Positions 1-64,000 of a DNA stretch of 64,000 bases are shown here, piece by piece. Within the stretch, counting starts at the first letter, position 1, and every line of letters begins with the position of its first letter. Made by a program: the position numbers and the translations under genes. The notes beneath the pieces were generated by a model. That model saw only the letters and a program-made list of their open reading frames with translations, ran no database searches and was not told the origin of the DNA. This DNA comes from Planctomycetia bacterium (GTDB taxonomy: Bacteria; Planctomycetota; Planctomycetia; Gemmatales; HRBIN36): contig JAEUIE010000059.1 in NCBI GenBank assembly GCA_016795155.1, positions 1-64,000 on the forward strand, read 5' to 3'.

Positions 1-64
1 TGGGAACCGGTAACAATGGTTCAATCAATGCCCAGAGTTGATCATCCAAAATCGGTTTGGCCAT
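1..64 (-). CDS. Transposase N-terminus, IS5/IS4-type, cut by window edge
   Basis: Reading leftwards from an ATG at 64-62, the frame encodes MAKPILDDQLWALIEPLLPV and runs off the window edge. The DDxLWxLIEPLLP opening is characteristic of the DUF4096-type N-terminal region of IS5/IS4-family DDE transposases. An AAGGAGC ribosome-binding site lies just upstream of the ATG. The remaining gene and the second IS end are outside the window, so intactness cannot be judged. The stretch at about 85-125 may contain the terminal inverted repeat, but this cannot be confirmed with one end only. Confidence 0.75.
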   Translation of the reverse strand, partial: MAKPILDDQLWALIEPLLPVP

Positions 65-196
65 AGCAGTGCTCCTTGCTCGCCAAACTTATAGCCTGAC
101 TGGACGAGAAGCACTAGCTCATTTTGTTAGATGCTCTTAGATATTTATCGAAATATTCAAACGGAAACCTGGCTGTATCCACCATGAGCAACATAT

Positions 197-1129
197 ATGA
201 TGGGCTTTATGAGATTTTCTATTCTGCTGCTGATTTTCTCGAACCTAGCTGCAGGCTGCTCTTCATCCAACCAGGAGCCCGATCTTGTCTGGGGCAAGCG
301 CGGCATTCGGCCTGGTGATTTCATCAAGCCTCGCGCCGTTACCATCGGTAAAGACTCTGCTGGCAATGAGGAACTCTACATCGTTGATTTTGCAGGCCGC
401 ATTCAGGCATTTGACCTGAATGGCAAACCTTTAAGAAACTGGAATACACCTTCTATCGAGAATGGCAGACCGGCAGGACTAGCCTGGTCGTCGAAGTTAC
501 AACAATTGCTGGTTGCTGATTCACATTATCAACGTATTCTCTGTTATTCGCCGACCGGACAACTGCTCAAAACCATTACTGGCGACAGTACAGCGCTGGG
601 GCCTTTCCAGTATATTGGCGACATTGTCGAAGACAGGGAAGGCAACTGGTATATCAGCGAATTCGGTAATGAGGAGCAGGATCGTATCAGAAAGCTGACT
701 CCTGAAGGTAAACTGATTTCATCCTGGGGAAGCCATGGGACTGAAACTGGTCAGTTCAGCAGACCACGTGGATTGGCTATTAGTGAGGCCAATGAGTTGT
801 TCGTTGCAGATTCGTGCAACCACCGTATCCAGGTGTTTGATCTCCATGGAAAACCATTGCGAACCATTGGAAATCATGGCAGTGAACCAGGTCAATTACA
901 GTATCCTTACGATGTAACCATCGGCACTCAGAACGAAATCTGCATTACCGAATGGGGGCAGAATCGTGTTCAGAGGTTTACCATGGATGGCAAGAGCCTT
1001 GGAATCTGGGGGAAGCCAGGCAGAAATCCGGGATGTTTATTTCAGCCTTGGGGATCGTGTGTCAGTCGATCGGGCCAGGTTTTTGTTCTCGACAGCGAGA
1101 ATCATCGTGTACAGCGGTTCACATGGTAG
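197..1129 (+). CDS. NHL-repeat beta-propeller lipoprotein
   Basis: This encodes 310 residues. The N-terminus is a hydrophobic signal ending in LAAGC with cysteine at residue 21, which fits a lipobox, so the protein is probably anchored in a membrane facing the periplasm. The rest is a chain of NHL-type blades, each carrying a variant of 'D..NHRIQVFDLHGKPLRTIG' followed by 'G.x.G.(F/L)..P.(G/D)..', giving about six blades. NHL propellers bind proteins, sugars or nucleic acids without a shared chemistry, so no specific role can be given. Two adjacent ATG codons (197, 200) precede the signal. The gene stands alone downstream of an insertion-sequence end. Confidence 0.85.
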   Translation: MMGFMRFSILLLIFSNLAAGCSSSNQEPDLVWGKRGIRPGDFIKPRAVTIGKDSAGNEELYIVDFAGRIQAFDLNGKPLRNWNTPSIENGRPAGLAWSSKLQQLLVADSHYQRILCYSPTGQLLKTITGDSTALGPFQYIGDIVEDREGNWYISEFGNEEQDRIRKLTPEGKLISSWGSHGTETGQFSRPRGLAISEANELFVADSCNHRIQVFDLHGKPLRTIGNHGSEPGQLQYPYDVTIGTQNEICITEWGQNRVQRFTMDGKSLGIWGKPGRNPGCLFQPWGSCVSRSGQVFVLDSENHRVQRFTW

Positions 1130-1178
1130 CATGGGCAATGTGGGGCCTATTTGAATAACGTAGAGTTGTGAGCTATGG

Positions 1179-2135
1179 TTGTTTGCCCATAACTATGCTG
1201 CTCCAGATCCATCCGTGCACAACGCCATCCGTTACCTGATAACGCTGCTGCTTTTCATACCCGTTGCGGTAACCGGGCTGTTGTTCTTGCAAGGCAACGA
1301 TGAACTGCAAAATACGCTCTTGATAACGTACACCACATCGTGCATCTCAATCGTTGTCTGGCTGATTTATTCATCGCGCATGGTGAAACTGGAGCGCCAC
1401 GCCAAAACAATTATTAATGCAATTCAATCAGGCAAGGAAAACGACCAGGCTATCGTCGAACCGCTGCAGCAATCTGCCGTACCTTTTGATCCTATTTATC
1501 AGGCATTGCTGGTAGTCTCACAGAAGCTATCGGAACGTCGCCGGCAGATGCGTGATAACCTCGACAAAGTAGGCGCTATACTGGTAGCCATCACGCATGG
1601 CAGGCCCATTAATTCTGACATGTATGAATTCGATCTGCCTGATGCCGATGACAAAACGCTACTGCTGGGCAGCTTGTCACAAATGGTTTCCACGTACCAT
1701 CATACCAAGCATCGAGGCGATGTCTTTGCCCATGTGCTGCGTGAATCTCCCATTGCCATGCTGATTACCGATGAACAATACCAGATAAAAACCATGAACC
1801 CTGCTGCAGAGAAATTGTTCGGCAGTTCATCGCAGAATTCTGCCATGCAGAATCTGAAAGACTACTTTGTTCCCCCACCCATCAAGAATCATCAACAACA
1901 TCTGAAAAAAATTGTGCTCGACGGCGAGGAAGCATTACAGGCATTGCAGCAAGGCAAGCATGAAGTTTTTACGACGATCCGAACTCGTAACGGCCAACTT
2001 CACCTGATCGGGCTACGCGCTTCCTTTGGCCAAAAATGTTTGTTTGTGATACGGGAAAGAAGCAAGGATAAATCGCATTCCTTTCATGATTCGTCATTAC
2101 TATCGGTCACTGTTGAAAGTTCGCAAGCAATATAA
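1179..2135 (+). CDS. Membrane protein with C-terminal PAS domain
   Basis: This encodes 318 residues from a TTG start. Two transmembrane segments near residues 17-35 and 46-64 are followed by a linker of about 100 residues and then a PAS-like sensor domain at roughly 185-290. The PAS core reads 'ESPIAMLITDEQYQIKTMNP' followed by AAEKLFG, which is typical of the PAS fold. There is no histidine kinase, GGDEF or phosphatase output domain in frame, so it looks like a sensor module without an effector, or one that signals to a separate partner. The exact start is uncertain because no strong ribosome-binding site is visible. Confidence 0.7.
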   Translation: MFAHNYAAPDPSVHNAIRYLITLLLFIPVAVTGLLFLQGNDELQNTLLITYTTSCISIVVWLIYSSRMVKLERHAKTIINAIQSGKENDQAIVEPLQQSAVPFDPIYQALLVVSQKLSERRRQMRDNLDKVGAILVAITHGRPINSDMYEFDLPDADDKTLLLGSLSQMVSTYHHTKHRGDVFAHVLRESPIAMLITDEQYQIKTMNPAAEKLFGSSSQNSAMQNLKDYFVPPPIKNHQQHLKKIVLDGEEALQALQQGKHEVFTTIRTRNGQLHLIGLRASFGQKCLFVIRERSKDKSHSFHDSSLLSVTVESSQAI

Positions 2136-2227
2136 CGGCAGCAATTACAGATTATTTAAGGCACTGCCTACCACTTCGTGCATTACCGCATACATCATAA
2201 AATAATACATCGCATTAAAGAACTTGA

Positions 2228-3373
2228 ATGGCTGACCCCAAGAAAATACGAGTTGACCTGCGAAAGAATCGATCGAAGCCACCACGAGAAAAAGGCTGGA
2301 CTCGCGATTTCAGGGAGGATTCCGATCAAAATTACCATTCCACTGAACGCATACGTGCCAAGGGTGATTTATCTCGCAAGAGAACGATTATCACAGATCA
2401 GAAGACAGATGGTGACTCGCAGCCTGACGATACCATCATGCCTTCGATTGATGTATCACAGTGTCAGCTTGGCAGAGTAGTCAGGGTCCATGGCCTGCAA
2501 AACGTTATCATGACTGAAGATGGCACGGAATATCGGTGTACCGTACGTCGTGTATTGAAAAACCTGTCCATTGATGAACGCAACGTGGTGACGACGGGTG
2601 ATAAAGTCTGGATACAAACAGCCGCCAATCAAGAAGGCGTCATCGAGAAAATTGAACCGCGATATGGAATACTGACCAGAAAATCGTGGAAGCGTGAACA
2701 TGTGCTGGTCGCCAATGTCGATCAGCTTGTTATTGTTGCAGCACTGGCTGAGCCATATTTGAAGCCTCATTTAATTGATCGGTATCTTGTCGCAGCATCT
2801 ATGGGGCAACTTAAACCCGTCATCTGCCTCAACAAAGCTGACTTGGTTAACCAGGCTGATTTTCAATCAATCCTGGGGTTGTACAGGCAACTTGGCATAC
2901 CCACCATCCTGACCAGCGCGACGACTCACACGGGAATTGAAGAACTAAAAGACCTGCTTAAAGACTGCCAGACCGTTTTTTCAGGACAAAGTGGTGTTGG
3001 AAAGACATCTTTGCTGAATGCCATTCAGCCCGGTCTGGAATTGCTGGTACGCGAGGTGAGCGAAACAAACCAGAAGGGCAAGCACACTACCACGACTGCT
3101 GAGTTGATTAAACTCCACTTTGGTGGATGGGTTGTTGATACGCCTGGGATCAGACAATTCGATTTGTGGAATGTCGTTCCACCTGAGCTTGATGGGCATT
3201 TTCCTGAATTTCGTCCATTTGTGACAGCGTGTGGTTTTCCAGGCTGCTCTCATCTTCAGGAAGAAAATTGTGCTGTGAAGCAGGCAGTGGAAGAAGGATG
3301 GATTGATCCACAACGATATTACAGTTATTGTGGCATCTATCAGGGAACGGAATCTCAGGAGTGGTCAGAATGA
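2228..3373 (+). CDS. rsgA: Ribosome small-subunit biogenesis GTPase RsgA
   Basis: RsgA is a circularly permuted GTPase that helps late maturation of the 30S subunit in the cytoplasm. The permuted motif order is visible: G4 NKAD at residues 202-205, then G1 GQSGVGKTS at 253-261, TTTT switch at 287-290, and G3 DTPG at 304-307. A C-terminal zinc site follows, with C335, C340, H342 and C348 in a CGFPGCSHLQEENC-type segment. An OB-fold precedes the GTPase domain at about 80-150. The first 70 residues are a basic, low-complexity extension of the kind often seen in planctomycete RsgA. Its stop overlaps the start of the next gene (ATGA), so the two are likely co-translated. Confidence 0.95.
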   Translation: MADPKKIRVDLRKNRSKPPREKGWTRDFREDSDQNYHSTERIRAKGDLSRKRTIITDQKTDGDSQPDDTIMPSIDVSQCQLGRVVRVHGLQNVIMTEDGTEYRCTVRRVLKNLSIDERNVVTTGDKVWIQTAANQEGVIEKIEPRYGILTRKSWKREHVLVANVDQLVIVAALAEPYLKPHLIDRYLVAASMGQLKPVICLNKADLVNQADFQSILGLYRQLGIPTILTSATTHTGIEELKDLLKDCQTVFSGQSGVGKTSLLNAIQPGLELLVREVSETNQKGKHTTTTAELIKLHFGGWVVDTPGIRQFDLWNVVPPELDGHFPEFRPFVTACGFPGCSHLQEENCAVKQAVEEGWIDPQRYYSYCGIYQGTESQEWSE

Positions 3374-3804
3374 TGTTGGTTCTACTTTCAATGTGTTGCC
3401 TGTTGCCCCAGGATTCCATTGCTCAGGAAGTGCAAAAACTGAATGGAACCTGGCATGTAGTCCGCTCGGAAACTGACGGCAAAGATTTTTCTTCACGGCT
3501 CAAAGGCTATCAGTATGTATTTGATGGCCAATTCATCAAGCTGCTGGATGCCAAAGGCAAAGCTGTACTGCGATCTGACAATAAGCCCGATGAACGACCA
3601 TTCCTGATCAATGTACTGACTAATCCCAAAACCATGGACATGACGATACAGATCAAATCCAAGTCGTTCATGTCGCTGGGCATCTATCGACTTGAAGGCG
3701 ATGAACTGCAGCTTTGCTTCGCTGAACCAGGAAGTCAGCGGCCAAATGCATTTCAAAGCAAAGATGGCACGACGCTGATAGCGCTGAAACGTGCCAAAAA
3801 ATAG
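3370..3804 (+). CDS. TIGR03067-family secreted protein
   Basis: This encodes 144 residues when started at the ATG that overlaps the rsgA stop (ATGA). That start gives a clean signal peptide, MMLVLLSMCCLLPQDSIAQ, whereas the longer open frame starts inside rsgA. The mature part begins 'LNGTWHVVRSETDGKD' and contains the GTW...G pattern and a lipocalin-like beta-rich composition of TIGR03067, a family widespread in planctomycetes and of unknown function. Coupling to rsgA suggests co-expression but gives no functional clue. Confidence 0.8.
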   Translation: MMLVLLSMCCLLPQDSIAQEVQKLNGTWHVVRSETDGKDFSSRLKGYQYVFDGQFIKLLDAKGKAVLRSDNKPDERPFLINVLTNPKTMDMTIQIKSKSFMSLGIYRLEGDELQLCFAEPGSQRPNAFQSKDGTTLIALKRAKK

Positions 3805-3807
3805 CGT

Positions 3808-5052
3808 TTAGTCTATCTTGATATTAGTCGATTCCAACGGCCCATAGGCAAGAACCGTTGGCTTATCAATGGGATAAGTATCAAGCAAGATGCGTATGGA
3901 TTTGAGAGTAACAGCATCGATCGATGCCAGTTCATCGTCAGCAGTGCGATACTCATTGAGATAATTCCAGTTGAAGCTGACACTGCTCATGCGCCCCATG
4001 GGTCGTTCGTTGCCTCGAATGACCCGCGATGCCAGTTTGGCCCGAGCGAGGTTCATTTCTTTTTCCGTGATGCCGTTCTGTTGAACTTCGCGCAGCACAT
4101 CGAGATAACGCTTGAGATTCGCAGCAGCCTGGTCAGGATCGCCGCCACAATACCCGAGGTTGGCGCCAGCGCCCTGGTACTCGTGATAGGAGAAATCAAC
4201 AGAATCCGCATGCCCTGGATCGATCAATGACCAATAGAGCCTGCTGCCGGTATCATCTCCAATAGCACCAGCCAACACTTCTGCTGCATAGCGTAATTCA
4301 GAGGATGCAGGCGGCCCTCCCATCCAGAACATCAAATGTTCCTGCGTTACTTTTTCCTTGCGGATAACCTGTAATTCAGATGGCGAACCTATTGCAGGTA
4401 TGTCGCGTGGAGTTGGACCATTCTCCCACTGGGCACAGCGTTCTTCGACCAACTGGTACAGCTTCTGAAAGTCAAACTGCCCTGCTGCCACGACTGAAAT
4501 ATTGGAGGCAACATACCTGGAGTTGAAATAATCTCTCATTTGCTGGCTGGTTAGTGCTGAAACTGTTTCATTCGTTCCCAGGACACGATTTCCCAGAGGA
4601 TGTTTCTGAAAAAACAGGCTTTTGGAAGCATCGTACGCCGACCACATAGGCTGATCTTCGTACATGCTGATTTCTTCGAGGATCACCTTCTTTTCCATGT
4701 CAAAATCGTCGGTGCGCAGACTGGGGCGCAGGATATCTGCCAGAATGTCTACGGCCTGTGGCAGGTATTCAGGCAATAGGGCTGCATAGAAAACTGTATT
4801 CTCTTCGCTGGTGTAAGCATTGTGGTTGGCGCCGATGGCATCAAACTCACGATTGACATCGAGTGATGTGCGGCGTGGGGTTCCCTTGAAAACCATGTGT
4901 TCAAGGAAATGGGAGACGCCAGCCAGTTCGGGTGACTCATCCCGTGCTCCAGTTTTGACAAAGAAACCGAGAGCCACCGATTTTGCGCCGGAATTGGTTT
5001 CGCCAATAACCTGAAGACCATTTGCCAGCCGTTGATGATGAAATTGAATCAT
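3808..5052 (-). CDS. M16-family zinc metallopeptidase (pitrilysin/MPP type)
   Basis: This encodes 414 residues without a signal peptide. The inverted zinc motif HxxEH is present as HFLEH at residues 48-52, followed by MVFKGT, and the expected downstream acidic helix ('ILEEISMYEDQP') carries the third zinc-ligand glutamate region. The length matches single-chain bacterial M16B enzymes with one active and one inactive half of about 200 residues each. Family members cleave short peptides or presequences. It converges on the TIGR03067 gene, with only three bases between the stop codons. Confidence 0.92.
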   Translation of the reverse strand: MIQFHHQRLANGLQVIGETNSGAKSVALGFFVKTGARDESPELAGVSHFLEHMVFKGTPRRTSLDVNREFDAIGANHNAYTSEENTVFYAALLPEYLPQAVDILADILRPSLRTDDFDMEKKVILEEISMYEDQPMWSAYDASKSLFFQKHPLGNRVLGTNETVSALTSQQMRDYFNSRYVASNISVVAAGQFDFQKLYQLVEERCAQWENGPTPRDIPAIGSPSELQVIRKEKVTQEHLMFWMGGPPASSELRYAAEVLAGAIGDDTGSRLYWSLIDPGHADSVDFSYHEYQGAGANLGYCGGDPDQAAANLKRYLDVLREVQQNGITEKEMNLARAKLASRVIRGNERPMGRMSSVSFNWNYLNEYRTADDELASIDAVTLKSIRILLDTYPIDKPTVLAYGPLESTNIKID

Positions 5053-5119
5053 GTGCTCGCATACCAGGATCGAAAGTAATCATCTTATTATAACACGTAC
5101 TGATTTCGCATACAGACCA

Positions 5120-5566
5120 TCATAAATCAGGAGACCGTGCATCAAGAAATCGATGCAGTGGAGCATACTGCCATTGCACTTGCTCTTCTTCCGAAATCGA
5201 TTTCAATTGTGCCAGGAAGTGCTCAGTGATGGGTTCTGCTTTTCCAGCATAATTGGGATCACAAAAATAAACGCGACAGCCCAGAGGCCGATATTCCCTT
5301 GCATTACAGAGCTTCTCGACCTGAAACGGACAGAATGATGCATCCGTGGGTGTCGAGAAAGACGGTGCATGCTGCAAAAGCACCTCTGCTTCGAGATTGG
5401 AAAGGAAAAGCGTGTGGCCATATTCGGCAAAGCGACAGCATTTACCACTTGCAAGGCAGACTGGCTTATGCGAATGAATCTCTTCATCTGCCGAGTCGTA
5501 CAGTTTTAAGACCTGCTGCTGCAGTCTTGTCCGTTCCTTTAAAGTTAGATCGCTTATTTTTCTCAT
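5120..5566 (-). CDS. YkgJ-family cysteine cluster protein (second of pair)
   Basis: This encodes 148 residues. The cysteine pattern 'CLASGKCCRF' near residues 38-47, followed by CPF, C.A and 'RPLGCRVYFC', matches the YkgJ/CxxCxxCC family (UPF0153), proposed to bind zinc or an Fe-S cluster. Its ATG overlaps the stop of the upstream paralogue by four bases (ATGA), so the two are translationally coupled. No enzymatic role is established for the family. Confidence 0.85.
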   Translation of the reverse strand: MRKISDLTLKERTRLQQQVLKLYDSADEEIHSHKPVCLASGKCCRFAEYGHTLFLSNLEAEVLLQHAPSFSTPTDASFCPFQVEKLCNAREYRPLGCRVYFCDPNYAGKAEPITEHFLAQLKSISEEEQVQWQYAPLHRFLDARSPDL

Positions 5567-5994
5567 TTCGATTTCTTCATTTGCTGCAATCTGGAAGTAA
5601 TCTGCTCCAGGGTAAATAACTCACCATGATCGCTGCCCGGACATCGCTTCTGTGTTGTCTTCCAATCTTCGGGAGATTGCAGGTTGCGGGGCCAGAATGG
5701 CCAGGTGCGGCATTGTATTGGCCTGACATTGTAGACGAGACAACCGGACTGCTGATCGAAGAAAATGCAATCTTCGTTGGCCTGGTCGCGTAGACTGCGG
5801 TTCTTGCCGATTTTTCGAGTGTACATTTTGCAGAACTGATCATAACTCAGTTCAAAATGATTGGCGAGTAACTCGACTTCCGCATCATCGACCCAGACAT
5901 ATCCCGGCCCTCGACAGCAATTGCCACAACGAGTGCACGAAAATCGCAAGCCGTCTTCGTACCAGGGTTTCTCAAACTTCGCTTGATGTTCCAT
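5563..5994 (-). CDS. YkgJ-family cysteine cluster protein (first of pair)
   Basis: This encodes 143 residues. It contains 'FSCTRCGNCCRGPGYVWV' near residues 18-35, then C..F...GC, 'RPIQCRTWPFW' and a late CPG, giving the full eight-cysteine pattern of YkgJ proteins. The family is thought to coordinate zinc or iron-sulfur. It is upstream of and overlaps its shorter paralogue, suggesting that the two products act as a heteromeric pair or arose by tandem duplication followed by divergence. Confidence 0.88.
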   Translation of the reverse strand: MEHQAKFEKPWYEDGLRFSCTRCGNCCRGPGYVWVDDAEVELLANHFELSYDQFCKMYTRKIGKNRSLRDQANEDCIFFDQQSGCLVYNVRPIQCRTWPFWPRNLQSPEDWKTTQKRCPGSDHGELFTLEQITSRLQQMKKSK

Positions 5995-6050
5995 CCGCTT
6001 TCCTCATAATCTATGGTACACGAAATGGAATCTACGGGAACCACCAACCC

Positions 6051-6713
6051 ATGAATGCTGAACGTACACTGGCGAATCGTACTCTTCTGCAGCTTTGTGT
6101 TTTGACACTGATTGGTTCTGCATTCCGTCTGTTACCTTATTACTGGAGCGAGGAGTATAAAGGCTGGCTGTTTTGCCTCTGGGGAGCCAATGCCATTCTG
6201 CCATTATTCCTGGTGGGTGTAAGCAAGTCACGATACCTGTGGCTAGGCTATGCAATTCCATTGACGGGTCTTGTCATCAGTGATCTCATCATTCAAATCA
6301 TTCTGCAATCGCGACAATTGCCCGCCTCGTCGCTTACAGGACGATTGGTAACTTACAGCTTCTTTCTGTTACTTGCACAGCTTGGATTGATTCTAAGATG
6401 GTTCAAGCTCAGCCGATTCAAGACGATCATGACTGGAATTGGATTATCACTTACCGGCTCTATCCTGTTCTTTTTGATCAGCAACTTCCTGGTTTGGACT
6501 CAATCAACACCTGCAGCGGGAACTTTCTACTATCCACCCACCTGGGCAGGGTTGATTCGTTGCTATGAAATGGGGCTCCCTTTCTTCAAGAATCAGTTTT
6601 TAAGTGATGGCATTTTCGCTTTGGTATTCTTCAGCATCTTCGCACTGCTGGAATCGCGAATCTTCAACCAGGCTTCCAATCCAAGTGTTGCAAAGGCCAA
6701 TGCTGTTCGTTAA
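6051..6713 (+). CDS. DUF6580-like integral membrane protein
   Basis: This encodes 220 residues with about five or six hydrophobic segments. The 'YYPPTWAGLIRCYEMGLPFF' stretch near residues 160-180 resembles the conserved C-terminal motif of DUF6580 membrane proteins, and the N-terminal 'R..P' and 'LPLFL' elements fit the same family. The function is unknown; the topology recalls small ECF-type substrate-binding subunits, but no transporter partner is adjacent. It ends four bases inside the convergent glgE gene. Confidence 0.7.
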   Translation: MNAERTLANRTLLQLCVLTLIGSAFRLLPYYWSEEYKGWLFCLWGANAILPLFLVGVSKSRYLWLGYAIPLTGLVISDLIIQIILQSRQLPASSLTGRLVTYSFFLLLAQLGLILRWFKLSRFKTIMTGIGLSLTGSILFFLISNFLVWTQSTPAAGTFYYPPTWAGLIRCYEMGLPFFKNQFLSDGIFALVFFSIFALLESRIFNQASNPSVAKANAVR

Positions 6714-8803
6714 AGCTCTACCAGCGAGTCGTCGTTTAATTGCTCCTGGTGTCGATTGGATGCATGGATTGCATTTTTATCAATCGTAGAAGAATCAATC
6801 CTGATTTCCTTCAGAATGGGCACTCGGACTACGAAGATATGTGCTACCGAAATCTGCGGATCGAGTCGCACGTAGTTTTTTGGCCCCTTCCAGTTCCACG
6901 ATTGATTGGTTATCAGATCATGCACCAGAAATGTCTGATCGCTCTTTAATCCCAAGTACTGCATATCGAGTTCAACGAATCCCTCGTGAGGGTGCAAGGG
7001 GTCAAGATTGACCACGACTATGATGCGATCACTAAAGTCGCTGGTTGATTTACTGAAACAGAATAAGTGCTTATTATCCACTTCATGCAGTTTCAGGTTG
7101 CGGAATTGCTGCAAGGCAGGATGTGTACGCCTGGCCTGGTTAATCAGTTTGATTAGGGGTTTCAAGCTGCCTGCCATGTTCACAGGTCGCTGTTTGATTT
7201 CGTACTTTTCCGAATCGTGATATTCTTCACTACCCTCTTGAACGGGTTTGTTCTCGTAAAATTCAAAACCGCTGTACATTCCATAAAGTGGTGACAACAG
7301 GCTTGCCAGAATGAAGCGAACTGCAAAAGATCCTTTGCCTCCCTTTTGCAGATAGGCATGCAGGATATCCGGTGTGTTAACGAAAAAGTTTGGCCTGAAA
7401 TATTCAACCATTTCGGTCGTTGTCAATTCAGTCAGGTATTCTGCCAGCTCCGTCCTGGTATTTTTCCAAGTGAAATAGGTGTAACTCTGGCCAAAACCGA
7501 TTTTAGCCAGTTCTTTCATCATGGCAGGCCTGGTGAAAGCCTCGGAAAGGAACACCACATCTGGATGTTTGCGTTTGACCTGATTGATCAACCATTCCCA
7601 CATGCCAACCGGCTTGGTATGAGGATTATCAACACGAAACAATCGGACACCTTGATCGACCCAGAACTGAACGATGCGAAGTATTTCCTGCCAGAGTGCA
7701 GGCCAATCGGGGGTATCAAAATTCAGAGGGAAGACATCCTGATATTTCTTGGGCGGGTTTTCTGCGTAAGCAATGGTGCCATCAGGTCTGTGTTTGAACC
7801 ACTGCGGGCATTCCTGAACATAGGGATGATCAGGAGAACAATTCAGTGCAAAATCAAGTGCGATTTCTATCTGATGTGCCTGGGCAACCCCCATGAGCAT
7901 GCGAAAATCATCCAGCGTTCCTAAGGCCGGTTCGATTGCATCGTGACCGCCCTGCCAGTTTCCGATTGCCCAGGGAGAACCCACATCGTCGGGCTCAGCA
8001 TCAGGTGAGTTATTCTTCCCTTTTCGATTGGTCAGCCCAATGGGATGAATAGGTGGCAGGTAAACTACATCAAACCCCATTTCACGCAGTTCAGGCAATC
8101 GACGCAAAACATCACGCAACGTGCCATGCTTGCCGGGAATCAGCGATTGTGATCGCGGAAATAATTCATACCAGGCCCCGAAGCCGGCATACACCGGATC
8201 AACTTCAATGAGAAAAACCTGGCGGGTTGATACCATTCTTGCATGATCAGGATATGCCTGGCTGATTTCGGTAAAGACTGGGTTTAGCGCTACCGCAATG
8301 GATTCTTCAAAGGAATGGTGCGGATCACCCAGGAGAAGTGCTGCCTGCATCAACGGAACACGCGGTGCGCCACGAGGCACCCTGTCAGCAAGATCACGCA
8401 ACAAGGTTGCACCTTCCTGAAAATCCACACGTAGTTGATAATCGCCTGCCTTCCATTTTCGACGTACCAGATCCTGCCAGGTGGCAAATACATCTGTCCA
8501 GGCGACCAGCGAGAATTGATACGTTCCAAGCTGATCAACAATGAAATGACCTTGCCACAGATCATTACCAAGATTTTTCAACGTAGCATGTTTGTATTCA
8601 CGAGTTGCCTCATGATGATACCGGATAGCTGCCCCAATGACATCCGTACCATCACGGAAGATTGTCGCTTTAATATCTACAGCATCACCGAGCAAACGCT
8701 TGACGGGATACTTTCCACCATCGACCGAAGGCTGCACATCTGCAAAACGAATGCGATCTTCATTCAGCCGCTGCATCGTCGGCGTTGCTGACAAATGAAT
8801 CAT
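6710..8803 (-). CDS. glgE: Alpha-1,4-glucan:maltose-1-phosphate maltosyltransferase (GH13_3)
   Basis: GlgE extends linear alpha-1,4-glucan using maltose-1-phosphate. From the ATG at 8803, preceded by a GAGGT ribosome-binding site, the protein is 697 residues, the usual length; an upstream in-frame ATG at 8929 would add an unrelated tail and overlap the divergent gene. An N-terminal domain (about 1-190) is followed by the GH13 barrel with 'FRVDNPHTKP', which carries the nucleophile aspartate, and 'FLSEAFTRPAMM', which carries the acid/base glutamate. The RVDNPHTK signature is specific to GlgE rather than general amylases. The divergently transcribed maltokinase supplies its substrate. TreS and branching enzyme are not in the window. 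Confidence 0.93.
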   Translation of the reverse strand: MIHLSATPTMQRLNEDRIRFADVQPSVDGGKYPVKRLLGDAVDIKATIFRDGTDVIGAAIRYHHEATREYKHATLKNLGNDLWQGHFIVDQLGTYQFSLVAWTDVFATWQDLVRRKWKAGDYQLRVDFQEGATLLRDLADRVPRGAPRVPLMQAALLLGDPHHSFEESIAVALNPVFTEISQAYPDHARMVSTRQVFLIEVDPVYAGFGAWYELFPRSQSLIPGKHGTLRDVLRRLPELREMGFDVVYLPPIHPIGLTNRKGKNNSPDAEPDDVGSPWAIGNWQGGHDAIEPALGTLDDFRMLMGVAQAHQIEIALDFALNCSPDHPYVQECPQWFKHRPDGTIAYAENPPKKYQDVFPLNFDTPDWPALWQEILRIVQFWVDQGVRLFRVDNPHTKPVGMWEWLINQVKRKHPDVVFLSEAFTRPAMMKELAKIGFGQSYTYFTWKNTRTELAEYLTELTTTEMVEYFRPNFFVNTPDILHAYLQKGGKGSFAVRFILASLLSPLYGMYSGFEFYENKPVQEGSEEYHDSEKYEIKQRPVNMAGSLKPLIKLINQARRTHPALQQFRNLKLHEVDNKHLFCFSKSTSDFSDRIIVVVNLDPLHPHEGFVELDMQYLGLKSDQTFLVHDLITNQSWNWKGPKNYVRLDPQISVAHIFVVRVPILKEIRIDSSTIDKNAIHASNRHQEQLNDDSLVEL

Positions 8804-8930
8804 TCTGACCTCAGAGTATTGCTCGCTATTGAATCTGATTTTATCTTGTGGGCACGACAGGGATAAGTGGAATATCATACATCTGACATATTTATCAAAA
8901 CCACCGTCGTTACTTCTGCCCGACGCCATT

Positions 8931-10379
8931 ATGAGAACAGTTGATACTCATCGAATGGCTCACTTTACCTGGTATGGATTGTGGGAAAATATCGGACAGC
9001 GCGCACTTCCAAATCGCTTATCAAGAATTTTGTGGCGATGGATGAATGCACAGCGATGGTTCCTGGAAAAGCACGTTGTTTCAGGCACTGTCCGCGTTCA
9101 CAACGTTTTTCCAGTTGAAGTCGAAAATCAACTCGTCTGGTGGTATCTGTATGAATCACCCACAGCCGATGGGCGCTATTACCAACTGCCACTGGTGTTG
9201 TTGCCTGATGCAGCGATTTGCCAGAGCAAGCCTATTGCACAATGGAAAGGTGCTCAAGCTGGTTACCTATATGATGCCTGGTCTTGGCCTGCATTTTCGA
9301 GATGGTTTTTCGATCGACTTGCAAGTGATGCCACTCCATCTGATCCCGATCTGCAGACATGGCGGAATGTATCCTTGAATAAAGTGGATCGGGTTCAACT
9401 GCATCATTCCGAACAAAGCAACACCTCTATTCAGCTTGGCGATCAGTATTTCATGAAGGCGATTCGTATTGTTCAGTCTGGCGTACAACCCGAAGAAGAA
9501 ATGGGCCAGGAACTGACGGCCAGGAAGTTCAAGCATTCCATCCCGTTACTGGCAGGCGCATCCATCGCAGTTCAAAATGGATTTGCAAACGTCTCGTTGG
9601 TTTCACCATTGGTACCGAATCAGGGAAATGGCTGGGAGTGGTTACTGGAAGAATTGCAGAAATATTCTAAACCCCATGACTGCATGGCTTCATTGAATCT
9701 TTTGGGAGAGCGAACCGCCGAATTACATCAATGCCTCAGTTTGCCAACAGACAATCCATCATTCTCAACTGAAAGCTACACTCAGGAGCAAGCGGCTTTT
9801 CGTATAGAACAACTCACCCTTAACCTGCAGAATACTGTTCGGATACTAAGTCATTTTCGTACTACTGATCAAAAGACCAAAGTATTGGTTGCTGATTTTA
9901 AGCAGCTTGCTGGGTGCGCATTATTACGGCCATTCAACATTCCAACTCATACGAACCTGACTATCCAGCGAATTCACGGCGATTATCATCTGGGTCAGGT
10001 ACTACGAACCGATAACGACTGGCTCATCATTGATTTCGAAGGAGAACCACTTCGTTCTCTTGCTGAACGTCGAAGTAAAGATTTACAATGGCGCGATGTA
10101 GCGGGAATGCTTCGGTCAATCGATTACGCCATTAACTATTCGACGATGAAAAATGGTACAGCAGTTGATGCTGCAATAGCTCAACAACTCAGTAATGCAT
10201 TTCTTGATGGTTACCAGAAAGCCATGGATCCAAAACAACAGGCAGCCATGATTGCATGGCTGCCTGTTCTGTTATTGGAGAAAGCACTCTATGAAATCGA
10301 ATACGAACTGATTTCTCGTCCCGATTGGCTTAGTGTTCCACTGCAAGGCGCCAATCAACTGCTCCGTGCATTTTCATGA
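8931..10379 (+). CDS. Maltokinase (ATP-dependent, makes maltose-1-phosphate)
   Basis: This encodes 482 residues from the ATG at 8931 (an ATG at 8955 is also possible). The C-terminal lobe carries 'IHGDYHLGQVL' and 'IIDFEGEP', the catalytic and metal-binding motifs of the aminoglycoside-phosphotransferase-like fold in the form typical of Mak/Pep2 maltokinases, followed by 'RSKDLQWRDVAGMLRSIDYA', also typical. The N-terminal part ('WRWMNAQRWFLEKH') matches the maltokinase cap region. In many actinobacteria and other phyla maltokinase is fused to TreS; here it is free-standing. It shares a 127-bp divergent promoter region with glgE, consistent with co-regulation of the GlgE pathway. Confidence 0.88.
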   Translation: MRTVDTHRMAHFTWYGLWENIGQRALPNRLSRILWRWMNAQRWFLEKHVVSGTVRVHNVFPVEVENQLVWWYLYESPTADGRYYQLPLVLLPDAAICQSKPIAQWKGAQAGYLYDAWSWPAFSRWFFDRLASDATPSDPDLQTWRNVSLNKVDRVQLHHSEQSNTSIQLGDQYFMKAIRIVQSGVQPEEEMGQELTARKFKHSIPLLAGASIAVQNGFANVSLVSPLVPNQGNGWEWLLEELQKYSKPHDCMASLNLLGERTAELHQCLSLPTDNPSFSTESYTQEQAAFRIEQLTLNLQNTVRILSHFRTTDQKTKVLVADFKQLAGCALLRPFNIPTHTNLTIQRIHGDYHLGQVLRTDNDWLIIDFEGEPLRSLAERRSKDLQWRDVAGMLRSIDYAINYSTMKNGTAVDAAIAQQLSNAFLDGYQKAMDPKQQAAMIAWLPVLLLEKALYEIEYELISRPDWLSVPLQGANQLLRAFS

Positions 10380-11383
10380 GTGATTCGATCGCCCGGCCAG
10401 AGTAATACCAGTTTCGGCCAGTTCGTAGTGTAGCCTCGCGTTGACAGCCAGTGGCAGCCACTGACAAGTAAGGCAATCAAAGACAGCAGCATGCCGAGTT
10501 TGAACCAGCCATGCCGTTGCAGCCATTGCATGGGGACCATATCAGCAGAAGTTACTTTCTCGATGCCTTCCGTTTTTAGTTTCAGTGCCATCAGCATGGT
10601 ATCGTTGGCTTTGTCACTCCAGGCAGCCTGTTCCAGCGAGAAAGAGAAAAACAACCAGTATGCTATAAAAGCCAATGTAGTAATAATCAGGAGTATGCTG
10701 ACAATGGTATCCTGATGACTTGCCAGCTTTTGAATGGTGGGTTTGTAGTTTTGTACCACGGGTGAGGTGACATAGCGGTCAACCAGTTGAACCATCAGCA
10801 AGAGGAACCCTGCCAGGCAGGCGAAGAATGCCAGAATCATCAGCGGTGCACTGGAGAGTGATTTCACCATCAAATCAGTTTCAGGCGTTTTGGATGCATA
10901 TCCGAAAGCAACACCCATACCGCTTTGTTCCGCCAATGTGATATTCCCCATGTAGATACCTACCCAGGGGAAAAAGAAGAGAATGAAAAGCACAAAGAGA
11001 ATTCCCAATCCGAATCCATTGAAAAACGCTTCAGGAAGTGGTTTTTGCAGAATGCGTTTCAGGAAACCAGTTGCTTTGCCAGCAACCGAAGCAGTATTCT
11101 GATTTGCTGCGGGTGGCACAGGCGGTACCGTGCTCGCTGATGGCGGTGTCCAGGCGGTGGTGTTTCCCAAGGGATCAGGCGTGACCGGTGCAGGTGGCGG
11201 TGGTGGCAACGGAGCAGGTGTTGCTGGCGACGGTGGCTCCACTGCTTTCGGTGGCGTAGTGCCAGCACTTGCGAAGGGCACGGTTAACGGTCCCTGGCAC
11301 AGGGTACATTGCGTCGTCTGTCCAGCTAATGACTCGCTGATTTCTATTACTTTGGCACAATGGGGACACACCAGTTTCATCAC
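10355..11383 (-). CDS. Zinc-ribbon, proline-rich membrane protein
   Basis: This encodes 342 residues. It opens with a zinc ribbon (CPHC at residues 5-8, CTLC at about 27-30) of the kind common at the start of planctomycete membrane proteins. A Pro/Ala/Thr-rich linker spans about 40-100. Four transmembrane segments follow at about 130-155, 185-205, 230-250 and 300-320. No catalytic motif is visible. The 3' end overlaps that of the convergent maltokinase gene by 25 bases. The function is unknown. Confidence 0.75.
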   Translation of the reverse strand: MMKLVCPHCAKVIEISESLAGQTTQCTLCQGPLTVPFASAGTTPPKAVEPPSPATPAPLPPPPPAPVTPDPLGNTTAWTPPSASTVPPVPPAANQNTASVAGKATGFLKRILQKPLPEAFFNGFGLGILFVLFILFFFPWVGIYMGNITLAEQSGMGVAFGYASKTPETDLMVKSLSSAPLMILAFFACLAGFLLLMVQLVDRYVTSPVVQNYKPTIQKLASHQDTIVSILLIITTLAFIAYWLFFSFSLEQAAWSDKANDTMLMALKLKTEGIEKVTSADMVPMQWLQRHGWFKLGMLLSLIALLVSGCHWLSTRGYTTNWPKLVLLWPGDRITHENARSS

Positions 11384-11530
11384 GGTCTCCCTTTGAATTA
11401 ATCCCGAGCGAGCGTTTCCCGCCTGACCCGGATTGGAAAATGAAGTTCATGCAGATCATTCTCTGTCTCATCGTAATAATAAGATACAGAGAACAATCCA
11501 TTTCCAGACAATTACCTACAGGTTTACGTC

Positions 11531-12568
11531 ATGCAGTCGCTTCAAGCCATTATCTCTGCACCCTTTCAAACTGCTGTTCGTAGTGTCACGCTGGAGTTGC
11601 CACAAAGCAATCAGATATTGGTAGAAACTGCCTATTCCGTCATCAGTGCAGGTACCGAATTGGCCGTTTATACGGGTAAACATCAGTGGCTGCTGGATCC
11701 TCGCATGACGGACTGGAAGTTCCCCTTTAAACCGGGTTACAGTGCTGCAGGAGTTATTCGAGCCGTTGGCTCAGATATTTCAGGTCTGAAGGCTGGAGAT
11801 CGCATTGCCTACCCCGGTAATCATGCTTCTGCTGAACTTCTGACTCTTGGCCATGAGCGTGGCCGGTGGTGGAAACTGCCTGACAATCTGGATTTCCAGA
11901 CCGCTGCCTGGTCGTGTGTGGCGCGTTATGGCATGGGGGGAAGTATTCGCGCAGGTTTAACTCTGGGTCGCTCTGCAGCAGTCATGGGGCTGGGTGTTAT
12001 TGGTCAATGGACATTGCGATGTCTGAAAGCTGCTGGAGCATTTCCAGTCATTGGCATTGATGCAGTAAAAATGCGCCGTGATGCAGCCATGCAGGGTGGA
12101 GCTGATGCTGTTATTGATCCTTCACAAGGAAATGTGTTACCAACTTTGCAATCGATCACCGGCCTTCGAGGAGCAGAAATTGTTGCCGATGCCACTGGTG
12201 TGCCTGATGTCATTCCGCAAGCCATGAGCCTGGCTTGCGATGCCGGGCAGGTGATAATCGTGGGCAGTCCACGAGGCAAGGTCAACGACGTCAATTTCTA
12301 CGACGATCTTCATCGCCGTTACATCGAAGTAACCGGGGCGCACGGCAACATGTTATTTGAACCATCCCACCACAGACTGGCAGGCGCGTGGAATATTGAT
12401 AAGGCAGAAAACTGGTTATTGGCCAGCATGGCGCAAAAACGCATTACCACCAATGGGCTGATCACTCACGAAATTACACCGGAAGAACTGGGCAAGGCCT
12501 ATGATGGATTGCTCAATAATAAGCAGGAATATCTTGGTGTGGGCGTTCGTTGGAATCTGAGCCTTTAA
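11531..12568 (+). CDS. Zinc-type alcohol dehydrogenase-like (MDR) oxidoreductase
   Basis: This encodes 345 residues. The medium-chain dehydrogenase fold is clear: a GroES-like N-terminal domain with 'SVISAGTELAVYTG' and 'GYSAAGVIRAVGSDI', then a Rossmann domain with the nucleotide-binding 'VMGLGVIGQWTLRCLKAAGA' at about 155-175. The usual GHE and structural four-cysteine zinc sites are not obvious, placing it with bchC-like or threonine-dehydrogenase-like relatives whose substrate is unclear. It meets the BshB1-like gene tail to tail with a four-base overlap of stop codons. Confidence 0.85.
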   Translation: MQSLQAIISAPFQTAVRSVTLELPQSNQILVETAYSVISAGTELAVYTGKHQWLLDPRMTDWKFPFKPGYSAAGVIRAVGSDISGLKAGDRIAYPGNHASAELLTLGHERGRWWKLPDNLDFQTAAWSCVARYGMGGSIRAGLTLGRSAAVMGLGVIGQWTLRCLKAAGAFPVIGIDAVKMRRDAAMQGGADAVIDPSQGNVLPTLQSITGLRGAEIVADATGVPDVIPQAMSLACDAGQVIIVGSPRGKVNDVNFYDDLHRRYIEVTGAHGNMLFEPSHHRLAGAWNIDKAENWLLASMAQKRITTNGLITHEITPEELGKAYDGLLNNKQEYLGVGVRWNLSL

Positions 12569-13353
12569 CCCAACGGTAAATGGTCTTTCCCGGGTAACTG
12601 CACCGGGGCAGAACTGGCCGCACCGCCCTGCACTGTTGTCATAAAGTCTTTTGAACCAATTGGTGTTGGCAATGCATATTGCTCACCGTACATGAAACCA
12701 CATCTGCCTCCCAGATAGGCATTGTGAGCTTTGAGGAAGTGCTCCAGTTTCTTCAATCGCGGCTCGTCAAACTGGGAACCGTAGCAGCGAATAGATGCCA
12801 GTTTCTTTTCATAGACATCACTGACATCAAGTATAAAGCTGCCATGCCATTGCCGTTGTTCAGCATCAAAGGGGATCACTGCATATACAAGGTGTGGAAC
12901 ACGGTACGGCGAAGTGCCAGCAAATCGATCATCCCATTTGGTCAATTGCGAATAAAAGCGTGAGGCTTCCACCAGCATGTGACCCTGGTGATGGTCAGGA
13001 GAAGCTGCTGGAGTTCTTCCTGCCATCACGATAACTACCGATGGTCGTAGTTTTCGAAACGCCGTACCAAGGGCAAAACGATTTTCCGGACTGTCCATCA
13101 ACACACGGTTCGGCAAGTTGAGATTAAACCGATACGGAACACCTAAGGCTACTCTGGCTGCTTCAGCTTCCTGCTGCCGCAATTCAAACGTGCCCCGCGG
13201 CGTTGGTTCACCTGAGGTCAAGTCAAGCATGGCAACGGTTTTGCCCTGCTGAACCAGCTTGGCCAACGCTCCGCCACAGGTTATTTCAAGATCATCCGGA
13301 TGCGGCGCCACTGCAAGAACATCAATTGACTGAGGAGCATGATCAGGAATCAT
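12565..13353 (-). CDS. PIG-L family N-acetylglucosamine deacetylase, BshB1-like
   Basis: This encodes 262 residues. 'VLAVAPHPDDLEITCGG' near the N-terminus is the zinc and catalytic PHPDD motif of LmbE/PIG-L deacetylases, and 'SPDHHQGH' supplies the later histidine ligand. The 'LDLTSGEPTPRGTFELRQQE' segment closely follows the BshB1 pattern (DLT.GE...RGT...R..E). BshB1 deacetylates GlcNAc-malate during bacillithiol synthesis in the cytoplasm. No bshA or bshC is present in the window, so the assignment rests on sequence pattern alone; another amino-sugar deacetylase is possible. Confidence 0.8.
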   Translation of the reverse strand: MIPDHAPQSIDVLAVAPHPDDLEITCGGALAKLVQQGKTVAMLDLTSGEPTPRGTFELRQQEAEAARVALGVPYRFNLNLPNRVLMDSPENRFALGTAFRKLRPSVVIVMAGRTPAASPDHHQGHMLVEASRFYSQLTKWDDRFAGTSPYRVPHLVYAVIPFDAEQRQWHGSFILDVSDVYEKKLASIRCYGSQFDEPRLKKLEHFLKAHNAYLGGRCGFMYGEQYALPTPIGSKDFMTTVQGGAASSAPVQLPGKDHLPLG

Positions 13354-13394
13354 ATGTGGTGTGCCTTAATGGCTGGGATTGTTACAACTGGTAA

Positions 13395-13739
13395 TTAACC
13401 GGGAGGCCACGCGAGATCGCGTCCACCCAGCAGGTGCATATGAAGATGAGGCACGGTTTGGCCTGCCTGCTCTTTGCAATTCAGCACCAGGCGATAACCT
13501 TCTGTTAGATTTAATTGCCTGGCCAGTTTTTGTGCTACCAGGTGGAGATGCCCCAAGGTTGCTTGATCTTCCACGCCGATGTCATCATGTGTTCTGATGA
13601 CCTTTTTGGGAATGATCAATACATGGACAGGTGCCTGGGCGTTGATGTCATGAAACGCCAGGCTGATATCATCTTCATGAATAATCTTGGCAGGTATTTC
13701 TCGATTAATAATCTTCTGGAAGATATTTACTGGAAGCAC
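13395..13739 (-). CDS. HIT-family (histidine triad) protein
   Basis: This encodes 114 residues from a GTG start at 13739, chosen because AGGAG lies seven bases upstream and because the resulting 'MLPVNIFQKIINREIPAKII' start matches HIT proteins; the longer frame from 13880 runs into the divergent gene. The histidine triad is PHLHMHLLGG near the C-terminus, and 'HDINAQAPVHVLIIPKK' is the family core. HINT-type members hydrolyse nucleoside phosphoramidates such as AMP-lysine. The gene is divergent from the RNase HII-like gene. Confidence 0.93.
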   Translation of the reverse strand: MLPVNIFQKIINREIPAKIIHEDDISLAFHDINAQAPVHVLIIPKKVIRTHDDIGVEDQATLGHLHLVAQKLARQLNLTEGYRLVLNCKEQAGQTVPHLHMHLLGGRDLAWPPG

Positions 13740-13807
13740 ATGCAAGCTCCTGTCATAAAACACCTGCTGACAATGTACAGCACCGCATCGATTCTTCCAG
13801 CACAAGG

Positions 13808-14743
13808 ATGAGCATGACCTGGTACATGGGAATTGACGAAGCAGGCTATGGGCCCAATCTTGGTCCGTTTGTGATGTCATCTGCCATGTTCTCGGTGCCG
13901 GATGGCGTCACGAACGATTTATGGAAAGCCATGCAACCGGCTGTACGCAAAGCTAACCAGAAAGCGGATGGCAGGCTGGTAGTAGATGATTCCAAACAGG
14001 TCTATTCACCCAGTGTTGGAATTGGTGTGCTCGAAAAGAACATCTGGCCTTTTATTCAACTTAAAGATAATCAGACATTGGATTTCTCCCAACTATGGGA
14101 GTCGGTATGCATCAGCACGCTTCAATCAGTTCAACATGAACCTTATCTTCAATTATCGCAAACATTGCCCTTTGGAGCCGTAAGTGTATCCAGCCAGGCT
14201 TTACTGCAAGGCACTCTGGCACAACTTGGAATCAAACTTGAGCAGTTGCAAAGCTGCGTCGTCATGCCCAGGCAGTTTAATCAACTCACGAAAGAGTTTG
14301 ATTCCAAGGCCGCTGTGCCTTTAACGTGCATCAGTGAATTACTTGCCAAATTGCCTGCAAATAAACCGGTGCAGATTACCATTGATCGCCTGGGGGGCAG
14401 GCAGCACTATTTGAACCAAATCAGGCTGTGGTTTCCGAACAGCAAACTGGCCATCATTTCTGAAACAACCCAATGCAGTCGCTATCAGGTTGATGATCGT
14501 ATCACGATTCAGTTCATGGTGCAGGCAGATCAACAGAGCTTTTCTGTCGCTCTGGCCTCCATGCTCAGCAAATATTGGCGTGAGTTGATGATGATGCAAT
14601 TCAATGCCTGGTTTGTTGCTCTGTTACCCAATCTCAAGCCGACAGCAGGCTATCCAGTCGACGCTACTCGATTCTGGAATGACATTGAACCTATACGCAA
14701 AAGTCATCAATTCATTGTCAACGACTGGTGGCGTGAACGCTAA
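13808..14743 (+). CDS. RNase HII-like protein (divergent RNase H superfamily)
   Basis: This encodes 311 residues. 'GIDEAGYGPNLGPFV' at residues 8-22 matches the RNase HII/HIII opening (DEAGRGPLxGP), placing the first two catalytic acids at D10 and E11. 'VVDDSKQ' corresponds to the DSKKL motif, 'ITIDRLGG' supplies a third acid, and 'QADQQSFSVALASMLSKYWR' corresponds to the GD....IAAASIxAKVxRD helix with the fourth. It is longer than typical RNase HII (about 200-220), with an insert in the middle. Biochemically it may nick RNA-DNA hybrids, but the family has drifted far enough that this is inference. A second ATG at 13814 is an alternative start. Confidence 0.72.
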   Translation: MSMTWYMGIDEAGYGPNLGPFVMSSAMFSVPDGVTNDLWKAMQPAVRKANQKADGRLVVDDSKQVYSPSVGIGVLEKNIWPFIQLKDNQTLDFSQLWESVCISTLQSVQHEPYLQLSQTLPFGAVSVSSQALLQGTLAQLGIKLEQLQSCVVMPRQFNQLTKEFDSKAAVPLTCISELLAKLPANKPVQITIDRLGGRQHYLNQIRLWFPNSKLAIISETTQCSRYQVDDRITIQFMVQADQQSFSVALASMLSKYWRELMMMQFNAWFVALLPNLKPTAGYPVDATRFWNDIEPIRKSHQFIVNDWWRER

Positions 14744-14866
14744 TCGCTTTTTCATTCAAAGACTTACTCTCATACTTCCCTTGTTCAACACTCTGATCGC
14801 GCATACGATTTCAGGAAGGGACGATTCTCCTCTCCCGCCTGAATTCCCACCCGCAAAGGTTGTGAC

Positions 14867-17194
14867 ATGCGCGTTTCTGTCATACTCAGCATCTTCTTCC
14901 TGACCAGTTTCTCATTCGCTGAAGATTGGACCCACTGGCGTGGTCCAACCATGAATGGCGTTGGAGCTGACAAGGATTTGCCCGATGATTGGAACCCCAA
15001 AGGGAAAAACGTCATCTGGACGCAACCGGTTGGAAGCCGTTCTGCACCGGTGGTCAGCCGAGGCAAGGTGTACCTCATTGGCAGCGTGAATCCTGATAAA
15101 GTCAATGAACAGGAGCGAGTAACCTGCATGGATGCAGAGACGGGTAAGATTTTGTGGGAGCACCGTTTCAACGTCTTCCTGACTGACATTGTAACCAACC
15201 GCGTTGGCTGGGCTGTGCCTTGTGCTGATGCTGAAACTGGAAATGTTTATACTCACGGGACTCAGGGACTGCTCACCTGCTTCAGTGAAGACGGAAAGAT
15301 CGTCTGGCAACACTCGCTAACCGAAGAATATGGCCGCGTCAGCGGTTATGGTGGAAGAACTTCATCACCCACGGTGATTGATGACCTGGTGATTATCCAC
15401 ATGGTTCAATCAAGCTGGGGTGATAATGGTCGCGGTGGATTTCGTTTTGCTGCATTCGACAAGAAGACTGGAGTTCCTCGCTGGTGGTCAGAACCAGGTG
15501 GCCCACCTGCCGATACCACATACTCGGTACCCATTGCCGTAGTTGTCAACGGCACGAAACTCGTTGTTGCCGGAGGTGGCGATGGTGGCATACATGCATT
15601 GAAGGCAGCGACGGGTGAAAAAGTATGGACCATGCCTTTGACACCACGTGGAGTTAATGTTTCTCCCGTGGCAGACCATGCCAAGGGTTATGTTTATTTC
15701 TGCCAGAGCGAAGAGAATTTCGGTACCAATGTTCAAGGCACCGTCTTATGTGTTGATGCTTCCAAAACCGAAGCTGATGGCAAACCCAGGATCGTTTGGA
15801 AAAAGACTGGTATTCTTTCCGGTTTTGGCTCACCAGTCCTCCATGATGGCAGGCTCTATGTAGTCGATAACCTTGCCAAACTCATTTGCCTGGATGCTGC
15901 TACTGGGAATGAAATTTTCCAACACAAGTACGGCCGTAACACCAAGGGTTCGCCACTTCTGGTTGATGGCAAGTTTTATGTAGGTGAAGTAAGCTCTACC
16001 TGGCATTGTTTCCGTCTGGGTAAAGATAAATGCGAAAAGCTCAGTTCAACCCGCATTCCAGCTGGACCAGGTGGAACCCTGGTGGAAGTAAACAGTACTC
16101 CAGCGGTTTCCAATGGCCGGTTGTACTTTGCCGATACCGATAACATTTATTGTGTTGGCAAGTCGCGTGAGAAGCCCCCGGTAACGCCTGCCACTCCAGA
16201 TCCTACAGCACAGACGCCTAAGCCCACTCCAGGACCAGCGACCTATGCACTGGTTACGCCGGGTGATATTACCGTTCATCCCGGACAAAAGTTCAATGTG
16301 AAAGTCAGACTATATGACTCACATGGCATATTTATTGGCGAGCAGAACGCTGATGAATGGACGTTGCCTACTGCTCCACCACCACCGAACAGCCCACCAA
16401 ATGCTGCTCCGATTCCAGCACTCATGGCATCGGTTTCCAAAGATGGCGAAGTGATAGTTTCTCCATCGGTCAAGGCACAATCAGGCGTGGTTCAAGCCAG
16501 CATCAAAGTTGGCGACAAAGTGCTGACTGCCAAAGGCCGCGTGCGAGTTGCTCCTGTTTTGCCTTTCGAGGAAGATTTCGAGCAGGTTGATCTAGACCGT
16601 ATTCCCACCGGCTGGATCAATCTGGCAGGTAAATTCAGAACACTGGCATTGCCTGATGGCACTCGCGTCATGAAGAAACTGGCGAATAATGCCAACCCAT
16701 TGCTGGCCCGTGCCTATGGCTATATTGGACTGCCCGAAATGAGCGACTACACCATCTCGGCAGACATCATGGGAACAGCTAAAGAAGAAAACAAAGTAGT
16801 CAATATGCCTGATATGGGCCTTGCCAATTGCCGCTATTCCCTGACGATCGATGGCACCAAACAGAAACTGCAATTACGCTCGTGGGAAGCACGACGACGT
16901 GTTGAAACCATCATGGATTTCACCTGCAAGCCTGGGCAATGGTACAGCTTCAAGTTCAAGGTTTCCCAACAGGGCGATAAGGCAATCTGTGAAGGTAAGG
17001 TTTGGCCCAAGAACATGCCTGAACCAGCCGAATGGACGATCCGCCTGGAAGACCCCAGTCCGAATCGCAACGGTGCACCGGCGCTGTATGCCTATTCCAC
17101 TGCTATTCCTACTAGTGGCCAGGGCGTCGGCACTGAAACTTTCTTCGACAATGTCAAAGTCGTTCCTAACTCGGTCAGTTCTACCAAACCATAA
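14867..17194 (+). CDS. Secreted PQQ-type beta-propeller protein with C-terminal beta domain
   Basis: This encodes 775 residues with a signal peptide (MRVSVILSIFFLTSFSFAED). Residues about 20-430 form an eight-bladed PQQ-like propeller; blades carry variants of 'G.V....A.TG...W....'. A Pro/Thr linker near 435-460 leads to an Ig-like segment, then a C-terminal domain (about 560-770) that looks like a concanavalin/LamG-type beta sandwich. No enzymatic residues for a quinoprotein dehydrogenase were recognised, so it is likely a binding or scaffold protein outside the cytoplasm. A 7-bp hairpin lies between this gene and the next propeller gene 48 bases downstream. Confidence 0.82.
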   Translation: MRVSVILSIFFLTSFSFAEDWTHWRGPTMNGVGADKDLPDDWNPKGKNVIWTQPVGSRSAPVVSRGKVYLIGSVNPDKVNEQERVTCMDAETGKILWEHRFNVFLTDIVTNRVGWAVPCADAETGNVYTHGTQGLLTCFSEDGKIVWQHSLTEEYGRVSGYGGRTSSPTVIDDLVIIHMVQSSWGDNGRGGFRFAAFDKKTGVPRWWSEPGGPPADTTYSVPIAVVVNGTKLVVAGGGDGGIHALKAATGEKVWTMPLTPRGVNVSPVADHAKGYVYFCQSEENFGTNVQGTVLCVDASKTEADGKPRIVWKKTGILSGFGSPVLHDGRLYVVDNLAKLICLDAATGNEIFQHKYGRNTKGSPLLVDGKFYVGEVSSTWHCFRLGKDKCEKLSSTRIPAGPGGTLVEVNSTPAVSNGRLYFADTDNIYCVGKSREKPPVTPATPDPTAQTPKPTPGPATYALVTPGDITVHPGQKFNVKVRLYDSHGIFIGEQNADEWTLPTAPPPPNSPPNAAPIPALMASVSKDGEVIVSPSVKAQSGVVQASIKVGDKVLTAKGRVRVAPVLPFEEDFEQVDLDRIPTGWINLAGKFRTLALPDGTRVMKKLANNANPLLARAYGYIGLPEMSDYTISADIMGTAKEENKVVNMPDMGLANCRYSLTIDGTKQKLQLRSWEARRRVETIMDFTCKPGQWYSFKFKVSQQGDKAICEGKVWPKNMPEPAEWTIRLEDPSPNRNGAPALYAYSTAIPTSGQGVGTETFFDNVKVVPNSVSSTKP

Positions 17195-17242
17195 GTTAAA
17201 CCATCTGCTCTCCTGCAGATGTTGATTCAGAGGATCTGTTTT

Positions 17243-18775
17243 ATGCTGCGTAAGCTACTCATTAGTACATCATGTCTGGCTGTGTTGGGCATCAGTCTGG
17301 CTGAAGACAGTGCACCCAAAAAGCCGGGAAGCGATTTCAGCTTTGCTCCGAAAAGCTGGCCGATGTATGGCGGCACACCTGACCGAAACATGGTGAATCA
17401 CATCGACAAGGGTATCCCTGCCGAATGGGATGTTGATAAGAACAAGAATGTACTCTGGTTTGCTGAACTGGGTTCGCAATCGTACGGCAATCCGGTAATT
17501 TCAGGGGGCAAGGTTTTCCTAGGCACCAACAATGGCAATCCTCGCGATCCGGCTATCAAAGGTGACCGTGGCAACCTCATGTGCTTCCGTACCAGCGATG
17601 GTCGTTTCCTCTGGCAGATTGTCCACGACAAACTGCCTGCTGGCCGCGTCAACGATTGGATGGAACAAGGTGTCTGCTCTTCACCGCTGGTGGAAGGCGA
17701 CAAAGTCTATTATGTCAGCAATCGTGGCGAAGTAATATGTGCCACAACAGAGGGATTAAGTGCAGGCAACGTCGGCGTGAAGGACGAGCAATACAAAGGC
17801 GTCGAGCACGGCGATATTGTCTGGCGACTCGACATGATGAAGGAATTGGCAGTTTTTCAGCATAACATGGCATCGTGTTCACCACTGCTGGCGGGTGATA
17901 TCCTCATGATCATTACCGGCAATGGTCATGATGAATCCCATGAGAACATTCCCTCGCCACAAGCCCCAAGCTTTCTGGGCATTGATAAAAAGACAGGCAA
18001 AGTCATCTGGTCGAGCAATCTGCCTGGCGACAAGATTCTGCATGGCCAATGGTCCAATCCCTGTTATGCCGTCATCGGCGGTGTGCCGCAGGTCATTTTC
18101 TGTGGTGGCGACAGTTGGATGTATGCATTTGATCCGACCAACGGCAAACTGCTATGGAAGTTCGATTGCAATCCCAAGAACACTGTGTACAAACTGGGTG
18201 GCAAAGGAACCAAGAATGAGATCATTGGAACACCGGTTGTCTACGAAGGCAAAGTTTATCTGGCTATCGGCCAGGACCCTGAACATGGCGACGGCGTAGG
18301 CCATATGTGGTGCATTGATCCCGCAGGTAAGACTGGCGATATTTCTCCTAAAAATGATAATTTCGACCCCAAAGCGCCAGAGAACAAAGGCAGCGGCCTG
18401 GTCTGGCATTATGGTGGCACGAAAGAAGATGGTGAACTCAAATGGCATCGCAGCATGTCAACTGCCGCAGTGCATAACGGGTTGATGTACATCTGCACGC
18501 TGCATGGCTTCGTCAGTTGTTTTGATGCCAACACCGGCCAGCACTACTGGACACACGATACCCTGAGCAACATCTGGGGATCGTGCTATGTGGTGGATGG
18601 CAAAGTGTATGTTGGCACCGAAGAAGGGGACATTCTCGTTTTCGCAGAGGGCAAGGAACTGAAACTCCTTTCCAAGAATGACATGAAAGGCTCAGTGCTG
18701 AGTACCCCTGTTGTTGCCGATGGCGTTCTCTATGTAATGACCAAAAACAGGCTGTACGCCATCAAGCAGAAGTAG
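17243..18775 (+). CDS. Secreted PQQ-type beta-propeller protein
   Basis: This encodes 510 residues from the ATG at 17243, eight bases after AGAGGA and starting a clear signal peptide (MLRKLLISTSCLAVLGISLA). An ATG at 17219 in the same frame gives a poorer start. The body is a PQQ-like propeller opening 'SWPMYGGTPDRNMVN', which is typical of planctomycete PQQ-propeller proteins. It follows another propeller gene by 48 bases and is followed by a strong terminator, suggesting a two-gene operon. The substrate is unknown. Confidence 0.85.
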   Translation: MLRKLLISTSCLAVLGISLAEDSAPKKPGSDFSFAPKSWPMYGGTPDRNMVNHIDKGIPAEWDVDKNKNVLWFAELGSQSYGNPVISGGKVFLGTNNGNPRDPAIKGDRGNLMCFRTSDGRFLWQIVHDKLPAGRVNDWMEQGVCSSPLVEGDKVYYVSNRGEVICATTEGLSAGNVGVKDEQYKGVEHGDIVWRLDMMKELAVFQHNMASCSPLLAGDILMIITGNGHDESHENIPSPQAPSFLGIDKKTGKVIWSSNLPGDKILHGQWSNPCYAVIGGVPQVIFCGGDSWMYAFDPTNGKLLWKFDCNPKNTVYKLGGKGTKNEIIGTPVVYEGKVYLAIGQDPEHGDGVGHMWCIDPAGKTGDISPKNDNFDPKAPENKGSGLVWHYGGTKEDGELKWHRSMSTAAVHNGLMYICTLHGFVSCFDANTGQHYWTHDTLSNIWGSCYVVDGKVYVGTEEGDILVFAEGKELKLLSKNDMKGSVLSTPVVADGVLYVMTKNRLYAIKQK

Positions 18776-18794
18776 ACTTTAACAACAATTAAAC

Positions 18795-18831
18795 GAGCCA
18801 GGACGATTCTGATTGTCTTGGCTCTTTTTTT
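18795..18831 (+). terminator. Rho-independent terminator after propeller gene
   Basis: A 10-bp stem, GAGCCAGGAC with GTCTTGGCTC (one G-T pair), encloses a 10-base loop and is followed by seven T residues. It ends the transcript of the two propeller genes and separates them from the cytochrome gene. Confidence 0.9.
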
Positions 18832-18887
18832 ACGTCATGATACTAGTCTTGCCTTGCCTCCCTTTAACCTCAGCGCTTTGAAAACCT

Positions 18888-21884
18888 ATGCATCGATATC
18901 TCTGGCCTTGCATTGTTGTTGCCATCCCCTTATATCTCAATGCACAAGAGCCACCTCTGGTAGCCAATACTGAGGCCAAGTCGCCTGAAGAAGAAAAGAA
19001 ACTCTTCAAGTTGCCGCCAGGCTTTGAAGCTCAACTGGTAGCCAGCGAACCCGATATTGCCAAGCCCATGAACTTGGCGTTTGATGCCAAGGGAAGACTC
19101 TGGGTTACTTCCTCACTGGAATACCCGTTCCCGGCACAAGGGCGAGTTGGGCGAGACATGGTTCATGTTCTCGAAGACATTGCACCCGATGGCAAAGCCC
19201 GGAAAATTCACACCTTTGCCAAAGATCTGAACATCCCCATGGGCGTTCTGCCACAGAAAGATGGAGCGCTGGTTTTCAGCATTAACAGCCTGGATTTTTT
19301 CCAGGGTCCAGTCACATCTCTTTATCAAAGCAGGAAGAAACTGTACGGTGGCTTCGGCTTTCGCGATACCCACGGCATGATCAACAGTTTCACCATGGGT
19401 TACGACGGCTGGGTTTATGCCTGCCATGGCTATGCTAATGATTCTGCAACCCAGGGCAGCGATGGCCAGGTACTCAAAATGAATTCAGGCAACGTCTTTC
19501 GTTTTAAAACGGATGGAAGCCATGCAGAGATTTATACCAAAGGCCAGGTGAATCCGTTTGGACTCTGCTTTGACGCGATGGGCAACCTCTACAGCGCTGA
19601 TTGTCATACTAAACCTATGACACAACTGATTCGCGGCACCTGTTACGACAGTTTTGGCAAACCTCACGATGGGTTGGGCTATGGTCCCAACATGATGGGG
19701 CATCTGCACGATTCCACCGGCCTTTGCGGCATTATTTATTACGATGCTGATGCTTACCCCAAGGCTTACCGGGATACCATGTTCGTCTGCAATGTGGTGA
19801 CCTGCCGTATCAATCACGACAAACTGGAATTCAAAGGCTCAACGCCTGTCGCAGTTATACAACCCGATTTCATTACCAGTGATGATCCCTGGTATCGACC
19901 GGTGTACATGACCATAGGTCCTGATGGCTGCATCTACATTGCAGATTTTTACAATCGCATCATCGGGCATTATGAAGTACCCCTGACACATCCTGGTCGT
20001 GACCGTACCCGTGGGCGAATCTGGCGCATCGTTTACAAGGGCGATGATGCAAAGGCAACGCCAGCGCCCGAAGGTGGCAACCTGCTGGAAAGAAGTGCTA
20101 ACACTGTTTTGGAAGCCTTCTCCCATCCTAATATCGCTATTCGCATGCAGGCACTGAACGTGGCAGTTGAACGTGGAAAGGAAAACGCATCAGCGTTCAA
20201 GCGATTGGGCTTTAAGCCACGAAACCCAGATGAACATGCCATATACCTCTGGGCTCAGCATCGATTAAGGGCACTCGAAAAGGATGAACTGCACAAGGCA
20301 TTGTCGGAAGGTGATGCGAAAGTGCAGACACATGCTTTGCGAATGATGGCCGAGAATGCTGATCTTAGCGAAAGTGAATTGAAATTGGTTGTTTCCAAAC
20401 TGAAAGCCGATTCCCCATTTGTACAGCGGCAGGCAGCGGAAACACTTGGACTGCAATCACACTACCATGAAGAAATTCTGCAAGCCCTGTTGAATGCTCG
20501 CCAGGCGGCATCAAAAGAAGACACGCATCTGATCCATACCATCCGTATTGCTCTCCGCAACATGCTTGCCCGAATTCCGCAGGAGAGCATCGCTGGACTC
20601 TCGCCACCAGATACTCAGCAACTGCGGGACATCACATTAGGAATCGCCAGTGCAACGGGTGGCAAACTGGCGTTACAGTGTCTTCAGCAAGCCAGCGATT
20701 GGTCAAATCTTCTCCCACCTTTGGCAGCACACGCATCTCGCTACGCATCCGACCATAGTACCGACATTCATAAACTTGGTAAACGCTATGGATCACAACT
20801 GCCGCAGTACACTGCCTTTCTGCAAGCAGAGATTCAGGGGCTGCGTGAAGCAGGTAAACCCATACCGGGCGAAATCAGGTATGATGCCCAGAAATTTGTA
20901 ACTAGTCTGTGTCAACATACTGAGCCGGGCATGGTGCAATTAGGCATTGATCTATGCACCAACGCCAGGCTGACTGATCAGTTTGACACACTGGCGAATG
21001 TCGTACAGCAAGCCAAGTTACCTGCAGCTCAGCGTTCTGCAGCAGTCAATGCCCTTTCCGCGCTGGATGCTAGCAAGGCTGAATCACTTCTGATTGCTTA
21101 TATCACACAAACCGATTTACCTGCCGAAGTGCGTGAGAAGGCAGCCAGCCTGGCTGCCGGGCTGAACAAACCTGCGGTGCGTGAACAGTTGTTTGCAGCA
21201 CTTCTCGTGGTACCCAGCAGGCTGGCCAATGTCATTGCCTACACACTGGCCAACACTCCACCAGGTGCTGACGCTCTTTTGCAGGTTGTTGAGAAAGGCA
21301 AAGTTCCGCCAGCTATCCTGCTGACTACTTCAGTGCAGTCCCGCATTATGAATCACAACCGTCAGGATTTTCGTGAACGCTACGCCAGGCTGACTCAGGG
21401 GCTGCCACCGGCAGATATCAAGCTGGCCGAACTTGTTGCCCAGCGTAGCAGCCAATTTACAACCAGCAAACCAAACGCTACGCGTGGCGCAGCATTATTC
21501 AAACAGCATTGCTTCAACTGTCATCAGCTTGCCAATGAAGGCGCCAAAGTAGGCCCGCAACTCGATGGCGTGGGTATTCGCGGTGTTGAGCGACTGCTGG
21601 AAGATATTCTTGACCCTAACCGCAATGTCGATCAGGCCTTCCGGGCAACCGTGGTTGTGCTGAAAGATGGCAGAACACTCAACGGTCTTAAAGTACGCGA
21701 AGAAGGCAACATTGTCGTCATGGTTGATGCACAAGGCAAGGAACAGAAATTTGACAAGAACGACGTGGAGGAAAGCAAGATCACTAATCTTTCACCCATG
21801 CCTGCCACTTTTGATACGCAACTGAAGCCGGAAGAACTCAATGATCTTCTGGCGTATCTGCTCTCACAACGCGTGGCTAAATAG
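18888..21884 (+). CDS. PVC-type membrane-bound dehydrogenase-like cytochrome c
   Basis: This encodes 998 residues. A signal peptide (about 1-20) leads to a beta-propeller domain (about 40-390) of the TIGR02604 'membrane-bound dehydrogenase' type ('LPPGFEAQLVASEPDIAKPM', 'MNLAFDAKGRLWV'). A HEAT-like alpha-helical region occupies about 400-860. The C-terminal domain carries a single haem c site, CFNCH near residue 877, within 'GAALFKQHCFNCHQLANEGA', the PVC haem-binding domain. These multidomain cytochromes are abundant in planctomycetes and are thought to oxidise sugars or related compounds in the periplasm; the substrate is unknown. It stands alone after a terminator. Confidence 0.93.
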   Translation: MHRYLWPCIVVAIPLYLNAQEPPLVANTEAKSPEEEKKLFKLPPGFEAQLVASEPDIAKPMNLAFDAKGRLWVTSSLEYPFPAQGRVGRDMVHVLEDIAPDGKARKIHTFAKDLNIPMGVLPQKDGALVFSINSLDFFQGPVTSLYQSRKKLYGGFGFRDTHGMINSFTMGYDGWVYACHGYANDSATQGSDGQVLKMNSGNVFRFKTDGSHAEIYTKGQVNPFGLCFDAMGNLYSADCHTKPMTQLIRGTCYDSFGKPHDGLGYGPNMMGHLHDSTGLCGIIYYDADAYPKAYRDTMFVCNVVTCRINHDKLEFKGSTPVAVIQPDFITSDDPWYRPVYMTIGPDGCIYIADFYNRIIGHYEVPLTHPGRDRTRGRIWRIVYKGDDAKATPAPEGGNLLERSANTVLEAFSHPNIAIRMQALNVAVERGKENASAFKRLGFKPRNPDEHAIYLWAQHRLRALEKDELHKALSEGDAKVQTHALRMMAENADLSESELKLVVSKLKADSPFVQRQAAETLGLQSHYHEEILQALLNARQAASKEDTHLIHTIRIALRNMLARIPQESIAGLSPPDTQQLRDITLGIASATGGKLALQCLQQASDWSNLLPPLAAHASRYASDHSTDIHKLGKRYGSQLPQYTAFLQAEIQGLREAGKPIPGEIRYDAQKFVTSLCQHTEPGMVQLGIDLCTNARLTDQFDTLANVVQQAKLPAAQRSAAVNALSALDASKAESLLIAYITQTDLPAEVREKAASLAAGLNKPAVREQLFAALLVVPSRLANVIAYTLANTPPGADALLQVVEKGKVPPAILLTTSVQSRIMNHNRQDFRERYARLTQGLPPADIKLAELVAQRSSQFTTSKPNATRGAALFKQHCFNCHQLANEGAKVGPQLDGVGIRGVERLLEDILDPNRNVDQAFRATVVVLKDGRTLNGLKVREEGNIVVMVDAQGKEQKFDKNDVEESKITNLSPMPATFDTQLKPEELNDLLAYLLSQRVAK

Positions 21885-21890
21885 CAATGG

Positions 21891-22673
21891 TTATTCAGTA
21901 ACGGCAACTGGTACTGTCAGGCTTGCTGTACGTGCATTATGCTTGTCCACTGCCTTGAAGACAACTTGATACTTTCCAGCCTTATCCAGGGGTAAGTCAA
22001 AACGGAGTTGGAGCGGTTCATTGGTGCTGACATCCGTGAAGGCGCTGGTTTGCGGCTTACCCAGTGTTTTGCCCTGGCTATCCTGAACTTCGAGAGTTAT
22101 TTCGAGCGAACCGTTGCCGTCCTTACCTTTGCTGAGACCAACTGCATTCAGCGACATGGACATCACTTCTCCCACACAGCCTGTGCAGGGCGTTTCACTT
22201 TGCCCGAGCGGCCCGCGGCCAGTCTGTAATCGAATCAGGCCAAACCCGGCTGGAAGAACTTTATAGGCCTGTTCAACAGTTACGTTAGTCTTGGCAATCA
22301 TGTCGCCCAATACTAGCTTGGCTTTGTAATTGCCGGCTGGTTGATCAAGAGGAATTGCCAGGCGAAATGCAAATCGGCTCGAACCACCAGCCATCACTCC
22401 CAGCCTGGCTGGGCTCATGCCATAATCTTCCGAGCCAATCAGTTTTCCGGTACTATCTTCCACCATCAGCTTGGCCGAAAATCGATAGCGTCCTTCTTCA
22501 TCAAGCTTGAAACCTGCAACATCGAATGTGACGTGCATGACATCGCCTGGCAGGTAGCTGGCATCGGATCGAATCGGCCCCAGGTCAACCAGTGTTGGCC
22601 TGACTTTGCTGACCACCAGCTTGCCATCCGTTTGAGGCATTGCACACAACAGCAGACATACTACAGACCACAT
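21891..22673 (-). CDS. Secreted protein of unknown function with Ig-like beta domains
   Basis: This encodes 260 residues with a short N-terminal signal (MWSVVCLLLCAMPQTDG). Two beta-rich segments (about 20-130 and 150-260) each resemble CARDB or Ig-like domains, with 'YLPGDVMHVTFDVAGFKLDE' and 'RFDLPLDKAGKYQVVFKAVD'. A CTGC pair in the middle could bind a metal or form a disulfide. It converges on the cytochrome gene with only six bases between stops. I do not recognise a named family. Confidence 0.7.
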   Translation of the reverse strand: MWSVVCLLLCAMPQTDGKLVVSKVRPTLVDLGPIRSDASYLPGDVMHVTFDVAGFKLDEEGRYRFSAKLMVEDSTGKLIGSEDYGMSPARLGVMAGGSSRFAFRLAIPLDQPAGNYKAKLVLGDMIAKTNVTVEQAYKVLPAGFGLIRLQTGRGPLGQSETPCTGCVGEVMSMSLNAVGLSKGKDGNGSLEITLEVQDSQGKTLGKPQTSAFTDVSTNEPLQLRFDLPLDKAGKYQVVFKAVDKHNARTASLTVPVAVTE

Positions 22674-22728
22674 GACCAGGCTCCTGACAACGGGTTAGAT
22701 GGTTTGTTGTATGAAGCTGAAGCCCCAA

Positions 22729-22763
22729 GAGAAAACGAGACAACCACATGGGCTGTCTCGTTT
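22729..22763 (-). terminator. Terminator after the small Gly/Cys-rich protein gene
   Basis: AAACGAGACA and TGTCTCGTTT form a 10-bp stem around an 11-base loop. On the minus strand the stem is followed by TTTTCTCT, so it terminates the gene ending at 22777. Confidence 0.8.
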
Positions 22764-22776
22764 CTGGATGAACAAC

Positions 22777-23067
22777 TTATCGGCAGCGGCCGCCTCGGCA
22801 GGTGCCGGAGTAGATCACTGTGCCGGTGGTTACCGGGGTCGTGGTGGTGGTAGTATTGCCTTCCACCTTGGTGGCTGGCTTGCTTTCGACAACCTGGCCG
22901 CAGCTTCCAGTGCTGCAGTTGCTGGCGGTGCCACAGGTGTTGTTGGTCGTGCAGCTTCCATCGCTGCAGCCACGAACACGACGGCCTCGGCGGCCACCTG
23001 CATCGGCATCGACTGTCAGCATACCTGCCACTGCCAAAGCGAGTGCAAAAACTTTCCAAGATTTCAT
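22777..23067 (-). CDS. Small secreted Cys/Gly/Arg-rich protein
   Basis: This encodes 96 residues from the ATG at 23067, six bases after GGAG; the longer frame from 23103 has no advantage. A signal peptide (MKSWKVFALALAVAGMLTVDADA) is followed by 'GGRRGRRVRGCSDGSC', several further cysteines, a Thr-rich stretch, and a final 'CRGGRCR'. Six cysteines in about 70 mature residues point to an extracytoplasmic disulfide-linked protein. Similar short proteins are common in planctomycete envelopes, but no family name is certain. Confidence 0.75.
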   Translation of the reverse strand: MKSWKVFALALAVAGMLTVDADAGGRRGRRVRGCSDGSCTTNNTCGTASNCSTGSCGQVVESKPATKVEGNTTTTTTPVTTGTVIYSGTCRGGRCR

Positions 23068-23269
23068 GACATACTCCAACCTGTTCAACAAGGTGTTAAT
23101 CAAACGGGGCCAACAGGGACTGCTCCCGCAGAGTTGGGCAGGATATCTGATAAACTGCGAATGGCTAGTGAACGAGGAAAGATGCGAAGTTTTTAACGAT
23201 TGTATCGAATGAACATTGGCACAATTACCGATTATTTAACACTGAAAAAGCAATTATGCAACGATTTCA

Positions 23270-23941
23270 TCATTTCAATATTGTTGCAATCTGGTTCAAT
23301 GACTTTCGATGAATGTCTGGAACCTGTGCATCTAAAACAGGATGCCCCACCACCAGGAGCAGAAACGGACGTTCGAAGGCAGGTCGATTCAAAATCGCAT
23401 TCAGGAACTTCATGGGGCTGGGTGTATGCGTTAAAGTTGCCAACCCGGCCTGATGCAGACAGGTGATCAGCATACCCACCGCGATACCAGTAGATTCTAC
23501 TGCATAATAATGCTTGAGTTGCGATCCATCTTCCTTGAAGCCATAGGGTTGCACCATGCATGCAATCAGCCAGGGTGCGTCTTCCAGAAATGGTTTATTG
23601 CTATCGGTACCGAGTGGCTCCAAAGCAGCCAGCCATTCTGGTGGCGCCCGGTGAGCATAGAATTCCCGTTCCTCTTCCTCAGCAGCCAGGCGAATGGTTC
23701 GCTTGATATCGCGATTACTGATGGCCACAAAATGCCAGGGCTGCAGATTGGCCCCGCTGGGTGAGGTTCCAGCTGATCGGATTGCCGCTTCAATAACTGC
23801 CTGATCTACTGGCCGATTGCTGAAGTGCCTGACCGTACGCCGTTGATTCATTTGTTGATAAAAGAGTTCAGCACGCTGTAGCATTTCCGCATCAGAAAAA
23901 GACGGATGGTATGCCAAAGGAATTGTCACAGGCGGTTTCAT
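23270..23941 (-). CDS. Nitroreductase-family flavoprotein
   Basis: This encodes 223 residues. The FMN-binding nitroreductase fold is shown by 'RRTVRHFSNRPVDQAVIEAA' at about 34-53 and 'SGANLQPWHFVAISN' near 62-76, with a later 'AVGMLITCLHQAGLATLTHT' dimer and FMN segment. The order and the 'SPSGANLQPWHF' form resemble the iodotyrosine-deiodinase-like branch (BluB/IYD group). Such enzymes reduce nitro, quinone or halogenated aromatics using NAD(P)H. No partner gene suggests the substrate. Confidence 0.88.
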   Translation of the reverse strand: MKPPVTIPLAYHPSFSDAEMLQRAELFYQQMNQRRTVRHFSNRPVDQAVIEAAIRSAGTSPSGANLQPWHFVAISNRDIKRTIRLAAEEEEREFYAHRAPPEWLAALEPLGTDSNKPFLEDAPWLIACMVQPYGFKEDGSQLKHYYAVESTGIAVGMLITCLHQAGLATLTHTPSPMKFLNAILNRPAFERPFLLLVVGHPVLDAQVPDIHRKSLNQIATILK

Positions 23942-23973
23942 TTATCACCTCAATTCATACATTTCAGGAAATC

Positions 23974-24002
23974 GGCCACCTGCAGCACCTCGTGCGCGCG
24001 CC
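23974..24002 (+). repeat. GC-rich repeat, copy 1
   Basis: This 29-base segment, GGCC + two variable bases + CTGCAGCACC + a GC-alternating tail, matches 24107-24135 at 24 of 29 positions in the same orientation. The function is unknown. Confidence 0.6.
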
Positions 24003-24106
24003 TGTTTTTAAGGGGTTTTCATCGATGGATCGCTCTGCTTGACATTTTCATAGCTTCAACCATCGTGCACAGGAACATGTCTGGATTGGAGTCCTGACCC
24101 ACTATT

Positions 24107-24135
24107 GGCCTACTGCAGCACCCCGCGCGCGCACC
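24107..24135 (+). repeat. GC-rich repeat, copy 2
   Basis: This is the second copy of the segment at 23974-24002, 133 bases downstream in direct orientation, with the same CTGCAGCACC core and GCGCGC tail. Confidence 0.6.
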
Positions 24136-24221
24136 AGCCTGTCACATGGCAACTAAATGTAACTGAAAAATCGGCTGTCATCAGAATCAGGATAGCGTGT
24201 CCATCAACTCTATTAAATTTA

Positions 24222-24248
24222 TACATTTGTATAGTAAATACAAGTGTA
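24222..24248. promoter_or_regulatory. Tandem TACA-N2-TGTA operator boxes (CopY/BlaI/MecI type)
   Basis: TACATTTGTA at 24222-24231 and TACAAGTGTA at 24239-24248 are both exact matches to the TACAnnTGTA half-palindrome bound by CopY copper repressors and by BlaI/MecI repressors. Their centres are 17 bases apart. A TATAGT -10-like element overlaps the gap, so repressor binding would block transcription. They lie about 125 bases upstream of the HMA selenolipoprotein candidate. No BlaI/CopY gene is in the window. Confidence 0.65.
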
Positions 24249-24373
24249 CAAGTTTGAAAGCATTTTCAATTTTCCGATGGTTCCAGACATTGATATCCCT
24301 GAACCTGACCGGCGATTCGTGACGAACAACCAGTAGTGTGGCTTTTGATATTCATTTTCGTGAGGAACTTGTC

Positions 24374-24712
24374 ATGTATCGATTGTTCATTGCCGGATGT
24401 TGTGCAGTCGCATTGATCGGCTGCAGCGGATCGAGTGGTTCGGTTCAAAAAGGCGCCGTCTCCACTACGTTGGGTGAGGGAATAGAACTGGTAGTTCTGA
24501 ACCTTCCAGGCATGACATGAGGTGGCTGTGCCGCTTCGGTTCGAAGCGACCTGACCAAGGTAGAAGGCGTTAGCGACATACAGACCGATACCTCTACCCG
24601 TTTGTGCTCATTCCAATTGAAGAACAAGAATCTGGATCTGAAAGCCACACTGGATAAATTTGCCGAGACCAACACACATCTTGCAGGATGGAGCAAAGTG
24701 GAGAAGAAGTAG
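24374..24712 (+). CDS. Selenocysteine-containing HMA-domain lipoprotein (UGA read-through)
   Basis: Read straight through one in-frame UGA (24518-24520, codon 49), this is 112 residues ending at TAG. GAGG precedes the ATG by eight bases. The N-terminus is a lipoprotein signal, 'MYRLFIAGCCAVALIGC', with the lipobox cysteine at 17. The mature part is one heavy-metal-associated domain, 'IELVVLNLPGMT-U-GGCAASV', in which the UGA occupies the first cysteine of the canonical GMTCxxC metal site (UxxC). After the UGA the frame has no further stop and keeps HMA character ('VRSDLTKVEGVSDIQTDT' and a second beta-alpha unit). A SECIS-like hairpin follows the UGA, and a terminator follows the TAG. It probably binds Cu, Hg or another thiophilic ion, or acts as a redox protein. 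A premature stop in a decaying gene is the alternative. Confidence 0.82.
24521..24551 (+). promoter_or_regulatory. Putative bacterial SECIS element downstream of UGA
   Basis: Eleven bases after the UGA, CGCTTCG (24532-24538) pairs perfectly with CGAAGCG (24542-24548) around a GUU loop (24539-24541). An outer GGT (24521-24523) can pair with ACC (24549-24551). The distance from UGA to the apical loop is 18 bases, within the range known for bacterial SECIS hairpins read by SelB, and the loop begins with G followed by U as in known elements. The hairpin lies wholly within coding sequence. Confidence 0.75.
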
Positions 24713-24743
24713 CAACCCATGCGAAATGAAAACGCAATCACTC

Positions 24744-24776
24744 GCCACCAGCTTGCCTGACTGGTGGCTCATTTTT
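24744..24776 (+). terminator. Terminator after the selenoprotein candidate
   Basis: GCCACCAG and CTGGTGGC form an 8-bp stem around a 9-base loop, followed by TCATTTTT. It lies 32 bases after the TAG at 24712 and marks the transcript as probably monocistronic. Confidence 0.8.
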
Positions 24777-24791
24777 ATGCACAGTTATCTC

Positions 24792-25499
24792 TCAACACCT
24801 GATCGTTTTGCGTTTCTTATTCAGCGTACCACGCTTGATGGCTTTCTCAATGTACTCTGGGGCAAAGGGAACTTTGCAGGAAGTGTCGCCCATATCGACA
24901 TAGACTTCACCGATTTTTCTGGCAGTCTCCTTGGCGAAGTCCGACAATTCCTTGATGTAGCTGCCTACTGCGATGATGAATCCGTTCATGACGTAGCGAA
25001 CGCGATCAGGTTGTTTATTAATGGTGCGTTCAACCCGCTGCACGAGTTTTTTGAATTCCTTCAGATCGAGTTCTTCATCAGGTTTCACAGCTGCCAGGCC
25101 GCTGAGAGTTGCCCAACCTGAGGTGGCGATATCTTCTTTCTTGGAGTCGATCCACTGGAGCGCCAGTTCCCAGCCGTGATTGCCTTCTGCAGCAACCCAG
25201 GGGACGGTGTATTCACCAATCATGGGGTTCTTGGAATGTGTCACCCAACGTTGCAGATCTTTCTTCGTCATCTTCTGTTCATCAGCAATGAGGCCTGCCA
25301 GGTACATGGCATCACCAATGCCTGTGTCGAACAGATCCAGGGCAAGCTGGTAATCTTTCTTGATCTTCTTCTGATACTTTTTCAGTTCTTCGATTTTCAC
25401 TCCGAAGTAGGGCTCCTGCATGCCATGCCGCATCATGATCTTCTTGTAGGCATCACTTCCCAGTGGCCGGAGTTGCTCGACAATTTCTACAGCAGTCAT
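24792..25499 (-). CDS. DNA alkylation repair protein, AlkD-like HEAT-repeat family
   Basis: This encodes 235 residues, all predicted helical. 'MRHGMQEPYFGVKIEELKKY', 'DAMYLAGLIADE' and 'PWVAAEGNHGWELALQWIDS' match the HEAT-like repeat pattern of the AlkD/AlkC DNA alkylation repair family, which removes bulky N3 and N7 alkylpurines by base excision. Planctomycete members like this one are often only distantly related to AlkD, so glycosylase activity should not be assumed. The gene converges on the selenoprotein candidate. Confidence 0.8.
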   Translation of the reverse strand: MTAVEIVEQLRPLGSDAYKKIMMRHGMQEPYFGVKIEELKKYQKKIKKDYQLALDLFDTGIGDAMYLAGLIADEQKMTKKDLQRWVTHSKNPMIGEYTVPWVAAEGNHGWELALQWIDSKKEDIATSGWATLSGLAAVKPDEELDLKEFKKLVQRVERTINKQPDRVRYVMNGFIIAVGSYIKELSDFAKETARKIGEVYVDMGDTSCKVPFAPEYIEKAIKRGTLNKKRKTIRC

Positions 25500-25553
25500 G
25501 GCGGAATATCCATTTTGTCGTGGGGTTATATCTGGTTTAATATTATGGAGAAA

Positions 25554-25577
25554 CGTGGGTCATGATTGTATCGTGAC
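25554..25577 (+). repeat. REP-like palindrome, family 2, copy 1
   Basis: CGTGG is followed by GTCATGAT, a TGT loop, and ATCGTGAC: an 8-bp stem with one G-T pair and a 3-base loop. It faces the inverted copy at 25613-25637, so the two form a BIME-like pair between the AlkD-like gene and the VWA gene. Confidence 0.6.
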
Positions 25578-25612
25578 AGGCCTTTGCAATCGCTCAACGC
25601 ATTATCCACCAT

Positions 25613-25637
25613 GACACGTTGAAAACGTGTCCCACGG
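25613..25637 (-). repeat. REP-like palindrome, family 2, copy 2
   Basis: GACACGTT, a GAA loop and AACGTGTC form a perfect 8-bp stem followed by CCACGG. It lies immediately after the stop of the minus-strand VWA gene (25639) and is inverted relative to the copy at 25554-25577. It may also protect or terminate that transcript. Confidence 0.65.
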
Positions 25638-25638
25638 A

Positions 25639-28035
25639 TTAGACCATACCCCACCAGCGGCGGAGGATCCATTCGAGGAAGATGCATATCGCGAAGAGCA
25701 TGAAGAGGATACCCTGGCGGCTGGTGTCGGGTTCCTGCCAGTCGGGGAAGCGGATGCGTTTCTCGTCCATATTCGCAGGGTCGTTTGCCATGTGTTCGAT
25801 GACATCGCGTAAGCCACCGTGCAGGCGGAAGGTGCCCTGGGTGGATGTCGATATCTGTTCCAGCAAGGTATGGTTGGCAGCTTGATTCAGAGTTTCACTG
25901 TCGTCGCGGGTGGACATGAAACGTGCCTGTGCGGTACCGACTTCCTTGCCGTTGGCCCGTGCCGTGGCGATGACGGTGTATTCGCCAGGCTCATCGGTCT
26001 TCCAGAAAATGCCGCGCGACTTGGCATCCGCATCGCCTAGCGGAGCTACCGTGATGGACTCTTCTTCCTTATTAGGCTTGATGACACGGACGAAATAATC
26101 AGCACCCTCGATAGGCTTGATGGCATCTTTGGAACTGCCAGGGGTTACTTCACGTGCCTGCAGTGTGAAAGACATCTCCTTGCCCGCGAGCACACGCCGG
26201 GAAGCGAGTTCCAGAGACAGCCCCTGCCCCGTGGTTTCCTGCCGGGCGAGCCACAGGATGAGCTGCCGCCAGAAACGGAGATGCGCTTCAGTCGATTCGG
26301 AGAGTGGCAATTCGCCTGCAGGTGGTTGAGCCTGTTGCAATCCGCCACGCGGTGGACCGGGGCGCACCCAGCGCCAGGTGGTATCAACTGCCAATGCTGC
26401 AGTGCGCCCTTTGCCTACTTCCTGCACAGCTAGCAGCACTTCTTTACGATCCGATTCTGCCAGCAGAACTGCTCCCGATTTGAGTGAACCAACCTTGGAA
26501 CCACCATCGAGTGGCGGCAGCTTGTTCCACCATTCACGATTGCGAGTCGGGTCGCTATCGAGTCGAATGGGAAACTGGAACAGCGGGTTTTCAGCAACCC
26601 TGAACTTGATTTCACGCTGGTTACCTACCGCGCCTTCCAGTTGCCCGCGCTGATTCATCTGCACCGGCAACAGATTTGCCAGAGGAGTTTTGTCCCAGCC
26701 ACCATCAGCATAGCTATCCATGCCGCCAATCATCAGGAGCCCGGCTCCGCGTTCGGTGACAGCCTTGGCCATCAGGTCGAGAATGCCTGCACCATCACTC
26801 GAAACTCCTTCAAAACGGGAAGCTGGAACATCACCCAGAATGAATACATCGTAATTCTGCGTTTTGACCGCATTGAGAACATCCCGTTTCCATTCCATCG
26901 TGCCTGTGCCTGCCACGGTGGGTATCAAGCTGATGCGATCATCCCCCTTGAGAGCGCGTTTCAAGAACTTGGGTTCCCATGCTCTGTCTTTATCGATGTA
27001 GAGCACCGAGAGACCGTCTTTGTTCAGCGTCACATAGGTGGAAAGTTCGTTGTTCGATTCGCTGGCTTCGCCAGCAATGGGTTTCACGAAGATAGAAAAG
27101 CGGTAATCGCCGGGGGTATCGGGCAGGCGGCAGGCAGGGAATTCAACCCGCATCACTTCGCTGGGCTTGCGTGGTTTCATCTGCACCATGACAGGCTGAC
27201 CAATGCGGTCGCCTTCCGCCACAGTGGCAACTTTGCCATCGATGAGCAGATAGACTTCGAGGTCCTGATTGGCGGCGCGGTTGGCCTGGATTTCGCCACG
27301 GACGATGAAACGGTCTTTCACACGGGCGGTTTTGTTGGCAAAGATATTCAGTGCAGCAATGTCGAACAATGAATCGCTGGCGCCTGGTCGCCCCAACGCG
27401 ATGCTGTGCAATGGACAGCGGGATGATTCCAGCCGGGCAATGAGTGAATCAACGGTCGGCCGACCCAGGTTATCGCGACCATCCGTCAAAACGACGATGC
27501 CAAGCAGTTGCTCTCCCTGCCCCAGATCGACAGCCTTGTTCTTTTCCAGTGCCTGCTCGATGGCAGCAAGCAGGCCAGTGTTGCCACCATCCGGCTTGGT
27601 TTCAGGCGTCAATTCCTTCACAATGGAATCAAACGTCAGGGGCAACACTCTGAGCTGATAATCTTTTTCCCAGGTCTCGAGCGTACCTTTGAGATCGGTC
27701 CATTCCTTGAGTGCATTGAGCCAGCGGGAGTTGCCCTCCGGCTCGCCATCCTTGACCTGCATGCTACGAGAGGAATCGAGCAGTACGATGACCTTGCCCG
27801 GACGACGCAATTGTTCCTTATAAATCCAGACTGGCCTGAGCATGATGAATGCAGCTACCAGCAGTGCCAGCAATCGCAGACCGATAAGTGAGTAGCGGAG
27901 CCTGCGGGTTTTGGCATTGCTGCCGTTGTAGGTCCAAACGGTAAGCAGAACGATGACCACTGCTACTGCGAGCACCAGGGTAAGTGGCAGCACGGGTTCC
28001 AGCGTCGGCAACCAATCGGGGAGCGTAGGCATCAT
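25639..28035 (-). CDS. Membrane VWA protein with glutamine-amidotransferase-like domain
   Basis: This encodes 798 residues. Two N-terminal membrane segments (about 17-37 and 50-68) precede a von Willebrand A domain (about 80-260) with the metal-site motif LLDSSRSM. A beta region and then a class I amidotransferase-like fold follow ('YDVFILGDVPASRF', 'GAGLLMIGGMDSYADGGWDK'). The C-terminus has one more membrane segment (about 775-795). Such proteins occur next to BatA in MoxR-linked operons. Its ATG overlaps the stop of the upstream BatA-type gene by four bases. The physiological role of the complex is not established. Confidence 0.85.
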   Translation of the reverse strand: MMPTLPDWLPTLEPVLPLTLVLAVAVVIVLLTVWTYNGSNAKTRRLRYSLIGLRLLALLVAAFIMLRPVWIYKEQLRRPGKVIVLLDSSRSMQVKDGEPEGNSRWLNALKEWTDLKGTLETWEKDYQLRVLPLTFDSIVKELTPETKPDGGNTGLLAAIEQALEKNKAVDLGQGEQLLGIVVLTDGRDNLGRPTVDSLIARLESSRCPLHSIALGRPGASDSLFDIAALNIFANKTARVKDRFIVRGEIQANRAANQDLEVYLLIDGKVATVAEGDRIGQPVMVQMKPRKPSEVMRVEFPACRLPDTPGDYRFSIFVKPIAGEASESNNELSTYVTLNKDGLSVLYIDKDRAWEPKFLKRALKGDDRISLIPTVAGTGTMEWKRDVLNAVKTQNYDVFILGDVPASRFEGVSSDGAGILDLMAKAVTERGAGLLMIGGMDSYADGGWDKTPLANLLPVQMNQRGQLEGAVGNQREIKFRVAENPLFQFPIRLDSDPTRNREWWNKLPPLDGGSKVGSLKSGAVLLAESDRKEVLLAVQEVGKGRTAALAVDTTWRWVRPGPPRGGLQQAQPPAGELPLSESTEAHLRFWRQLILWLARQETTGQGLSLELASRRVLAGKEMSFTLQAREVTPGSSKDAIKPIEGADYFVRVIKPNKEEESITVAPLGDADAKSRGIFWKTDEPGEYTVIATARANGKEVGTAQARFMSTRDDSETLNQAANHTLLEQISTSTQGTFRLHGGLRDVIEHMANDPANMDEKRIRFPDWQEPDTSRQGILFMLFAICIFLEWILRRWWGMV

Positions 28036-30245
28036 GGTGACACCTGCTCGGGTTGGTAGAAACGATTCGCCAGGTAATTTTCCCCTGCCAGCAGCAAGAG
28101 CAGCAGCAACATGAGATAGGGAAGCAGTTCACTTTGCGGTGAAAGACCGAGTGCATCTTTGACTAGCGTACTCAAGTCTTTCTCTTCACCGAGGGCAGCG
28201 ACGCCATCCTTGCCGAAGAAGCGTTCCAATTCTTCACTGGCAGGCCGGTTCTGTACCAGTTGTGTTTCTGCAGGCTGCATGTTGACACTGAAACTGCGCG
28301 ACCAGAGGCCACCTGTCGGATCAGAAACGAGATAATTTCCAGGCCGGTTGGCTTCAGGCAGAGTCAGTGCTTGCATGCCAGGCTGGATTTTTCCCGAGCC
28401 GGAGACGGGGCCTTTGAGGACATATTCCTGCACCTTGCTGTTGCGAGGGAGAAGGAATCGAACTTCTTCACCCAGTTTAAAGTTGCAAAGCTGCTCCCGT
28501 GCACCGATTACGTGGCTGACGCAGGTATGTGCCAGCCCGACATAAAGCCACCCCGCCTGGAAATTATTCCAGTCTTTCCAGTTGGGATCGTTCAGGAGTG
28601 AGTACATGGCAGTACCGAGCCAGACCACGCGTCCTGCTACCTTGTTGCGGTCGAAGATACGTTCGGCCCAGAGAGTTGGCAGAGTAGCTTCCTGCAACGG
28701 AGCAATGACATTGGTAACGCCGGCCACTGTTTCCAGATCCCAGTAACGAGTTACTTTGAAGGGGGAGATATCGCGTTGCCAGCGTTTGAAATTGCTGAGT
28801 GCCGGATGATCGTAGTTGCCTACCTCCAGCGAAGCACCTGGCGGAGGAAGAGTTTTCAGTTCGCCTGGTTTGCCGGGCATGAGTTCCAATGCCAGCGGAG
28901 TGTTGTAGGCTTTCTGATTAAGCCCCGGGCCTGGAACAATGACCAGTCCGCCGCCCACTTGAACATAGCGCTGCAGTATTTCCCACAGTTGCTGTGATGG
29001 ATTGGCAACGCTGAAGAGACAGACTGCCTGGTAATCATCCGGGCTGAGGCCTGCGGGACATTCAGTTGGTTTCTTGATATCGCTAGTCATGGGAAGGATA
29101 CGCAGGCTTTCCAGCGCCAGCTTCCAGTCGTAAGCCTGGGAAGGATCATCTGCGAGGATGAGCACACGCCGGGTGGGAGCAATCAGAGTGAAGTAGCGGG
29201 TGTTATCGGCATCCAGTGCATCTGGACTGGAGAGCACCACCCTGCCCTGTACCAGATTGTCTTTCACTTCGATGGGGTCGAACGTGACTGCTTTGGTTTC
29301 CAGCTTATTCTCACCACCGGTAAACGTGATGTTCTTTTTGCTGACTGGTTCAGGCTTGTTATCCAGGTAGAGGGATACTTCATTGTTCACCGCCAGATTC
29401 GTGGTCTGAATGGTAGCAACGATATTGAGCAGTTCTCGGGCTGGTACACCGAACCGCAAGTCTTCCATATTGGTGGCTGTAGAAACTGATGAAGGGCGAA
29501 CCGCCAGGCCGGTGATGCAGAGGTTACGCGGTTCTGTAGCACCCAGATCGTTGTAGACGACGTTGAGCGTGCGGTTCAGCTTCGCTTCGATGCCCTGTTT
29601 CAAAGGCAACAGTGTGGTACCCACCACGTTGGCATCCCATGATGCATTGGAACGATCCGAAAAAACGCACAACAGCAAAGGCAGATTCGGGGCACTACGC
29701 TCCAGCAATCGCAAGGCATCTTCCATGGCAGCGGTGACAGGACGATTGCGCACTGCGATCTTTCGGTTTTCAATCAGCTTGACAGCTTCCCCCGGTGTGA
29801 CAAACCGGCCTGTGGTGCTGTCTGCTGTATCAAAGATGGCTACTTCACTTCCACCAGGCAGGCTCTGCACATAGCTGAGGGCCTGTTCGCGAGCTTGATC
29901 GAGACGTGATTTCCCTTCGATTTTGTAATCCATGCTGGCACTGGTATCGAAGACGATCACGACGCCAAGCGGGTTGCCGACGGCCAGCGCACCAGGAAGA
30001 TTGGTGGCGAGCGGCCGAGCCAGAGCCAGTGCCGCCAACAGAACAAGGGCCATGCGAAGGGCCAGCAGAAGCCAGTGGCGTAGACGCAGTTTTCGCAGAT
30101 TGGTTTTGCGTTTGTTCTGAAGGAGTTCAAGTGCAGGGAACTGGAGCAGTTTCGGCTTCTTGCGCATCACCAGATGGATGATGATCGGCACTGCAACCAG
30201 CAGAGTACCAAGCAAAACCCAGGGGGATAGGAAAGCGATGTGCAT
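28032..30245 (-). CDS. BatA/VWA domain membrane protein
   Basis: This encodes 737 residues. The N-terminal BatA domain is recognisable: 'MHIAFLSPWVLLGTLLVAVP' followed by 'IIIHLVMRKKPKLLQFPALE'. A second membrane helix sits at about 60-78. The VWA domain follows with the MIDAS motif DTSASMD near residue 100. A long extracytoplasmic part ends in a final helix ('LLPYLMLLLLLLLAGENYLA'). It belongs to the MoxR-DUF58-BatA set (Bacteroides aerotolerance-type operon) and is coupled to the next VWA gene by an ATGA overlap. Confidence 0.9.
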   Translation of the reverse strand: MHIAFLSPWVLLGTLLVAVPIIIHLVMRKKPKLLQFPALELLQNKRKTNLRKLRLRHWLLLALRMALVLLAALALARPLATNLPGALAVGNPLGVVIVFDTSASMDYKIEGKSRLDQAREQALSYVQSLPGGSEVAIFDTADSTTGRFVTPGEAVKLIENRKIAVRNRPVTAAMEDALRLLERSAPNLPLLLCVFSDRSNASWDANVVGTTLLPLKQGIEAKLNRTLNVVYNDLGATEPRNLCITGLAVRPSSVSTATNMEDLRFGVPARELLNIVATIQTTNLAVNNEVSLYLDNKPEPVSKKNITFTGGENKLETKAVTFDPIEVKDNLVQGRVVLSSPDALDADNTRYFTLIAPTRRVLILADDPSQAYDWKLALESLRILPMTSDIKKPTECPAGLSPDDYQAVCLFSVANPSQQLWEILQRYVQVGGGLVIVPGPGLNQKAYNTPLALELMPGKPGELKTLPPPGASLEVGNYDHPALSNFKRWQRDISPFKVTRYWDLETVAGVTNVIAPLQEATLPTLWAERIFDRNKVAGRVVWLGTAMYSLLNDPNWKDWNNFQAGWLYVGLAHTCVSHVIGAREQLCNFKLGEEVRFLLPRNSKVQEYVLKGPVSGSGKIQPGMQALTLPEANRPGNYLVSDPTGGLWSRSFSVNMQPAETQLVQNRPASEELERFFGKDGVAALGEEKDLSTLVKDALGLSPQSELLPYLMLLLLLLLAGENYLANRFYQPEQVSP

Positions 30246-30316
30246 GAGTTATTCTGATTCCGCAAGACTCAGTGACTGACAGCTTTTTCTCTGATTGAAG
30301 TGAATGCTGAAAACCT

Positions 30317-30397
30317 GCCCCAACGGGGCATGACAATTCAGCCCAGGGCAACGCCCTGGGTTAAGTAGTTCATATTCCAATCCAGCCCCAACGGGGC
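30317..30397 (+). repeat. REP palindromes, left set (A-B-A)
   Basis: Three hairpins with an AAC loop: two copies of a 5-bp stem form (GCCCC/GGGGC) flank one 8-bp stem form (CCCAGGGC/GCCCTGGG). They lie downstream of the transposase gene. Confidence 0.85.
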
Positions 30398-30408
30398 GAG
30401 ATATCAGC

Positions 30409-30864
30409 CTAATCCCAAACATATCGCTCATCCCAACTTATACCATGTTTACTGCAAATGGTTCGAAACTCGTCCTCGTAAGACATGGCTCGGTGGTGTT
30501 CTTCCTGGTTTTCGATGTACCGATAGACAGTATCCTTCATTGATGAACTGACAGAAAACGCACCATAGCCATTTTGCCAGTGAAAGTCGAAATAATCTGG
30601 CCTTTGCTGCTTAAGCCATTTAGATGGTTCCGTCTTCACTTCCTGAATCAATTGTGCAACCGACCATTTTCTCGAAAGCATGCATAGAATATGAATGTGG
30701 TTTTCGGTCCCATTGATAATCAGAGTTGGCGAATCATTGTCGTTGAGAATGGTTGCCATGTATGCATGCAATCGCTTTCGCAATTCCACATCTTGCAGCC
30801 TGGCAGCACGGTGCTTCGTGCTGAAGATAATGTGCAACAAGACTTGTGAAAGCGATTGAGGCAT
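30409..30864 (-). CDS. Y1 (HUH) transposase, IS200/REP-associated type
   Basis: This encodes 151 residues. The HUH motif is HIHIL at about residues 57-61, and the catalytic tyrosine lies in 'TVYRYIENQEEHH' near 121. 'LLHIIFSTKHRAARL' is the usual N-terminal core. The enzyme makes single-strand nicks at hairpins through a 5'-phosphotyrosine link. There is no TnpB gene. The flanking palindromes in mirror order make a domesticated REP-associated transposase (RAYT) more likely than an IS200 copy. All key residues are present, so it may be active. Confidence 0.9.
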   Translation of the reverse strand: MPQSLSQVLLHIIFSTKHRAARLQDVELRKRLHAYMATILNDNDSPTLIINGTENHIHILCMLSRKWSVAQLIQEVKTEPSKWLKQQRPDYFDFHWQNGYGAFSVSSSMKDTVYRYIENQEEHHRAMSYEDEFRTICSKHGISWDERYVWD

Positions 30865-30874
30865 CTGTTGTCTC

Positions 30875-30953
30875 GCCCCGTTGGGGCTTCTGTTCCTTTT
30901 CTGTCTTCACCCAGGGCGTTGCCCTGGGCTAAGCTGTCACGCCCCGTTGGGGC
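30875..30953 (-). repeat. REP palindromes, right set (A'-B'-A')
   Basis: This is the mirror image of 30317-30397: GCCCC-GTT-GGGGC, CCCAGGGC-GTT-GCCCTGGG, GCCCC-GTT-GGGGC. The set lies directly upstream of the transposase start codon. Confidence 0.85.
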
Positions 30954-30994
30954 ATAAATACAAAACCGTCAACCCTGGTTCTTCATCCCCCTAA

Positions 30995-31017
30995 CCCTCT
31001 CCCCAGAGGGGAGAGGG
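30995..31017 (-). repeat. Perfect 10-bp palindrome after the DUF58 gene
   Basis: CCCTCTCCCC and GGGGAGAGGG form a 10-bp stem around AGA, nine bases beyond the DUF58 stop codon at 31026. It could act as a transcript end, though no T tract follows on the minus strand. Confidence 0.6.
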
Positions 31018-31025
31018 GGCTTCAC

Positions 31026-31925
31026 TCAAAATCGTCTTTGTCGATTTATCAAATACTCCGTTAATGCCTTGTCGAAACCCATGCTGGTATCGACAGGCAC
31101 GTAGTCGATGTTTGCTTTGAAGCAATCGCTTTTGTACTGATCACGAAAGCGATCCAGTTCTTTGAGGTATTCGCCCCGAATGCCGTCCGCATCGTAGGTT
31201 TCTTTCTCCATCGATTCCGGCTCTTCGAAGATGATCAGATCCTTAAAGGGAAATTTCACTTCCGCTTCGTCCATCACATGGAACAGAATCACTTCATTGC
31301 CCCGATGACGAAGGTGATGCAGGCTGTGCATCACTTTTACCGGATCGCTACGCAACAGATCGGTGAAGAGAATCACCAGGCTCTTGGTGCGAATCATGGA
31401 GGCGAGTTGATGCAGGCTTGCAGCTAAATCTGTGGTACCTGTTGGTTTCAGCCCTGCCAACACGCCTAAAATCGTGCCCAATTGTGAACGTCGGCTTTTG
31501 GGCGGAAGAAATGTACGAATCACGGTATCAAAGGTGACCAGACCGACAGGATCCTGCTGATGAATCATCAGGTAGCCCAGAGCTGCTGCCAGGCTGATGG
31601 AGTATTCAAACTTGGTCAGCTCCTGCCGAAAGGTGTAGTTCATCGAAGCAGACAAATCCATCACCAGGTAGCCACTCAGGTTGGTTTCCGCACGAAACTT
31701 CTTGATGTAATACTTGTCAGTCTTGGCGAAGACGTTCCAATCGATTTCCTTGGGATCGTCGCCGGGAACATATTTGCGGTGTTCAGAAAATTCGACACTG
31801 AAACCCTGGTAAGGACTGGCGTGCAAGCCGGTTAGAAAGCCTTCCACAATAAACTTGGCCCGCAAGTCCAGTCGGGCGACTTGCCTGATCACTTCGGGAC
31901 GGAGATATTTTTCGGCAGTAGCCAT
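31026..31925 (-). CDS. DUF58 domain protein
   Basis: This encodes 299 residues. The family core 'SEHRKYVPGDDPKEIDWNVF' near residues 47-66 and the VWA-like 'MDLSASMNYT' at about 89-98 define DUF58. The protein has no transmembrane helix. DUF58 genes typically lie between moxR and BatA-type genes, and this order holds here, although a REP-transposase unit separates it from the BatA gene. The gene ends close to a 10-bp palindrome. Confidence 0.9.
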   Translation of the reverse strand: MATAEKYLRPEVIRQVARLDLRAKFIVEGFLTGLHASPYQGFSVEFSEHRKYVPGDDPKEIDWNVFAKTDKYYIKKFRAETNLSGYLVMDLSASMNYTFRQELTKFEYSISLAAALGYLMIHQQDPVGLVTFDTVIRTFLPPKSRRSQLGTILGVLAGLKPTGTTDLAASLHQLASMIRTKSLVILFTDLLRSDPVKVMHSLHHLRHRGNEVILFHVMDEAEVKFPFKDLIIFEEPESMEKETYDADGIRGEYLKELDRFRDQYKSDCFKANIDYVPVDTSMGFDKALTEYLINRQRRF

Positions 31926-31930
31926 CAGAG

Positions 31931-31970
31931 AGCTTTCAGCTATCGGCTGACAGCTAACAGCTGACAGCTT
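31931..31970. repeat. CAGCT-rich low-complexity repeat between moxR and DUF58
   Basis: This 40-base stretch repeats CAGCTATC, CAGCTAAC and CAGCTGACAGC units and can fold on itself. A related stretch is found at 36481-36511. It lies in the gap of about 60 bases between the moxR-type and DUF58 genes. Confidence 0.45.
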
Positions 31971-31984
31971 TACTTGAAATCAAC

Positions 31985-33040
31985 TTACTTCTTCATCTTG
32001 GTGAACTTGGGCACCTCGGGTTCGGGAACAGATTTGAGCAGCATCTCGACCAGGTCATCAGGAGCTTTGCCCTCAGCCTGAGCCTGGAAGTTAATGCCGA
32101 TGCGGTGCCGCAGCACAGGCACAGCAACCTTCTTGATGTCATCGATCGCCACACTGAAACGACCATCCATCGCAGCCATCGCCTGGGCGCCGCTGATGAG
32201 GTACTGCCCGGCACGCGGACCAGCGCCCCAGTCAACCATCTGCTTGATGAACCCCGGGGCTTCAGCCGACTTGGGGCGGGTGGCACGTACCAGTCGGGCG
32301 GCATAATCAATCACATATTCCCCCACGGGAACGCTCAGCACCAGCTTCTGCAGATTGTTGATAGCTTTGCCGCTGAGCACCTTGGAGAGTTCGGGCACCT
32401 CACGCTTGGTGGTGGTTGCCAGAATTTTCTTTTCTTCATCGATCGTTGGGTAATCGACTTTGATGTTGAACATGAAGCGATCTAATTGAGCTTCAGGCAG
32501 CGGATAGGTTCCTTCCTGCTCAATCGGATTTTGCGTTGCGATGACGAAGAAGGGTTCAGGCAGCGGATAAGTATTCTGGCCAACGGTGATCGTCCGTTCC
32601 TGCATGGCTTGCAGCAAAGCTGCTTGGGTTTTCGGTGGAGTACGGTTGATTTCATCTGCCAGGATGATGTTGGCGAACAGTGGCCCCTGCACAAAACGGA
32701 ATTCTCGCCTACCCTGTTCGTTTTCATCGAGCACGTTGGTGCCGGTGATGTCGCTCGGCATCAGATCGGGAGTAAACTGAATGCGTTTAAAAGTGATATC
32801 AAGTATCTGGCTGATAGCACTGACCATCAGGGTTTTCGCTAGGCCGGGCACACCTACCAGCAGGCAATGACCGCGAGTAAAGATGGCTGCGAAAATCTGC
32901 TCGATGACATCCGTCTGACCGATAATCACCCGCCTGAGTTGATCCACCATCTGGGTGCGGCTTTGTGCAAATTGATCCAGCAACTTAGCCAGCGTTTCAT
33001 CACGTGATAATGGTGGTGGTGAGGCAGGTGCCGTTGACAC
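31985..33040 (-). CDS. MoxR-family AAA+ ATPase
   Basis: This encodes 351 residues. Walker A is 'GVPGLAKTLMV' near residues 79-89, Walker B lies in 'ANIILADEINRTPP' and 'TQAALLQAMQERTITVG' follows. 'QFTPDLMPSDITGT' is the MoxR-type signature. MoxR ATPases act as chaperones for VWA-containing partners. The DUF58, BatA and VWA genes downstream on the same strand are the likely partners. Confidence 0.93.
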   Translation of the reverse strand: MSTAPASPPPLSRDETLAKLLDQFAQSRTQMVDQLRRVIIGQTDVIEQIFAAIFTRGHCLLVGVPGLAKTLMVSAISQILDITFKRIQFTPDLMPSDITGTNVLDENEQGRREFRFVQGPLFANIILADEINRTPPKTQAALLQAMQERTITVGQNTYPLPEPFFVIATQNPIEQEGTYPLPEAQLDRFMFNIKVDYPTIDEEKKILATTTKREVPELSKVLSGKAINNLQKLVLSVPVGEYVIDYAARLVRATRPKSAEAPGFIKQMVDWGAGPRAGQYLISGAQAMAAMDGRFSVAIDDIKKVAVPVLRHRIGINFQAQAEGKAPDDLVEMLLKSVPEPEVPKFTKMKK

Positions 33041-33177
33041 AAAGAACTCCTTTCAAGGAGTAAAAATCCAGACGATTGCCATATCCCGTCTACCGTTGCA
33101 GCGGGCATCTTCTCAGTATAGTAGCGCAAGACCAAGCGACAGGCATGTTTATCTCCTAATTTTTTAAGTATCAACCA

Positions 33178-34227
33178 TTAGGGTTTCATTTTGAAAATGG
33201 CCTGTAGTGGATAGTGATCGCTCAAATCCCGTTCATCCTGAGGCACTTTCCAGAATCGGCGGTCCATGCCGCGAAGCCTGGAATCGGGCTGTTCACCGCG
33301 AATGACGATATCCTTGCGGTTGCGGATTGAATCATAAGCAAGTCCCGGTCCGGTTTTCAATTTCGGGCTGATCAGAATGTGATCGAGCGTCGAACCTCGC
33401 CCGGGAAAGGTGATGCGATCCAGTATCGGCAGTTGCGGCACCATATCTTCCAGATCATCGTCTTTATCATCTGTGTCTTTTCCGGTCAGCACATCTATCG
33501 CCCGTTCCTTCAGGTTATTGCTGCGCATCTCGGCGGTGTTCATATCACCCACCAGTATGACATAGTGGCCTCGCCTGTGCTCATCACGAATCCAACGTTT
33601 CATGAAACGGGCCTGGTCACAGCGATCCATTTCCTTGCCGACATCATCACCAGCCATCAGGTGAACGTTGATGATGGTTAAACGTCGAAGAGATGCGCCT
33701 TCACCCCAAGGTAATTCCAGCATGATCTGCTTGGTGATTGACTTTTCATCGCGACGTTGTTCCTGGATGCGAGGCTCCGGTGCACGACGATATTGTGGCC
33801 GTAAGCCACGCAATACCAAGATGCCCACATCCTGCTCGGTGAAGCTGTCCCGGCCTTGAGCAAAACAGACTTCGTAATTCAATTGATGTTGTGTCTTCAG
33901 TTCTGCACAAAGCGCATCGAGCACTTTGCGGTTTTCAATTTCCTGCAGACACAAAACGGTGGGCTTAACCTTGGCAATAGTAGCAGATGTCGCATGCAGC
34001 CGCCATTCCCATTCGGCCCGGCTGGGTGCTGAATTGATCTTGGCGGTTTCCGACTGGTTGTCGTTGATGTCCCAATCATAAAACCACCCGAGGTTCCAGG
34101 TCATGACTGAAAGATCGCCCTTGCGCTCAGCCGGCGGTGGCTCGGATTTCTTTTGTGGCGGCGACTGTGCCAGGAGTAGCCAGGACAACAGGAAGAGTGA
34201 GGATATTGCGAGAGAGGATTTGAGCAT
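33178..34227 (-). CDS. Secreted endonuclease/exonuclease/phosphatase family protein
   Basis: This encodes 349 residues from the ATG at 34227, which starts a signal peptide ('MLKSSLAISSLFLLSWLLLA'); an ATG at 34266 would put charged residues ahead of it. The DNase I-like fold is shown by 'VMTWNLGWFYD', 'PTVLCLQEIEN', 'INVHLMAGD', 'VILVGDMNTAE' and 'LSDHYPLQAIF', so all catalytic Asn, Glu, Asp and His positions are present. The substrate may be nucleic acid, a phospholipid or an inositol phosphate. Confidence 0.87.
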   Translation of the reverse strand: MLKSSLAISSLFLLSWLLLAQSPPQKKSEPPPAERKGDLSVMTWNLGWFYDWDINDNQSETAKINSAPSRAEWEWRLHATSATIAKVKPTVLCLQEIENRKVLDALCAELKTQHQLNYEVCFAQGRDSFTEQDVGILVLRGLRPQYRRAPEPRIQEQRRDEKSITKQIMLELPWGEGASLRRLTIINVHLMAGDDVGKEMDRCDQARFMKRWIRDEHRRGHYVILVGDMNTAEMRSNNLKERAIDVLTGKDTDDKDDDLEDMVPQLPILDRITFPGRGSTLDHILISPKLKTGPGLAYDSIRNRKDIVIRGEQPDSRLRGMDRRFWKVPQDERDLSDHYPLQAIFKMKP

Positions 34228-34260
34228 GATGATACTGTCTGAGTTGTGTGAATTTCGCAA

Positions 34261-34292
34261 CCACACCCCAACGGAGTACCGCCGGAGTGTGG
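34261..34292 (+). repeat. Dispersed 14-bp palindrome, copy 1
   Basis: CCACACCCCAACGG, an AGTA loop and CCGCCGGAGTGTGG form a 14-bp imperfect stem. A near-identical element occurs at 47191-47222, with flanking similarity extending to a trailing ACAG. It lies between the start of the nuclease gene and the end of the hydrolase gene. Confidence 0.7.
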
Positions 34293-34316
34293 CACAGCTA
34301 TAGCTACAACAGTATC

Positions 34317-35141
34317 TTACACCTTCTTCAGCAACTCCAGCCAGCGTTTCCAGGCTTCGGCACGGGCTTTCTTGTTGCCTTCCTGAGCTGCTTTGCGCTT
34401 GTCATCTTTGGCAGGTGTGGGGTCTTCACCTGCACGCATGAAGCCGTGACCACCTTCTTCGTAGGTGACATATTCAAAGGTGAGGTTCTTTGCTTTATAA
34501 AGTTCGCTGGCCTTATCGAGTGTAGAGTTCACACGGGCATCGTTGCCTGCGAAGAAGCCATAGATAGGCCCCTTGGCATTGGCCACACCGTCAACCGTGG
34601 TTGGTCCACCGCCATAGAACGGGAAGAAGGCATCAACCTTATGCCTGGTGTTGTTGGCAAAGCGGAATGTCTGAGAGCCGCCCCAACAGAAGCCGCAGAC
34701 TACTACCTTACCATTGCAGGCATCGAGCTTGCGGGCATATTCGACGCAGGCATTCAGATCAGCAGTGATCTGATCGGGTTTCAGGGAGCCAATCACACCA
34801 CGTGCTTTGTCGTTGCCCAGTTCCTTGGAGCCAATGCCGCCTGGCCCCATGCCGGTGAGCAGATCGGGAGCGATGGCAATGTAGCCTTGCTCTGCGAGTT
34901 CATCAGTCATGCTGCGGACCCAGTCGCTGAGGCCGAAGATTTCATGAATGACGATAACGACAGTGGTCTTGTTCTTGGATTCCGGAAATGCGACAAAGCA
35001 ATCGACTGAGCGGTCGCCATGATTAACCTTAGCCCATTCGAGGTGCCTAGGAGAGTTTTCGAGCCTAGGTTTGGCCCAATCCTGAGCATGGAGGGCTATT
35101 GCCCAGCCACAAATCAAAAATCCAGCGATGAGAGAACGCAT
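34317..35141 (-). CDS. Secreted dienelactone hydrolase family protein
   Basis: This encodes 274 residues from the ATG at 35141, preceded by GGAACGG and starting a signal peptide ('MRSLIAGFLICGWAIALHAQ'). The alpha/beta hydrolase triad is visible as cysteine in GFCWGG, aspartate in 'AGNDARVN' and histidine in 'EEGGHGFM'. The Cys nucleophile in GxCxGG is the DLH signature. A signal peptide is unusual for classical cytoplasmic DLH but common in planctomycetes. The substrate is unknown. Confidence 0.88.
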   Translation of the reverse strand: MRSLIAGFLICGWAIALHAQDWAKPRLENSPRHLEWAKVNHGDRSVDCFVAFPESKNKTTVVIVIHEIFGLSDWVRSMTDELAEQGYIAIAPDLLTGMGPGGIGSKELGNDKARGVIGSLKPDQITADLNACVEYARKLDACNGKVVVCGFCWGGSQTFRFANNTRHKVDAFFPFYGGGPTTVDGVANAKGPIYGFFAGNDARVNSTLDKASELYKAKNLTFEYVTYEEGGHGFMRAGEDPTPAKDDKRKAAQEGNKKARAEAWKRWLELLKKV

Positions 35142-35288
35142 AGAAACCGTTCCTTTCCAAAGGTGAATAGCTTGTATCAACCTAAGGAAGAATGGAAACG
35201 ACAGCAACAGGTAGATGGCACTTGGCCTTGTGTATATTCCCCACTCTGGTACATGTCTACAATGGAATGATAGTTTGTGGAGTTCGAT

Positions 35289-36179
35289 ATGCGTATTGCT
35301 ATCATGTTCGGCCTGTTATTGGTTTGTAGTAGTTTGCAGGCCCAAACCCAGGGAACAACCGGTGCTCAGCCTGGACAACAGCAACCGGCACAGCAGCAAC
35401 AGTCTGCTGCGCAACCAGTCATGACTCCAGAACAGAAAGCAGCTCTGGAAGGAATTCTTCAAAGTTGGGAATCGGATGCCAAGGGATTGCAGTCGCTCCT
35501 GGTTCAGTTCAAGGTTTCTGAAAAAGACCCAACCTTTAACAAAACTACGGTTTCATTTGGTGAAGCCAAAGTGCTCAAGATGCCCACGGGTCAATATGGC
35601 TTGAAGCTGGAAATCTTCGAACTCGACAAGAATGGCAATCCCGATCCGAAAAAAATCAAACGCAAATATGTCTGTTCCGGCGTCTGGTTTTACAATTTCG
35701 ACATTGCTGCCAAGACGATTTGGGTTCAGCAATTGCAGAACCAGAATGTTCGACCTGATGATGGCCCATTTGCATTTCTTTTTGGTATGAAAGCTGTTGA
35801 TGCACGTAAGCGGTTTGACATGAATATCGTGCAATCGGATCAGAATTACAACTGGATTCGTGTAGTGCCTCTTACTGATCAGGACAGGCGTGATTTCACC
35901 ATCGCCCAACTTGGCGTGGTCAAGTTTGCCAATCAGATATCACCAAAGGATTTCCCGCTGACCATTCAATGGCGTGAGCCGGGGAAAGCAGAAATCACCT
36001 GGGAATTCAAAGCGGTTGTTCGCAACGATGGCAAACTGGTCAACCTGACTGAATTCAATGTGGAGGCAGAGAAAAAGGCAGGCTGGCAGATTCGTCAAGC
36101 TCCCACACAGGCATCATTGCCAGCCACTCCACCAGGCAATGGTGTTCAACCAGCGGGAGCTAACGTTCCACGAAAGTAA
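35289..36179 (+). CDS. TIGR03009-family secreted protein
   Basis: This encodes 296 residues from the ATG at 35289, giving a signal peptide ('MRIAIMFGLLLVCSSLQAQ'). A Gln-rich linker (about 20-50) precedes the TIGR03009 domain ('LEGILQSWESDAKGLQSLLV', 'WREPGKAEITWEF'), found almost only in planctomycetes and resembling LolA/LolB-like lipoprotein-carrier folds. The C-terminus is Pro/Ala-rich. The function is unknown. It is followed six bases later by a BFD-like gene. Confidence 0.85.
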   Translation: MRIAIMFGLLLVCSSLQAQTQGTTGAQPGQQQPAQQQQSAAQPVMTPEQKAALEGILQSWESDAKGLQSLLVQFKVSEKDPTFNKTTVSFGEAKVLKMPTGQYGLKLEIFELDKNGNPDPKKIKRKYVCSGVWFYNFDIAAKTIWVQQLQNQNVRPDDGPFAFLFGMKAVDARKRFDMNIVQSDQNYNWIRVVPLTDQDRRDFTIAQLGVVKFANQISPKDFPLTIQWREPGKAEITWEFKAVVRNDGKLVNLTEFNVEAEKKAGWQIRQAPTQASLPATPPGNGVQPAGANVPRK

Positions 36180-36185
36180 TGCAGC

Positions 36186-36482
36186 ATGAACCTCGACGGC
36201 AAAATCTGTTACTGCTTTCACATCAGCCGTCGCAAGCTCGTCAACTTCTGCAAGCGGGAACATCCCCGCGTGGTCAGTCAACTTTCCGAATGTGGCGGAG
36301 CGGGCACCGGCTGTGGCTGGTGCATCCCGTTCCTCAAACAGATTTTCAAACAGTATAAATCTGCAGATACAACCAGCGAACTGGATCAGTTGACGCCGGA
36401 AGAATATGCCCGGCAACGTGCGGAATACATCAAGGCGGGGAAAGGGATACCGGCGGCAGGAGCGGAGCCGTTGCCGGAATAG
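36186..36482 (+). CDS. BFD-like [2Fe-2S]-binding protein
   Basis: This encodes 98 residues. The four-cysteine pattern CYC near residues 8-10 and GCGWC near 42-46 corresponds to the BFD-type [2Fe-2S] domain of bacterioferritin-associated ferredoxin, NifU and nitrite reductase. The C-terminal half (about 60-98) is a charged helix with no known match. Small free-standing members may transfer electrons or iron. It is probably co-transcribed with the TIGR03009 gene. Confidence 0.8.
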   Translation: MNLDGKICYCFHISRRKLVNFCKREHPRVVSQLSECGGAGTGCGWCIPFLKQIFKQYKSADTTSELDQLTPEEYARQRAEYIKAGKGIPAAGAEPLPE

Positions 36483-36511
36483 CTATCAGCTTTCAGTCGT
36501 CAGCTATCAGA
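36481..36511. repeat. CAGCT-rich low-complexity repeat
   Basis: This run of AGCTATCAGCTTTCAG and TCAGCTATCAG units resembles the stretch at 31931-31970. It immediately follows the BFD-like gene. Confidence 0.4.
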
Positions 36512-36616
36512 GAATTAAAAAAACAATTCAGTGATTTGGCACGGTTATCGTGAGTACATGCAAACCGTGGCACCCATTTTGCATGACTACTTGTGTATCA
36601 ACATTGAGATTGCGTT

Positions 36617-37459
36617 CTATTCCACGAACTGTACATTCACGGCAGAGGGAATGATCTTGGCCTTGGCGGCTTCTTCGAGGAGTTTTCGCACGGCGGTTCG
36701 GCCTCGTTCGCCGTAGTCGAGCGTCCATTCGTTGACGTACATGCCTACGAACTGGTCTGCCAGCTTGCGATCAAGGTCGCGGCCATACTGCAGGGCGTAA
36801 TCGAGTGCAACGTCACGATGATCGAGTGAGTATTGGATGCTCTGCTTGAGCAGCTTGCTGATGAGCCGGATAGTTTCATCACCCAGATCGCGGCGGACAA
36901 CATTGCCACCTAAAGGCAACGGCAAACCGGTTTTCTCATACCACCAGACGCCGAGGTCTACGATGAGTTTCAAACCCTGGTTCTGGAATGTCAGTTGCCC
37001 TTCGTGAATGATCAGGCCTGCTTCATATTTACCCTGCTCCACGGCATTGAGTATCTGATCGAAAGGAACCACTTCGTACTGGAAGTCAGTTCCCAGGCAA
37101 AGCCGTAAGGCAAGGTACGCTGTAGTCATGGTGCCTGGCACGGCAATCTTTTTGGTTTTCAACTGTTCGAGAGTGAAAGGCTGCTTGGCCACCACCATAG
37201 GCCCATACTTGTCGCCCATGCTGCAACCGCTGGGCAGCAATGCATACTTCTCGAGCAGGTGGGCATAGGCGTGGATGCTGACAGCACTGACTTCGAGTTC
37301 GCCCTTCATCGCCCGGCGGTTGAGCGTTTCGATATCCTGCAACTGATGCTTGAAGGTCAGCGGCCCGGTATCGAGCTTGTCGTGTGCCAGGGCATAGAAC
37401 ATGAACGCATCATCTGGATCGGGGCTGTGGCCAACGTGGATAACTCGAGGTGCAATCAC
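36617..37459 (-). CDS. mqnD: 1,4-dihydroxy-6-naphthoate synthase-like (futalosine pathway, MqnD type)
   Basis: MqnD cleaves cyclic de-hypoxanthinyl futalosine to dihydroxy-naphthoate in the alternative menaquinone pathway. 'HVGHSPDPDDAFMFYALAHD' near the start, 'EVSAVSIHAYAHLL' and 'GLIIHEGQLTFQNQGLKLIV' are typical of MqnD rather than MqnA. I take the GTG at 37459 (280 residues, AAAGG upstream) because the longer frame from 37561 contains the terminator of the neighbouring gene and an odd hydrophobic lead. No other mqn genes are in the window. Confidence 0.85.
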   Translation of the reverse strand: MIAPRVIHVGHSPDPDDAFMFYALAHDKLDTGPLTFKHQLQDIETLNRRAMKGELEVSAVSIHAYAHLLEKYALLPSGCSMGDKYGPMVVAKQPFTLEQLKTKKIAVPGTMTTAYLALRLCLGTDFQYEVVPFDQILNAVEQGKYEAGLIIHEGQLTFQNQGLKLIVDLGVWWYEKTGLPLPLGGNVVRRDLGDETIRLISKLLKQSIQYSLDHRDVALDYALQYGRDLDRKLADQFVGMYVNEWTLDYGERGRTAVRKLLEEAAKAKIIPSAVNVQFVE

Positions 37460-37515
37460 GGGGATACCTTTTCGATTCGGTGAAAGTTCTACTGTTATTG
37501 ATAGAGGAGACAGCA

Positions 37516-37558
37516 ATAAAAAACAGGAGATATGGCTGCGTCGCCATGATCTCCTGTT
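37516..37558 (-). terminator. Terminator of the giant-protein gene
   Basis: AACAGGAGAT and ATCTCCTGTT form a 10-bp stem with an inner ATGGC/GCCAT pairing, followed on the minus strand by a T-rich run. It lies about 43 bases after the stop at 37601. Confidence 0.9.
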
Positions 37559-37570
37559 CAACTGACTTTT

Positions 37571-37595
37571 GACACTTTACAAAAGTGTACCACGG
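37571..37595 (-). repeat. REP-like palindrome, family 2, copy 3
   Basis: GACACTTT, an ACA loop and AAAGTGTA followed by CCACGG repeat the architecture of 25613-25637 (8-bp stem with one end mismatch, 3-base loop, CCACGG). It lies between a minus-strand stop codon (37601) and the terminator, the same position relative to a gene end as the earlier copy. Confidence 0.55.
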
Positions 37596-37600
37596 GTTGA

Positions 37601-40600
37601 TTACTGTGCAGGCGGGTTGCACTCCTTGATCATGGCGCCAAGTTCATCACTGATGACCAGGATGGAGAACCGGGAGATGGGCGATTTCTCCGGCGTGCTG
37701 ACTGAAGCGTAATCGAACTTGCCACGGTAATCGGTGTAGCCATCTTTGTGAAACTTCACCTGGCCGTCAGCCAGGCGAACATATACCTTCACGTACACCT
37801 TAGGAAGCGCCTTGCTTGTGGAGGCATTGACCACTTTCAGTTGGCCATAGTTTTCCTGCAGGGTGACATCCAAAGCGTTGGCATAGTATGGTGCTGAACT
37901 GGTTTTACCATTGGCGGTGATTTCCACCAGCACGTTACGGTTGACCAGATCAGCAGGCAATTCGAATGCCTGCTTACCCTGAGCCGCGTTCAACTTCAAT
38001 TCCTGCACCTGGTTCGGCTTGATAGCACTGAACTGGCTGCCATACTGCTGGACGAATGGATTTCTGCTGAAGAGCAGTTCGACATCCATCAGGTAGTAAT
38101 TGATTTTGACTGCACCGAGATTCTGCCAGGTCAGGTTGATCTTCTTGTTATCGACAGTGAAGTTGAAACTCGGTTCAGAAGCAGCCAACTGTCCCTGGCG
38201 CTGGGCACGATCATCAGCATCAGCCGTTTTAACGCCCTTGCCTTCCATTTCATCGAGCTGATTGATGACTGTCGTGAACGTATTGCGCCAGCGATCCACC
38301 GGATGACTCAGATAAGGCGTAGCAATGGCCCGTGCCTTGCCCGGCTCTTCACTCAGGAATGCCAGGTAAGCGGCACAGTAATCGTACTGCATCCTGGAAG
38401 TCAGCTTGCCAGCTTGGATGCGGCTGAATGTTTCTGCAGCTTCGTCATAGCGATCCTGCAGCAGCAGATAGTAGGTGATTGCCATTCGATCAGCATCATC
38501 GAATGTTTTCTTGTAGGAAAGCATGGTCATGAAATGGTGATACTGCTGATGCAGCCGGTCGTTGACAATCTGCCTGTTCTTGCCGAGCGAGTGAGCACGG
38601 GCATTAACCAGCGGCTTGTATTCCAGATGCTGGAATGCATGTCGATCCACCGGATTAATCGTCAACGGTGTAGTCTGGACGGGTGCGTTGCCACACATGG
38701 CAATCAGTTGATCGTGCTGCCGCAGATATTCCTGCAGTTCAGGCAGGGTGTTATGCAGCACGGAATACGACCAGAGCGTTGCCTGGTAGACATGTCGTTC
38801 CCGCAACAGTTTGGTAACTGCCTGGAAGAAGGCTTTGTCTTTCATGCGGAAGGCGATCTTATCCAGGTTGAGCTTCAGGATATTTTCACGCTGCATATGA
38901 GCAAGCACTTGTTCGCCAGTACCTTCCTGCGAGACATAGTCCCACGATTCGGTATCGATTTTCGTAGGCTTCTCCACGACATTGAATTTGAACGGCGTTC
39001 CACTGGCGACGTATTGCTCGTTCTTGGCAATATGCACCGGGAAGTGAGCAAATTGGCCTGCACCGGGGAAGTAGAACAGAAAATCTATCGTCTGGGTGCG
39101 ATACGGTTCCAGATCGAGCAGAACCGATTTGGTCTGCTGTCCCTTGGCCAGTGGCATGGCGCCTACTGGTATCTGGTAAAGTACCGTCAGTTTTTGGCGA
39201 GACGAGGTCGGGTTGGTAACCACGATCTGGCAACCATAGGTGGTATGCACCAGAAATTCTTCGGTGATGAAGTGATCGATACGTTCTCCATTTTCTTCGC
39301 GGTAGCGGTCACTGGGGCGATAGAAATTCTGGCTGACGAGAATGGGCAGCTTGTTCTGAGCTGCAGCGGCTGGTTTGACTTCTTCATGGAAGGCAATCAG
39401 CGGGCTGGCAGCATTTAACGTCATCTTGCCATCTTCAAACTTCATGTCGTGCTTGCCTGCTGTGAAGGGTACATCGAGTACCGACAGGGCAAACATCATT
39501 TCCGTGAAGTTACTGGAAGCAAACGGGAAATAGCGAGAGAAAAATGGGCCATTGCCCGGATGCTTGACGTAGTCGAGCCAGAAACGGTTAACGTTCACCA
39601 GGGCAGCAAGCTGCTGTTCGATAGGCAGATGGTAATAATTGTTTTCTGCCCATTCCTTGGTCGGATCAACCTTGCGGTAAAGCTGCTTGTATTCCGCCCG
39701 TTTTCGCGCCTCGGCAGAGTAATAGAATCCTTCATCCTTTTGATTCCATTGCAAGTGATGCATTTTTTTTGATTCCTCACGTGTTTCACCATCCTTGAAA
39801 TCACGCCCGACCCTAGCACCTACATTTATACTTCCAGCTTTGTCTTCGTTCTTACTGGGTGCAACACGCAAAACTTCTTTACCAGTAGCATTGATTGTGA
39901 TCCCAGACCTTGCACTGGGCTGGGCGCGAATGGTGGCATCTTGCCCCCCGCCGCCCAGTCCACCCATGCCGCCTCCTGCACCTCTTCCGCCGCCTGGTGC
40001 GGCAGCAGGTGGAGGTTGTCCTTGAGAAAACATGCCTGCAGCTTTCTGTTCATCAAATTTCGATTCCAATTCAACCGCCGGCTTTTTAGCCTTCTCGCCA
40101 AGGAAGACGCCGCCTGCACTCATCTCATTGCCTTTGACTGCAGTATCAAACAATACCAGCATGCGTTCCAGATCGGGAGGCAGCATGCGATACAGGTCGT
40201 TCAGATGACGGCCTGCAATCGCTCCTTCTGCCTGGATGCGCTGGGCCAGCAAGATGCGTTCCACAATATTCAGCCGACCATAAGCCCAGGGTTCGAGATA
40301 GATGGCCAATTCATGGCCGAGCAACCAGTTGTCCATGAAGGTCTTGTCTTTTTTGTTAGCAAGATATGGCAATACCACAGCTTTGAAGAACTCAGGGTCT
40401 TTCTTGTAAAGGAAGTAGTTCAGCTCGTGGCAGGCATACTTCGAATAGTTAGTCCGTTTCTCTTCGACCTTCATGCCAGGCCAATTCAACAGGAAAGCGA
40501 ATTCCGTCAGCTTGGCATCGCTCGTCAATGTGCGGAATAAGCCGTAAACCTTCGACCACTGGTCATACATTTCAAACCGGCTGTTGTTGATGTCAGCAAG

Positions 40601-43600
40601 AGTGAGCGGCTGGCCGGGCTGAACAATGGTAATCTGCTTCTGCTGGGTGTAATGTGCCTTTGGATCAAGCCCCTGACGTAGACGCAGATCGATGAACTTG
40701 GCTGCGATCTCATCAGTATTGATGGACAGCATGCTGGTATGCACAGTATCTACCGCAAGGATGTGTATCCAGGCATGAGGACCGACCTCTTTTCTGCTCA
40801 GTTTGATGACGCCATTCTGATCAGGCATCTGATTCAGGATCACAGCGGCTGGGTCAGCGAGGAAATCGAGGTTGGAAGTCAATTCGCCTTCAGCGCCTTG
40901 TGACACTTTTCGCTGAGCGCGTTCTGCAGCATCCATGAGTGCCGCTGTTTTGGGGCTCGGCGCTGCACCAAATGCTCCGCCTTCGCCTGCAATCTGCTCG
41001 CCAGTTTCGGTGGTTCGCAAAGCCCAGGGGTTCAGCAACAATTGAGGACGTTCGAGCATGTTGCCGGGGAACTTTTTCTGCAGCTTGCGATCCAGCACGT
41101 AACGATACTCATCGCCAATATCGCGGCCCGTGATGTAGGCTGCATCATTGCGGCCAGGCACCAGACCAGACAGACCAGCATCACCCACCTGACTGAGGGA
41201 GTGGTAAGCGTTGAAGGCAGGCAGATATCGGGTTGCCATCACATGCACGCGGGCCAGCTTGTTCCAGTTTTTCAGATGGATGAGCAGGTTGCCTTCAGCA
41301 TCGAAACTGGTGCGGGCAATGCTGACAGGTTCCAACCCGGGAAGCTGTGTGAATCGCACCGGGTTGGTGATGTAGCCTGCAACTGTGGCCCCAGCGGATA
41401 CACGGATGCGGATCCTCTCGTTGCTGTACTTCAGCCAGAGGTCGTAATCTCCAGCCGTGAGTCCAGCAATTTGAATCACACCATCCTGGATTTGGATTTT
41501 GGAGAAGTGATCCGTCTGGAATATGTTGCTTCGCAGTTCAAAGAGGGACATTTCACTGCGTGATGGTTCAGCAGAAGTACCAGTGTACGGAAGGGAAAGA
41601 GTATCCCCCTGCTTAACGTGCATCATCGAACGATAGCTGAAACGATTGAGTGGCAGTTGCCAGGTATGGGCAGTGCTTTCAGGCCCGGTGGCGGTGATGG
41701 AAGAAATATCTTTCAACTCGCCGAGCATAATGCGGCCCTGCTCGTCCGACTTGAGCGACATGCCTGTCGGCTGCCTGAATTCACGATGCTTGAGTGACAA
41801 CTGAACCGCACGGTTAGGTTTGCGCTCGCCAGTCTTGCCGAGTACTTCGATGACATAATTCTTGCCAAACTTCGCGAGGTGCAAGTCTTCTGTTTTGTCA
41901 GTTAGTTCAATGCTGTTCAGGGCAAAAGATTGAGCTGCTGACAGATTGACTCTGGCGCTGGTGGAAAGATTCTTGACTTCCGCGCTAAGCTGAACCTGCA
42001 ACGATTGTAAACGGGGTGGCACGCGGAATTCGTAGTTGGATTCCCGGTCTTCAAACAGTTTGAATTCAGGCACTTCCGTGGTGGAGGCAATGCCATCCTG
42101 GTCGGTCGAGATCAGCTTGAGCCTGACATTTTCGAGGAGCTTCAGTGATTGCGGTATGCCATTCAGCAAGAGCGAAGGACGGACAATAACATGTGCTAAT
42201 TGTTGAGTAAGCAGGCTCTCACGTTCCACATAGATGCCAGCTACCATGGAATAAGCTTCGCTATCGTGTTGTAGATAATCGATACAGGCAAAATCACCCA
42301 CGGAAACGATGATCGGTTTGTTGCCAGGTTGTGTGCTGTAAGGGATGAGAATGGTGCCATCAGGATCAGCGTTGTACTGCTGACCCGACAAGGTGATAGC
42401 GGCATTCTTTACCAGTTCGTACTTTTCATCGAGCACCGTGATTACGTGGCCAGCAGTGCCTTTCCGAGAAAGCGTGTGCAGCTTGCCTTTGCGAATGAGT
42501 GCCCGACTGCTCATGCCACCGCCGATGAAATCGACGATGTAGACGCCTTGCTTGTTGAGCTTGGGGAAATCGAATGTCTTACTGACTCGCCGCAAGGGGG
42601 AGTCGTTGAAATTAAAAGTCATTTCCTCGTTGGGCACCAGGCCATCCAGGCTGATATCGGTATTCACCTCGTGCTGATTCTGCTGGTAATAGGAGAGCGT
42701 GTTGATTTCAAAAACCTTGACGAGCAGCGTGGGGACGTTCTTGACAAACAGTTCCAGCTTGACGGGCTGATCGACACGGTACTGTGGCAGATTGGTGTGC
42801 GCGAAATCAATATCGACCCGATCTTTCAACTGTTTGAATAGTTCGGGTGGCAACTGGGAAGCCCATTGTTCAGGATCACCCAGACCCAATTCGATCTTGG
42901 TTTCTGCAAACAGATGTTTCAGGTAAACATCGTTAATGTACGGCTCAAATTCAGCAGGCGACTGTGCTTCAGCGAGAAATTGTTTCAGGTAGCTGCGGAC
43001 AAGTGGTTCATCAATACCAACGTTAGGTAGCAGAGTGACGCCTTGCAGTGAAGCATTCAGGTCAGCAGGGAAACGTCTTAGCGATTCGTTTTCCAGCATC
43101 TGTTTCGACATGTAATGCTGAAAGCGGGGCAACTTCAAATACTCAATAAAGCGGGCACGATCATACCTGCCTTGGGCCCGATCAAACACCAGCCAATGGT
43201 ACAGGACATGTGTTTTTAGTGAGTTGTGGGCAGGCTGCAGCTTGCTGACATATTCCCAAAGCCTGGTGAAATAAGCATTGGTGAGTGCCGGGTCGTGCTT
43301 CCAGTCTTCATCAGCGCCTGGTTGAAGGCGAACGAGCCGGGTGTAGACAAAGTTCTGCTGATTAGCGAGTTCAGGCCGCACGCGGACGAGTTCATCCAGT
43401 CGATTTAGAGTCAACAACCGATGAATGTTGAGTGAGCCAAATCCACCTGAATCCTGAGACCGCAAATCCTCAGCAACAAGAGCCACCAGGTTGGTGATAT
43501 CCGGACGCGTCAAACGCTGAAGCAACATACGGCGTTTGCGCCAATCGAGATTGACTGCTGCCAGGAATTCCAGCCCATTATCTTCGTAGTTGTCGAGATT

Positions 43601-44053
43601 ATCCCAGTTGGTCAGTGATAACTGCTGGAGTCGCTCTCGTGAAATCAGATTCTGATCCAGCGAAGTAGGCAGATTGGGAACGGCTCCCTGCACTTCTTTT
43701 TCATGCAGAAACTGGATGCCGAGCCGATCTCGCAGATATTTCAAGGTTGCTTCAGGTTGGCGATCATATTCGTGCAGGGCAAGCCTGGTCTGGATATCGA
43801 GATAACGGCCAGTTTCGCCGTGCCGTTCTACCCAGGGCTTGCTGAATTCGCGTACTTTCTGGAACTGCTCGGTCTGCAGAAAATGGAGGCAATGGTAGTA
43901 GTAATACTCCTCGGTGCCTGGGATGAGTTGCTTGAGACTCTGGCTCCGGTCTTTGGAGAGAGCAAACGATTCAATGAATCCGATGTCACCAGCAGCCAGG
44001 GCCATGGTGAACAATCCCAAGCAAACCACCAGCCCAGTCATGAACCGTTTCAT
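37601..44053 (-). CDS. Giant secreted protein (about 2150 residues) with MG-like beta domains
   Basis: This encodes 2150 residues from the ATG at 44053 (GGGGTGG upstream; signal peptide 'MKRFMTGLVVCLGLFTMALA'). The first 430 residues are helical and repeat-like. Residues about 430-1000 contain several beta-sandwich segments resembling macroglobulin (MG) domains ('LVKVFEINTLSYYQQNQHEV', 'GKLHTLSRKGTAG'). A Gly/Pro-rich linker near 1350-1380 is followed by more helical repeats. The end carries 'YVKVYVRLADGQVKFHKDGY' and 'TDYRGKFDYASVSTPE', a motif I know only as recurring in such very large proteins. No thioester CxEQ site or protease motif was seen, so it is not a classical alpha-2-macroglobulin. 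It is probably periplasmic or surface-bound and transcribed alone. Confidence 0.82.
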   Translation of the reverse strand: MKRFMTGLVVCLGLFTMALAAGDIGFIESFALSKDRSQSLKQLIPGTEEYYYYHCLHFLQTEQFQKVREFSKPWVERHGETGRYLDIQTRLALHEYDRQPEATLKYLRDRLGIQFLHEKEVQGAVPNLPTSLDQNLISRERLQQLSLTNWDNLDNYEDNGLEFLAAVNLDWRKRRMLLQRLTRPDITNLVALVAEDLRSQDSGGFGSLNIHRLLTLNRLDELVRVRPELANQQNFVYTRLVRLQPGADEDWKHDPALTNAYFTRLWEYVSKLQPAHNSLKTHVLYHWLVFDRAQGRYDRARFIEYLKLPRFQHYMSKQMLENESLRRFPADLNASLQGVTLLPNVGIDEPLVRSYLKQFLAEAQSPAEFEPYINDVYLKHLFAETKIELGLGDPEQWASQLPPELFKQLKDRVDIDFAHTNLPQYRVDQPVKLELFVKNVPTLLVKVFEINTLSYYQQNQHEVNTDISLDGLVPNEEMTFNFNDSPLRRVSKTFDFPKLNKQGVYIVDFIGGGMSSRALIRKGKLHTLSRKGTAGHVITVLDEKYELVKNAAITLSGQQYNADPDGTILIPYSTQPGNKPIIVSVGDFACIDYLQHDSEAYSMVAGIYVERESLLTQQLAHVIVRPSLLLNGIPQSLKLLENVRLKLISTDQDGIASTTEVPEFKLFEDRESNYEFRVPPRLQSLQVQLSAEVKNLSTSARVNLSAAQSFALNSIELTDKTEDLHLAKFGKNYVIEVLGKTGERKPNRAVQLSLKHREFRQPTGMSLKSDEQGRIMLGELKDISSITATGPESTAHTWQLPLNRFSYRSMMHVKQGDTLSLPYTGTSAEPSRSEMSLFELRSNIFQTDHFSKIQIQDGVIQIAGLTAGDYDLWLKYSNERIRIRVSAGATVAGYITNPVRFTQLPGLEPVSIARTSFDAEGNLLIHLKNWNKLARVHVMATRYLPAFNAYHSLSQVGDAGLSGLVPGRNDAAYITGRDIGDEYRYVLDRKLQKKFPGNMLERPQLLLNPWALRTTETGEQIAGEGGAFGAAPSPKTAALMDAAERAQRKVSQGAEGELTSNLDFLADPAAVILNQMPDQNGVIKLSRKEVGPHAWIHILAVDTVHTSMLSINTDEIAAKFIDLRLRQGLDPKAHYTQQKQITIVQPGQPLTLADINNSRFEMYDQWSKVYGLFRTLTSDAKLTEFAFLLNWPGMKVEEKRTNYSKYACHELNYFLYKKDPEFFKAVVLPYLANKKDKTFMDNWLLGHELAIYLEPWAYGRLNIVERILLAQRIQAEGAIAGRHLNDLYRMLPPDLERMLVLFDTAVKGNEMSAGGVFLGEKAKKPAVELESKFDEQKAAGMFSQGQPPPAAAPGGGRGAGGGMGGLGGGGQDATIRAQPSARSGITINATGKEVLRVAPSKNEDKAGSINVGARVGRDFKDGETREESKKMHHLQWNQKDEGFYYSAEARKRAEYKQLYRKVDPTKEWAENNYYHLPIEQQLAALVNVNRFWLDYVKHPGNGPFFSRYFPFASSNFTEMMFALSVLDVPFTAGKHDMKFEDGKMTLNAASPLIAFHEEVKPAAAAQNKLPILVSQNFYRPSDRYREENGERIDHFITEEFLVHTTYGCQIVVTNPTSSRQKLTVLYQIPVGAMPLAKGQQTKSVLLDLEPYRTQTIDFLFYFPGAGQFAHFPVHIAKNEQYVASGTPFKFNVVEKPTKIDTESWDYVSQEGTGEQVLAHMQRENILKLNLDKIAFRMKDKAFFQAVTKLLRERHVYQATLWSYSVLHNTLPELQEYLRQHDQLIAMCGNAPVQTTPLTINPVDRHAFQHLEYKPLVNARAHSLGKNRQIVNDRLHQQYHHFMTMLSYKKTFDDADRMAITYYLLLQDRYDEAAETFSRIQAGKLTSRMQYDYCAAYLAFLSEEPGKARAIATPYLSHPVDRWRNTFTTVINQLDEMEGKGVKTADADDRAQRQGQLAASEPSFNFTVDNKKINLTWQNLGAVKINYYLMDVELLFSRNPFVQQYGSQFSAIKPNQVQELKLNAAQGKQAFELPADLVNRNVLVEITANGKTSSAPYYANALDVTLQENYGQLKVVNASTSKALPKVYVKVYVRLADGQVKFHKDGYTDYRGKFDYASVSTPEKSPISRFSILVISDELGAMIKECNPPAQ

Positions 44054-44188
44054 GATCCACCCCATTGTGGGAATATCTGATTTATCATGCGTTGTTAATT
44101 TACAGACGATGGTGACATGACGAGAGATTGATTTACTGAAAGAGTATTTCCAAACCGAAAGTGACGACGCATTGTCATAGGTCCAGCA

Positions 44189-44704
44189 TCATGCTGATTC
44201 AACTTTTTCCAGCCGATACTGAGACATGCTGGTAGTATTCCGCATCTCATGTATTATTGGTGTTCGATTATCAGGTATGGTTCTGACGACACGCCAGAGA
44301 AATAACAAGCCAACCAATGCCAGTAACGGAATGCAGCAGGCAAGATACCAGGGTTTGCCTAACGAGATCAATGTCACCACACTGATGCTGACCATGATAA
44401 CAACCATGGCAGTTGCATACAGCTTCGTGCGAAAACGGATGCCTTTTTCTTGTTGATAATCACGCAGAAACGAGCCAAAGAGGCGATTGTTGAGCAGCCA
44501 GCGTTCCAGCCGTGGGGAAGAGCGGGCAAAACAATAGCTGGCAAGCAGAACGAACGGGGTCCACGGTAAGCCAGGCAAAATCCAGCCCAGATACGCCAGG
44601 CCCAGAGATGCAATCCCCAAAATGAGGTAGAGCACCTCCCAGAAACCATTGCGGGTTATCCTGGCATCACCAGTTGACGTTGATGGATCCGTCAAATCGG
44701 GCAT
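44189..44704 (-). CDS. DUF454 (YbaN-type) membrane protein
   Basis: This encodes 171 residues. 'LGLAYLGWILPGLPWTPFVL' followed by LASYCFARSSPRLERWLLN is the DUF454 core. Three or four transmembrane helices are predicted between residues about 20 and 145. The last 25 residues are polar. The function is unknown. Confidence 0.9.
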   Translation of the reverse strand: MPDLTDPSTSTGDARITRNGFWEVLYLILGIASLGLAYLGWILPGLPWTPFVLLASYCFARSSPRLERWLLNNRLFGSFLRDYQQEKGIRFRTKLYATAMVVIMVSISVVTLISLGKPWYLACCIPLLALVGLLFLWRVVRTIPDNRTPIIHEMRNTTSMSQYRLEKVESA

Positions 44705-45016
44705 AGAGACTGGCTCTAAACGAAATTCGTCACTGCAAAATCATCCTATGGAATACTAACCGGGAGATAAACTGCAGCGACTTAAGCCCAATTTATTAGA
44801 ATGGAATAAATAGGAATTATCTGACCCATACAATCGTACCTGAAACGAGAATTGTGGCCAAATGCGAAATAAAACAGTCTGGCCAATTTAGGAATACTGC
44901 GATATATGTGTAAAGTGTAACGAAGGCGATGAGTGCTTTTATCAGGAAGTGTTCCTGTAGCTCATACGACAAAGTCTTCGCAGTATCACCAGTTTTGCAT
45001 CTTTGAGGAGTATAAG
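44705..45016. other. Non-coding stretch upstream of the YTV-type gene
   Basis: These 312 bases are AT-rich and hold no credible gene. Hydrophobic translations on the minus strand lack a start and ribosome-binding site. The stretch probably contains the promoters of both divergent neighbours; a TATATG hexamer near 44902 is a weak -10 candidate. A GAGGAG ribosome-binding site at its right end serves the YTV-type gene. Confidence 0.5.
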
Positions 45017-46012
45017 ATGAAGCGTCTGTTTGTCGCTGTCGTCGCCCTCGTTGCCTTGGGCCTGTCAAGCACCTCGGCATGGGCCATGTGTTGTAAGAAA
45101 CGCTGTAATAATGATTGCAATCCCTGTACGACAGCCAGCCAGCCCTGCGGCACGGTAACTGCTCAGGCTGCACCCAAGGTTGAGTACAAGGAAATCGAAG
45201 TAGTCCGTCGCACCCCCAAGTGGGTCGAAAAGGAAATCGAAGTAGATGTCTGCAAGCCAGAGTACAAGGACGAAGTCCGCAAGTACAAGGTCTGCGTACC
45301 TACCTGGGTAACCGAAACCCGCGAACGCACCGTCTGCAAGGCTGAATGGAAAGATGAAGTTCAAGATCGCACGGTCTGCGTTCCCGTCACCAAGAACGAA
45401 GAACGCATGCAGACTTTCTGCACTCCCGAAACCAAGATGGAAACCCGCACTTACACCGTGTGCGTTCCCAAGACGGTCACTGAGACCTGCTACCGCGAAA
45501 AGGTCACCTGCCGTCGCGTTCAGACCGGTTGCGACTGCTGCGGTCGCCCCTGCTACGAACGCGTTCGCGAAGTATGCCAGGTTCCTTACACCAAGTGCCG
45601 TCGCGTTTACGAAAACGAAACCCGCACTTGCCAGGTTCCTGTAACCACCTACAAGACCGAAACAAAGAAGGTCACTGTTCCTGTCACCACCTGGGTGAAC
45701 AAGACTGAAAAAGTCAACGTGAAGACCTGCAAGATGGTTCCAACCGTTGAAAAGTACAACGTCCAGGTCTGCAAGATGGTCGAACAGGAAAAGACCGAAA
45801 CTGTCAAGGTCTGCACCTACAAGACCGTGAAGGAAAAACGCAAAGTCCAGGAATGCACCTGGGTTGAAGAAAAAGTCAAGGAAAAGGTCGCGGTCAATGC
45901 TCCCTGTGCTGCAACTACCTGTTGGAAGAGCGACTGCGGTCGTGAACGCCGAGGCTGCGGTCTGTTCCGTCGCGCCAACCGCGATTGTGGTGGTTGCGGT
46001 GGCTGCAACTAA
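45017..46012 (+). CDS. YTV-type cysteine-rich repetitive envelope protein
   Basis: This encodes 331 residues from the ATG at 45017, with GAGGAG just upstream and a signal peptide ('MKRLFVAVVALVALGLSSTSAWA'). The mature protein is built of short repeats such as KVCVPTWV, TVCVPVT and YTVCVPK, about 20 residues each, with more than 30 cysteines and many Lys/Glu/Thr. This matches the planctomycete YTV-domain proteins reported as components of the proteinaceous cell envelope. Codon use is strongly biased (CGC, AAG, GAA, GTC), suggesting high expression. It is monocistronic, with a strong terminator 20 bases downstream. Confidence 0.85.
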   Translation: MKRLFVAVVALVALGLSSTSAWAMCCKKRCNNDCNPCTTASQPCGTVTAQAAPKVEYKEIEVVRRTPKWVEKEIEVDVCKPEYKDEVRKYKVCVPTWVTETRERTVCKAEWKDEVQDRTVCVPVTKNEERMQTFCTPETKMETRTYTVCVPKTVTETCYREKVTCRRVQTGCDCCGRPCYERVREVCQVPYTKCRRVYENETRTCQVPVTTYKTETKKVTVPVTTWVNKTEKVNVKTCKMVPTVEKYNVQVCKMVEQEKTETVKVCTYKTVKEKRKVQECTWVEEKVKEKVAVNAPCAATTCWKSDCGRERRGCGLFRRANRDCGGCGGCN

Positions 46013-46032
46013 CTTGATCTGATTAAATCACG

Positions 46033-46063
46033 AAACCGAGACTGATTTCAGTCTCGGTTTTTT
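46033..46063 (+). terminator. Terminator of the YTV-type gene
   Basis: AAACCGAGACTGA and TCAGTCTCGGTTT form a 13-bp stem with a TT loop, continuing into a T run. One of the strongest terminators in the window. Confidence 0.95.
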
Positions 46064-46102
46064 ATGCGCGGTGGGCATTTGCTTAACTACGGCACGGTGT
46101 GC

Positions 46103-47062
46103 TTATCGCATCGTCTCAAAGCGAGGACGATAGAAGATACCTCCCGGCCCTTGAATTTCGGTTCGTGTTCGCGAACATCGAGCAAACACACTGTTGACCG
46201 GGCTTTTATCACTCCTCTTTGGATTGGGCATATTCCCATCGATGGATGGGACATCCTTGCCTGCGGGTGTATCCTCGTTAACGATAAAGTAATGATTGTT
46301 TGTGTTAGGGAGATACCCGATATCACCTTTGCGGACTGCGTCGTTATGCTGAAGAACTTCGAACTGCTTCCCAGCCCACTCTTTGGCCGTACTCCATTTC
46401 AGATTCAGGCCAGCAAGCCGATAACATGCCACGGCAAAGATGCCACACCACGAACCCAGGTCATGGTTCAGCTTGGCACGGATTTCAGGTGTGATCGTTG
46501 CTGATTGATAGAGAGGCTCATATTCTGCAATGATCGTATGGCACTTCTCAGAAGGCGCTCCAGCCAGTTGAAAGATGTAAGCCAGCGCAGTTCCACCATA
46601 ACGCATACGTGCCATTTTTCCTGTCAACGTACTCAAGAATTTCGGACCATACCCACGAGCGGCTGCAATGCGGTAAGGTTCAGCGCCAGTAAAGTCACCG
46701 GGCATTAATGGGCTTTTATGCCAACTGAACCCGGTCATGAACTGCTCAGCAGCGTGAACGATGCGATCGCGATACATCTGCTCATCTTGTCCTGGCACAA
46801 CCGGGATCTTCGCAGCAACCTGGTTGACAAAATCAATGAAGGGCTGAAGTTCCGCATAGGTCTGGGGGCCGACAATGCCATCCGAAACGAGCTTATGATC
46901 TTTCTGAAACTCCCTGGTGCGGTTCAAGGTCAAAGGCCCAAACGCTGCATCTTCAGCAAGCTTGGCCAGTTTCGAAGGCGCCAGGTTGAATGCCTTCTGC
47001 ACGAGTCGAACAGCTTCACCATACGACCCAAGAGTCAACATGGGTTTTGGAAACGCAGACAT
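46103..47062 (-). CDS. Peptidoglycan-binding domain protein with CHAP-like C-terminal domain
   Basis: This encodes 319 residues with AAGGAG before the ATG and no signal peptide. Residues about 10-75 form a PG_binding_1 domain ('GSYGEAVRLVQKAFN' and 'DGIVGPQTYAEL'). The C-terminal part has the arrangement of CHAP/NlpC-like cysteine hydrolases: Cys in 'GSWCGIFAVACYRLAG', His in 'NTNNHYFIVNED' and a later acidic residue in 'SIDGNMPN'. It may cleave peptidoglycan cross-links or be an exported effector or prophage-like enzyme. Planctomycete peptidoglycan is thin, so the target is uncertain. Confidence 0.78.
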   Translation of the reverse strand: MSAFPKPMLTLGSYGEAVRLVQKAFNLAPSKLAKLAEDAAFGPLTLNRTREFQKDHKLVSDGIVGPQTYAELQPFIDFVNQVAAKIPVVPGQDEQMYRDRIVHAAEQFMTGFSWHKSPLMPGDFTGAEPYRIAAARGYGPKFLSTLTGKMARMRYGGTALAYIFQLAGAPSEKCHTIIAEYEPLYQSATITPEIRAKLNHDLGSWCGIFAVACYRLAGLNLKWSTAKEWAGKQFEVLQHNDAVRKGDIGYLPNTNNHYFIVNEDTPAGKDVPSIDGNMPNPKRSDKSPVNSVFARCSRTRTEIQGPGGIFYRPRFETMR

Positions 47063-47190
47063 GGCGGAGTCTCCTTCAGGTCACTGCATCCAGCCCATAA
47101 TTCGGGCCACAATCATAGAAGCGATGAAACTGCAGTTAAACCCCGTGAAGATCTGAGGGAATTTTGAGACCGAAACGAGTCGTTTCGAAA

Positions 47191-47222
47191 CCACACCCCG
47201 GCGGAGTACCGCCGGAGTATGG
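47191..47222 (+). repeat. Dispersed 14-bp palindrome, copy 2
   Basis: CCACACCCCGGCGG, AGTA and CCGCCGGAGTATGG form a 14-bp stem with a 4-base loop. It matches 34261-34292 apart from a few changes that mostly keep pairing, in the same orientation, and shares flanking bases (TTTCG before, ACAG after). Confidence 0.7.
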
Positions 47223-47311
47223 TACAGTCTTCAATTGATTACTCATCATTTCACGACGAAATCATGGCACCTGCGTAAGTTAATCTCTACCAACCCGTTG
47301 AGAATCCGTTG

Positions 47312-48439
47312 ATGCTATCCTTGAATTTTGTTCTCACTGTTCTGGAAGAAATCGCCCCGTTGAAGTTGGCTGAGTCGTGGGATAACGTAGGCTTGCTATT
47401 GGGCAGTAAAGACAAACCTGTCAAACACATCATGACCTGTCTCACTATCACCAGAGATGTGGTTGAAGAAGCAATACGCGAGAAAGCAGACCTGATCGTT
47501 TCCCATCATCCGATGATGTTCAAGCCGGTGCAGCGAATAACAAGTAGCAGTGAAGAAGGAAACCTGTTGTTGCAGTTGGCACAGCATCAGGTTGCGGTTT
47601 ACTCACCTCATACTGCTTATGACAATGCGACTGGTGGTATCAATGAACAGTTAGCGCAGGCTCTGGAACTGGTCAATCTCAAGCCCCTGGTTCCTCTTAA
47701 GCCTGAAACATCCTACAAGATCGTCGTCTTTGTGCCTGAGAAGGATTTGGAAGCAGTCAGCCAGTCTGCGTTCAATGCTGGTGCGGGGCATATTGGCAAT
47801 TACAGCCATTGCAGCTTTCGTTCATCGGGCACCGGCACGTTTTGGGGTAATGAAGAATCGAATCCAACCTTGGGCCACGCGGGTAGGCTGGAATCGGCAG
47901 CGGAATATCGACTGGAGATTATTTGCCCTGCCTTGAAGCTATCGGCAGTGCTCTCTGCCATCACCCAAGCCCATTCGTATGAAATGCCAGCCATCGATGT
48001 TTATCCCTTGCATTCCACCGGTACCAGCAAACTGGGTGCGGGTCGAATCGGGGAATTACGCCAACCCATCAGTGCCCAGACTCTGGCGGATTGTGTGGCA
48101 GCCAAACTCGGCATAGCAGTTGCTCTCACGGGGCATCGAAATCATGCCAAAATTCAGAAGATAGCTATCGTTTGTGGAGCCGGGGGTAGCCTGCTGGACG
48201 CAGCGATCAGTGGCAAGGCTGATGCTTTCCTCACCGGTGAAATGCGTTTTCATGATGAGCTTAAAGCCCAGGCTGCCGGGATTACTGTGGTGGTTGCAGG
48301 ACATTATGCCACCGAACGTCCCGGGGTTGAGGCATTGGCAAAAATGCTGCAAATCCGCCTGCCTGACTGTCACATCTGGTGCAGTCGTGCGGAACATAAC
48401 CCTGCCAAATTCGTTCCTGCAGCAACGAAACTGAGTTAA
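47312..48439 (+). CDS. Nif3-like dinuclear metal-centre protein (YbgI/YqfO family)
   Basis: This encodes 375 residues. 'LKLAESWDNVGLLLGS' at the start, 'ADLIVSHHPMMF' near 60-71 and a late 'VVVAGHYATERPG' supply the metal-binding His, Asp and Glu residues of the NIF3 family. The insert at about 130-260 matches the longer YqfO form with a PII-like or CutA-like domain. Family members have been linked to cofactor or tRNA metabolism, but the exact reaction is not settled. A TTG at 47309 is an alternative start. Confidence 0.9.
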   Translation: MLSLNFVLTVLEEIAPLKLAESWDNVGLLLGSKDKPVKHIMTCLTITRDVVEEAIREKADLIVSHHPMMFKPVQRITSSSEEGNLLLQLAQHQVAVYSPHTAYDNATGGINEQLAQALELVNLKPLVPLKPETSYKIVVFVPEKDLEAVSQSAFNAGAGHIGNYSHCSFRSSGTGTFWGNEESNPTLGHAGRLESAAEYRLEIICPALKLSAVLSAITQAHSYEMPAIDVYPLHSTGTSKLGAGRIGELRQPISAQTLADCVAAKLGIAVALTGHRNHAKIQKIAIVCGAGGSLLDAAISGKADAFLTGEMRFHDELKAQAAGITVVVAGHYATERPGVEALAKMLQIRLPDCHIWCSRAEHNPAKFVPAATKLS

Positions 48440-48501
48440 GACTAGCATCAGCGATAATTTTATTTTAATCTAGAGTGTCTTATTATCCCTTTTCTGCAAG
48501 T

Positions 48502-49959
48502 ATGCTCATGGCTGAACTGACTCGTAAACAAATGGCCCAGTTGATCATCAAACTGCGCCTGGCTACTTCTTCACACATACAGGATTGCCTGGATGAAATG
48601 ACCGATCCGGGCAATGATCCAGAACCGCTATTGGCTATGCTGAGTCGACACGGTTTGCTCACCTCGCTGCAGGTGGACAAGTTGCTCAAGGGCGACATGC
48701 ATGGCTACTTCATGGGTAGCTTTCGGCTGCTGTACAAGATTCACTCCGGGACCTTTGGTCGCGTTTACCGTGCTGATGATCCGAGTTCAGGCCGGGTGGT
48801 GGCAGTGAAAGTGCTCAGGCAGCGATGGACCGACAAGCCTGAAGTGATTCATATGTTTGAACGTGAAGGCAGGCTCGGCATGAGCCTGAGGCATCCGAAT
48901 ATTGTGGAGGTGTTATCGGTTGGCAAGGAAGAAAAAACGGGACAATATTACATTGTAATGGAGTTTGTTGAAGGGGCCAATCTGCGTGATCTTCTTGCCA
49001 TTCGCAAGTTCTTTGACACTACTGAAACGCTGAAGCGCCTGGAAGATGTTGCCAATGCACTCGCCTATGCGAGCAGCAAGGGGGTAACGCATCGTGACAT
49101 GAAGCCGACGAATATTCTCGTTTCCAGCAGCGGCATGGCCAAGGTGACCGATTATGGCCTGGCCCAGATTTCGTCCAAGATCATTCCTGTCGATGAAAAA
49201 GATCAGCAGCAGCGAACGGTCGACTATGCTGGCCTGGAACGAGCCACGGATGCTCCCTATGGCGATGTCCGCAGTGATATTTATTTTACCGGCTGTGTGG
49301 CATTTGAAATGCTGACAGGGCATTCACCCCTGGCACATTCACGTAATAAATACCAGCGAATGGCCCGGGAACGGTTTCTGAATGTGCAAAAACTACGTCT
49401 GGAACTGATACAAGGCCCAGGCGCTGCCACGGTACATCGGCTGGTCAACACGATGATGGAACTGAATCCGGAACGGCGTTTTCAAACACCTGCCCAGTTA
49501 CTGGATGCCATTCGTCAGGCTCGTGCGGAAATCAGTGGGGAACGAGTCGGGTCGCATACCTCCCATCAAACCGTCTTCATTGTTGAAAATGATGACAAAC
49601 TGCAGGATGTACTCCGAGAGAAGCTCAAGAAAATGGGGTATCGAGTGCTGATCGCCAGCGACCCGGCACGAGCCAAAGATCGTTATGAACAGACACCTTA
49701 CAATGTACTGCTGCTGGATGTTGGTACTGTTGGCGTCGAGGGAGTTGGCTCGCTGAACTTTGTTCTCAGAAAATCCAGATTCCTTAATATGCCCTGTCAC
49801 GGCTTGATCATCGTTTCCGAGGATCAGGATGGCATTGAAAACATGGTTGATGAAGACCTGCTTTCTGATATCTCCATCCTGCGACGCCCTTTGAAAATGC
49901 ACGAATTGACCTCGCGGCTCCAGGAAGTTGCCCCGATCAGCACCGCAGTGCCTGCCTGA
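48502..49959 (+). CDS. Serine/threonine protein kinase with C-terminal receiver-like domain
   Basis: This encodes 485 residues from the ATG at 48502 (a GTG at 48475 is also possible). A helical N-terminal segment (about 1-75) precedes a kinase domain with the glycine loop 'IHSGTFGRVYRA', VAVKVL lysine, 'HRDMKPTNIL' catalytic loop and DYG in place of DFG. From about residue 375 a receiver-like domain follows ('TVFIVENDDKLQDVLREKL', 'VLLLDVGTVG', 'LIIVSEDQ'), with the acidic pocket and central Asp present, but the usual KP is RP. Kinase-REC fusions link Hanks-type and two-component signalling. No TM helix is present, so it is cytoplasmic. Confidence 0.88.
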   Translation: MLMAELTRKQMAQLIIKLRLATSSHIQDCLDEMTDPGNDPEPLLAMLSRHGLLTSLQVDKLLKGDMHGYFMGSFRLLYKIHSGTFGRVYRADDPSSGRVVAVKVLRQRWTDKPEVIHMFEREGRLGMSLRHPNIVEVLSVGKEEKTGQYYIVMEFVEGANLRDLLAIRKFFDTTETLKRLEDVANALAYASSKGVTHRDMKPTNILVSSSGMAKVTDYGLAQISSKIIPVDEKDQQQRTVDYAGLERATDAPYGDVRSDIYFTGCVAFEMLTGHSPLAHSRNKYQRMARERFLNVQKLRLELIQGPGAATVHRLVNTMMELNPERRFQTPAQLLDAIRQARAEISGERVGSHTSHQTVFIVENDDKLQDVLREKLKKMGYRVLIASDPARAKDRYEQTPYNVLLLDVGTVGVEGVGSLNFVLRKSRFLNMPCHGLIIVSEDQDGIENMVDEDLLSDISILRRPLKMHELTSRLQEVAPISTAVPA

Positions 49960-50074
49960 TTCAAGATCAACTTTCAGACAATGAGCAAGTGATTTCCGAA
50001 GAGATTCTTCGCTGTTAACAGAAACCCCTTGACAAGCAACACAAAACCTGAGAGTGGTGGATATATAGGGAATT

Positions 50075-50121
50075 GAGGGGAATAGCAGCCCGCGCTGTTT
50101 TATCCGACAGCACATCCCCTC
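50075..50121 (+). promoter_or_regulatory. Nested hairpin in the leader of the Cx2C protein gene
   Basis: GAGGGGA (50075-50081) pairs with TCCCCTC (50115-50121), and inside it GCTGT (50094-50098) pairs with ACAGC (50107-50111). The structure ends 15 bases before the ATG at 50137 and could affect translation. It matches no riboswitch I know. Confidence 0.4.
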
Positions 50122-50136
50122 TGTGAGGATTCTACC

Positions 50137-50439
50137 ATGGTGTTAATCTCGTGCGATCTGTGTGGCAGAGAAATCCTTCCAGAAATCAGCCAGTATTTTG
50201 TCGTTCGCATGGAAGTGCTCGCCAAGGGACAGACCGAGTTGACCGACAATGATCTGACCATGGATAATCTCGAAGCAGTCAGCCAGATACTACAGGCATT
50301 AGAAGATGACGGCGTCACTTACCAGGAAGCTCCGGCCCGTCAGGTAATGAAGTTCGACCTCTGTGCAGCCTGCCGATGCAAATTTGTCAAAGATCCCTTG
50401 AGCCGGGAAGCGTTCACGCTCGATTTCAGCGCAAATTAA
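50137..50439 (+). CDS. Small zinc-ribbon-like protein of unknown function
   Basis: This encodes 100 residues. CDLC near residues 6-9 and CAAC near 78-81 form two CxxC knuckles separated by a helical segment, a likely treble-clef or zinc-ribbon arrangement. A GTGAGGAT sequence lies upstream of the ATG. No recognised family. The next gene starts 64 bases downstream. Confidence 0.7.
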   Translation: MVLISCDLCGREILPEISQYFVVRMEVLAKGQTELTDNDLTMDNLEAVSQILQALEDDGVTYQEAPARQVMKFDLCAACRCKFVKDPLSREAFTLDFSAN

Positions 50440-50502
50440 AAGCCAGTGAAACAGACCTATCTACAGCATGGTACTACTGTTGTTACCACAGGAGTAGGAT
50501 CA

Positions 50503-51708
50503 ATGCTTCGTATTTATTTTTCCAGCATTGTGTTGGTAGTCTTATCTGGATTCATTACTCATTGCGGCGCTCAGGACTCTCGCCCGCTCATGGAACAGTA
50601 CCTGCATTCAGGCCAACTGCGACAAGGCGAAATGGCTCTCGAATCACAACTTCAGAAGAACCCCAAGGATGATCAGGCTCGTTTTGGCCTGGGCCTGATT
50701 CGCATAGTGCGTGCTGTCGAAACGATGGGCCAGTCGTTTTACCAGGTCGGGCTGAAGCCCACAAGCAACTGGGTGCCGTTTGTCAGGCTTCCTATTCCGC
50801 ACAATCCGGAACCCAACCCGGTTTCCTATCTGTCGTTCCGTCGTATTCTTGATCAATTCACCACTGACATGGCCCAGGCAGAAGCAACACTGGCTGCGAT
50901 TACTGATGATGAAGTGAAACTTCCTTTGCGGCTGGCACACATTAAAATCGATCTGGATGGAGATGGACAGGCAACGGACCAGTTCCTGGAAATGCTCAAT
51001 AAGCTGATGGGTGCTCCCCCTGAGTTATTGAAGGCAAACCCGGAGTTTCTTGTTCACTTCGATCGTGGTGATGTTGCCTGGCTGCGGGCCTACTGTCATC
51101 TGCTTGGTGCCATGCTGGAGATCTATTTGTCGGTAGATACCGAAGCAGACTTTTATTTCTTTGCCAAGGAGCATTTTCCGCGTGTAAAGCCATTCCTTAC
51201 TGCAGATGAGGAGAACCGGCTTCGCGGCAAACAGATGATGCAGACTTTCTCGATCCAATTCAAGGAACCAAAAAGGTTAAGCCGATTTCGCCATCATCTG
51301 CTTGATGTCGCCAAGCTGAATCGGGAAACCTGGCGATACATCCGTGCTGAGACTGATGACCAGTACGAATGGCTGCCTAACGCCAAGCAGAAAGGTGTGT
51401 TCAACCTGCCCGTTCGCGATGAGATGATTACTACCTGGCTCACCATGATGGGCGAACTGGAATCGATGCTGGAAGGCAAGTCATTGATCCCCATGGATTT
51501 TTTTGGCAATACCCGTGGCAAAGGGCTAAATGTCAAAACGTTGCTGGAAGACCCACCGCAAAGCATCGATTTCAATTCAGTCATGCAACAGGGGCCCGCC
51601 GCCAAGTATCTGGAAACGGGGACCAACATGAACTTCGAGGGCATCTCAGCAGTGATGAGGGCATTTGATAATCCGATGCGCATGGGGTACTTTGCGTGGT
51701 TCAATTAA
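50503..51708 (+). CDS. Secreted helical-repeat protein of unknown function
   Basis: This encodes 401 residues from the ATG at 50503, which follows AGGAG and starts a signal peptide ('MLRIYFSSIVLVVLSGFITH'). Residues about 25-75 read like TPR units ('LHSGQLRQGEMALESQLQKN', 'DDQARFGLGLIRIVRAVE'). A segment DLDGDGQATDQF near residue 165 looks like an EF-hand-type calcium loop (DxDxDG). The remainder has no recognised domain. Confidence 0.75.
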   Translation: MLRIYFSSIVLVVLSGFITHCGAQDSRPLMEQYLHSGQLRQGEMALESQLQKNPKDDQARFGLGLIRIVRAVETMGQSFYQVGLKPTSNWVPFVRLPIPHNPEPNPVSYLSFRRILDQFTTDMAQAEATLAAITDDEVKLPLRLAHIKIDLDGDGQATDQFLEMLNKLMGAPPELLKANPEFLVHFDRGDVAWLRAYCHLLGAMLEIYLSVDTEADFYFFAKEHFPRVKPFLTADEENRLRGKQMMQTFSIQFKEPKRLSRFRHHLLDVAKLNRETWRYIRAETDDQYEWLPNAKQKGVFNLPVRDEMITTWLTMMGELESMLEGKSLIPMDFFGNTRGKGLNVKTLLEDPPQSIDFNSVMQQGPAAKYLETGTNMNFEGISAVMRAFDNPMRMGYFAWFN

Positions 51709-51867
51709 GTTGTTATCCCGAACGGCAGAGCACCTCTCATCGAATTGGAGTATCAGAATAATAGCGGCGAAAATAACCATTCACAATCTCCTCATTTATT
51801 GATTGACATCTGATAATCAAAAATTACAATCGATATGCCGTTAACACTCATTTCTGGAGTACATCTT

Positions 51868-52992
51868 ATGATGCTTCAAAAATGGTTGTGTGTTTGTGCT
51901 GTATTGGCACTCCCCAGCCTTGCCATGGCGCAGGCAGGCAATGTGATAATGGGAGTGGGTACCGATCCTTATGGTGCGAGGTTGAATACGGGCGTTGGAC
52001 CCTATGCGTCGCTGTCATCTTCAGGTTGGATCATTCATGGACCTGGGTTTAATGTTATATCCCATGGTCCCGTATCGTTATCTGATCAATACGTAAATAC
52101 GGATCAATTTATTCTGCAGTACAGCACTGCGATTTCGATGGGGAATTCCGATTCGAGAAATCAGAATCATCCTTTCGGCAATCTGGCCTTCGTACTGCTG
52201 CCTTCCTCAGCCAACCTGGTGATGGGAAATGATAGTACCGATGTTGCGGTAATGACCAGTGTGGGTTCAATCGCGGGCAGTTTAGGAGAAGTCCGGTGTC
52301 GTAGAAATCAAAGTGGGACCTCTGATTGGGAGTATGTCGACGATGCTACCGGGTTCTGTTTTGTCTATGCGATCGGCGTAGCGTCTGGCAACGGAACTTC
52401 AGGAACAGGCGCATTAACGCTATGGAACAACATAGAAGTACTCAATTTTTATACGCTCTACAGCGACATCGCCATTTTTCCCCCGGGGATATCATTTACC
52501 GGTTATGACATATCCCATCCTATAGCAAAGTACATGACAGCCACACCAGCCGGCGATGTAGTAACCATTTTGACGGCGCCTCTCGGTTCTCTTACTGCGT
52601 CATTCGGCTCGCCTGCATTCAATGGCTCGCCGGCGACATGGGTAAAAACAGGTGATGTCATTTCTGCTGAGGTTAGTTCTTTTGCATATGGCATAGCCCC
52701 CGTTGGCATTGCCATACCTGGACAACCGGATCTTGTTCTGCATTCTTATACGGGCAACTCCTCTGTCATGACCTCTACATCCATTACGGATTGGCATCAA
52801 ATATGTATGGAACCCCCGCAACCACCAGTTGGGGGGAGTCCACCCAATCCATGTGCCTGTAATCCCTACCTCTTTGCTGGCGGGTACAATATTACTCCTC
52901 CGGGTGGTGGCCCTGGCGGCGGTGGGACCGGTGGCGGTGGAACCGGTGGCGGTGGAACCGGCGGTGTTGGCACAGGCGGTGGTGGGCAATAA
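51868..52992 (+). CDS. Secreted protein with Gly-rich pentapeptide-repeat tail
   Basis: This encodes 374 residues from the ATG at 51868 (GGAG eight bases upstream; signal peptide ends at AMAQ). The body is rich in Gly, Ser, Thr and aromatic residues with predicted beta structure and no catalytic motif. The end has a CNPYLF segment and then five 5-residue repeats of the GGGGT type. This resembles exported surface or matrix proteins. A strong terminator follows. Confidence 0.72.
   Translation: MMLQKWLCVCAVLALPSLAMAQAGNVIMGVGTDPYGARLNTGVGPYASLSSSGWIIHGPGFNVISHGPVSLSDQYVNTDQFILQYSTAISMGNSDSRNQNHPFGNLAFVLLPSSANLVMGNDSTDVAVMTSVGSIAGSLGEVRCRRNQSGTSDWEYVDDATGFCFVYAIGVASGNGTSGTGALTLWNNIEVLNFYTLYSDIAIFPPGISFTGYDISHPIAKYMTATPAGDVVTILTAPLGSLTASFGSPAFNGSPATWVKTGDVISAEVSSFAYGIAPVGIAIPGQPDLVLHSYTGNSSVMTSTSITDWHQICMEPPQPPVGGSPPNPCACNPYLFAGGYNITPPGGGPGGGGTGGGGTGGGGTGGVGTGGGGQ
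52915..52989 (+). repeat. Five tandem 15-base repeats in the Gly-rich tail
   Basis: Five consecutive 15-base units, two of them identical (GGTGGCGGTGGAACC), encode GGGGT-like pentapeptides at the 3' end of the preceding gene. Such arrays may change in copy number by slippage. Confidence 0.85.
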
Positions 52993-53014
52993 TCAGCGAC
53001 TAACTATCCACATT

Positions 53015-53048
53015 GAAAAGCATGCTTTCTCTGCATGCTTTTCCTCTT
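53015..53048 (+). terminator. Terminator after the Gly-tailed protein gene
   Basis: GAAAAGCATGC and GCATGCTTTTC form an 11-bp stem around a 7-base loop, with further T residues. It overlaps a spurious early ATG for the next gene, which is why that gene is started at 53115. Confidence 0.85.
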
Positions 53049-53114
53049 GTCAACAATTCATTTCATCTTCGTCTTTTCCCTACTCGTTCATCCTTATTTC
53101 AGGATACCCTGACG

Positions 53115-54458
53115 ATGCATCTCGCTGCGCTTCTACTATTGTGCATTCAACTTCCAAACTACACCGATAACCAGCGAAAAGTTTCACTGGATGGCATGGT
53201 AAAACTCGATCCATTTGGAGTCAGCATACTTGACAGAGCTGATGTCCAGACTTTTATCGCACTTGAAGCCTGGCAAAAGGAACAACTCAAACTGGCCAAA
53301 GAGTACTATGACAAGCACCATGCGGACATGATCAAACAGGCGTCTGCAGCTTCTCAAGATCGCTACCAGCTCACGGTTCTGCAGCAACGCATGAATCACT
53401 CGCGAGACTCATTCCAAAAAGATGCGGCACTCATTCTGACGCCAGAGCAGATTGCCGGGTTGTTCAAGGTCAAAATGCAGGCTGTGCAATACCCGCTTAT
53501 TTTCAAGTCTGAGTTGGCTAAAGTACTTTCTGCAAAACCAGATCAAATCCAGAAGCATAACGAATTACAGAAGAACTATGATCAATCGCTTGAACAAGCC
53601 GTAATTTCGTTGGGTAAAGCTGCAACACGAGAGCAGAAACTGGCAGCAATCACGAAGGCACATCAAGCGAATTTCCCCATGTATCAAAACGGTGTCGCAG
53701 GAATTCTAACACCATGGCAGAAGGAGCAGTTCGATCAACTTTGTTGCAAGCAGGTAAAAATTGAATCCGCCACATTTCATGCTGAGAGCCTCCTTCCCTT
53801 GATCGAAAACAAACTCACTCCACGCAGTATCCCTCGCATCGTCGAACCGTTTCCGCTCGCAGAAATCGCCATGAATTTCAAAGTCCGACAATACCTCGGG
53901 AATATCCAGAACGTCGAACAACTTGACAAGCTGGCAAGCGCCTGGATTAAGGAAGAAACTGACTTCTATGATTCGCTGCAGCAGACCAAACAAGATGATC
54001 GTGAGGACAAACTCAAAGCCTGGTATGGCAAACGGCTGAGAAACCACGCAGCTTTCGTCTTCGACCTGCGAAAAGCTATTGGAAATGAATATGTCGAGAA
54101 GTTGCTGAACTTTCAGCTTCAGTTGCGTGGAATGACTGTACTGGGCGACAAGAATATGCGTACACAACTAGGCATGACTGATGACCAATACAATGAACTC
54201 ACGCGCATCAATTCACGGAAGATCTATGAAGAAGCCTCCAGACCAAAAACCAAAAACAAGCAGCTTTACATGCGCATGCCCGACAAGATAGAAGCTCTAT
54301 GGTTTTCCCATTTTTCTCAAGAACAACAGATTCTCTGGGAGAACCTTATCGGCAAAAAAATCCCCAGTCAGCTTCTCAACGAAGTTGGGGACGAGATTGT
54401 CAGAGTTCAATCGGCCCGTGTGCCAGCGAATGATTATTTGAAGGTTGATATCAGATAA
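53115..54458 (+). CDS. Secreted helical protein with LTPxQ motifs
   Basis: This encodes 447 residues from the ATG at 53115, giving a short hydrophobic signal ('MHLAALLLLCIQLPNYT'); the longer frame from 53013 begins in the previous terminator. The protein is almost all helical, with repeated 'LTPEQIAGLF' and 'LTPWQKEQFDQL' motifs like those in Spy/CpxP-type periplasmic chaperones, but it is much longer. This is a descriptive similarity, not an assignment. A 15-bp hairpin ends the transcript. Confidence 0.72.
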   Translation: MHLAALLLLCIQLPNYTDNQRKVSLDGMVKLDPFGVSILDRADVQTFIALEAWQKEQLKLAKEYYDKHHADMIKQASAASQDRYQLTVLQQRMNHSRDSFQKDAALILTPEQIAGLFKVKMQAVQYPLIFKSELAKVLSAKPDQIQKHNELQKNYDQSLEQAVISLGKAATREQKLAAITKAHQANFPMYQNGVAGILTPWQKEQFDQLCCKQVKIESATFHAESLLPLIENKLTPRSIPRIVEPFPLAEIAMNFKVRQYLGNIQNVEQLDKLASAWIKEETDFYDSLQQTKQDDREDKLKAWYGKRLRNHAAFVFDLRKAIGNEYVEKLLNFQLQLRGMTVLGDKNMRTQLGMTDDQYNELTRINSRKIYEEASRPKTKNKQLYMRMPDKIEALWFSHFSQEQQILWENLIGKKIPSQLLNEVGDEIVRVQSARVPANDYLKVDIR

Positions 54459-54465
54459 CAAGATG

Positions 54466-54508
54466 AATGCTTGTCTCCGGCGAATAACCGGAGACAAGCA
54501 TTGTTATT
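54466..54508 (+). terminator. Strong hairpin terminator after the LTPxQ protein gene
   Basis: AATGCTTGTCTCCGG and CCGGAGACAAGCATT form a perfect 15-bp stem with a 7-base loop, followed by a weakly T-rich tail. It starts eight bases after the stop codon. Confidence 0.8.
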
Positions 54509-54577
54509 CTCGTATTGCAGGATTCGACACAGGGCTGGCTTGTTGCATGGAACAGACTTCCTGCAACTATCAATCAT

Positions 54578-55678
54578 TCAGTCAATGATATCATTACTGA
54601 CAATCCGGCCATCGCGGAAACCTGAGAGCAGTTGCAAAGCGGTCCAGGCATCAGGGTTGCTGCCACCGTAGGGTATGGCTATTTTGCGGATGGCACGGAT
54701 GCTGCCGTCACCCATGACAAAGTTACATCCGCCGGGGTGTACCGCACTGAACGTATCGTAGCTGGCTGCTGCAGGATCACTGACGTATGGATCGAGGCGG
54801 GGGTCACCAATACCGGCAGCAGTGGATTTGCTGCCTGCTCCAACCCAGCAATGAGCAGTATCCAGGCTGCCCCGGTACATGCTGCCTCCAAGCGTTTCGC
54901 CAAACATTAACGTGTTGGATGTGCCATCAGCAGCGGTTACCTGACCCAGCGTGGTTTTGGTGCGGTTTTCCATCATGCCGACCGTCTGCACATCAATGGC
55001 ATAGGTCTGCCAGTTGCGAAACGTAATGGAATTGCCTACAGGAACATAGTTGGTGCGTCCCAGGCTGTTCTCGATATCGGGATTGGCAGGCAGCAAAGTG
55101 CGATAACCAAAGTAACCGGTCGTTCCATCTGACCAGACCAGGCTGTGTGCAGACAGATGGACTCGCTGAAATACCGTTTCGGTTGCATCGATGGAAGGGC
55201 AGTTGAATATCTTAACCCTTGAAAAGGCAGTACCCTGCTGGAGATTGCTGGGGTTGTACCACCACTCGCGATAGATGGTCTGCAGATCGGTTCGCAACGG
55301 CAATATGGAACTTGTGGAATCAGTATGCCGGAAGGCTTTCTGAATGTTATCTGCTTCGAGATACGGCAACAAAATATAAAGAGCACCGACAAAGGAGCCG
55401 CCGTTGGCATAGGCAACATTTACGGAACTACTGTACGCCCCGCTGGTCAGGCTGGGGGATATGCCCAGGTAACCCGGTGGCAGGCGATGATGATCGGTGT
55501 GGTAATTGTGGGCAGCTACCGCAATCTGACGCAGGTTGCTCTGACAGAGCATTCGGTTGGCAGCTTCCCGCACTTTCTGCACTGCTGGCAAGAGCATTGC
55601 CATGAGCAAGGCAATAATGTCAATCACCACCAGCAGTTCAATCAATGTAAAACCAGTTCGGCTTCGATAGGCTGACAT
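54578..55678 (-). CDS. DUF1559 pseudopilin-like protein
   Basis: This encodes 366 residues. A type IV pilin-like prepilin motif, '[20 protein letters not shown]', starts at residue 9, followed by '[20 protein letters not shown]' and '[20 protein letters not shown]', the DUF1559 core. The C-terminus has '[14 protein letters not shown]'. These are abundant in planctomycetes, with dozens of paralogues per genome, and presumably assemble outside the cell after prepilin peptidase cleavage; their role is unknown. Confidence 0.95.
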
Positions 55679-55792
55679 GTTTCCTCTCTTGTTCAGGATT
55701 AAGGTGACATGTCAGGTATCCAGCGGGGGACAGAACCTTTCAGGAAAAGCAATGCTTGGCGGAGCAGATTTATCCAGTCGAAAGCATCAACG

Positions 55793-55826
55793 TAAAAATA
55801 CCCACGACCAAGCAGTCGTGGGTATT
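55793..55826 (-). terminator. Terminator of the sigma factor gene
   Basis: ATACCCACGAC and GTCGTGGGTAT form an 11-bp stem around a 6-base loop, followed on the minus strand by a T tract. It ends the gene whose stop is at 55843. Confidence 0.92.
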
Positions 55827-55842
55827 CCTTAATTTATTGGGG

Positions 55843-57012
55843 CTATTTTTTCAGGTTTTTGACTTCGCGGACAGCACCTAAAGGAAATCCTTGAACTTCA
55901 ATTACTTCTCCGCTTTTGGCAGCAGCATTCTTCGCAGCAATGACATGATTGCCATCATCACTTACCGCTACCCACAACCCGTCGAGATCGTCATCTAACT
56001 TGACTTCATCAACAGCGAAGCCGTGCATTTCAACACCGTTATCATCGACAGCCACAAAGAAACCTTCGACCTGAACGGCATCGAGTTTGGCCTGGTTGGG
56101 ACGGGCTGGAGCGTTGGCATAGATCAACACACCAACTCCACCAAGCAGACAGATTGACATGGCGGCAACAGTCAGCAGTTTGAGCTTGGATAACAACATG
56201 GTTTTGATCACTCCTTCGGCAAGCACCTGGGGAGCAGCATTCGCTGCCCCATTGAGTGCTGCAATCTGTACGGCATCGCAGGCCGCCTTCAGTGTGCCCT
56301 GAGCCAGGTTCGGCGGAACGACCACCGGGGCGCGGGCACGAAGCAACAGAGCGATCAGCATGGCAATCGTGAAAATGCCAAAGTAGGGAGCCAGCCTGCG
56401 ACGGAGAAGTTTTCGCCCGCGAGCCAGTCGGCTCGAAAGCGTTCCCTCGGAAATCTGCAGGTTACTTGCCGCATCACGGCGACTCATTCCCTGCAGCTCG
56501 CAAAGCACCAGGGGAGCACGGTATTTCTCCGGCAACTCCGCCATGGCCTGATCCAGCAACGCCAGATCATCCCGCACTTCAACTGAAACCACGGTGGTAG
56601 CAGGTTGTTCAGGCATGGTTTTCACCTGTTGATCCCGCAACCGCTGCCTCTGAGCTGCCAGCCGCAACTTGCCCGACGTCAGACAAGCCACACGGTACAG
56701 CCAGGGGCCAACGTGATTTCTTTTTTTGATGGAAGCAGCCTTGCGTGCCAGGACGAGAAAGGTAGCCTGGAACGCATCGTCAGCATCCGAGGAATTCCCC
56801 AGTTGCCTGCGGCACGTTGCCAGCACCATTGCCCCGTGCCGACCCACTAAATCGGCAAAGGCTCTCTCATCATGTACTTCGAGAAATTGCCTCAGCAAAT
56901 CAGCATCACTCGAAATGCAAGGGTCTTCTGCAATCATCGGCACCTGTTCACGTTTGCCTGAGGGCGAATAAGGCATACCCAGTTCTCCCTCACTGTGCAG
57001 ATCGTTCAACAT
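55843..57012 (-). CDS. ECF-like sigma factor with membrane-anchored C-terminal extension
   Basis: This encodes 389 residues. Residues about 35-205 hold sigma region 2 ('DADDAFQATFLVLARKAASI') and region 4 ('YRAPLVLCELQGMSRRDAAS', 'LQISEGTLSSRLARGRKLLR'). Two hydrophobic segments follow, at about 212-227 and 278-297, then a 90-residue beta-rich tail. ECF factors with such tails are a planctomycete speciality; the extension may replace a separate anti-sigma factor by tethering the sigma domain to the membrane. In-frame ATGs at 56976 and 56937 are alternative starts. Confidence 0.9.
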   Translation of the reverse strand: MLNDLHSEGELGMPYSPSGKREQVPMIAEDPCISSDADLLRQFLEVHDERAFADLVGRHGAMVLATCRRQLGNSSDADDAFQATFLVLARKAASIKKRNHVGPWLYRVACLTSGKLRLAAQRQRLRDQQVKTMPEQPATTVVSVEVRDDLALLDQAMAELPEKYRAPLVLCELQGMSRRDAASNLQISEGTLSSRLARGRKLLRRRLAPYFGIFTIAMLIALLLRARAPVVVPPNLAQGTLKAACDAVQIAALNGAANAAPQVLAEGVIKTMLLSKLKLLTVAAMSICLLGGVGVLIYANAPARPNQAKLDAVQVEGFFVAVDDNGVEMHGFAVDEVKLDDDLDGLWVAVSDDGNHVIAAKNAAAKSGEVIEVQGFPLGAVREVKNLKK

Positions 57013-57206
57013 AGAGTGCCCACCGAAGGGGTTGCGCGTCCCGAAATATTGTTATCATTATGTTTTTATTCGTTCCGCATGATTCATTTGCATGTTCCGT
57101 GTGAAACAGCCAGTTTCATGCAGTCGTAGCTGATGTTACAGGATACAATGTATGTGAGATATGTTTTTACACAATCATTCTCTTCTTCATGATACAGGAA
57201 GCGCCC

Positions 57207-57521
57207 ATGTCACAAGAACTTGTCACTGTCATGACATTCATGAGCGAAGAAGATGCTGAACTCAAACGCATGCTGCTGGAACGATCGGGCATCCAGGGCT
57301 TTATCACTGATGCAGAAGTTGTCTCAATGACCTGGCTGTTGGGGAATGCCGTCGGCGCGATCAAGCTGCAGGTGGCTGAAGCGGATGCTGAACGGGCAGT
57401 AGATGTATTGAAACATGCCGCACACACCCATCGCAAAGAAAACCATTGCCTGGCCTGTAATGCCAAAATGGCCCCGAATCAGGATGTGTGTCCGCAATGT
57501 GGGTGGACTTATGAGCAATGA
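57207..57521 (+). CDS. DUF2007-type protein with C-terminal zinc ribbon
   Basis: This encodes 104 residues from the ATG at 57207, which has AGGAA nearby; an ATG at 57189 lacks one. Residues 1-70 resemble the DUF2007 fold ('MTFMSEEDAELKRMLLERSG', 'GAIKLQVAEADAERAVDVLK'), a PII-like putative signalling module. A zinc ribbon follows (CLAC at about 79-82, CPQC at 95-98). The function is unknown. Confidence 0.82.
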   Translation: MSQELVTVMTFMSEEDAELKRMLLERSGIQGFITDAEVVSMTWLLGNAVGAIKLQVAEADAERAVDVLKHAAHTHRKENHCLACNAKMAPNQDVCPQCGWTYEQ

Positions 57522-57553
57522 GTGACACGCATTATTTTAATCAAGTTCCGCAA

Positions 57554-57742
57554 TCATTTGCTCTTGGATTTTTTCTCAAATAGCGTGGCAATGACCGCGC
57601 GAAGTCCAAGACCAAGAGCGGATAAAAATCCAAGCCCAACAACAAGCATGTAAAGTGACTGTCCCGTTATTACAATGGCAGCAAATCCACCGAAAAATAA
57701 TAGAAGTGTCAGGATGATGTGGGTCTTTATTGACATCAGCAT
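57554..57742 (-). CDS. Small two-helix membrane protein
   Basis: This encodes 62 residues with two hydrophobic helices at about 8-28 and 31-52 and a Lys-rich end (EKKSKSK). No family is recognised and there is no strong ribosome-binding site, so it may be a chance frame. It converges on the DUF2007-type gene. Confidence 0.45.
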   Translation of the reverse strand: MLMSIKTHIILTLLLFFGGFAAIVITGQSLYMLVVGLGFLSALGLGLRAVIATLFEKKSKSK

Positions 57743-57914
57743 TAAACCCTGAATGAAATAGGCCTCAGCAAACTCATTTCTGGTGAAGAATAACTATCCC
57801 GTTGAGTAAACGTTGGCGAAGCCAGAGTATCAGGTGAGGCATGCCTGAACAACTCTGATTATTTGCATATTACTTTTCAGGTTTCGCCATCCATTTACAC
57901 GCGGATTACATCCT

Positions 57915-59177
57915 TCATCGCTTCTTGTTCACCGTCATCGCATCAAACAGTCTGCCTTCCGCATCGAATGCTTTGAAGTGCAGCGTGGCGTCGTGAACGG
58001 TGACGTAGCAGTAATGATAACACGAACGTTGCTCGGCTTTGAACCAGTGAGGCGTGGCGGAAAAGTCTTCGAGTTTGCCGCCGCCGCCACCACTGGTAAT
58101 GTAAGTGGTACCTTGCTGATGGTCGATTTTCTTCTCCCGTAGAGGCCAGGTGCGTTCATAGACATGAATGTGGCCGTTGAACACGACATCGACCTTGTGC
58201 TTTTCGTAGAGGGCCACGAGGTGGCGTTGTACTCGAGGTTCGCCATCACCATTTTTGCCGTACCAGGAATAGCCAAAATCATCATCATCGGATGAATAGG
58301 CGGGGTGATGGTGAAAGACGACTTTCCAGGTCGCCTTGGATGCGGCTAGTTCTTTATCGAGCCATTGATATTGTTCACCGCTTGGGCTGAGATTTCGCAA
58401 ATCGTTGGAATCGATGGCAAAGAAATCTGCGTTGCCATAGGTGAAACGGTAGTAATACTTCGGATCGGGCATGCTGAAGTAACGGTAATAGTGCGGATCG
58501 TTCTTCTCGTGGTTGCCAATGGTGGGAATCACTGCCACGCGGCGGAACAGCATGTTGGATGGCCCAAAAAGATCGTAAATCCACTGGCTCTTTTCTCTGC
58601 CATCGTCAACAACGTCGCCACAGTGCAGCACAAAGTTGGGCCGCCGATCCCACATCTGCCTGGCAATGCGGCCTGTGATTTCTGGGTTGCGTTGCGTGTC
58701 GCCCACCACCGTAAACGACCAGGCTTCATTAGATCGAACGGCTGTCATAAAGGTACTGAAATCGCTTTGCAGGACGCTGCCATCGCCAGCGGTAGTTTCA
58801 ACCTGGTAGATATAGCGAGAGCTCGGCTTGAGGTTGGAGAGTTCCACACGATGCATCTCGCCCGCTACGCCTTCGATGCGATGCTGCAGTTTGGGCGCGA
58901 TAGGCTTTTTAGTCTTGGCATCGTATTTGACGGTCTCCGCTTCGCTGTAGTGCAGCACGGTGGAGCCAGACTGATTGGTTTCCCACATGATGGTGATGCC
59001 ATTCTGGGTAGGGTATTGCAGATAGGGTTCTATGAGAAATTTCAACTGCGGGTTGCTGCTGGTATGTTTGGTCTCAGGCTCGCTGGGTGAAGAACTGGCA
59101 ACGCTGAGCCACCAGGTGGCCAGCACGAGGGCAAGAGCGCCGATGGCAACGAGGTAGTTTGATTTGCTCGTGGGCAT
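57915..59177 (-). CDS. Purple acid phosphatase-like metallophosphoesterase
   Basis: This encodes 420 residues from the ATG at 59177, preceding a membrane signal ('NYLVAIGALALVLATWWLSV'). Residues about 50-140 form a fibronectin-type domain typical of purple acid phosphatases. The calcineurin-like core follows: VGDTQ, 'FVLHCGDVVDDG', 'PTIGNHEK', VVFHHHP and 'VVFNGHIHVYERT', so all metal ligands are seen. It is predicted to be exported and to release phosphate from esters. Confidence 0.9.
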   Translation of the reverse strand: MPTSKSNYLVAIGALALVLATWWLSVASSSPSEPETKHTSSNPQLKFLIEPYLQYPTQNGITIMWETNQSGSTVLHYSEAETVKYDAKTKKPIAPKLQHRIEGVAGEMHRVELSNLKPSSRYIYQVETTAGDGSVLQSDFSTFMTAVRSNEAWSFTVVGDTQRNPEITGRIARQMWDRRPNFVLHCGDVVDDGREKSQWIYDLFGPSNMLFRRVAVIPTIGNHEKNDPHYYRYFSMPDPKYYYRFTYGNADFFAIDSNDLRNLSPSGEQYQWLDKELAASKATWKVVFHHHPAYSSDDDDFGYSWYGKNGDGEPRVQRHLVALYEKHKVDVVFNGHIHVYERTWPLREKKIDHQQGTTYITSGGGGGKLEDFSATPHWFKAEQRSCYHYCYVTVHDATLHFKAFDAEGRLFDAMTVNKKR

Positions 59178-59253
59178 GTGGAATCCGATCCAGGCGGGGA
59201 CGATAAGTGCAGTATTCGGGCAGGAAGATATTCTACAGACGATCAAGACCTGA

Positions 59254-59484
59254 TTATTGCTGCATCTGTTTAGGTTCAGTTTTATTTATTGCAGCCTGTG
59301 TTACAGATCGAGGATCGTAGCCATAGTATTCCTGGCCAAGTTGCCTGAGTTTCATCACCAGTTGTCTTGCTCCTTCGTGCCGTTCAAGACGTTGCTGAGG
59401 GGTCAGCGCCTGCAAGTCGCGCAGTTGCTCCATATCCACCTCAGCAATTTGCTCAGGCGTGGGGTTGAACCAATCTGAATTCAT
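59254..59484 (-). CDS. Small polar protein co-transcribed with speA
   Basis: This encodes 76 residues from the ATG at 59484, 19 bases after the speA stop at 59504. The sequence is charged and helical ('TPEQIAEVDMEQLRDLQALT', 'LRQLGQEYYGYDPRSV') with no signal, TM or known motif. Its tight spacing suggests an operon with speA. Confidence 0.6.
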   Translation of the reverse strand: MNSDWFNPTPEQIAEVDMEQLRDLQALTPQQRLERHEGARQLVMKLRQLGQEYYGYDPRSVTQAAINKTEPKQMQQ

Positions 59485-59503
59485 TTCCGGCAAGTGTGAA
59501 CCC

Positions 59504-61417
59504 TTACTCTGCCTCTTCAAGATAAGTATACCCTTCCAGGCCTGCTTCGTAAAAGCGAAGGAACTCGCGTGATTCTTCGACACTGATGCGGCTGTTCTTG
59601 ACTGCTTTCTCCACGTCGCGACGCATTAACTGGGATAACTTGTCTGCAGAGTATTGCACATAAGCCAGCACTTCACGGACAGAATCGCCCTTGATGACTT
59701 CCTCTATCACCGGGTCGCCATCTTCATCAATCTTGACGTGTACTGCGTTGGTGTCACCCAGCAGATTATGGAGATCGCCAAGAATTTCCTGATAGGCACC
59801 CACCAGGAATACACCCAGGTAATAAGGCTCATTGTGAGCAACGGTATGCAATTCGAGCGTGTTCTTGACATCTTTTAAATCAATGAACTGATCGATTTTG
59901 CCATCGCTATCACAGGTGATATCGCCAAGAATGCCCTTCCTCGTCGGGGCTTCTTTCAGGCGGTGAATCGGCATGATCGGGAACAGTTGCTTGATGGCCC
60001 ACGCATCCGGCATCGACTGGAAGACGGAGAAATTGCAGAAATAGGTATCGGAGACCATCGCCTGCAAGCCGACCAGTTCTTCAGGAACATAATCTATTTC
60101 CTTGATGAGTTTCAGCAGTTTGCTGGAGAAACTCCAGAAGAGTCTTTCGGTCAGCCCGCGTGTCTCCAGGTCCAGGTGGCCTGTGTTGAAGAGCGTCAGT
60201 GTTTCATCGATAGCCTGCGAGGCGTCGTGATAACATTCCAAGTAGTTTTTCTTGTTTAGTTCTGTGCAGGCAGCGTAGAGTTCCGCCACAGGCTTGGGTG
60301 CATCTTCGGGCAGCTTGGGTGGAATCTGGAAGTGATCAAACCCACTGGTTCCGAGAACATCGAATACCAGCACGCTGTGATAAGCCACCATGCCTCGACC
60401 ACTTTCGGTAATGATCGTAGGGTGAGGCACATTTGCTTCGTCACAAATATCCTTGATGCGGAAGACGATGTCGTTGGCATATTCCTGAAGCGTGTAATTG
60501 ATGGATGATTCAAAGTCAGTCTGGGAACCATCGTAATCGATGCCGAGACCGCCCCCGACATCGAGGTATTTCATGCCCGCACCCAGGCGGTGCAGCTCTA
60601 CATAAACACGGACTGCTTCGTTGATGGCGCCTTTGACGTTGCGGATATTGGTGATCTGGCTGCCCAGGTGGAAGTGGAGCAACTGCAGGCTATCCGCCAT
60701 GCCTTCCTGCTTGAGATATTCAACTGCATCGAGAATTTCAGTGATAGTCAGGCCAAACTTGGAGCGATAGCCTGCAGAAAGTTTCCACCGGCCTGCACCG
60801 CGAGCCGCCAGCTTAGCGCGAACGCCGATTACGGGTTTGACACCCAACCCCTTCGCATGCTTCACAATGCTGGTCAGTTCGGTGAATTTTTCGACCACGG
60901 GAATGATGTTTTTTCCCAGCTTGCGTGCCAGCATGGTCATCTTGATGAATTCATCATCCTTGAAGCCATTGCAGATAATGGGTACATCGTGCCCACTGGT
61001 GAGAGCGAGCACTGCCAGTAGTTCCGGTTTGGAACCTGCTTCCAGTCCGAACTGTAATGGAGCACCGAAGTTAATGATCTCTTCAACTACCTGGCGCTGT
61101 TGATTCACCTTGATGGGATAGACGCTGCAATAACTGTTTTGATACTGGAACTCGAGCATGGCCTGCTGAAAGGCCTGGTGCATCTCGGTAATACGATGGC
61201 GAAGGATATCGGTAAATCTGAGCAGGATGGGTAACTGAATGCCTCGTGCCTGTAACTGGTCGATCAGTTTTTTCAGATCGATGCCGGGCTGATCGTTCTT
61301 ATTCGGATGAACCACGACGTGGCCATCAGCATTTATGCTGAAATAGCCTTTGCCCCAGTTGCGGATGTTATAAGTGTCGTAAGCGTCCTGAATGGTCCAC
61401 TGGTCCATCAGCTTCAT
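59504..61417 (-). CDS. speA: Biosynthetic arginine decarboxylase
   Basis: SpeA converts arginine to agmatine, the first step of the agmatine route to putrescine and polyamines. The 637-residue length, start 'WTIQDAYDTYNIRNWGKGYF', PLP-lysine motif 'VYPIKVNQQRQVVEE' near 112-126 and 'LDVGGGLGIDYDGSQTDFES' near 285-304 are diagnostic. A later 'AMVSDTYFCNFSVFQSMPD' fits the active-site cysteine region. Agmatine ureohydrolase or deiminase is not in the window. Confidence 0.97.
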   Translation of the reverse strand: MKLMDQWTIQDAYDTYNIRNWGKGYFSINADGHVVVHPNKNDQPGIDLKKLIDQLQARGIQLPILLRFTDILRHRITEMHQAFQQAMLEFQYQNSYCSVYPIKVNQQRQVVEEIINFGAPLQFGLEAGSKPELLAVLALTSGHDVPIICNGFKDDEFIKMTMLARKLGKNIIPVVEKFTELTSIVKHAKGLGVKPVIGVRAKLAARGAGRWKLSAGYRSKFGLTITEILDAVEYLKQEGMADSLQLLHFHLGSQITNIRNVKGAINEAVRVYVELHRLGAGMKYLDVGGGLGIDYDGSQTDFESSINYTLQEYANDIVFRIKDICDEANVPHPTIITESGRGMVAYHSVLVFDVLGTSGFDHFQIPPKLPEDAPKPVAELYAACTELNKKNYLECYHDASQAIDETLTLFNTGHLDLETRGLTERLFWSFSSKLLKLIKEIDYVPEELVGLQAMVSDTYFCNFSVFQSMPDAWAIKQLFPIMPIHRLKEAPTRKGILGDITCDSDGKIDQFIDLKDVKNTLELHTVAHNEPYYLGVFLVGAYQEILGDLHNLLGDTNAVHVKIDEDGDPVIEEVIKGDSVREVLAYVQYSADKLSQLMRRDVEKAVKNSRISVEESREFLRFYEAGLEGYTYLEEAE

Positions 61418-61588
61418 CGTCGGGGTTCACCTGTATTAGAACATGAAAACAGTATTGCCATGATCGGTGTTTCCACGCAATCGTCAAGAACAGAACCGAC
61501 AAAGGTACTGAAAGTTGCAATCTGACTGCTTGCCAACGGGAAAAAGTCGTTTATGCTGAGTTGCAACAACACCCTTTGAGAATAGACC

Positions 61589-62635
61589 ATGTTACGCAAA
61601 GCTTTGCTCTTCTGTTGTCTCTGCAGCGTCGCATCCTTCGTTGGATGTGGAAGTTCCAAGTCGACCAGTGTGGTTCCCAAAGGCTCGGCAATCAGTGGCG
61701 ATCTGCGGGTTACATTTATCAGCAACAATGCCCATGAATTCTGGAAGCTCGCTGAACTAGGTGTCAGGCAGGCCGAGAAAGACCTCGGCGTGAAAGCTGA
61801 TTTCCGGATGCCCGCCAAAGGTAGCGCTGATGAACAAAGGCAGATTATCGAAGATCTGATTACCCAGGGTGTGAAACATTTTGCTGTCAGCCCTAACGAT
61901 GCTGAGAACCAGGGCGAATACTACGATGCCAAGAGCAAGGAAGGGATTCAGATTATTACCGTCGATAATGATCTGCTTCCCGGTAGCAAACGGCTGTGCT
62001 TCCTGGGCACCAACAATTTTGCAGCAGGGCAATCGGCTGGTGAACTGGTGAAGAAAGCTGTACCTGGTGGGAAGGTAGTCATTTTTGTAGGCAAGTTGGA
62101 TAACCTTAATGCACAGCAACGTCGCAACGGTGTGATTGCTTCGCTAGCCGGGTTAAAGACTATGGAAGAGGCCAACGCACTGGTGAAGAAAGGTTACCCC
62201 ATTGCCGCTGGTGCTTATCAGATTCTCGATACCATGACGGACAATGCCGAAGATGCCCGCTGCAAAGCTAATGCCGAAGACATGATGATCAAACATCCAG
62301 ATGTTGCATGCATGGTAGGTCTCTGGGCTTACAATGCGCCGCAGATTCTTCTGGCAGCCAAGGATCAGAAGAAATTAGACAAGCTGAAAATCGTCAGTTT
62401 CGATGAGCAGAAAGAAACGCTGGATGGCATTCGCTCCGGTGAAATCGTTGGCACCATTGTTCAGCAGCCTTATGAATTCGGCTATCGGAGCGTGAAGACT
62501 CTGGTGGAAGTGGCAAAAGGAAACAAATCCGTGCTGCCTGCCGATGGCATCGGTTACATTGAGCATCAGGTAATTGAAAAAGGCAATGTTGATGCCTTTG
62601 AGAAAAAGCTCAATGAATTACGTTCCAAAAAATAG
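61589..62635 (+). CDS. Sugar-binding periplasmic lipoprotein (ABC transporter type)
   Basis: This encodes 348 residues. A lipoprotein signal ('MLRKALLFCCLCSVASFVGC') has its cysteine at 20. The type I periplasmic-binding fold is shown by 'LRVTFISNNAHEFWKLAELG', 'DLITQGVKHFAVSPNDAENQ' and 'VVIFVGKLDNLNAQQRRNGV', close to ribose/xylose-binding protein patterns. No permease or ATPase gene is adjacent, so it may work with a remote transporter or as a sensor. Confidence 0.88.
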   Translation: MLRKALLFCCLCSVASFVGCGSSKSTSVVPKGSAISGDLRVTFISNNAHEFWKLAELGVRQAEKDLGVKADFRMPAKGSADEQRQIIEDLITQGVKHFAVSPNDAENQGEYYDAKSKEGIQIITVDNDLLPGSKRLCFLGTNNFAAGQSAGELVKKAVPGGKVVIFVGKLDNLNAQQRRNGVIASLAGLKTMEEANALVKKGYPIAAGAYQILDTMTDNAEDARCKANAEDMMIKHPDVACMVGLWAYNAPQILLAAKDQKKLDKLKIVSFDEQKETLDGIRSGEIVGTIVQQPYEFGYRSVKTLVEVAKGNKSVLPADGIGYIEHQVIEKGNVDAFEKKLNELRSKK

Positions 62636-62648
62636 CCGCTCAACCTAT

Positions 62649-64000
62649 TTAACGTGGCACCAGATAAACCCCGGCTAGTCGATCATATAAGCCTCGCTGG
62701 GGCCAGATCAAAGTGCATACGGCACAGGCTGCGAGATAGATCAGGGCCAGCCACCAGGGTATCCAGTATATCCACCAGGCGCCGGAAGCAGGCTCGCTTC
62801 CCTGGCTGGCATCCTGAATCCAGACTGATGCAAGAATCAAAGCAAAGAACGGCAGCCAGATCAGGATCGATCGCCAGCCACACTGCAGCATGCTTGCTCG
62901 GTTCCCCACGCTGTTTTGCAGGTCGATGCCCATCAGTTTGAACGATAACCCGCCATGCGCAATCATCGCCCAGATTACCCAGAGAAGAAACCATGGTAAA
63001 ATGGTCCAGAGGGCCAATTGCCAAGCAGTCAACCGATTGACTAGTGGCAGAACTTCCTGATCAAGCGGTTTGGGAACCAGTGCATGTCGCAACGTGCGCT
63101 GCAACTCATGAACTAGAACGGGATCACGTTCACCATTCTGGCTGTCAGCTCTGCTGTTGGATGCATTTGCCATGATCTCGACTGCAGCCAATTGAGGAAG
63201 AATGGCTGCCATGCTCAGTTGATTCCGCAATGCCTGCAATTGACTTCGATCAATCTGCTGCTGTTTGATCAACCAACCCTGACAGGCGGACATCAGTAGT
63301 TGATCGCGCGTCGTCGGGCTGAACAGGCGAATAGGTGCAGTCGATGCAAATTCGAGCAGCCCAGCTTGCCGAATCAATCGCGATTCAAAGACATTGTCAC
63401 GCAGAAACTGCTTAAACAGTGGAATATTTTTTGGATCGCTGAACCATTCAATGTACCGATCCGCGCGGCGAACCTGGTGCGTTAGCTGAAGCGTGGGTTT
63501 GATCTCGGCGTAATATCGGCTGACTACCAGAATCGCCAGGAGGATGGGACTTAACAGCGTGCCTGCAATAAGCAGTTGCCCTAAGCGCATCATGGCGGTG
63601 ACTTCGGCAGGTCTCTCTTTGGTCTTGCGCAGATCATCAGCCACTTCATCGGGCGACGTATAAGGTTCACGGGTCAAGCCTGATAAACGATTTAAAATCG
63701 GTCGATCGAAAGCTGGCACTGGAGCACGAACTGCACGCGGCTTGGCAGGTAGTGCAGCATTGCCTTCGAGCATGAACTGTGCAGCCTGTTTGAGAAACTG
63801 TACTGAACGCTGTGCTTCGCTGCTGGCAGTATCATCGATGCTGTCTTGAGTTGTATTGTGAAATCTCGCGCCGACAACCAATACCTGGCCTTCCGGCAAC
63901 AGCCAGATTTGCTCCAGACTGAGTTCATCGGGGAAGGTATCGTCTTTCACTGCTGAAGCCAGTTCATCAGCCAGTTGCTTGAGCAGATACCGGGTAACAC
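62649..64000 (-). CDS. Kinase-like (degenerate) protein with C-terminal RDD domain, partial
   Basis: The frame is open from 62649 to the right edge of the window, so the 5' end is missing; a GTG at 63950 is unlikely to be the true start because upstream residues ('RYLLKQLADELAS') continue the same pattern. 'FPDELSLEQIWLLPEGQVLV' resembles the end of a protein-kinase active-site region in planctomycete kinase-RDD proteins, but DFG is not visible here. A membrane helix at the start of the RDD region and 'GLSFKLMGIDLQN', 'RGLYDRLAGVYLVPR' identify the RDD transmembrane domain. Confidence 0.75.
   Translation of the reverse strand, partial: VTRYLLKQLADELASAVKDDTFPDELSLEQIWLLPEGQVLVVGARFHNTTQDSIDDTASSEAQRSVQFLKQAAQFMLEGNAALPAKPRAVRAPVPAFDRPILNRLSGLTREPYTSPDEVADDLRKTKERPAEVTAMMRLGQLLIAGTLLSPILLAILVVSRYYAEIKPTLQLTHQVRRADRYIEWFSDPKNIPLFKQFLRDNVFESRLIRQAGLLEFASTAPIRLFSPTTRDQLLMSACQGWLIKQQQIDRSQLQALRNQLSMAAILPQLAAVEIMANASNSRADSQNGERDPVLVHELQRTLRHALVPKPLDQEVLPLVNRLTAWQLALWTILPWFLLWVIWAMIAHGGLSFKLMGIDLQNSVGNRASMLQCGWRSILIWLPFFALILASVWIQDASQGSEPASGAWWIYWIPWWLALIYLAACAVCTLIWPQRGLYDRLAGVYLVPR

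What the first reader, a model, noticed from the sequence alone, without database searches (positions are those of the whole stretch)
24374..24712. A selenocysteine (UxxC) heavy-metal-associated lipoprotein
Seen: an in-frame UGA replaces the first Cys of the GMTCxxC motif in an otherwise intact HMA domain; 64 more codons follow without a stop and keep family character; a lipoprotein signal, ribosome-binding site and terminator frame the gene. Known: HMA domains bind Cu, Hg or other soft metals through CxxC, and Sec-for-Cys swaps in CxxC sites are the classical selenoprotein pattern. Inferred: an extracytoplasmic metal or redox selenoprotein. Standard gene callers would cut it at residue 48 and lose the functional half.
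Basis: partly seen in the sequence, partly recalled or inferred. Interest (0 to 1): 0.88.

Follow-up and report, generated by a model that had tools for sequence, protein, structure and literature searches.

The report
Envelope selenoprotein with metal-binding HMA fold
This small surface-anchored bacterial protein appears to use selenium (the amino acid selenocysteine, coded by what looks like a stop signal) at the exact spot where related proteins grip metals such as copper or mercury; the same codon and its RNA signal recur in some 20 related genomes, so it is a real protein family that ordinary gene-finding rules would cut in half.

Summary
Window 24374-24712 (+) is a 112-residue lipoprotein gene with one in-frame TGA (24518-24520) at the first Cys codon of the metal loop of an HMA domain (PF00403, E=1.3e-8). 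The genome has tRNA-Sec, SelA, SelB and SelD. Twenty class genomes, including this one, have TGA at exactly this codon with homology on both sides (40-64% identity); dN/dS past the TGA is 0.06-0.15 in close pairs. A SECIS-like hairpin (24532-24548, loop GGUUC) starts 11 nt after the TGA, is kept in all 20 by compensatory changes, and is absent from the three Cys-form members. All 22 TGA-bearing genomes in the class sample have SelA above cut-off, against 208 of 398 overall. Related TGA genes (UxxC and UxxxC) occur in other classes of the phylum. HMA-type selenoproteins are a known kind (P-type ATPase, UxxU protein, MerT/CopZ fusion, GOS 'MerP'), but this lipoprotein family is in neither NCBIfam nor a 2026 inventory of 119 families. 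Best reading: an envelope soft-metal binder with Sec as the exposed ligand. UGA recoding is strongly supported; the metal (versus redox) role is inferred.

The parts
24374..24712 (+). coding sequence of the Sec-HMA lipoprotein: 112 residues with Sec at 49, stop TAG 24710-24712
   Evidence: 19 other class genomes with TGA at the same codon
24362..24367 (+). ribosome-binding site GAGGAA
   Evidence: read from the sequence; similar GGAG motifs precede the starts of homologues
24374..24424 (+). signal peptide with lipobox LIGC, lipidated Cys17
   Evidence: G16 and C17 at least 90% conserved in alignment A2; judged by eye, no signal-peptide predictor was run
24485..24700 (+). HMA domain, beta-alpha-beta-beta-alpha-beta
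   Evidence: Pfam PF00403 at residues 41-82; AlphaFold2 model elements 38-109; best PDB fold match MerP
24518..24520 (+). UGA codon read as selenocysteine (residue 49), first ligand of the UxxC loop
   Evidence: TGA in 20 class genomes, Cys in relatives
24527..24529 (+). Cys52, second ligand of UxxC
   Evidence: invariant in alignment A2
24605..24607 (+). Cys78, family-specific third Cys at the start of strand 3
   Evidence: present in 18 of 20 TGA members and in the three Cys members
24532..24548 (+). SECIS-like hairpin CGCUUC-GGUUC-GAAGCG, 11 nt after the UGA
   Evidence: -9.3 kcal/mol, z -3.3; covariation in 17 distinct sequences; absent in the Cys members
24744..24776 (+). terminator-like inverted repeat (8-bp stem, 9-nt loop) and T-rich tail
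   Evidence: read from the sequence; not listed by the scan

Best explanation
The gene encodes a genuine selenoprotein: an exported, lipid-anchored HMA-fold protein. SelB with Sec-tRNA(Sec) decodes UGA codon 49, directed by a hairpin just downstream in the mRNA. The mature protein sits in the cell envelope and works like a MerP or Atx1-type soft-metal binder: it captures or passes on a thiophilic ion (Cu(I) or Hg(II) most likely) through U49 and C52, probably helped by C78, the selenolate at the exposed first position raising affinity and speeding ligand exchange. Supported by computation: UGA recoding, family conservation, lipobox, fold. Inferred: that the ligand is a metal, which metal, and the role of C78. 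Separate confidences: about 0.97 for Sec-decoded UGA, about 0.9 for an envelope lipoprotein, about 0.55 for metal binding as the main job. The score below is for the whole statement.
For: tRNA-Sec, SelA, SelB and SelD in the same genome. TGA at the same codon in 20 class genomes with conserved protein on both sides and dN/dS 0.06-0.15 past the TGA. SECIS-like hairpin with compensatory changes, 98% of cells paired, covariation 0.352 against 0.098 shuffled, absent in Cys members. SelA in 22 of 22 TGA genomes against 208 of 398 overall. Lipobox conserved. Fold and sequence nearest to MerP and Cu carriers; the P-x-M of the metal loop is invariant.
Against: No protein or selenium measurement. No conserved gene partner that names a metal; the gene stands alone here. 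The AlphaFold2 model is of moderate confidence. An invariant Cys pair plus a third Cys would also suit a redox enzyme. The SelA statistic is not corrected for relatedness.
Confidence: 0.55

Rival explanations
1. It is a selenoprotein but a redox one: U49 and C52 (or C78) form a selenenylsulfide, and the HMA fold serves as an envelope thiol oxidoreductase or peroxide scavenger.
For: Most characterised UxxC selenoproteins are redox proteins (review PMC13188914). C78 could be a resolving Cys; it is kept in 18 of 20 TGA members.
Against: The fold is HMA and not thioredoxin-like; the P-x-M-x-U/C-x-x-C metal loop with its Met is invariant; no redox partner gene is conserved nearby.
Confidence: 0.25
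2. The protein is a dedicated helper of copper enzymes of the envelope such as SBP56 (methanethiol oxidase), delivering copper to it.
For: SBP56 (PF05694) lies downstream on the same strand in G391, G351 and G278 and probably in G240, where both genes lie at contig ends. MTO is Cu-dependent and elsewhere sits beside the Cu chaperone gene SCO1/senC (PMC5739008).
Against: All these genomes belong to one genus; SBP56 is absent from most TGA genomes, and in the window's genome it is on another contig.
Confidence: 0.12
3. The TGA is a true stop, a sequencing error, or ordinary readthrough, and the downstream half is a decaying remnant.
For: No protein data; a TGA in one genome alone could be an error.
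Against: Same TGA in 20 genomes of several families, dN/dS well below 1 past it, a covarying hairpin in the TGA forms but not the Cys members, SelA in every TGA genome, Cys at that place in relatives.
Confidence: 0.02

Closest known systems
MerP, periplasmic mercury-binding protein (TIGR02052)
   Same: Exported single HMA domain; best structural match (1osd, E=1.6e-5) and best NCBIfam match (34.6 bits); GMTCxxC loop at the same place.
   Different: Scores far below the MerP cut-off of 92.55 bits; Sec for the first Cys; lipid anchor; extra Cys78; none of the neighbouring genes examined is a mer gene.
NF041115 UxxU metal-binding (seleno)protein
   Same: HMA-type selenoprotein with Sec in the CxxC loop.
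   Different: Motif UxxU with two Sec; 29.4 bits against a cut-off of 95.
NF045683 MerT/CopZ fusion-like heavy-metal transport selenoprotein
   Same: Heavy-metal selenoprotein with an HMA (CopZ-like) part.
   Different: Longer membrane fusion protein; 20.7 bits against a cut-off of 375.
Cation-transporting ATPase selenoprotein (UxxC) and GOS 'MerP' selenoprotein
   Same: UxxC listed for a metal-transport protein (PMC13188914); a Sec protein named MerP was reported from two marine sequences (PMC2398784).
Atx1/Atox1/CopZ copper chaperones
   Same: Same fold and loop; PDB matches with E of 2e-4 to 1e-3.
   Different: Cytosolic, Cys-only, not lipoproteins (own knowledge); CopZ models score far below cut-off.

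Membership tests
Bacterial selenoproteins | In-frame UGA with conserved protein on both sides and Cys homologues | tested here: met
   20 class genomes with TGA at the codon; Cys in L101, L088, L091 and in other HMA proteins
Bacterial selenoproteins | SECIS hairpin shortly after the UGA | tested here: met
   hairpin 11 nt after the UGA with covariation
Bacterial selenoproteins | tRNA-Sec, SelA, SelB, SelD in the genome | tested here: met
Bacterial selenoproteins | Selenium in the purified protein | not testable with these tools
   needs 75Se labelling or mass spectrometry
HMA domain (PF00403) | Match above the Pfam gathering score and the HMA fold | tested here: met
   35.5 bits against 24.8; fold order and PDB matches
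HMA domain (PF00403) | Binding of a soft metal ion | not testable with these tools
   no assay possible
Bacterial lipoproteins | Signal peptide with lipobox Cys | tested here: met
   LIGC, GC nearly invariant; by inspection of the alignment only
MerP (TIGR02052) | Score above the NCBIfam cut-off | tested here: not met
   34.6 bits against 92.55
NF041115 UxxU metal-binding selenoprotein | Score above the cut-off and UxxU motif | tested here: not met
   29.4 bits against 95; motif UxxC
NF045683 MerT/CopZ selenoprotein | Score above the cut-off | tested here: not met
   20.7 bits against 375

The most novel reading that the evidence does not exclude
A phylum-wide, so far unlisted group of exported Sec-HMA lipoproteins (UxxC and UxxxC types, sometimes in tandem) forms a selenium-based envelope system for soft-metal capture or relay, with a three-ligand Sec-Cys-Cys site unlike known metallochaperones.
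Probability: 0.35. Interest if true: 0.75.

Novelty: new variant of a known kind. Interest (0 to 1): 0.56.

Why it matters
It adds an unlisted, well-conserved selenoprotein family that ordinary gene calling would cut in half just before the functional motif. It supplies natural Sec/Cys pairs in the smallest metal-carrier fold, which makes the question of what selenium adds to metal handling directly testable. It also places Sec in lipid-anchored envelope proteins. It matters less than a first case would, because Sec in HMA-type proteins was known in other families.

Tried and rejected
Rfam over the window found nothing at gathering threshold. The seven genomes of the window's own family gave no second copy, so conservation had to be shown at order and class level. 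Genome-contig, plasmid and viral-contig searches gave only Cys HMA proteins or nothing; their Cys-based peptide patterns cannot find TGA forms well. Gene-neighbour comparison over 18 family loci and the window found no universal partner. SBP56 adjacency looked like a function but is confined to one genus, and most TGA genomes lack SBP56; a paper on SBP evolution mentions no HMA protein (PMC10277263). A family tree was too short to count Sec/Cys switches: 72 columns, many open forks, a single origin of Sec not ruled out. The pair L080/L079 gave dN/dS 0.80 because an indel shifts the ungapped comparison, and was set aside. The promoter and terminator scan listed nothing.

Full report
Observation. 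The frame 24374-24712 on the + strand reads MYRLFIAGCCAVALIGC-SGSSGS...LPGMT-U-GGCAASVRSDLTKVEGV...TRLCSFQL...GWSKVEKK-stop, with one TGA at codon 49 (24518-24520). Pfam HMA covers residues 41-82, across the TGA, at E=1.3e-8. Read by table 11 the gene ends after 48 residues, just before the metal motif.

Machinery. The window's genome (5.28 Mb, 68 contigs, 97% complete) has a tRNA-Sec at C5:90415-90508 (70.7 bits; ARAGORN tRNA-SeC, anticodon tca). SelB (401.9 bits) and SelA (564.3 bits) lie side by side on the window's own contig at C59:93113-96541. SelD (365.5 bits, C12) itself carries an in-frame TGA. Beside the tRNA-Sec lies a thioredoxin/AhpC-like gene with TGA in a WGHW-U-GPC motif. By inference the genome decodes UGA as Sec in several genes.

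Family. Within the window's own family of seven genomes only the window's has the gene. At order level one more genome has it; at class level 27 of 398 genomes match. Reading each match codon by codon shows 20 genes, the window's included, with TGA exactly at the first Cys of CxxC. Three members have Cys there: L101 (a second copy in G278), L088 and L091. Two more genomes have TGA in a longer U-PTG-C spacing, L097 and L098. The lipobox GC is nearly invariant, and P45, M47, C/U49, C52, L60 and F80 are invariant. Codons past the TGA are under purifying selection: dN/dS 0.06-0.15 in four close pairs that align without gaps.

RNA signal. In all 20 TGA genes a hairpin lies at nucleotides 15-31 counted from the U of UGA, with loop xGUxC. 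In this window it is CGCUUC-GGUUC-GAAGCG at 24532-24548, -9.3 kcal/mol, z=-3.3. Over 17 distinct sequences 98% of cells pair, three pairs show changes on both sides, and the covariation score is 0.352 against 0.098 in shuffles (0 of 500 as high) and at most 0.150 in slid versions. RNAalifold finds the same helix. The changes follow the RNA and not the protein: the third base of the codon for residue 54 tracks the first base of codon 58 (GCU with AGC Ser, GCC with GGC Gly), and the third base of the Arg57 codon tracks whether residue 55 is Ser or Ala. The three Cys members have no such hairpin. From my own knowledge, its place and GGU loop resemble the E. coli fdhF SECIS.

Co-occurrence. SelA above the family cut-off is found in 208 of 398 class genomes and in all 22 TGA genomes. 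Drawing 22 of 22 by chance has probability 3.6e-7, not corrected for relatedness. Among genomes with only Cys matches, G187 and G380 have no real SelA, G338 and G394 have low-scoring ones (260 and 297 bits), and G159 has a good one.

Wider spread. A profile search over the phylum found further TGA genes outside the class: G712 (U-GG-C), G515 (U-SS-C), G442 and G530 (U-xxx-C) and G746. In G746 a Cys-type HMA lipoprotein is followed by two TGA-type ones, the second of which starts within the stop codon of the first (TGATG). Hairpins with GU in the loop follow the TGA in these too (by inspection). Whether those genomes hold the Sec machinery was not tested. One class member, L095, joins the Sec-HMA domain to an N-terminal YceI domain (PF04264, E=8.5e-31).

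How it most likely works. The AlphaFold2 model has the beta-alpha-beta-beta-alpha-beta order of HMA domains (mean pLDDT 75-81 over residues 41-80). Its best PDB match is MerP (E=1.6e-5), then Atx1 and other copper carriers. U49 takes the place of the first ligand of the loop, which from established knowledge of Atx1-like proteins is the exposed one that starts metal transfer. By topology C78, at the start of strand 3, lies on the same edge as U49 and C52; no distance was measured. I infer a lipid-anchored soft-metal binder in which selenium raises affinity and exchange speed. A redox role through a U49-Cys bond is the main rival. Neighbouring genes do not decide it: SBP56, a Cu-dependent methanethiol oxidase (PMC5739008), follows the gene in G391, G351 and G278 and probably in G240, all of one genus, but most TGA genomes lack SBP56 and in the window's genome it is on another contig. 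In the window the gene stands alone, with a nitroreductase gene upstream and a DNA-alkylation-repair-type gene downstream, both on the other strand.

Known versus new. NCBIfam holds HMA-type selenoproteins, NF041115 (UxxU) and NF045683 (MerT/CopZ), but this protein scores far below their cut-offs and below MerP's, and three phylum-level relatives do so too. The 2026 inventory of 119 prokaryotic selenoprotein families (PMC13188914) lists a UxxC cation ATPase, the UxxU protein and MerT, but no PF00403 lipoprotein. The GOS survey (PMC2398784) lists a 'MerP' selenoprotein from two sequences. A 2016 planctomycete genome paper reports selenoproteins in that phylum in general (PMC4807772); its supplementary list could not be read. 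So the kind is known and this family appears to be an unlisted variant.

Phylum. I take the organism to be a planctomycete from gene content (DUF1501, DUF7133 and sulfatase genes in these loci). That is inference.

Noticed in passing
G000 C5, L103:7330 onward (about 0.8 kb past the tRNA-Sec): Thioredoxin/AhpC-like gene whose frame runs through a TGA in a WGHW-U-GPC motif: a second likely selenoprotein of this genome.
   Followed up: partly
G000 C12:77743-78672 (L122): selD with an in-frame TGA near its N-terminus (CAG-U-AGK): SelD is probably itself a selenoprotein here.
   Followed up: partly
L166 (G746:C1:4239500-4242500), minus strand: Tandem of three HMA lipoproteins, one Cys-type (GMGCEAC) and two with TGA in the metal loop (U-AS-C and U-GAA-C); the last two overlap as TGATG.
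   Followed up: partly
L097, L098, L148, L152, L141: A second spacing type, UxxxC, with TGA followed by a hairpin, in the same class and in other classes of the phylum.
   Followed up: partly
L095 / L106 (G297): Sec-HMA domain joined to an N-terminal YceI domain (PF04264, E=8.5e-31).
   Followed up: partly
L117, L113, L126, L167: SBP56 (methanethiol oxidase) gene downstream of the Sec-HMA gene in one genus.
   Followed up: partly
window 30409-30864 (-): IS200-like Y1 transposase gene (PF01797, E=6e-23).
   Followed up: no
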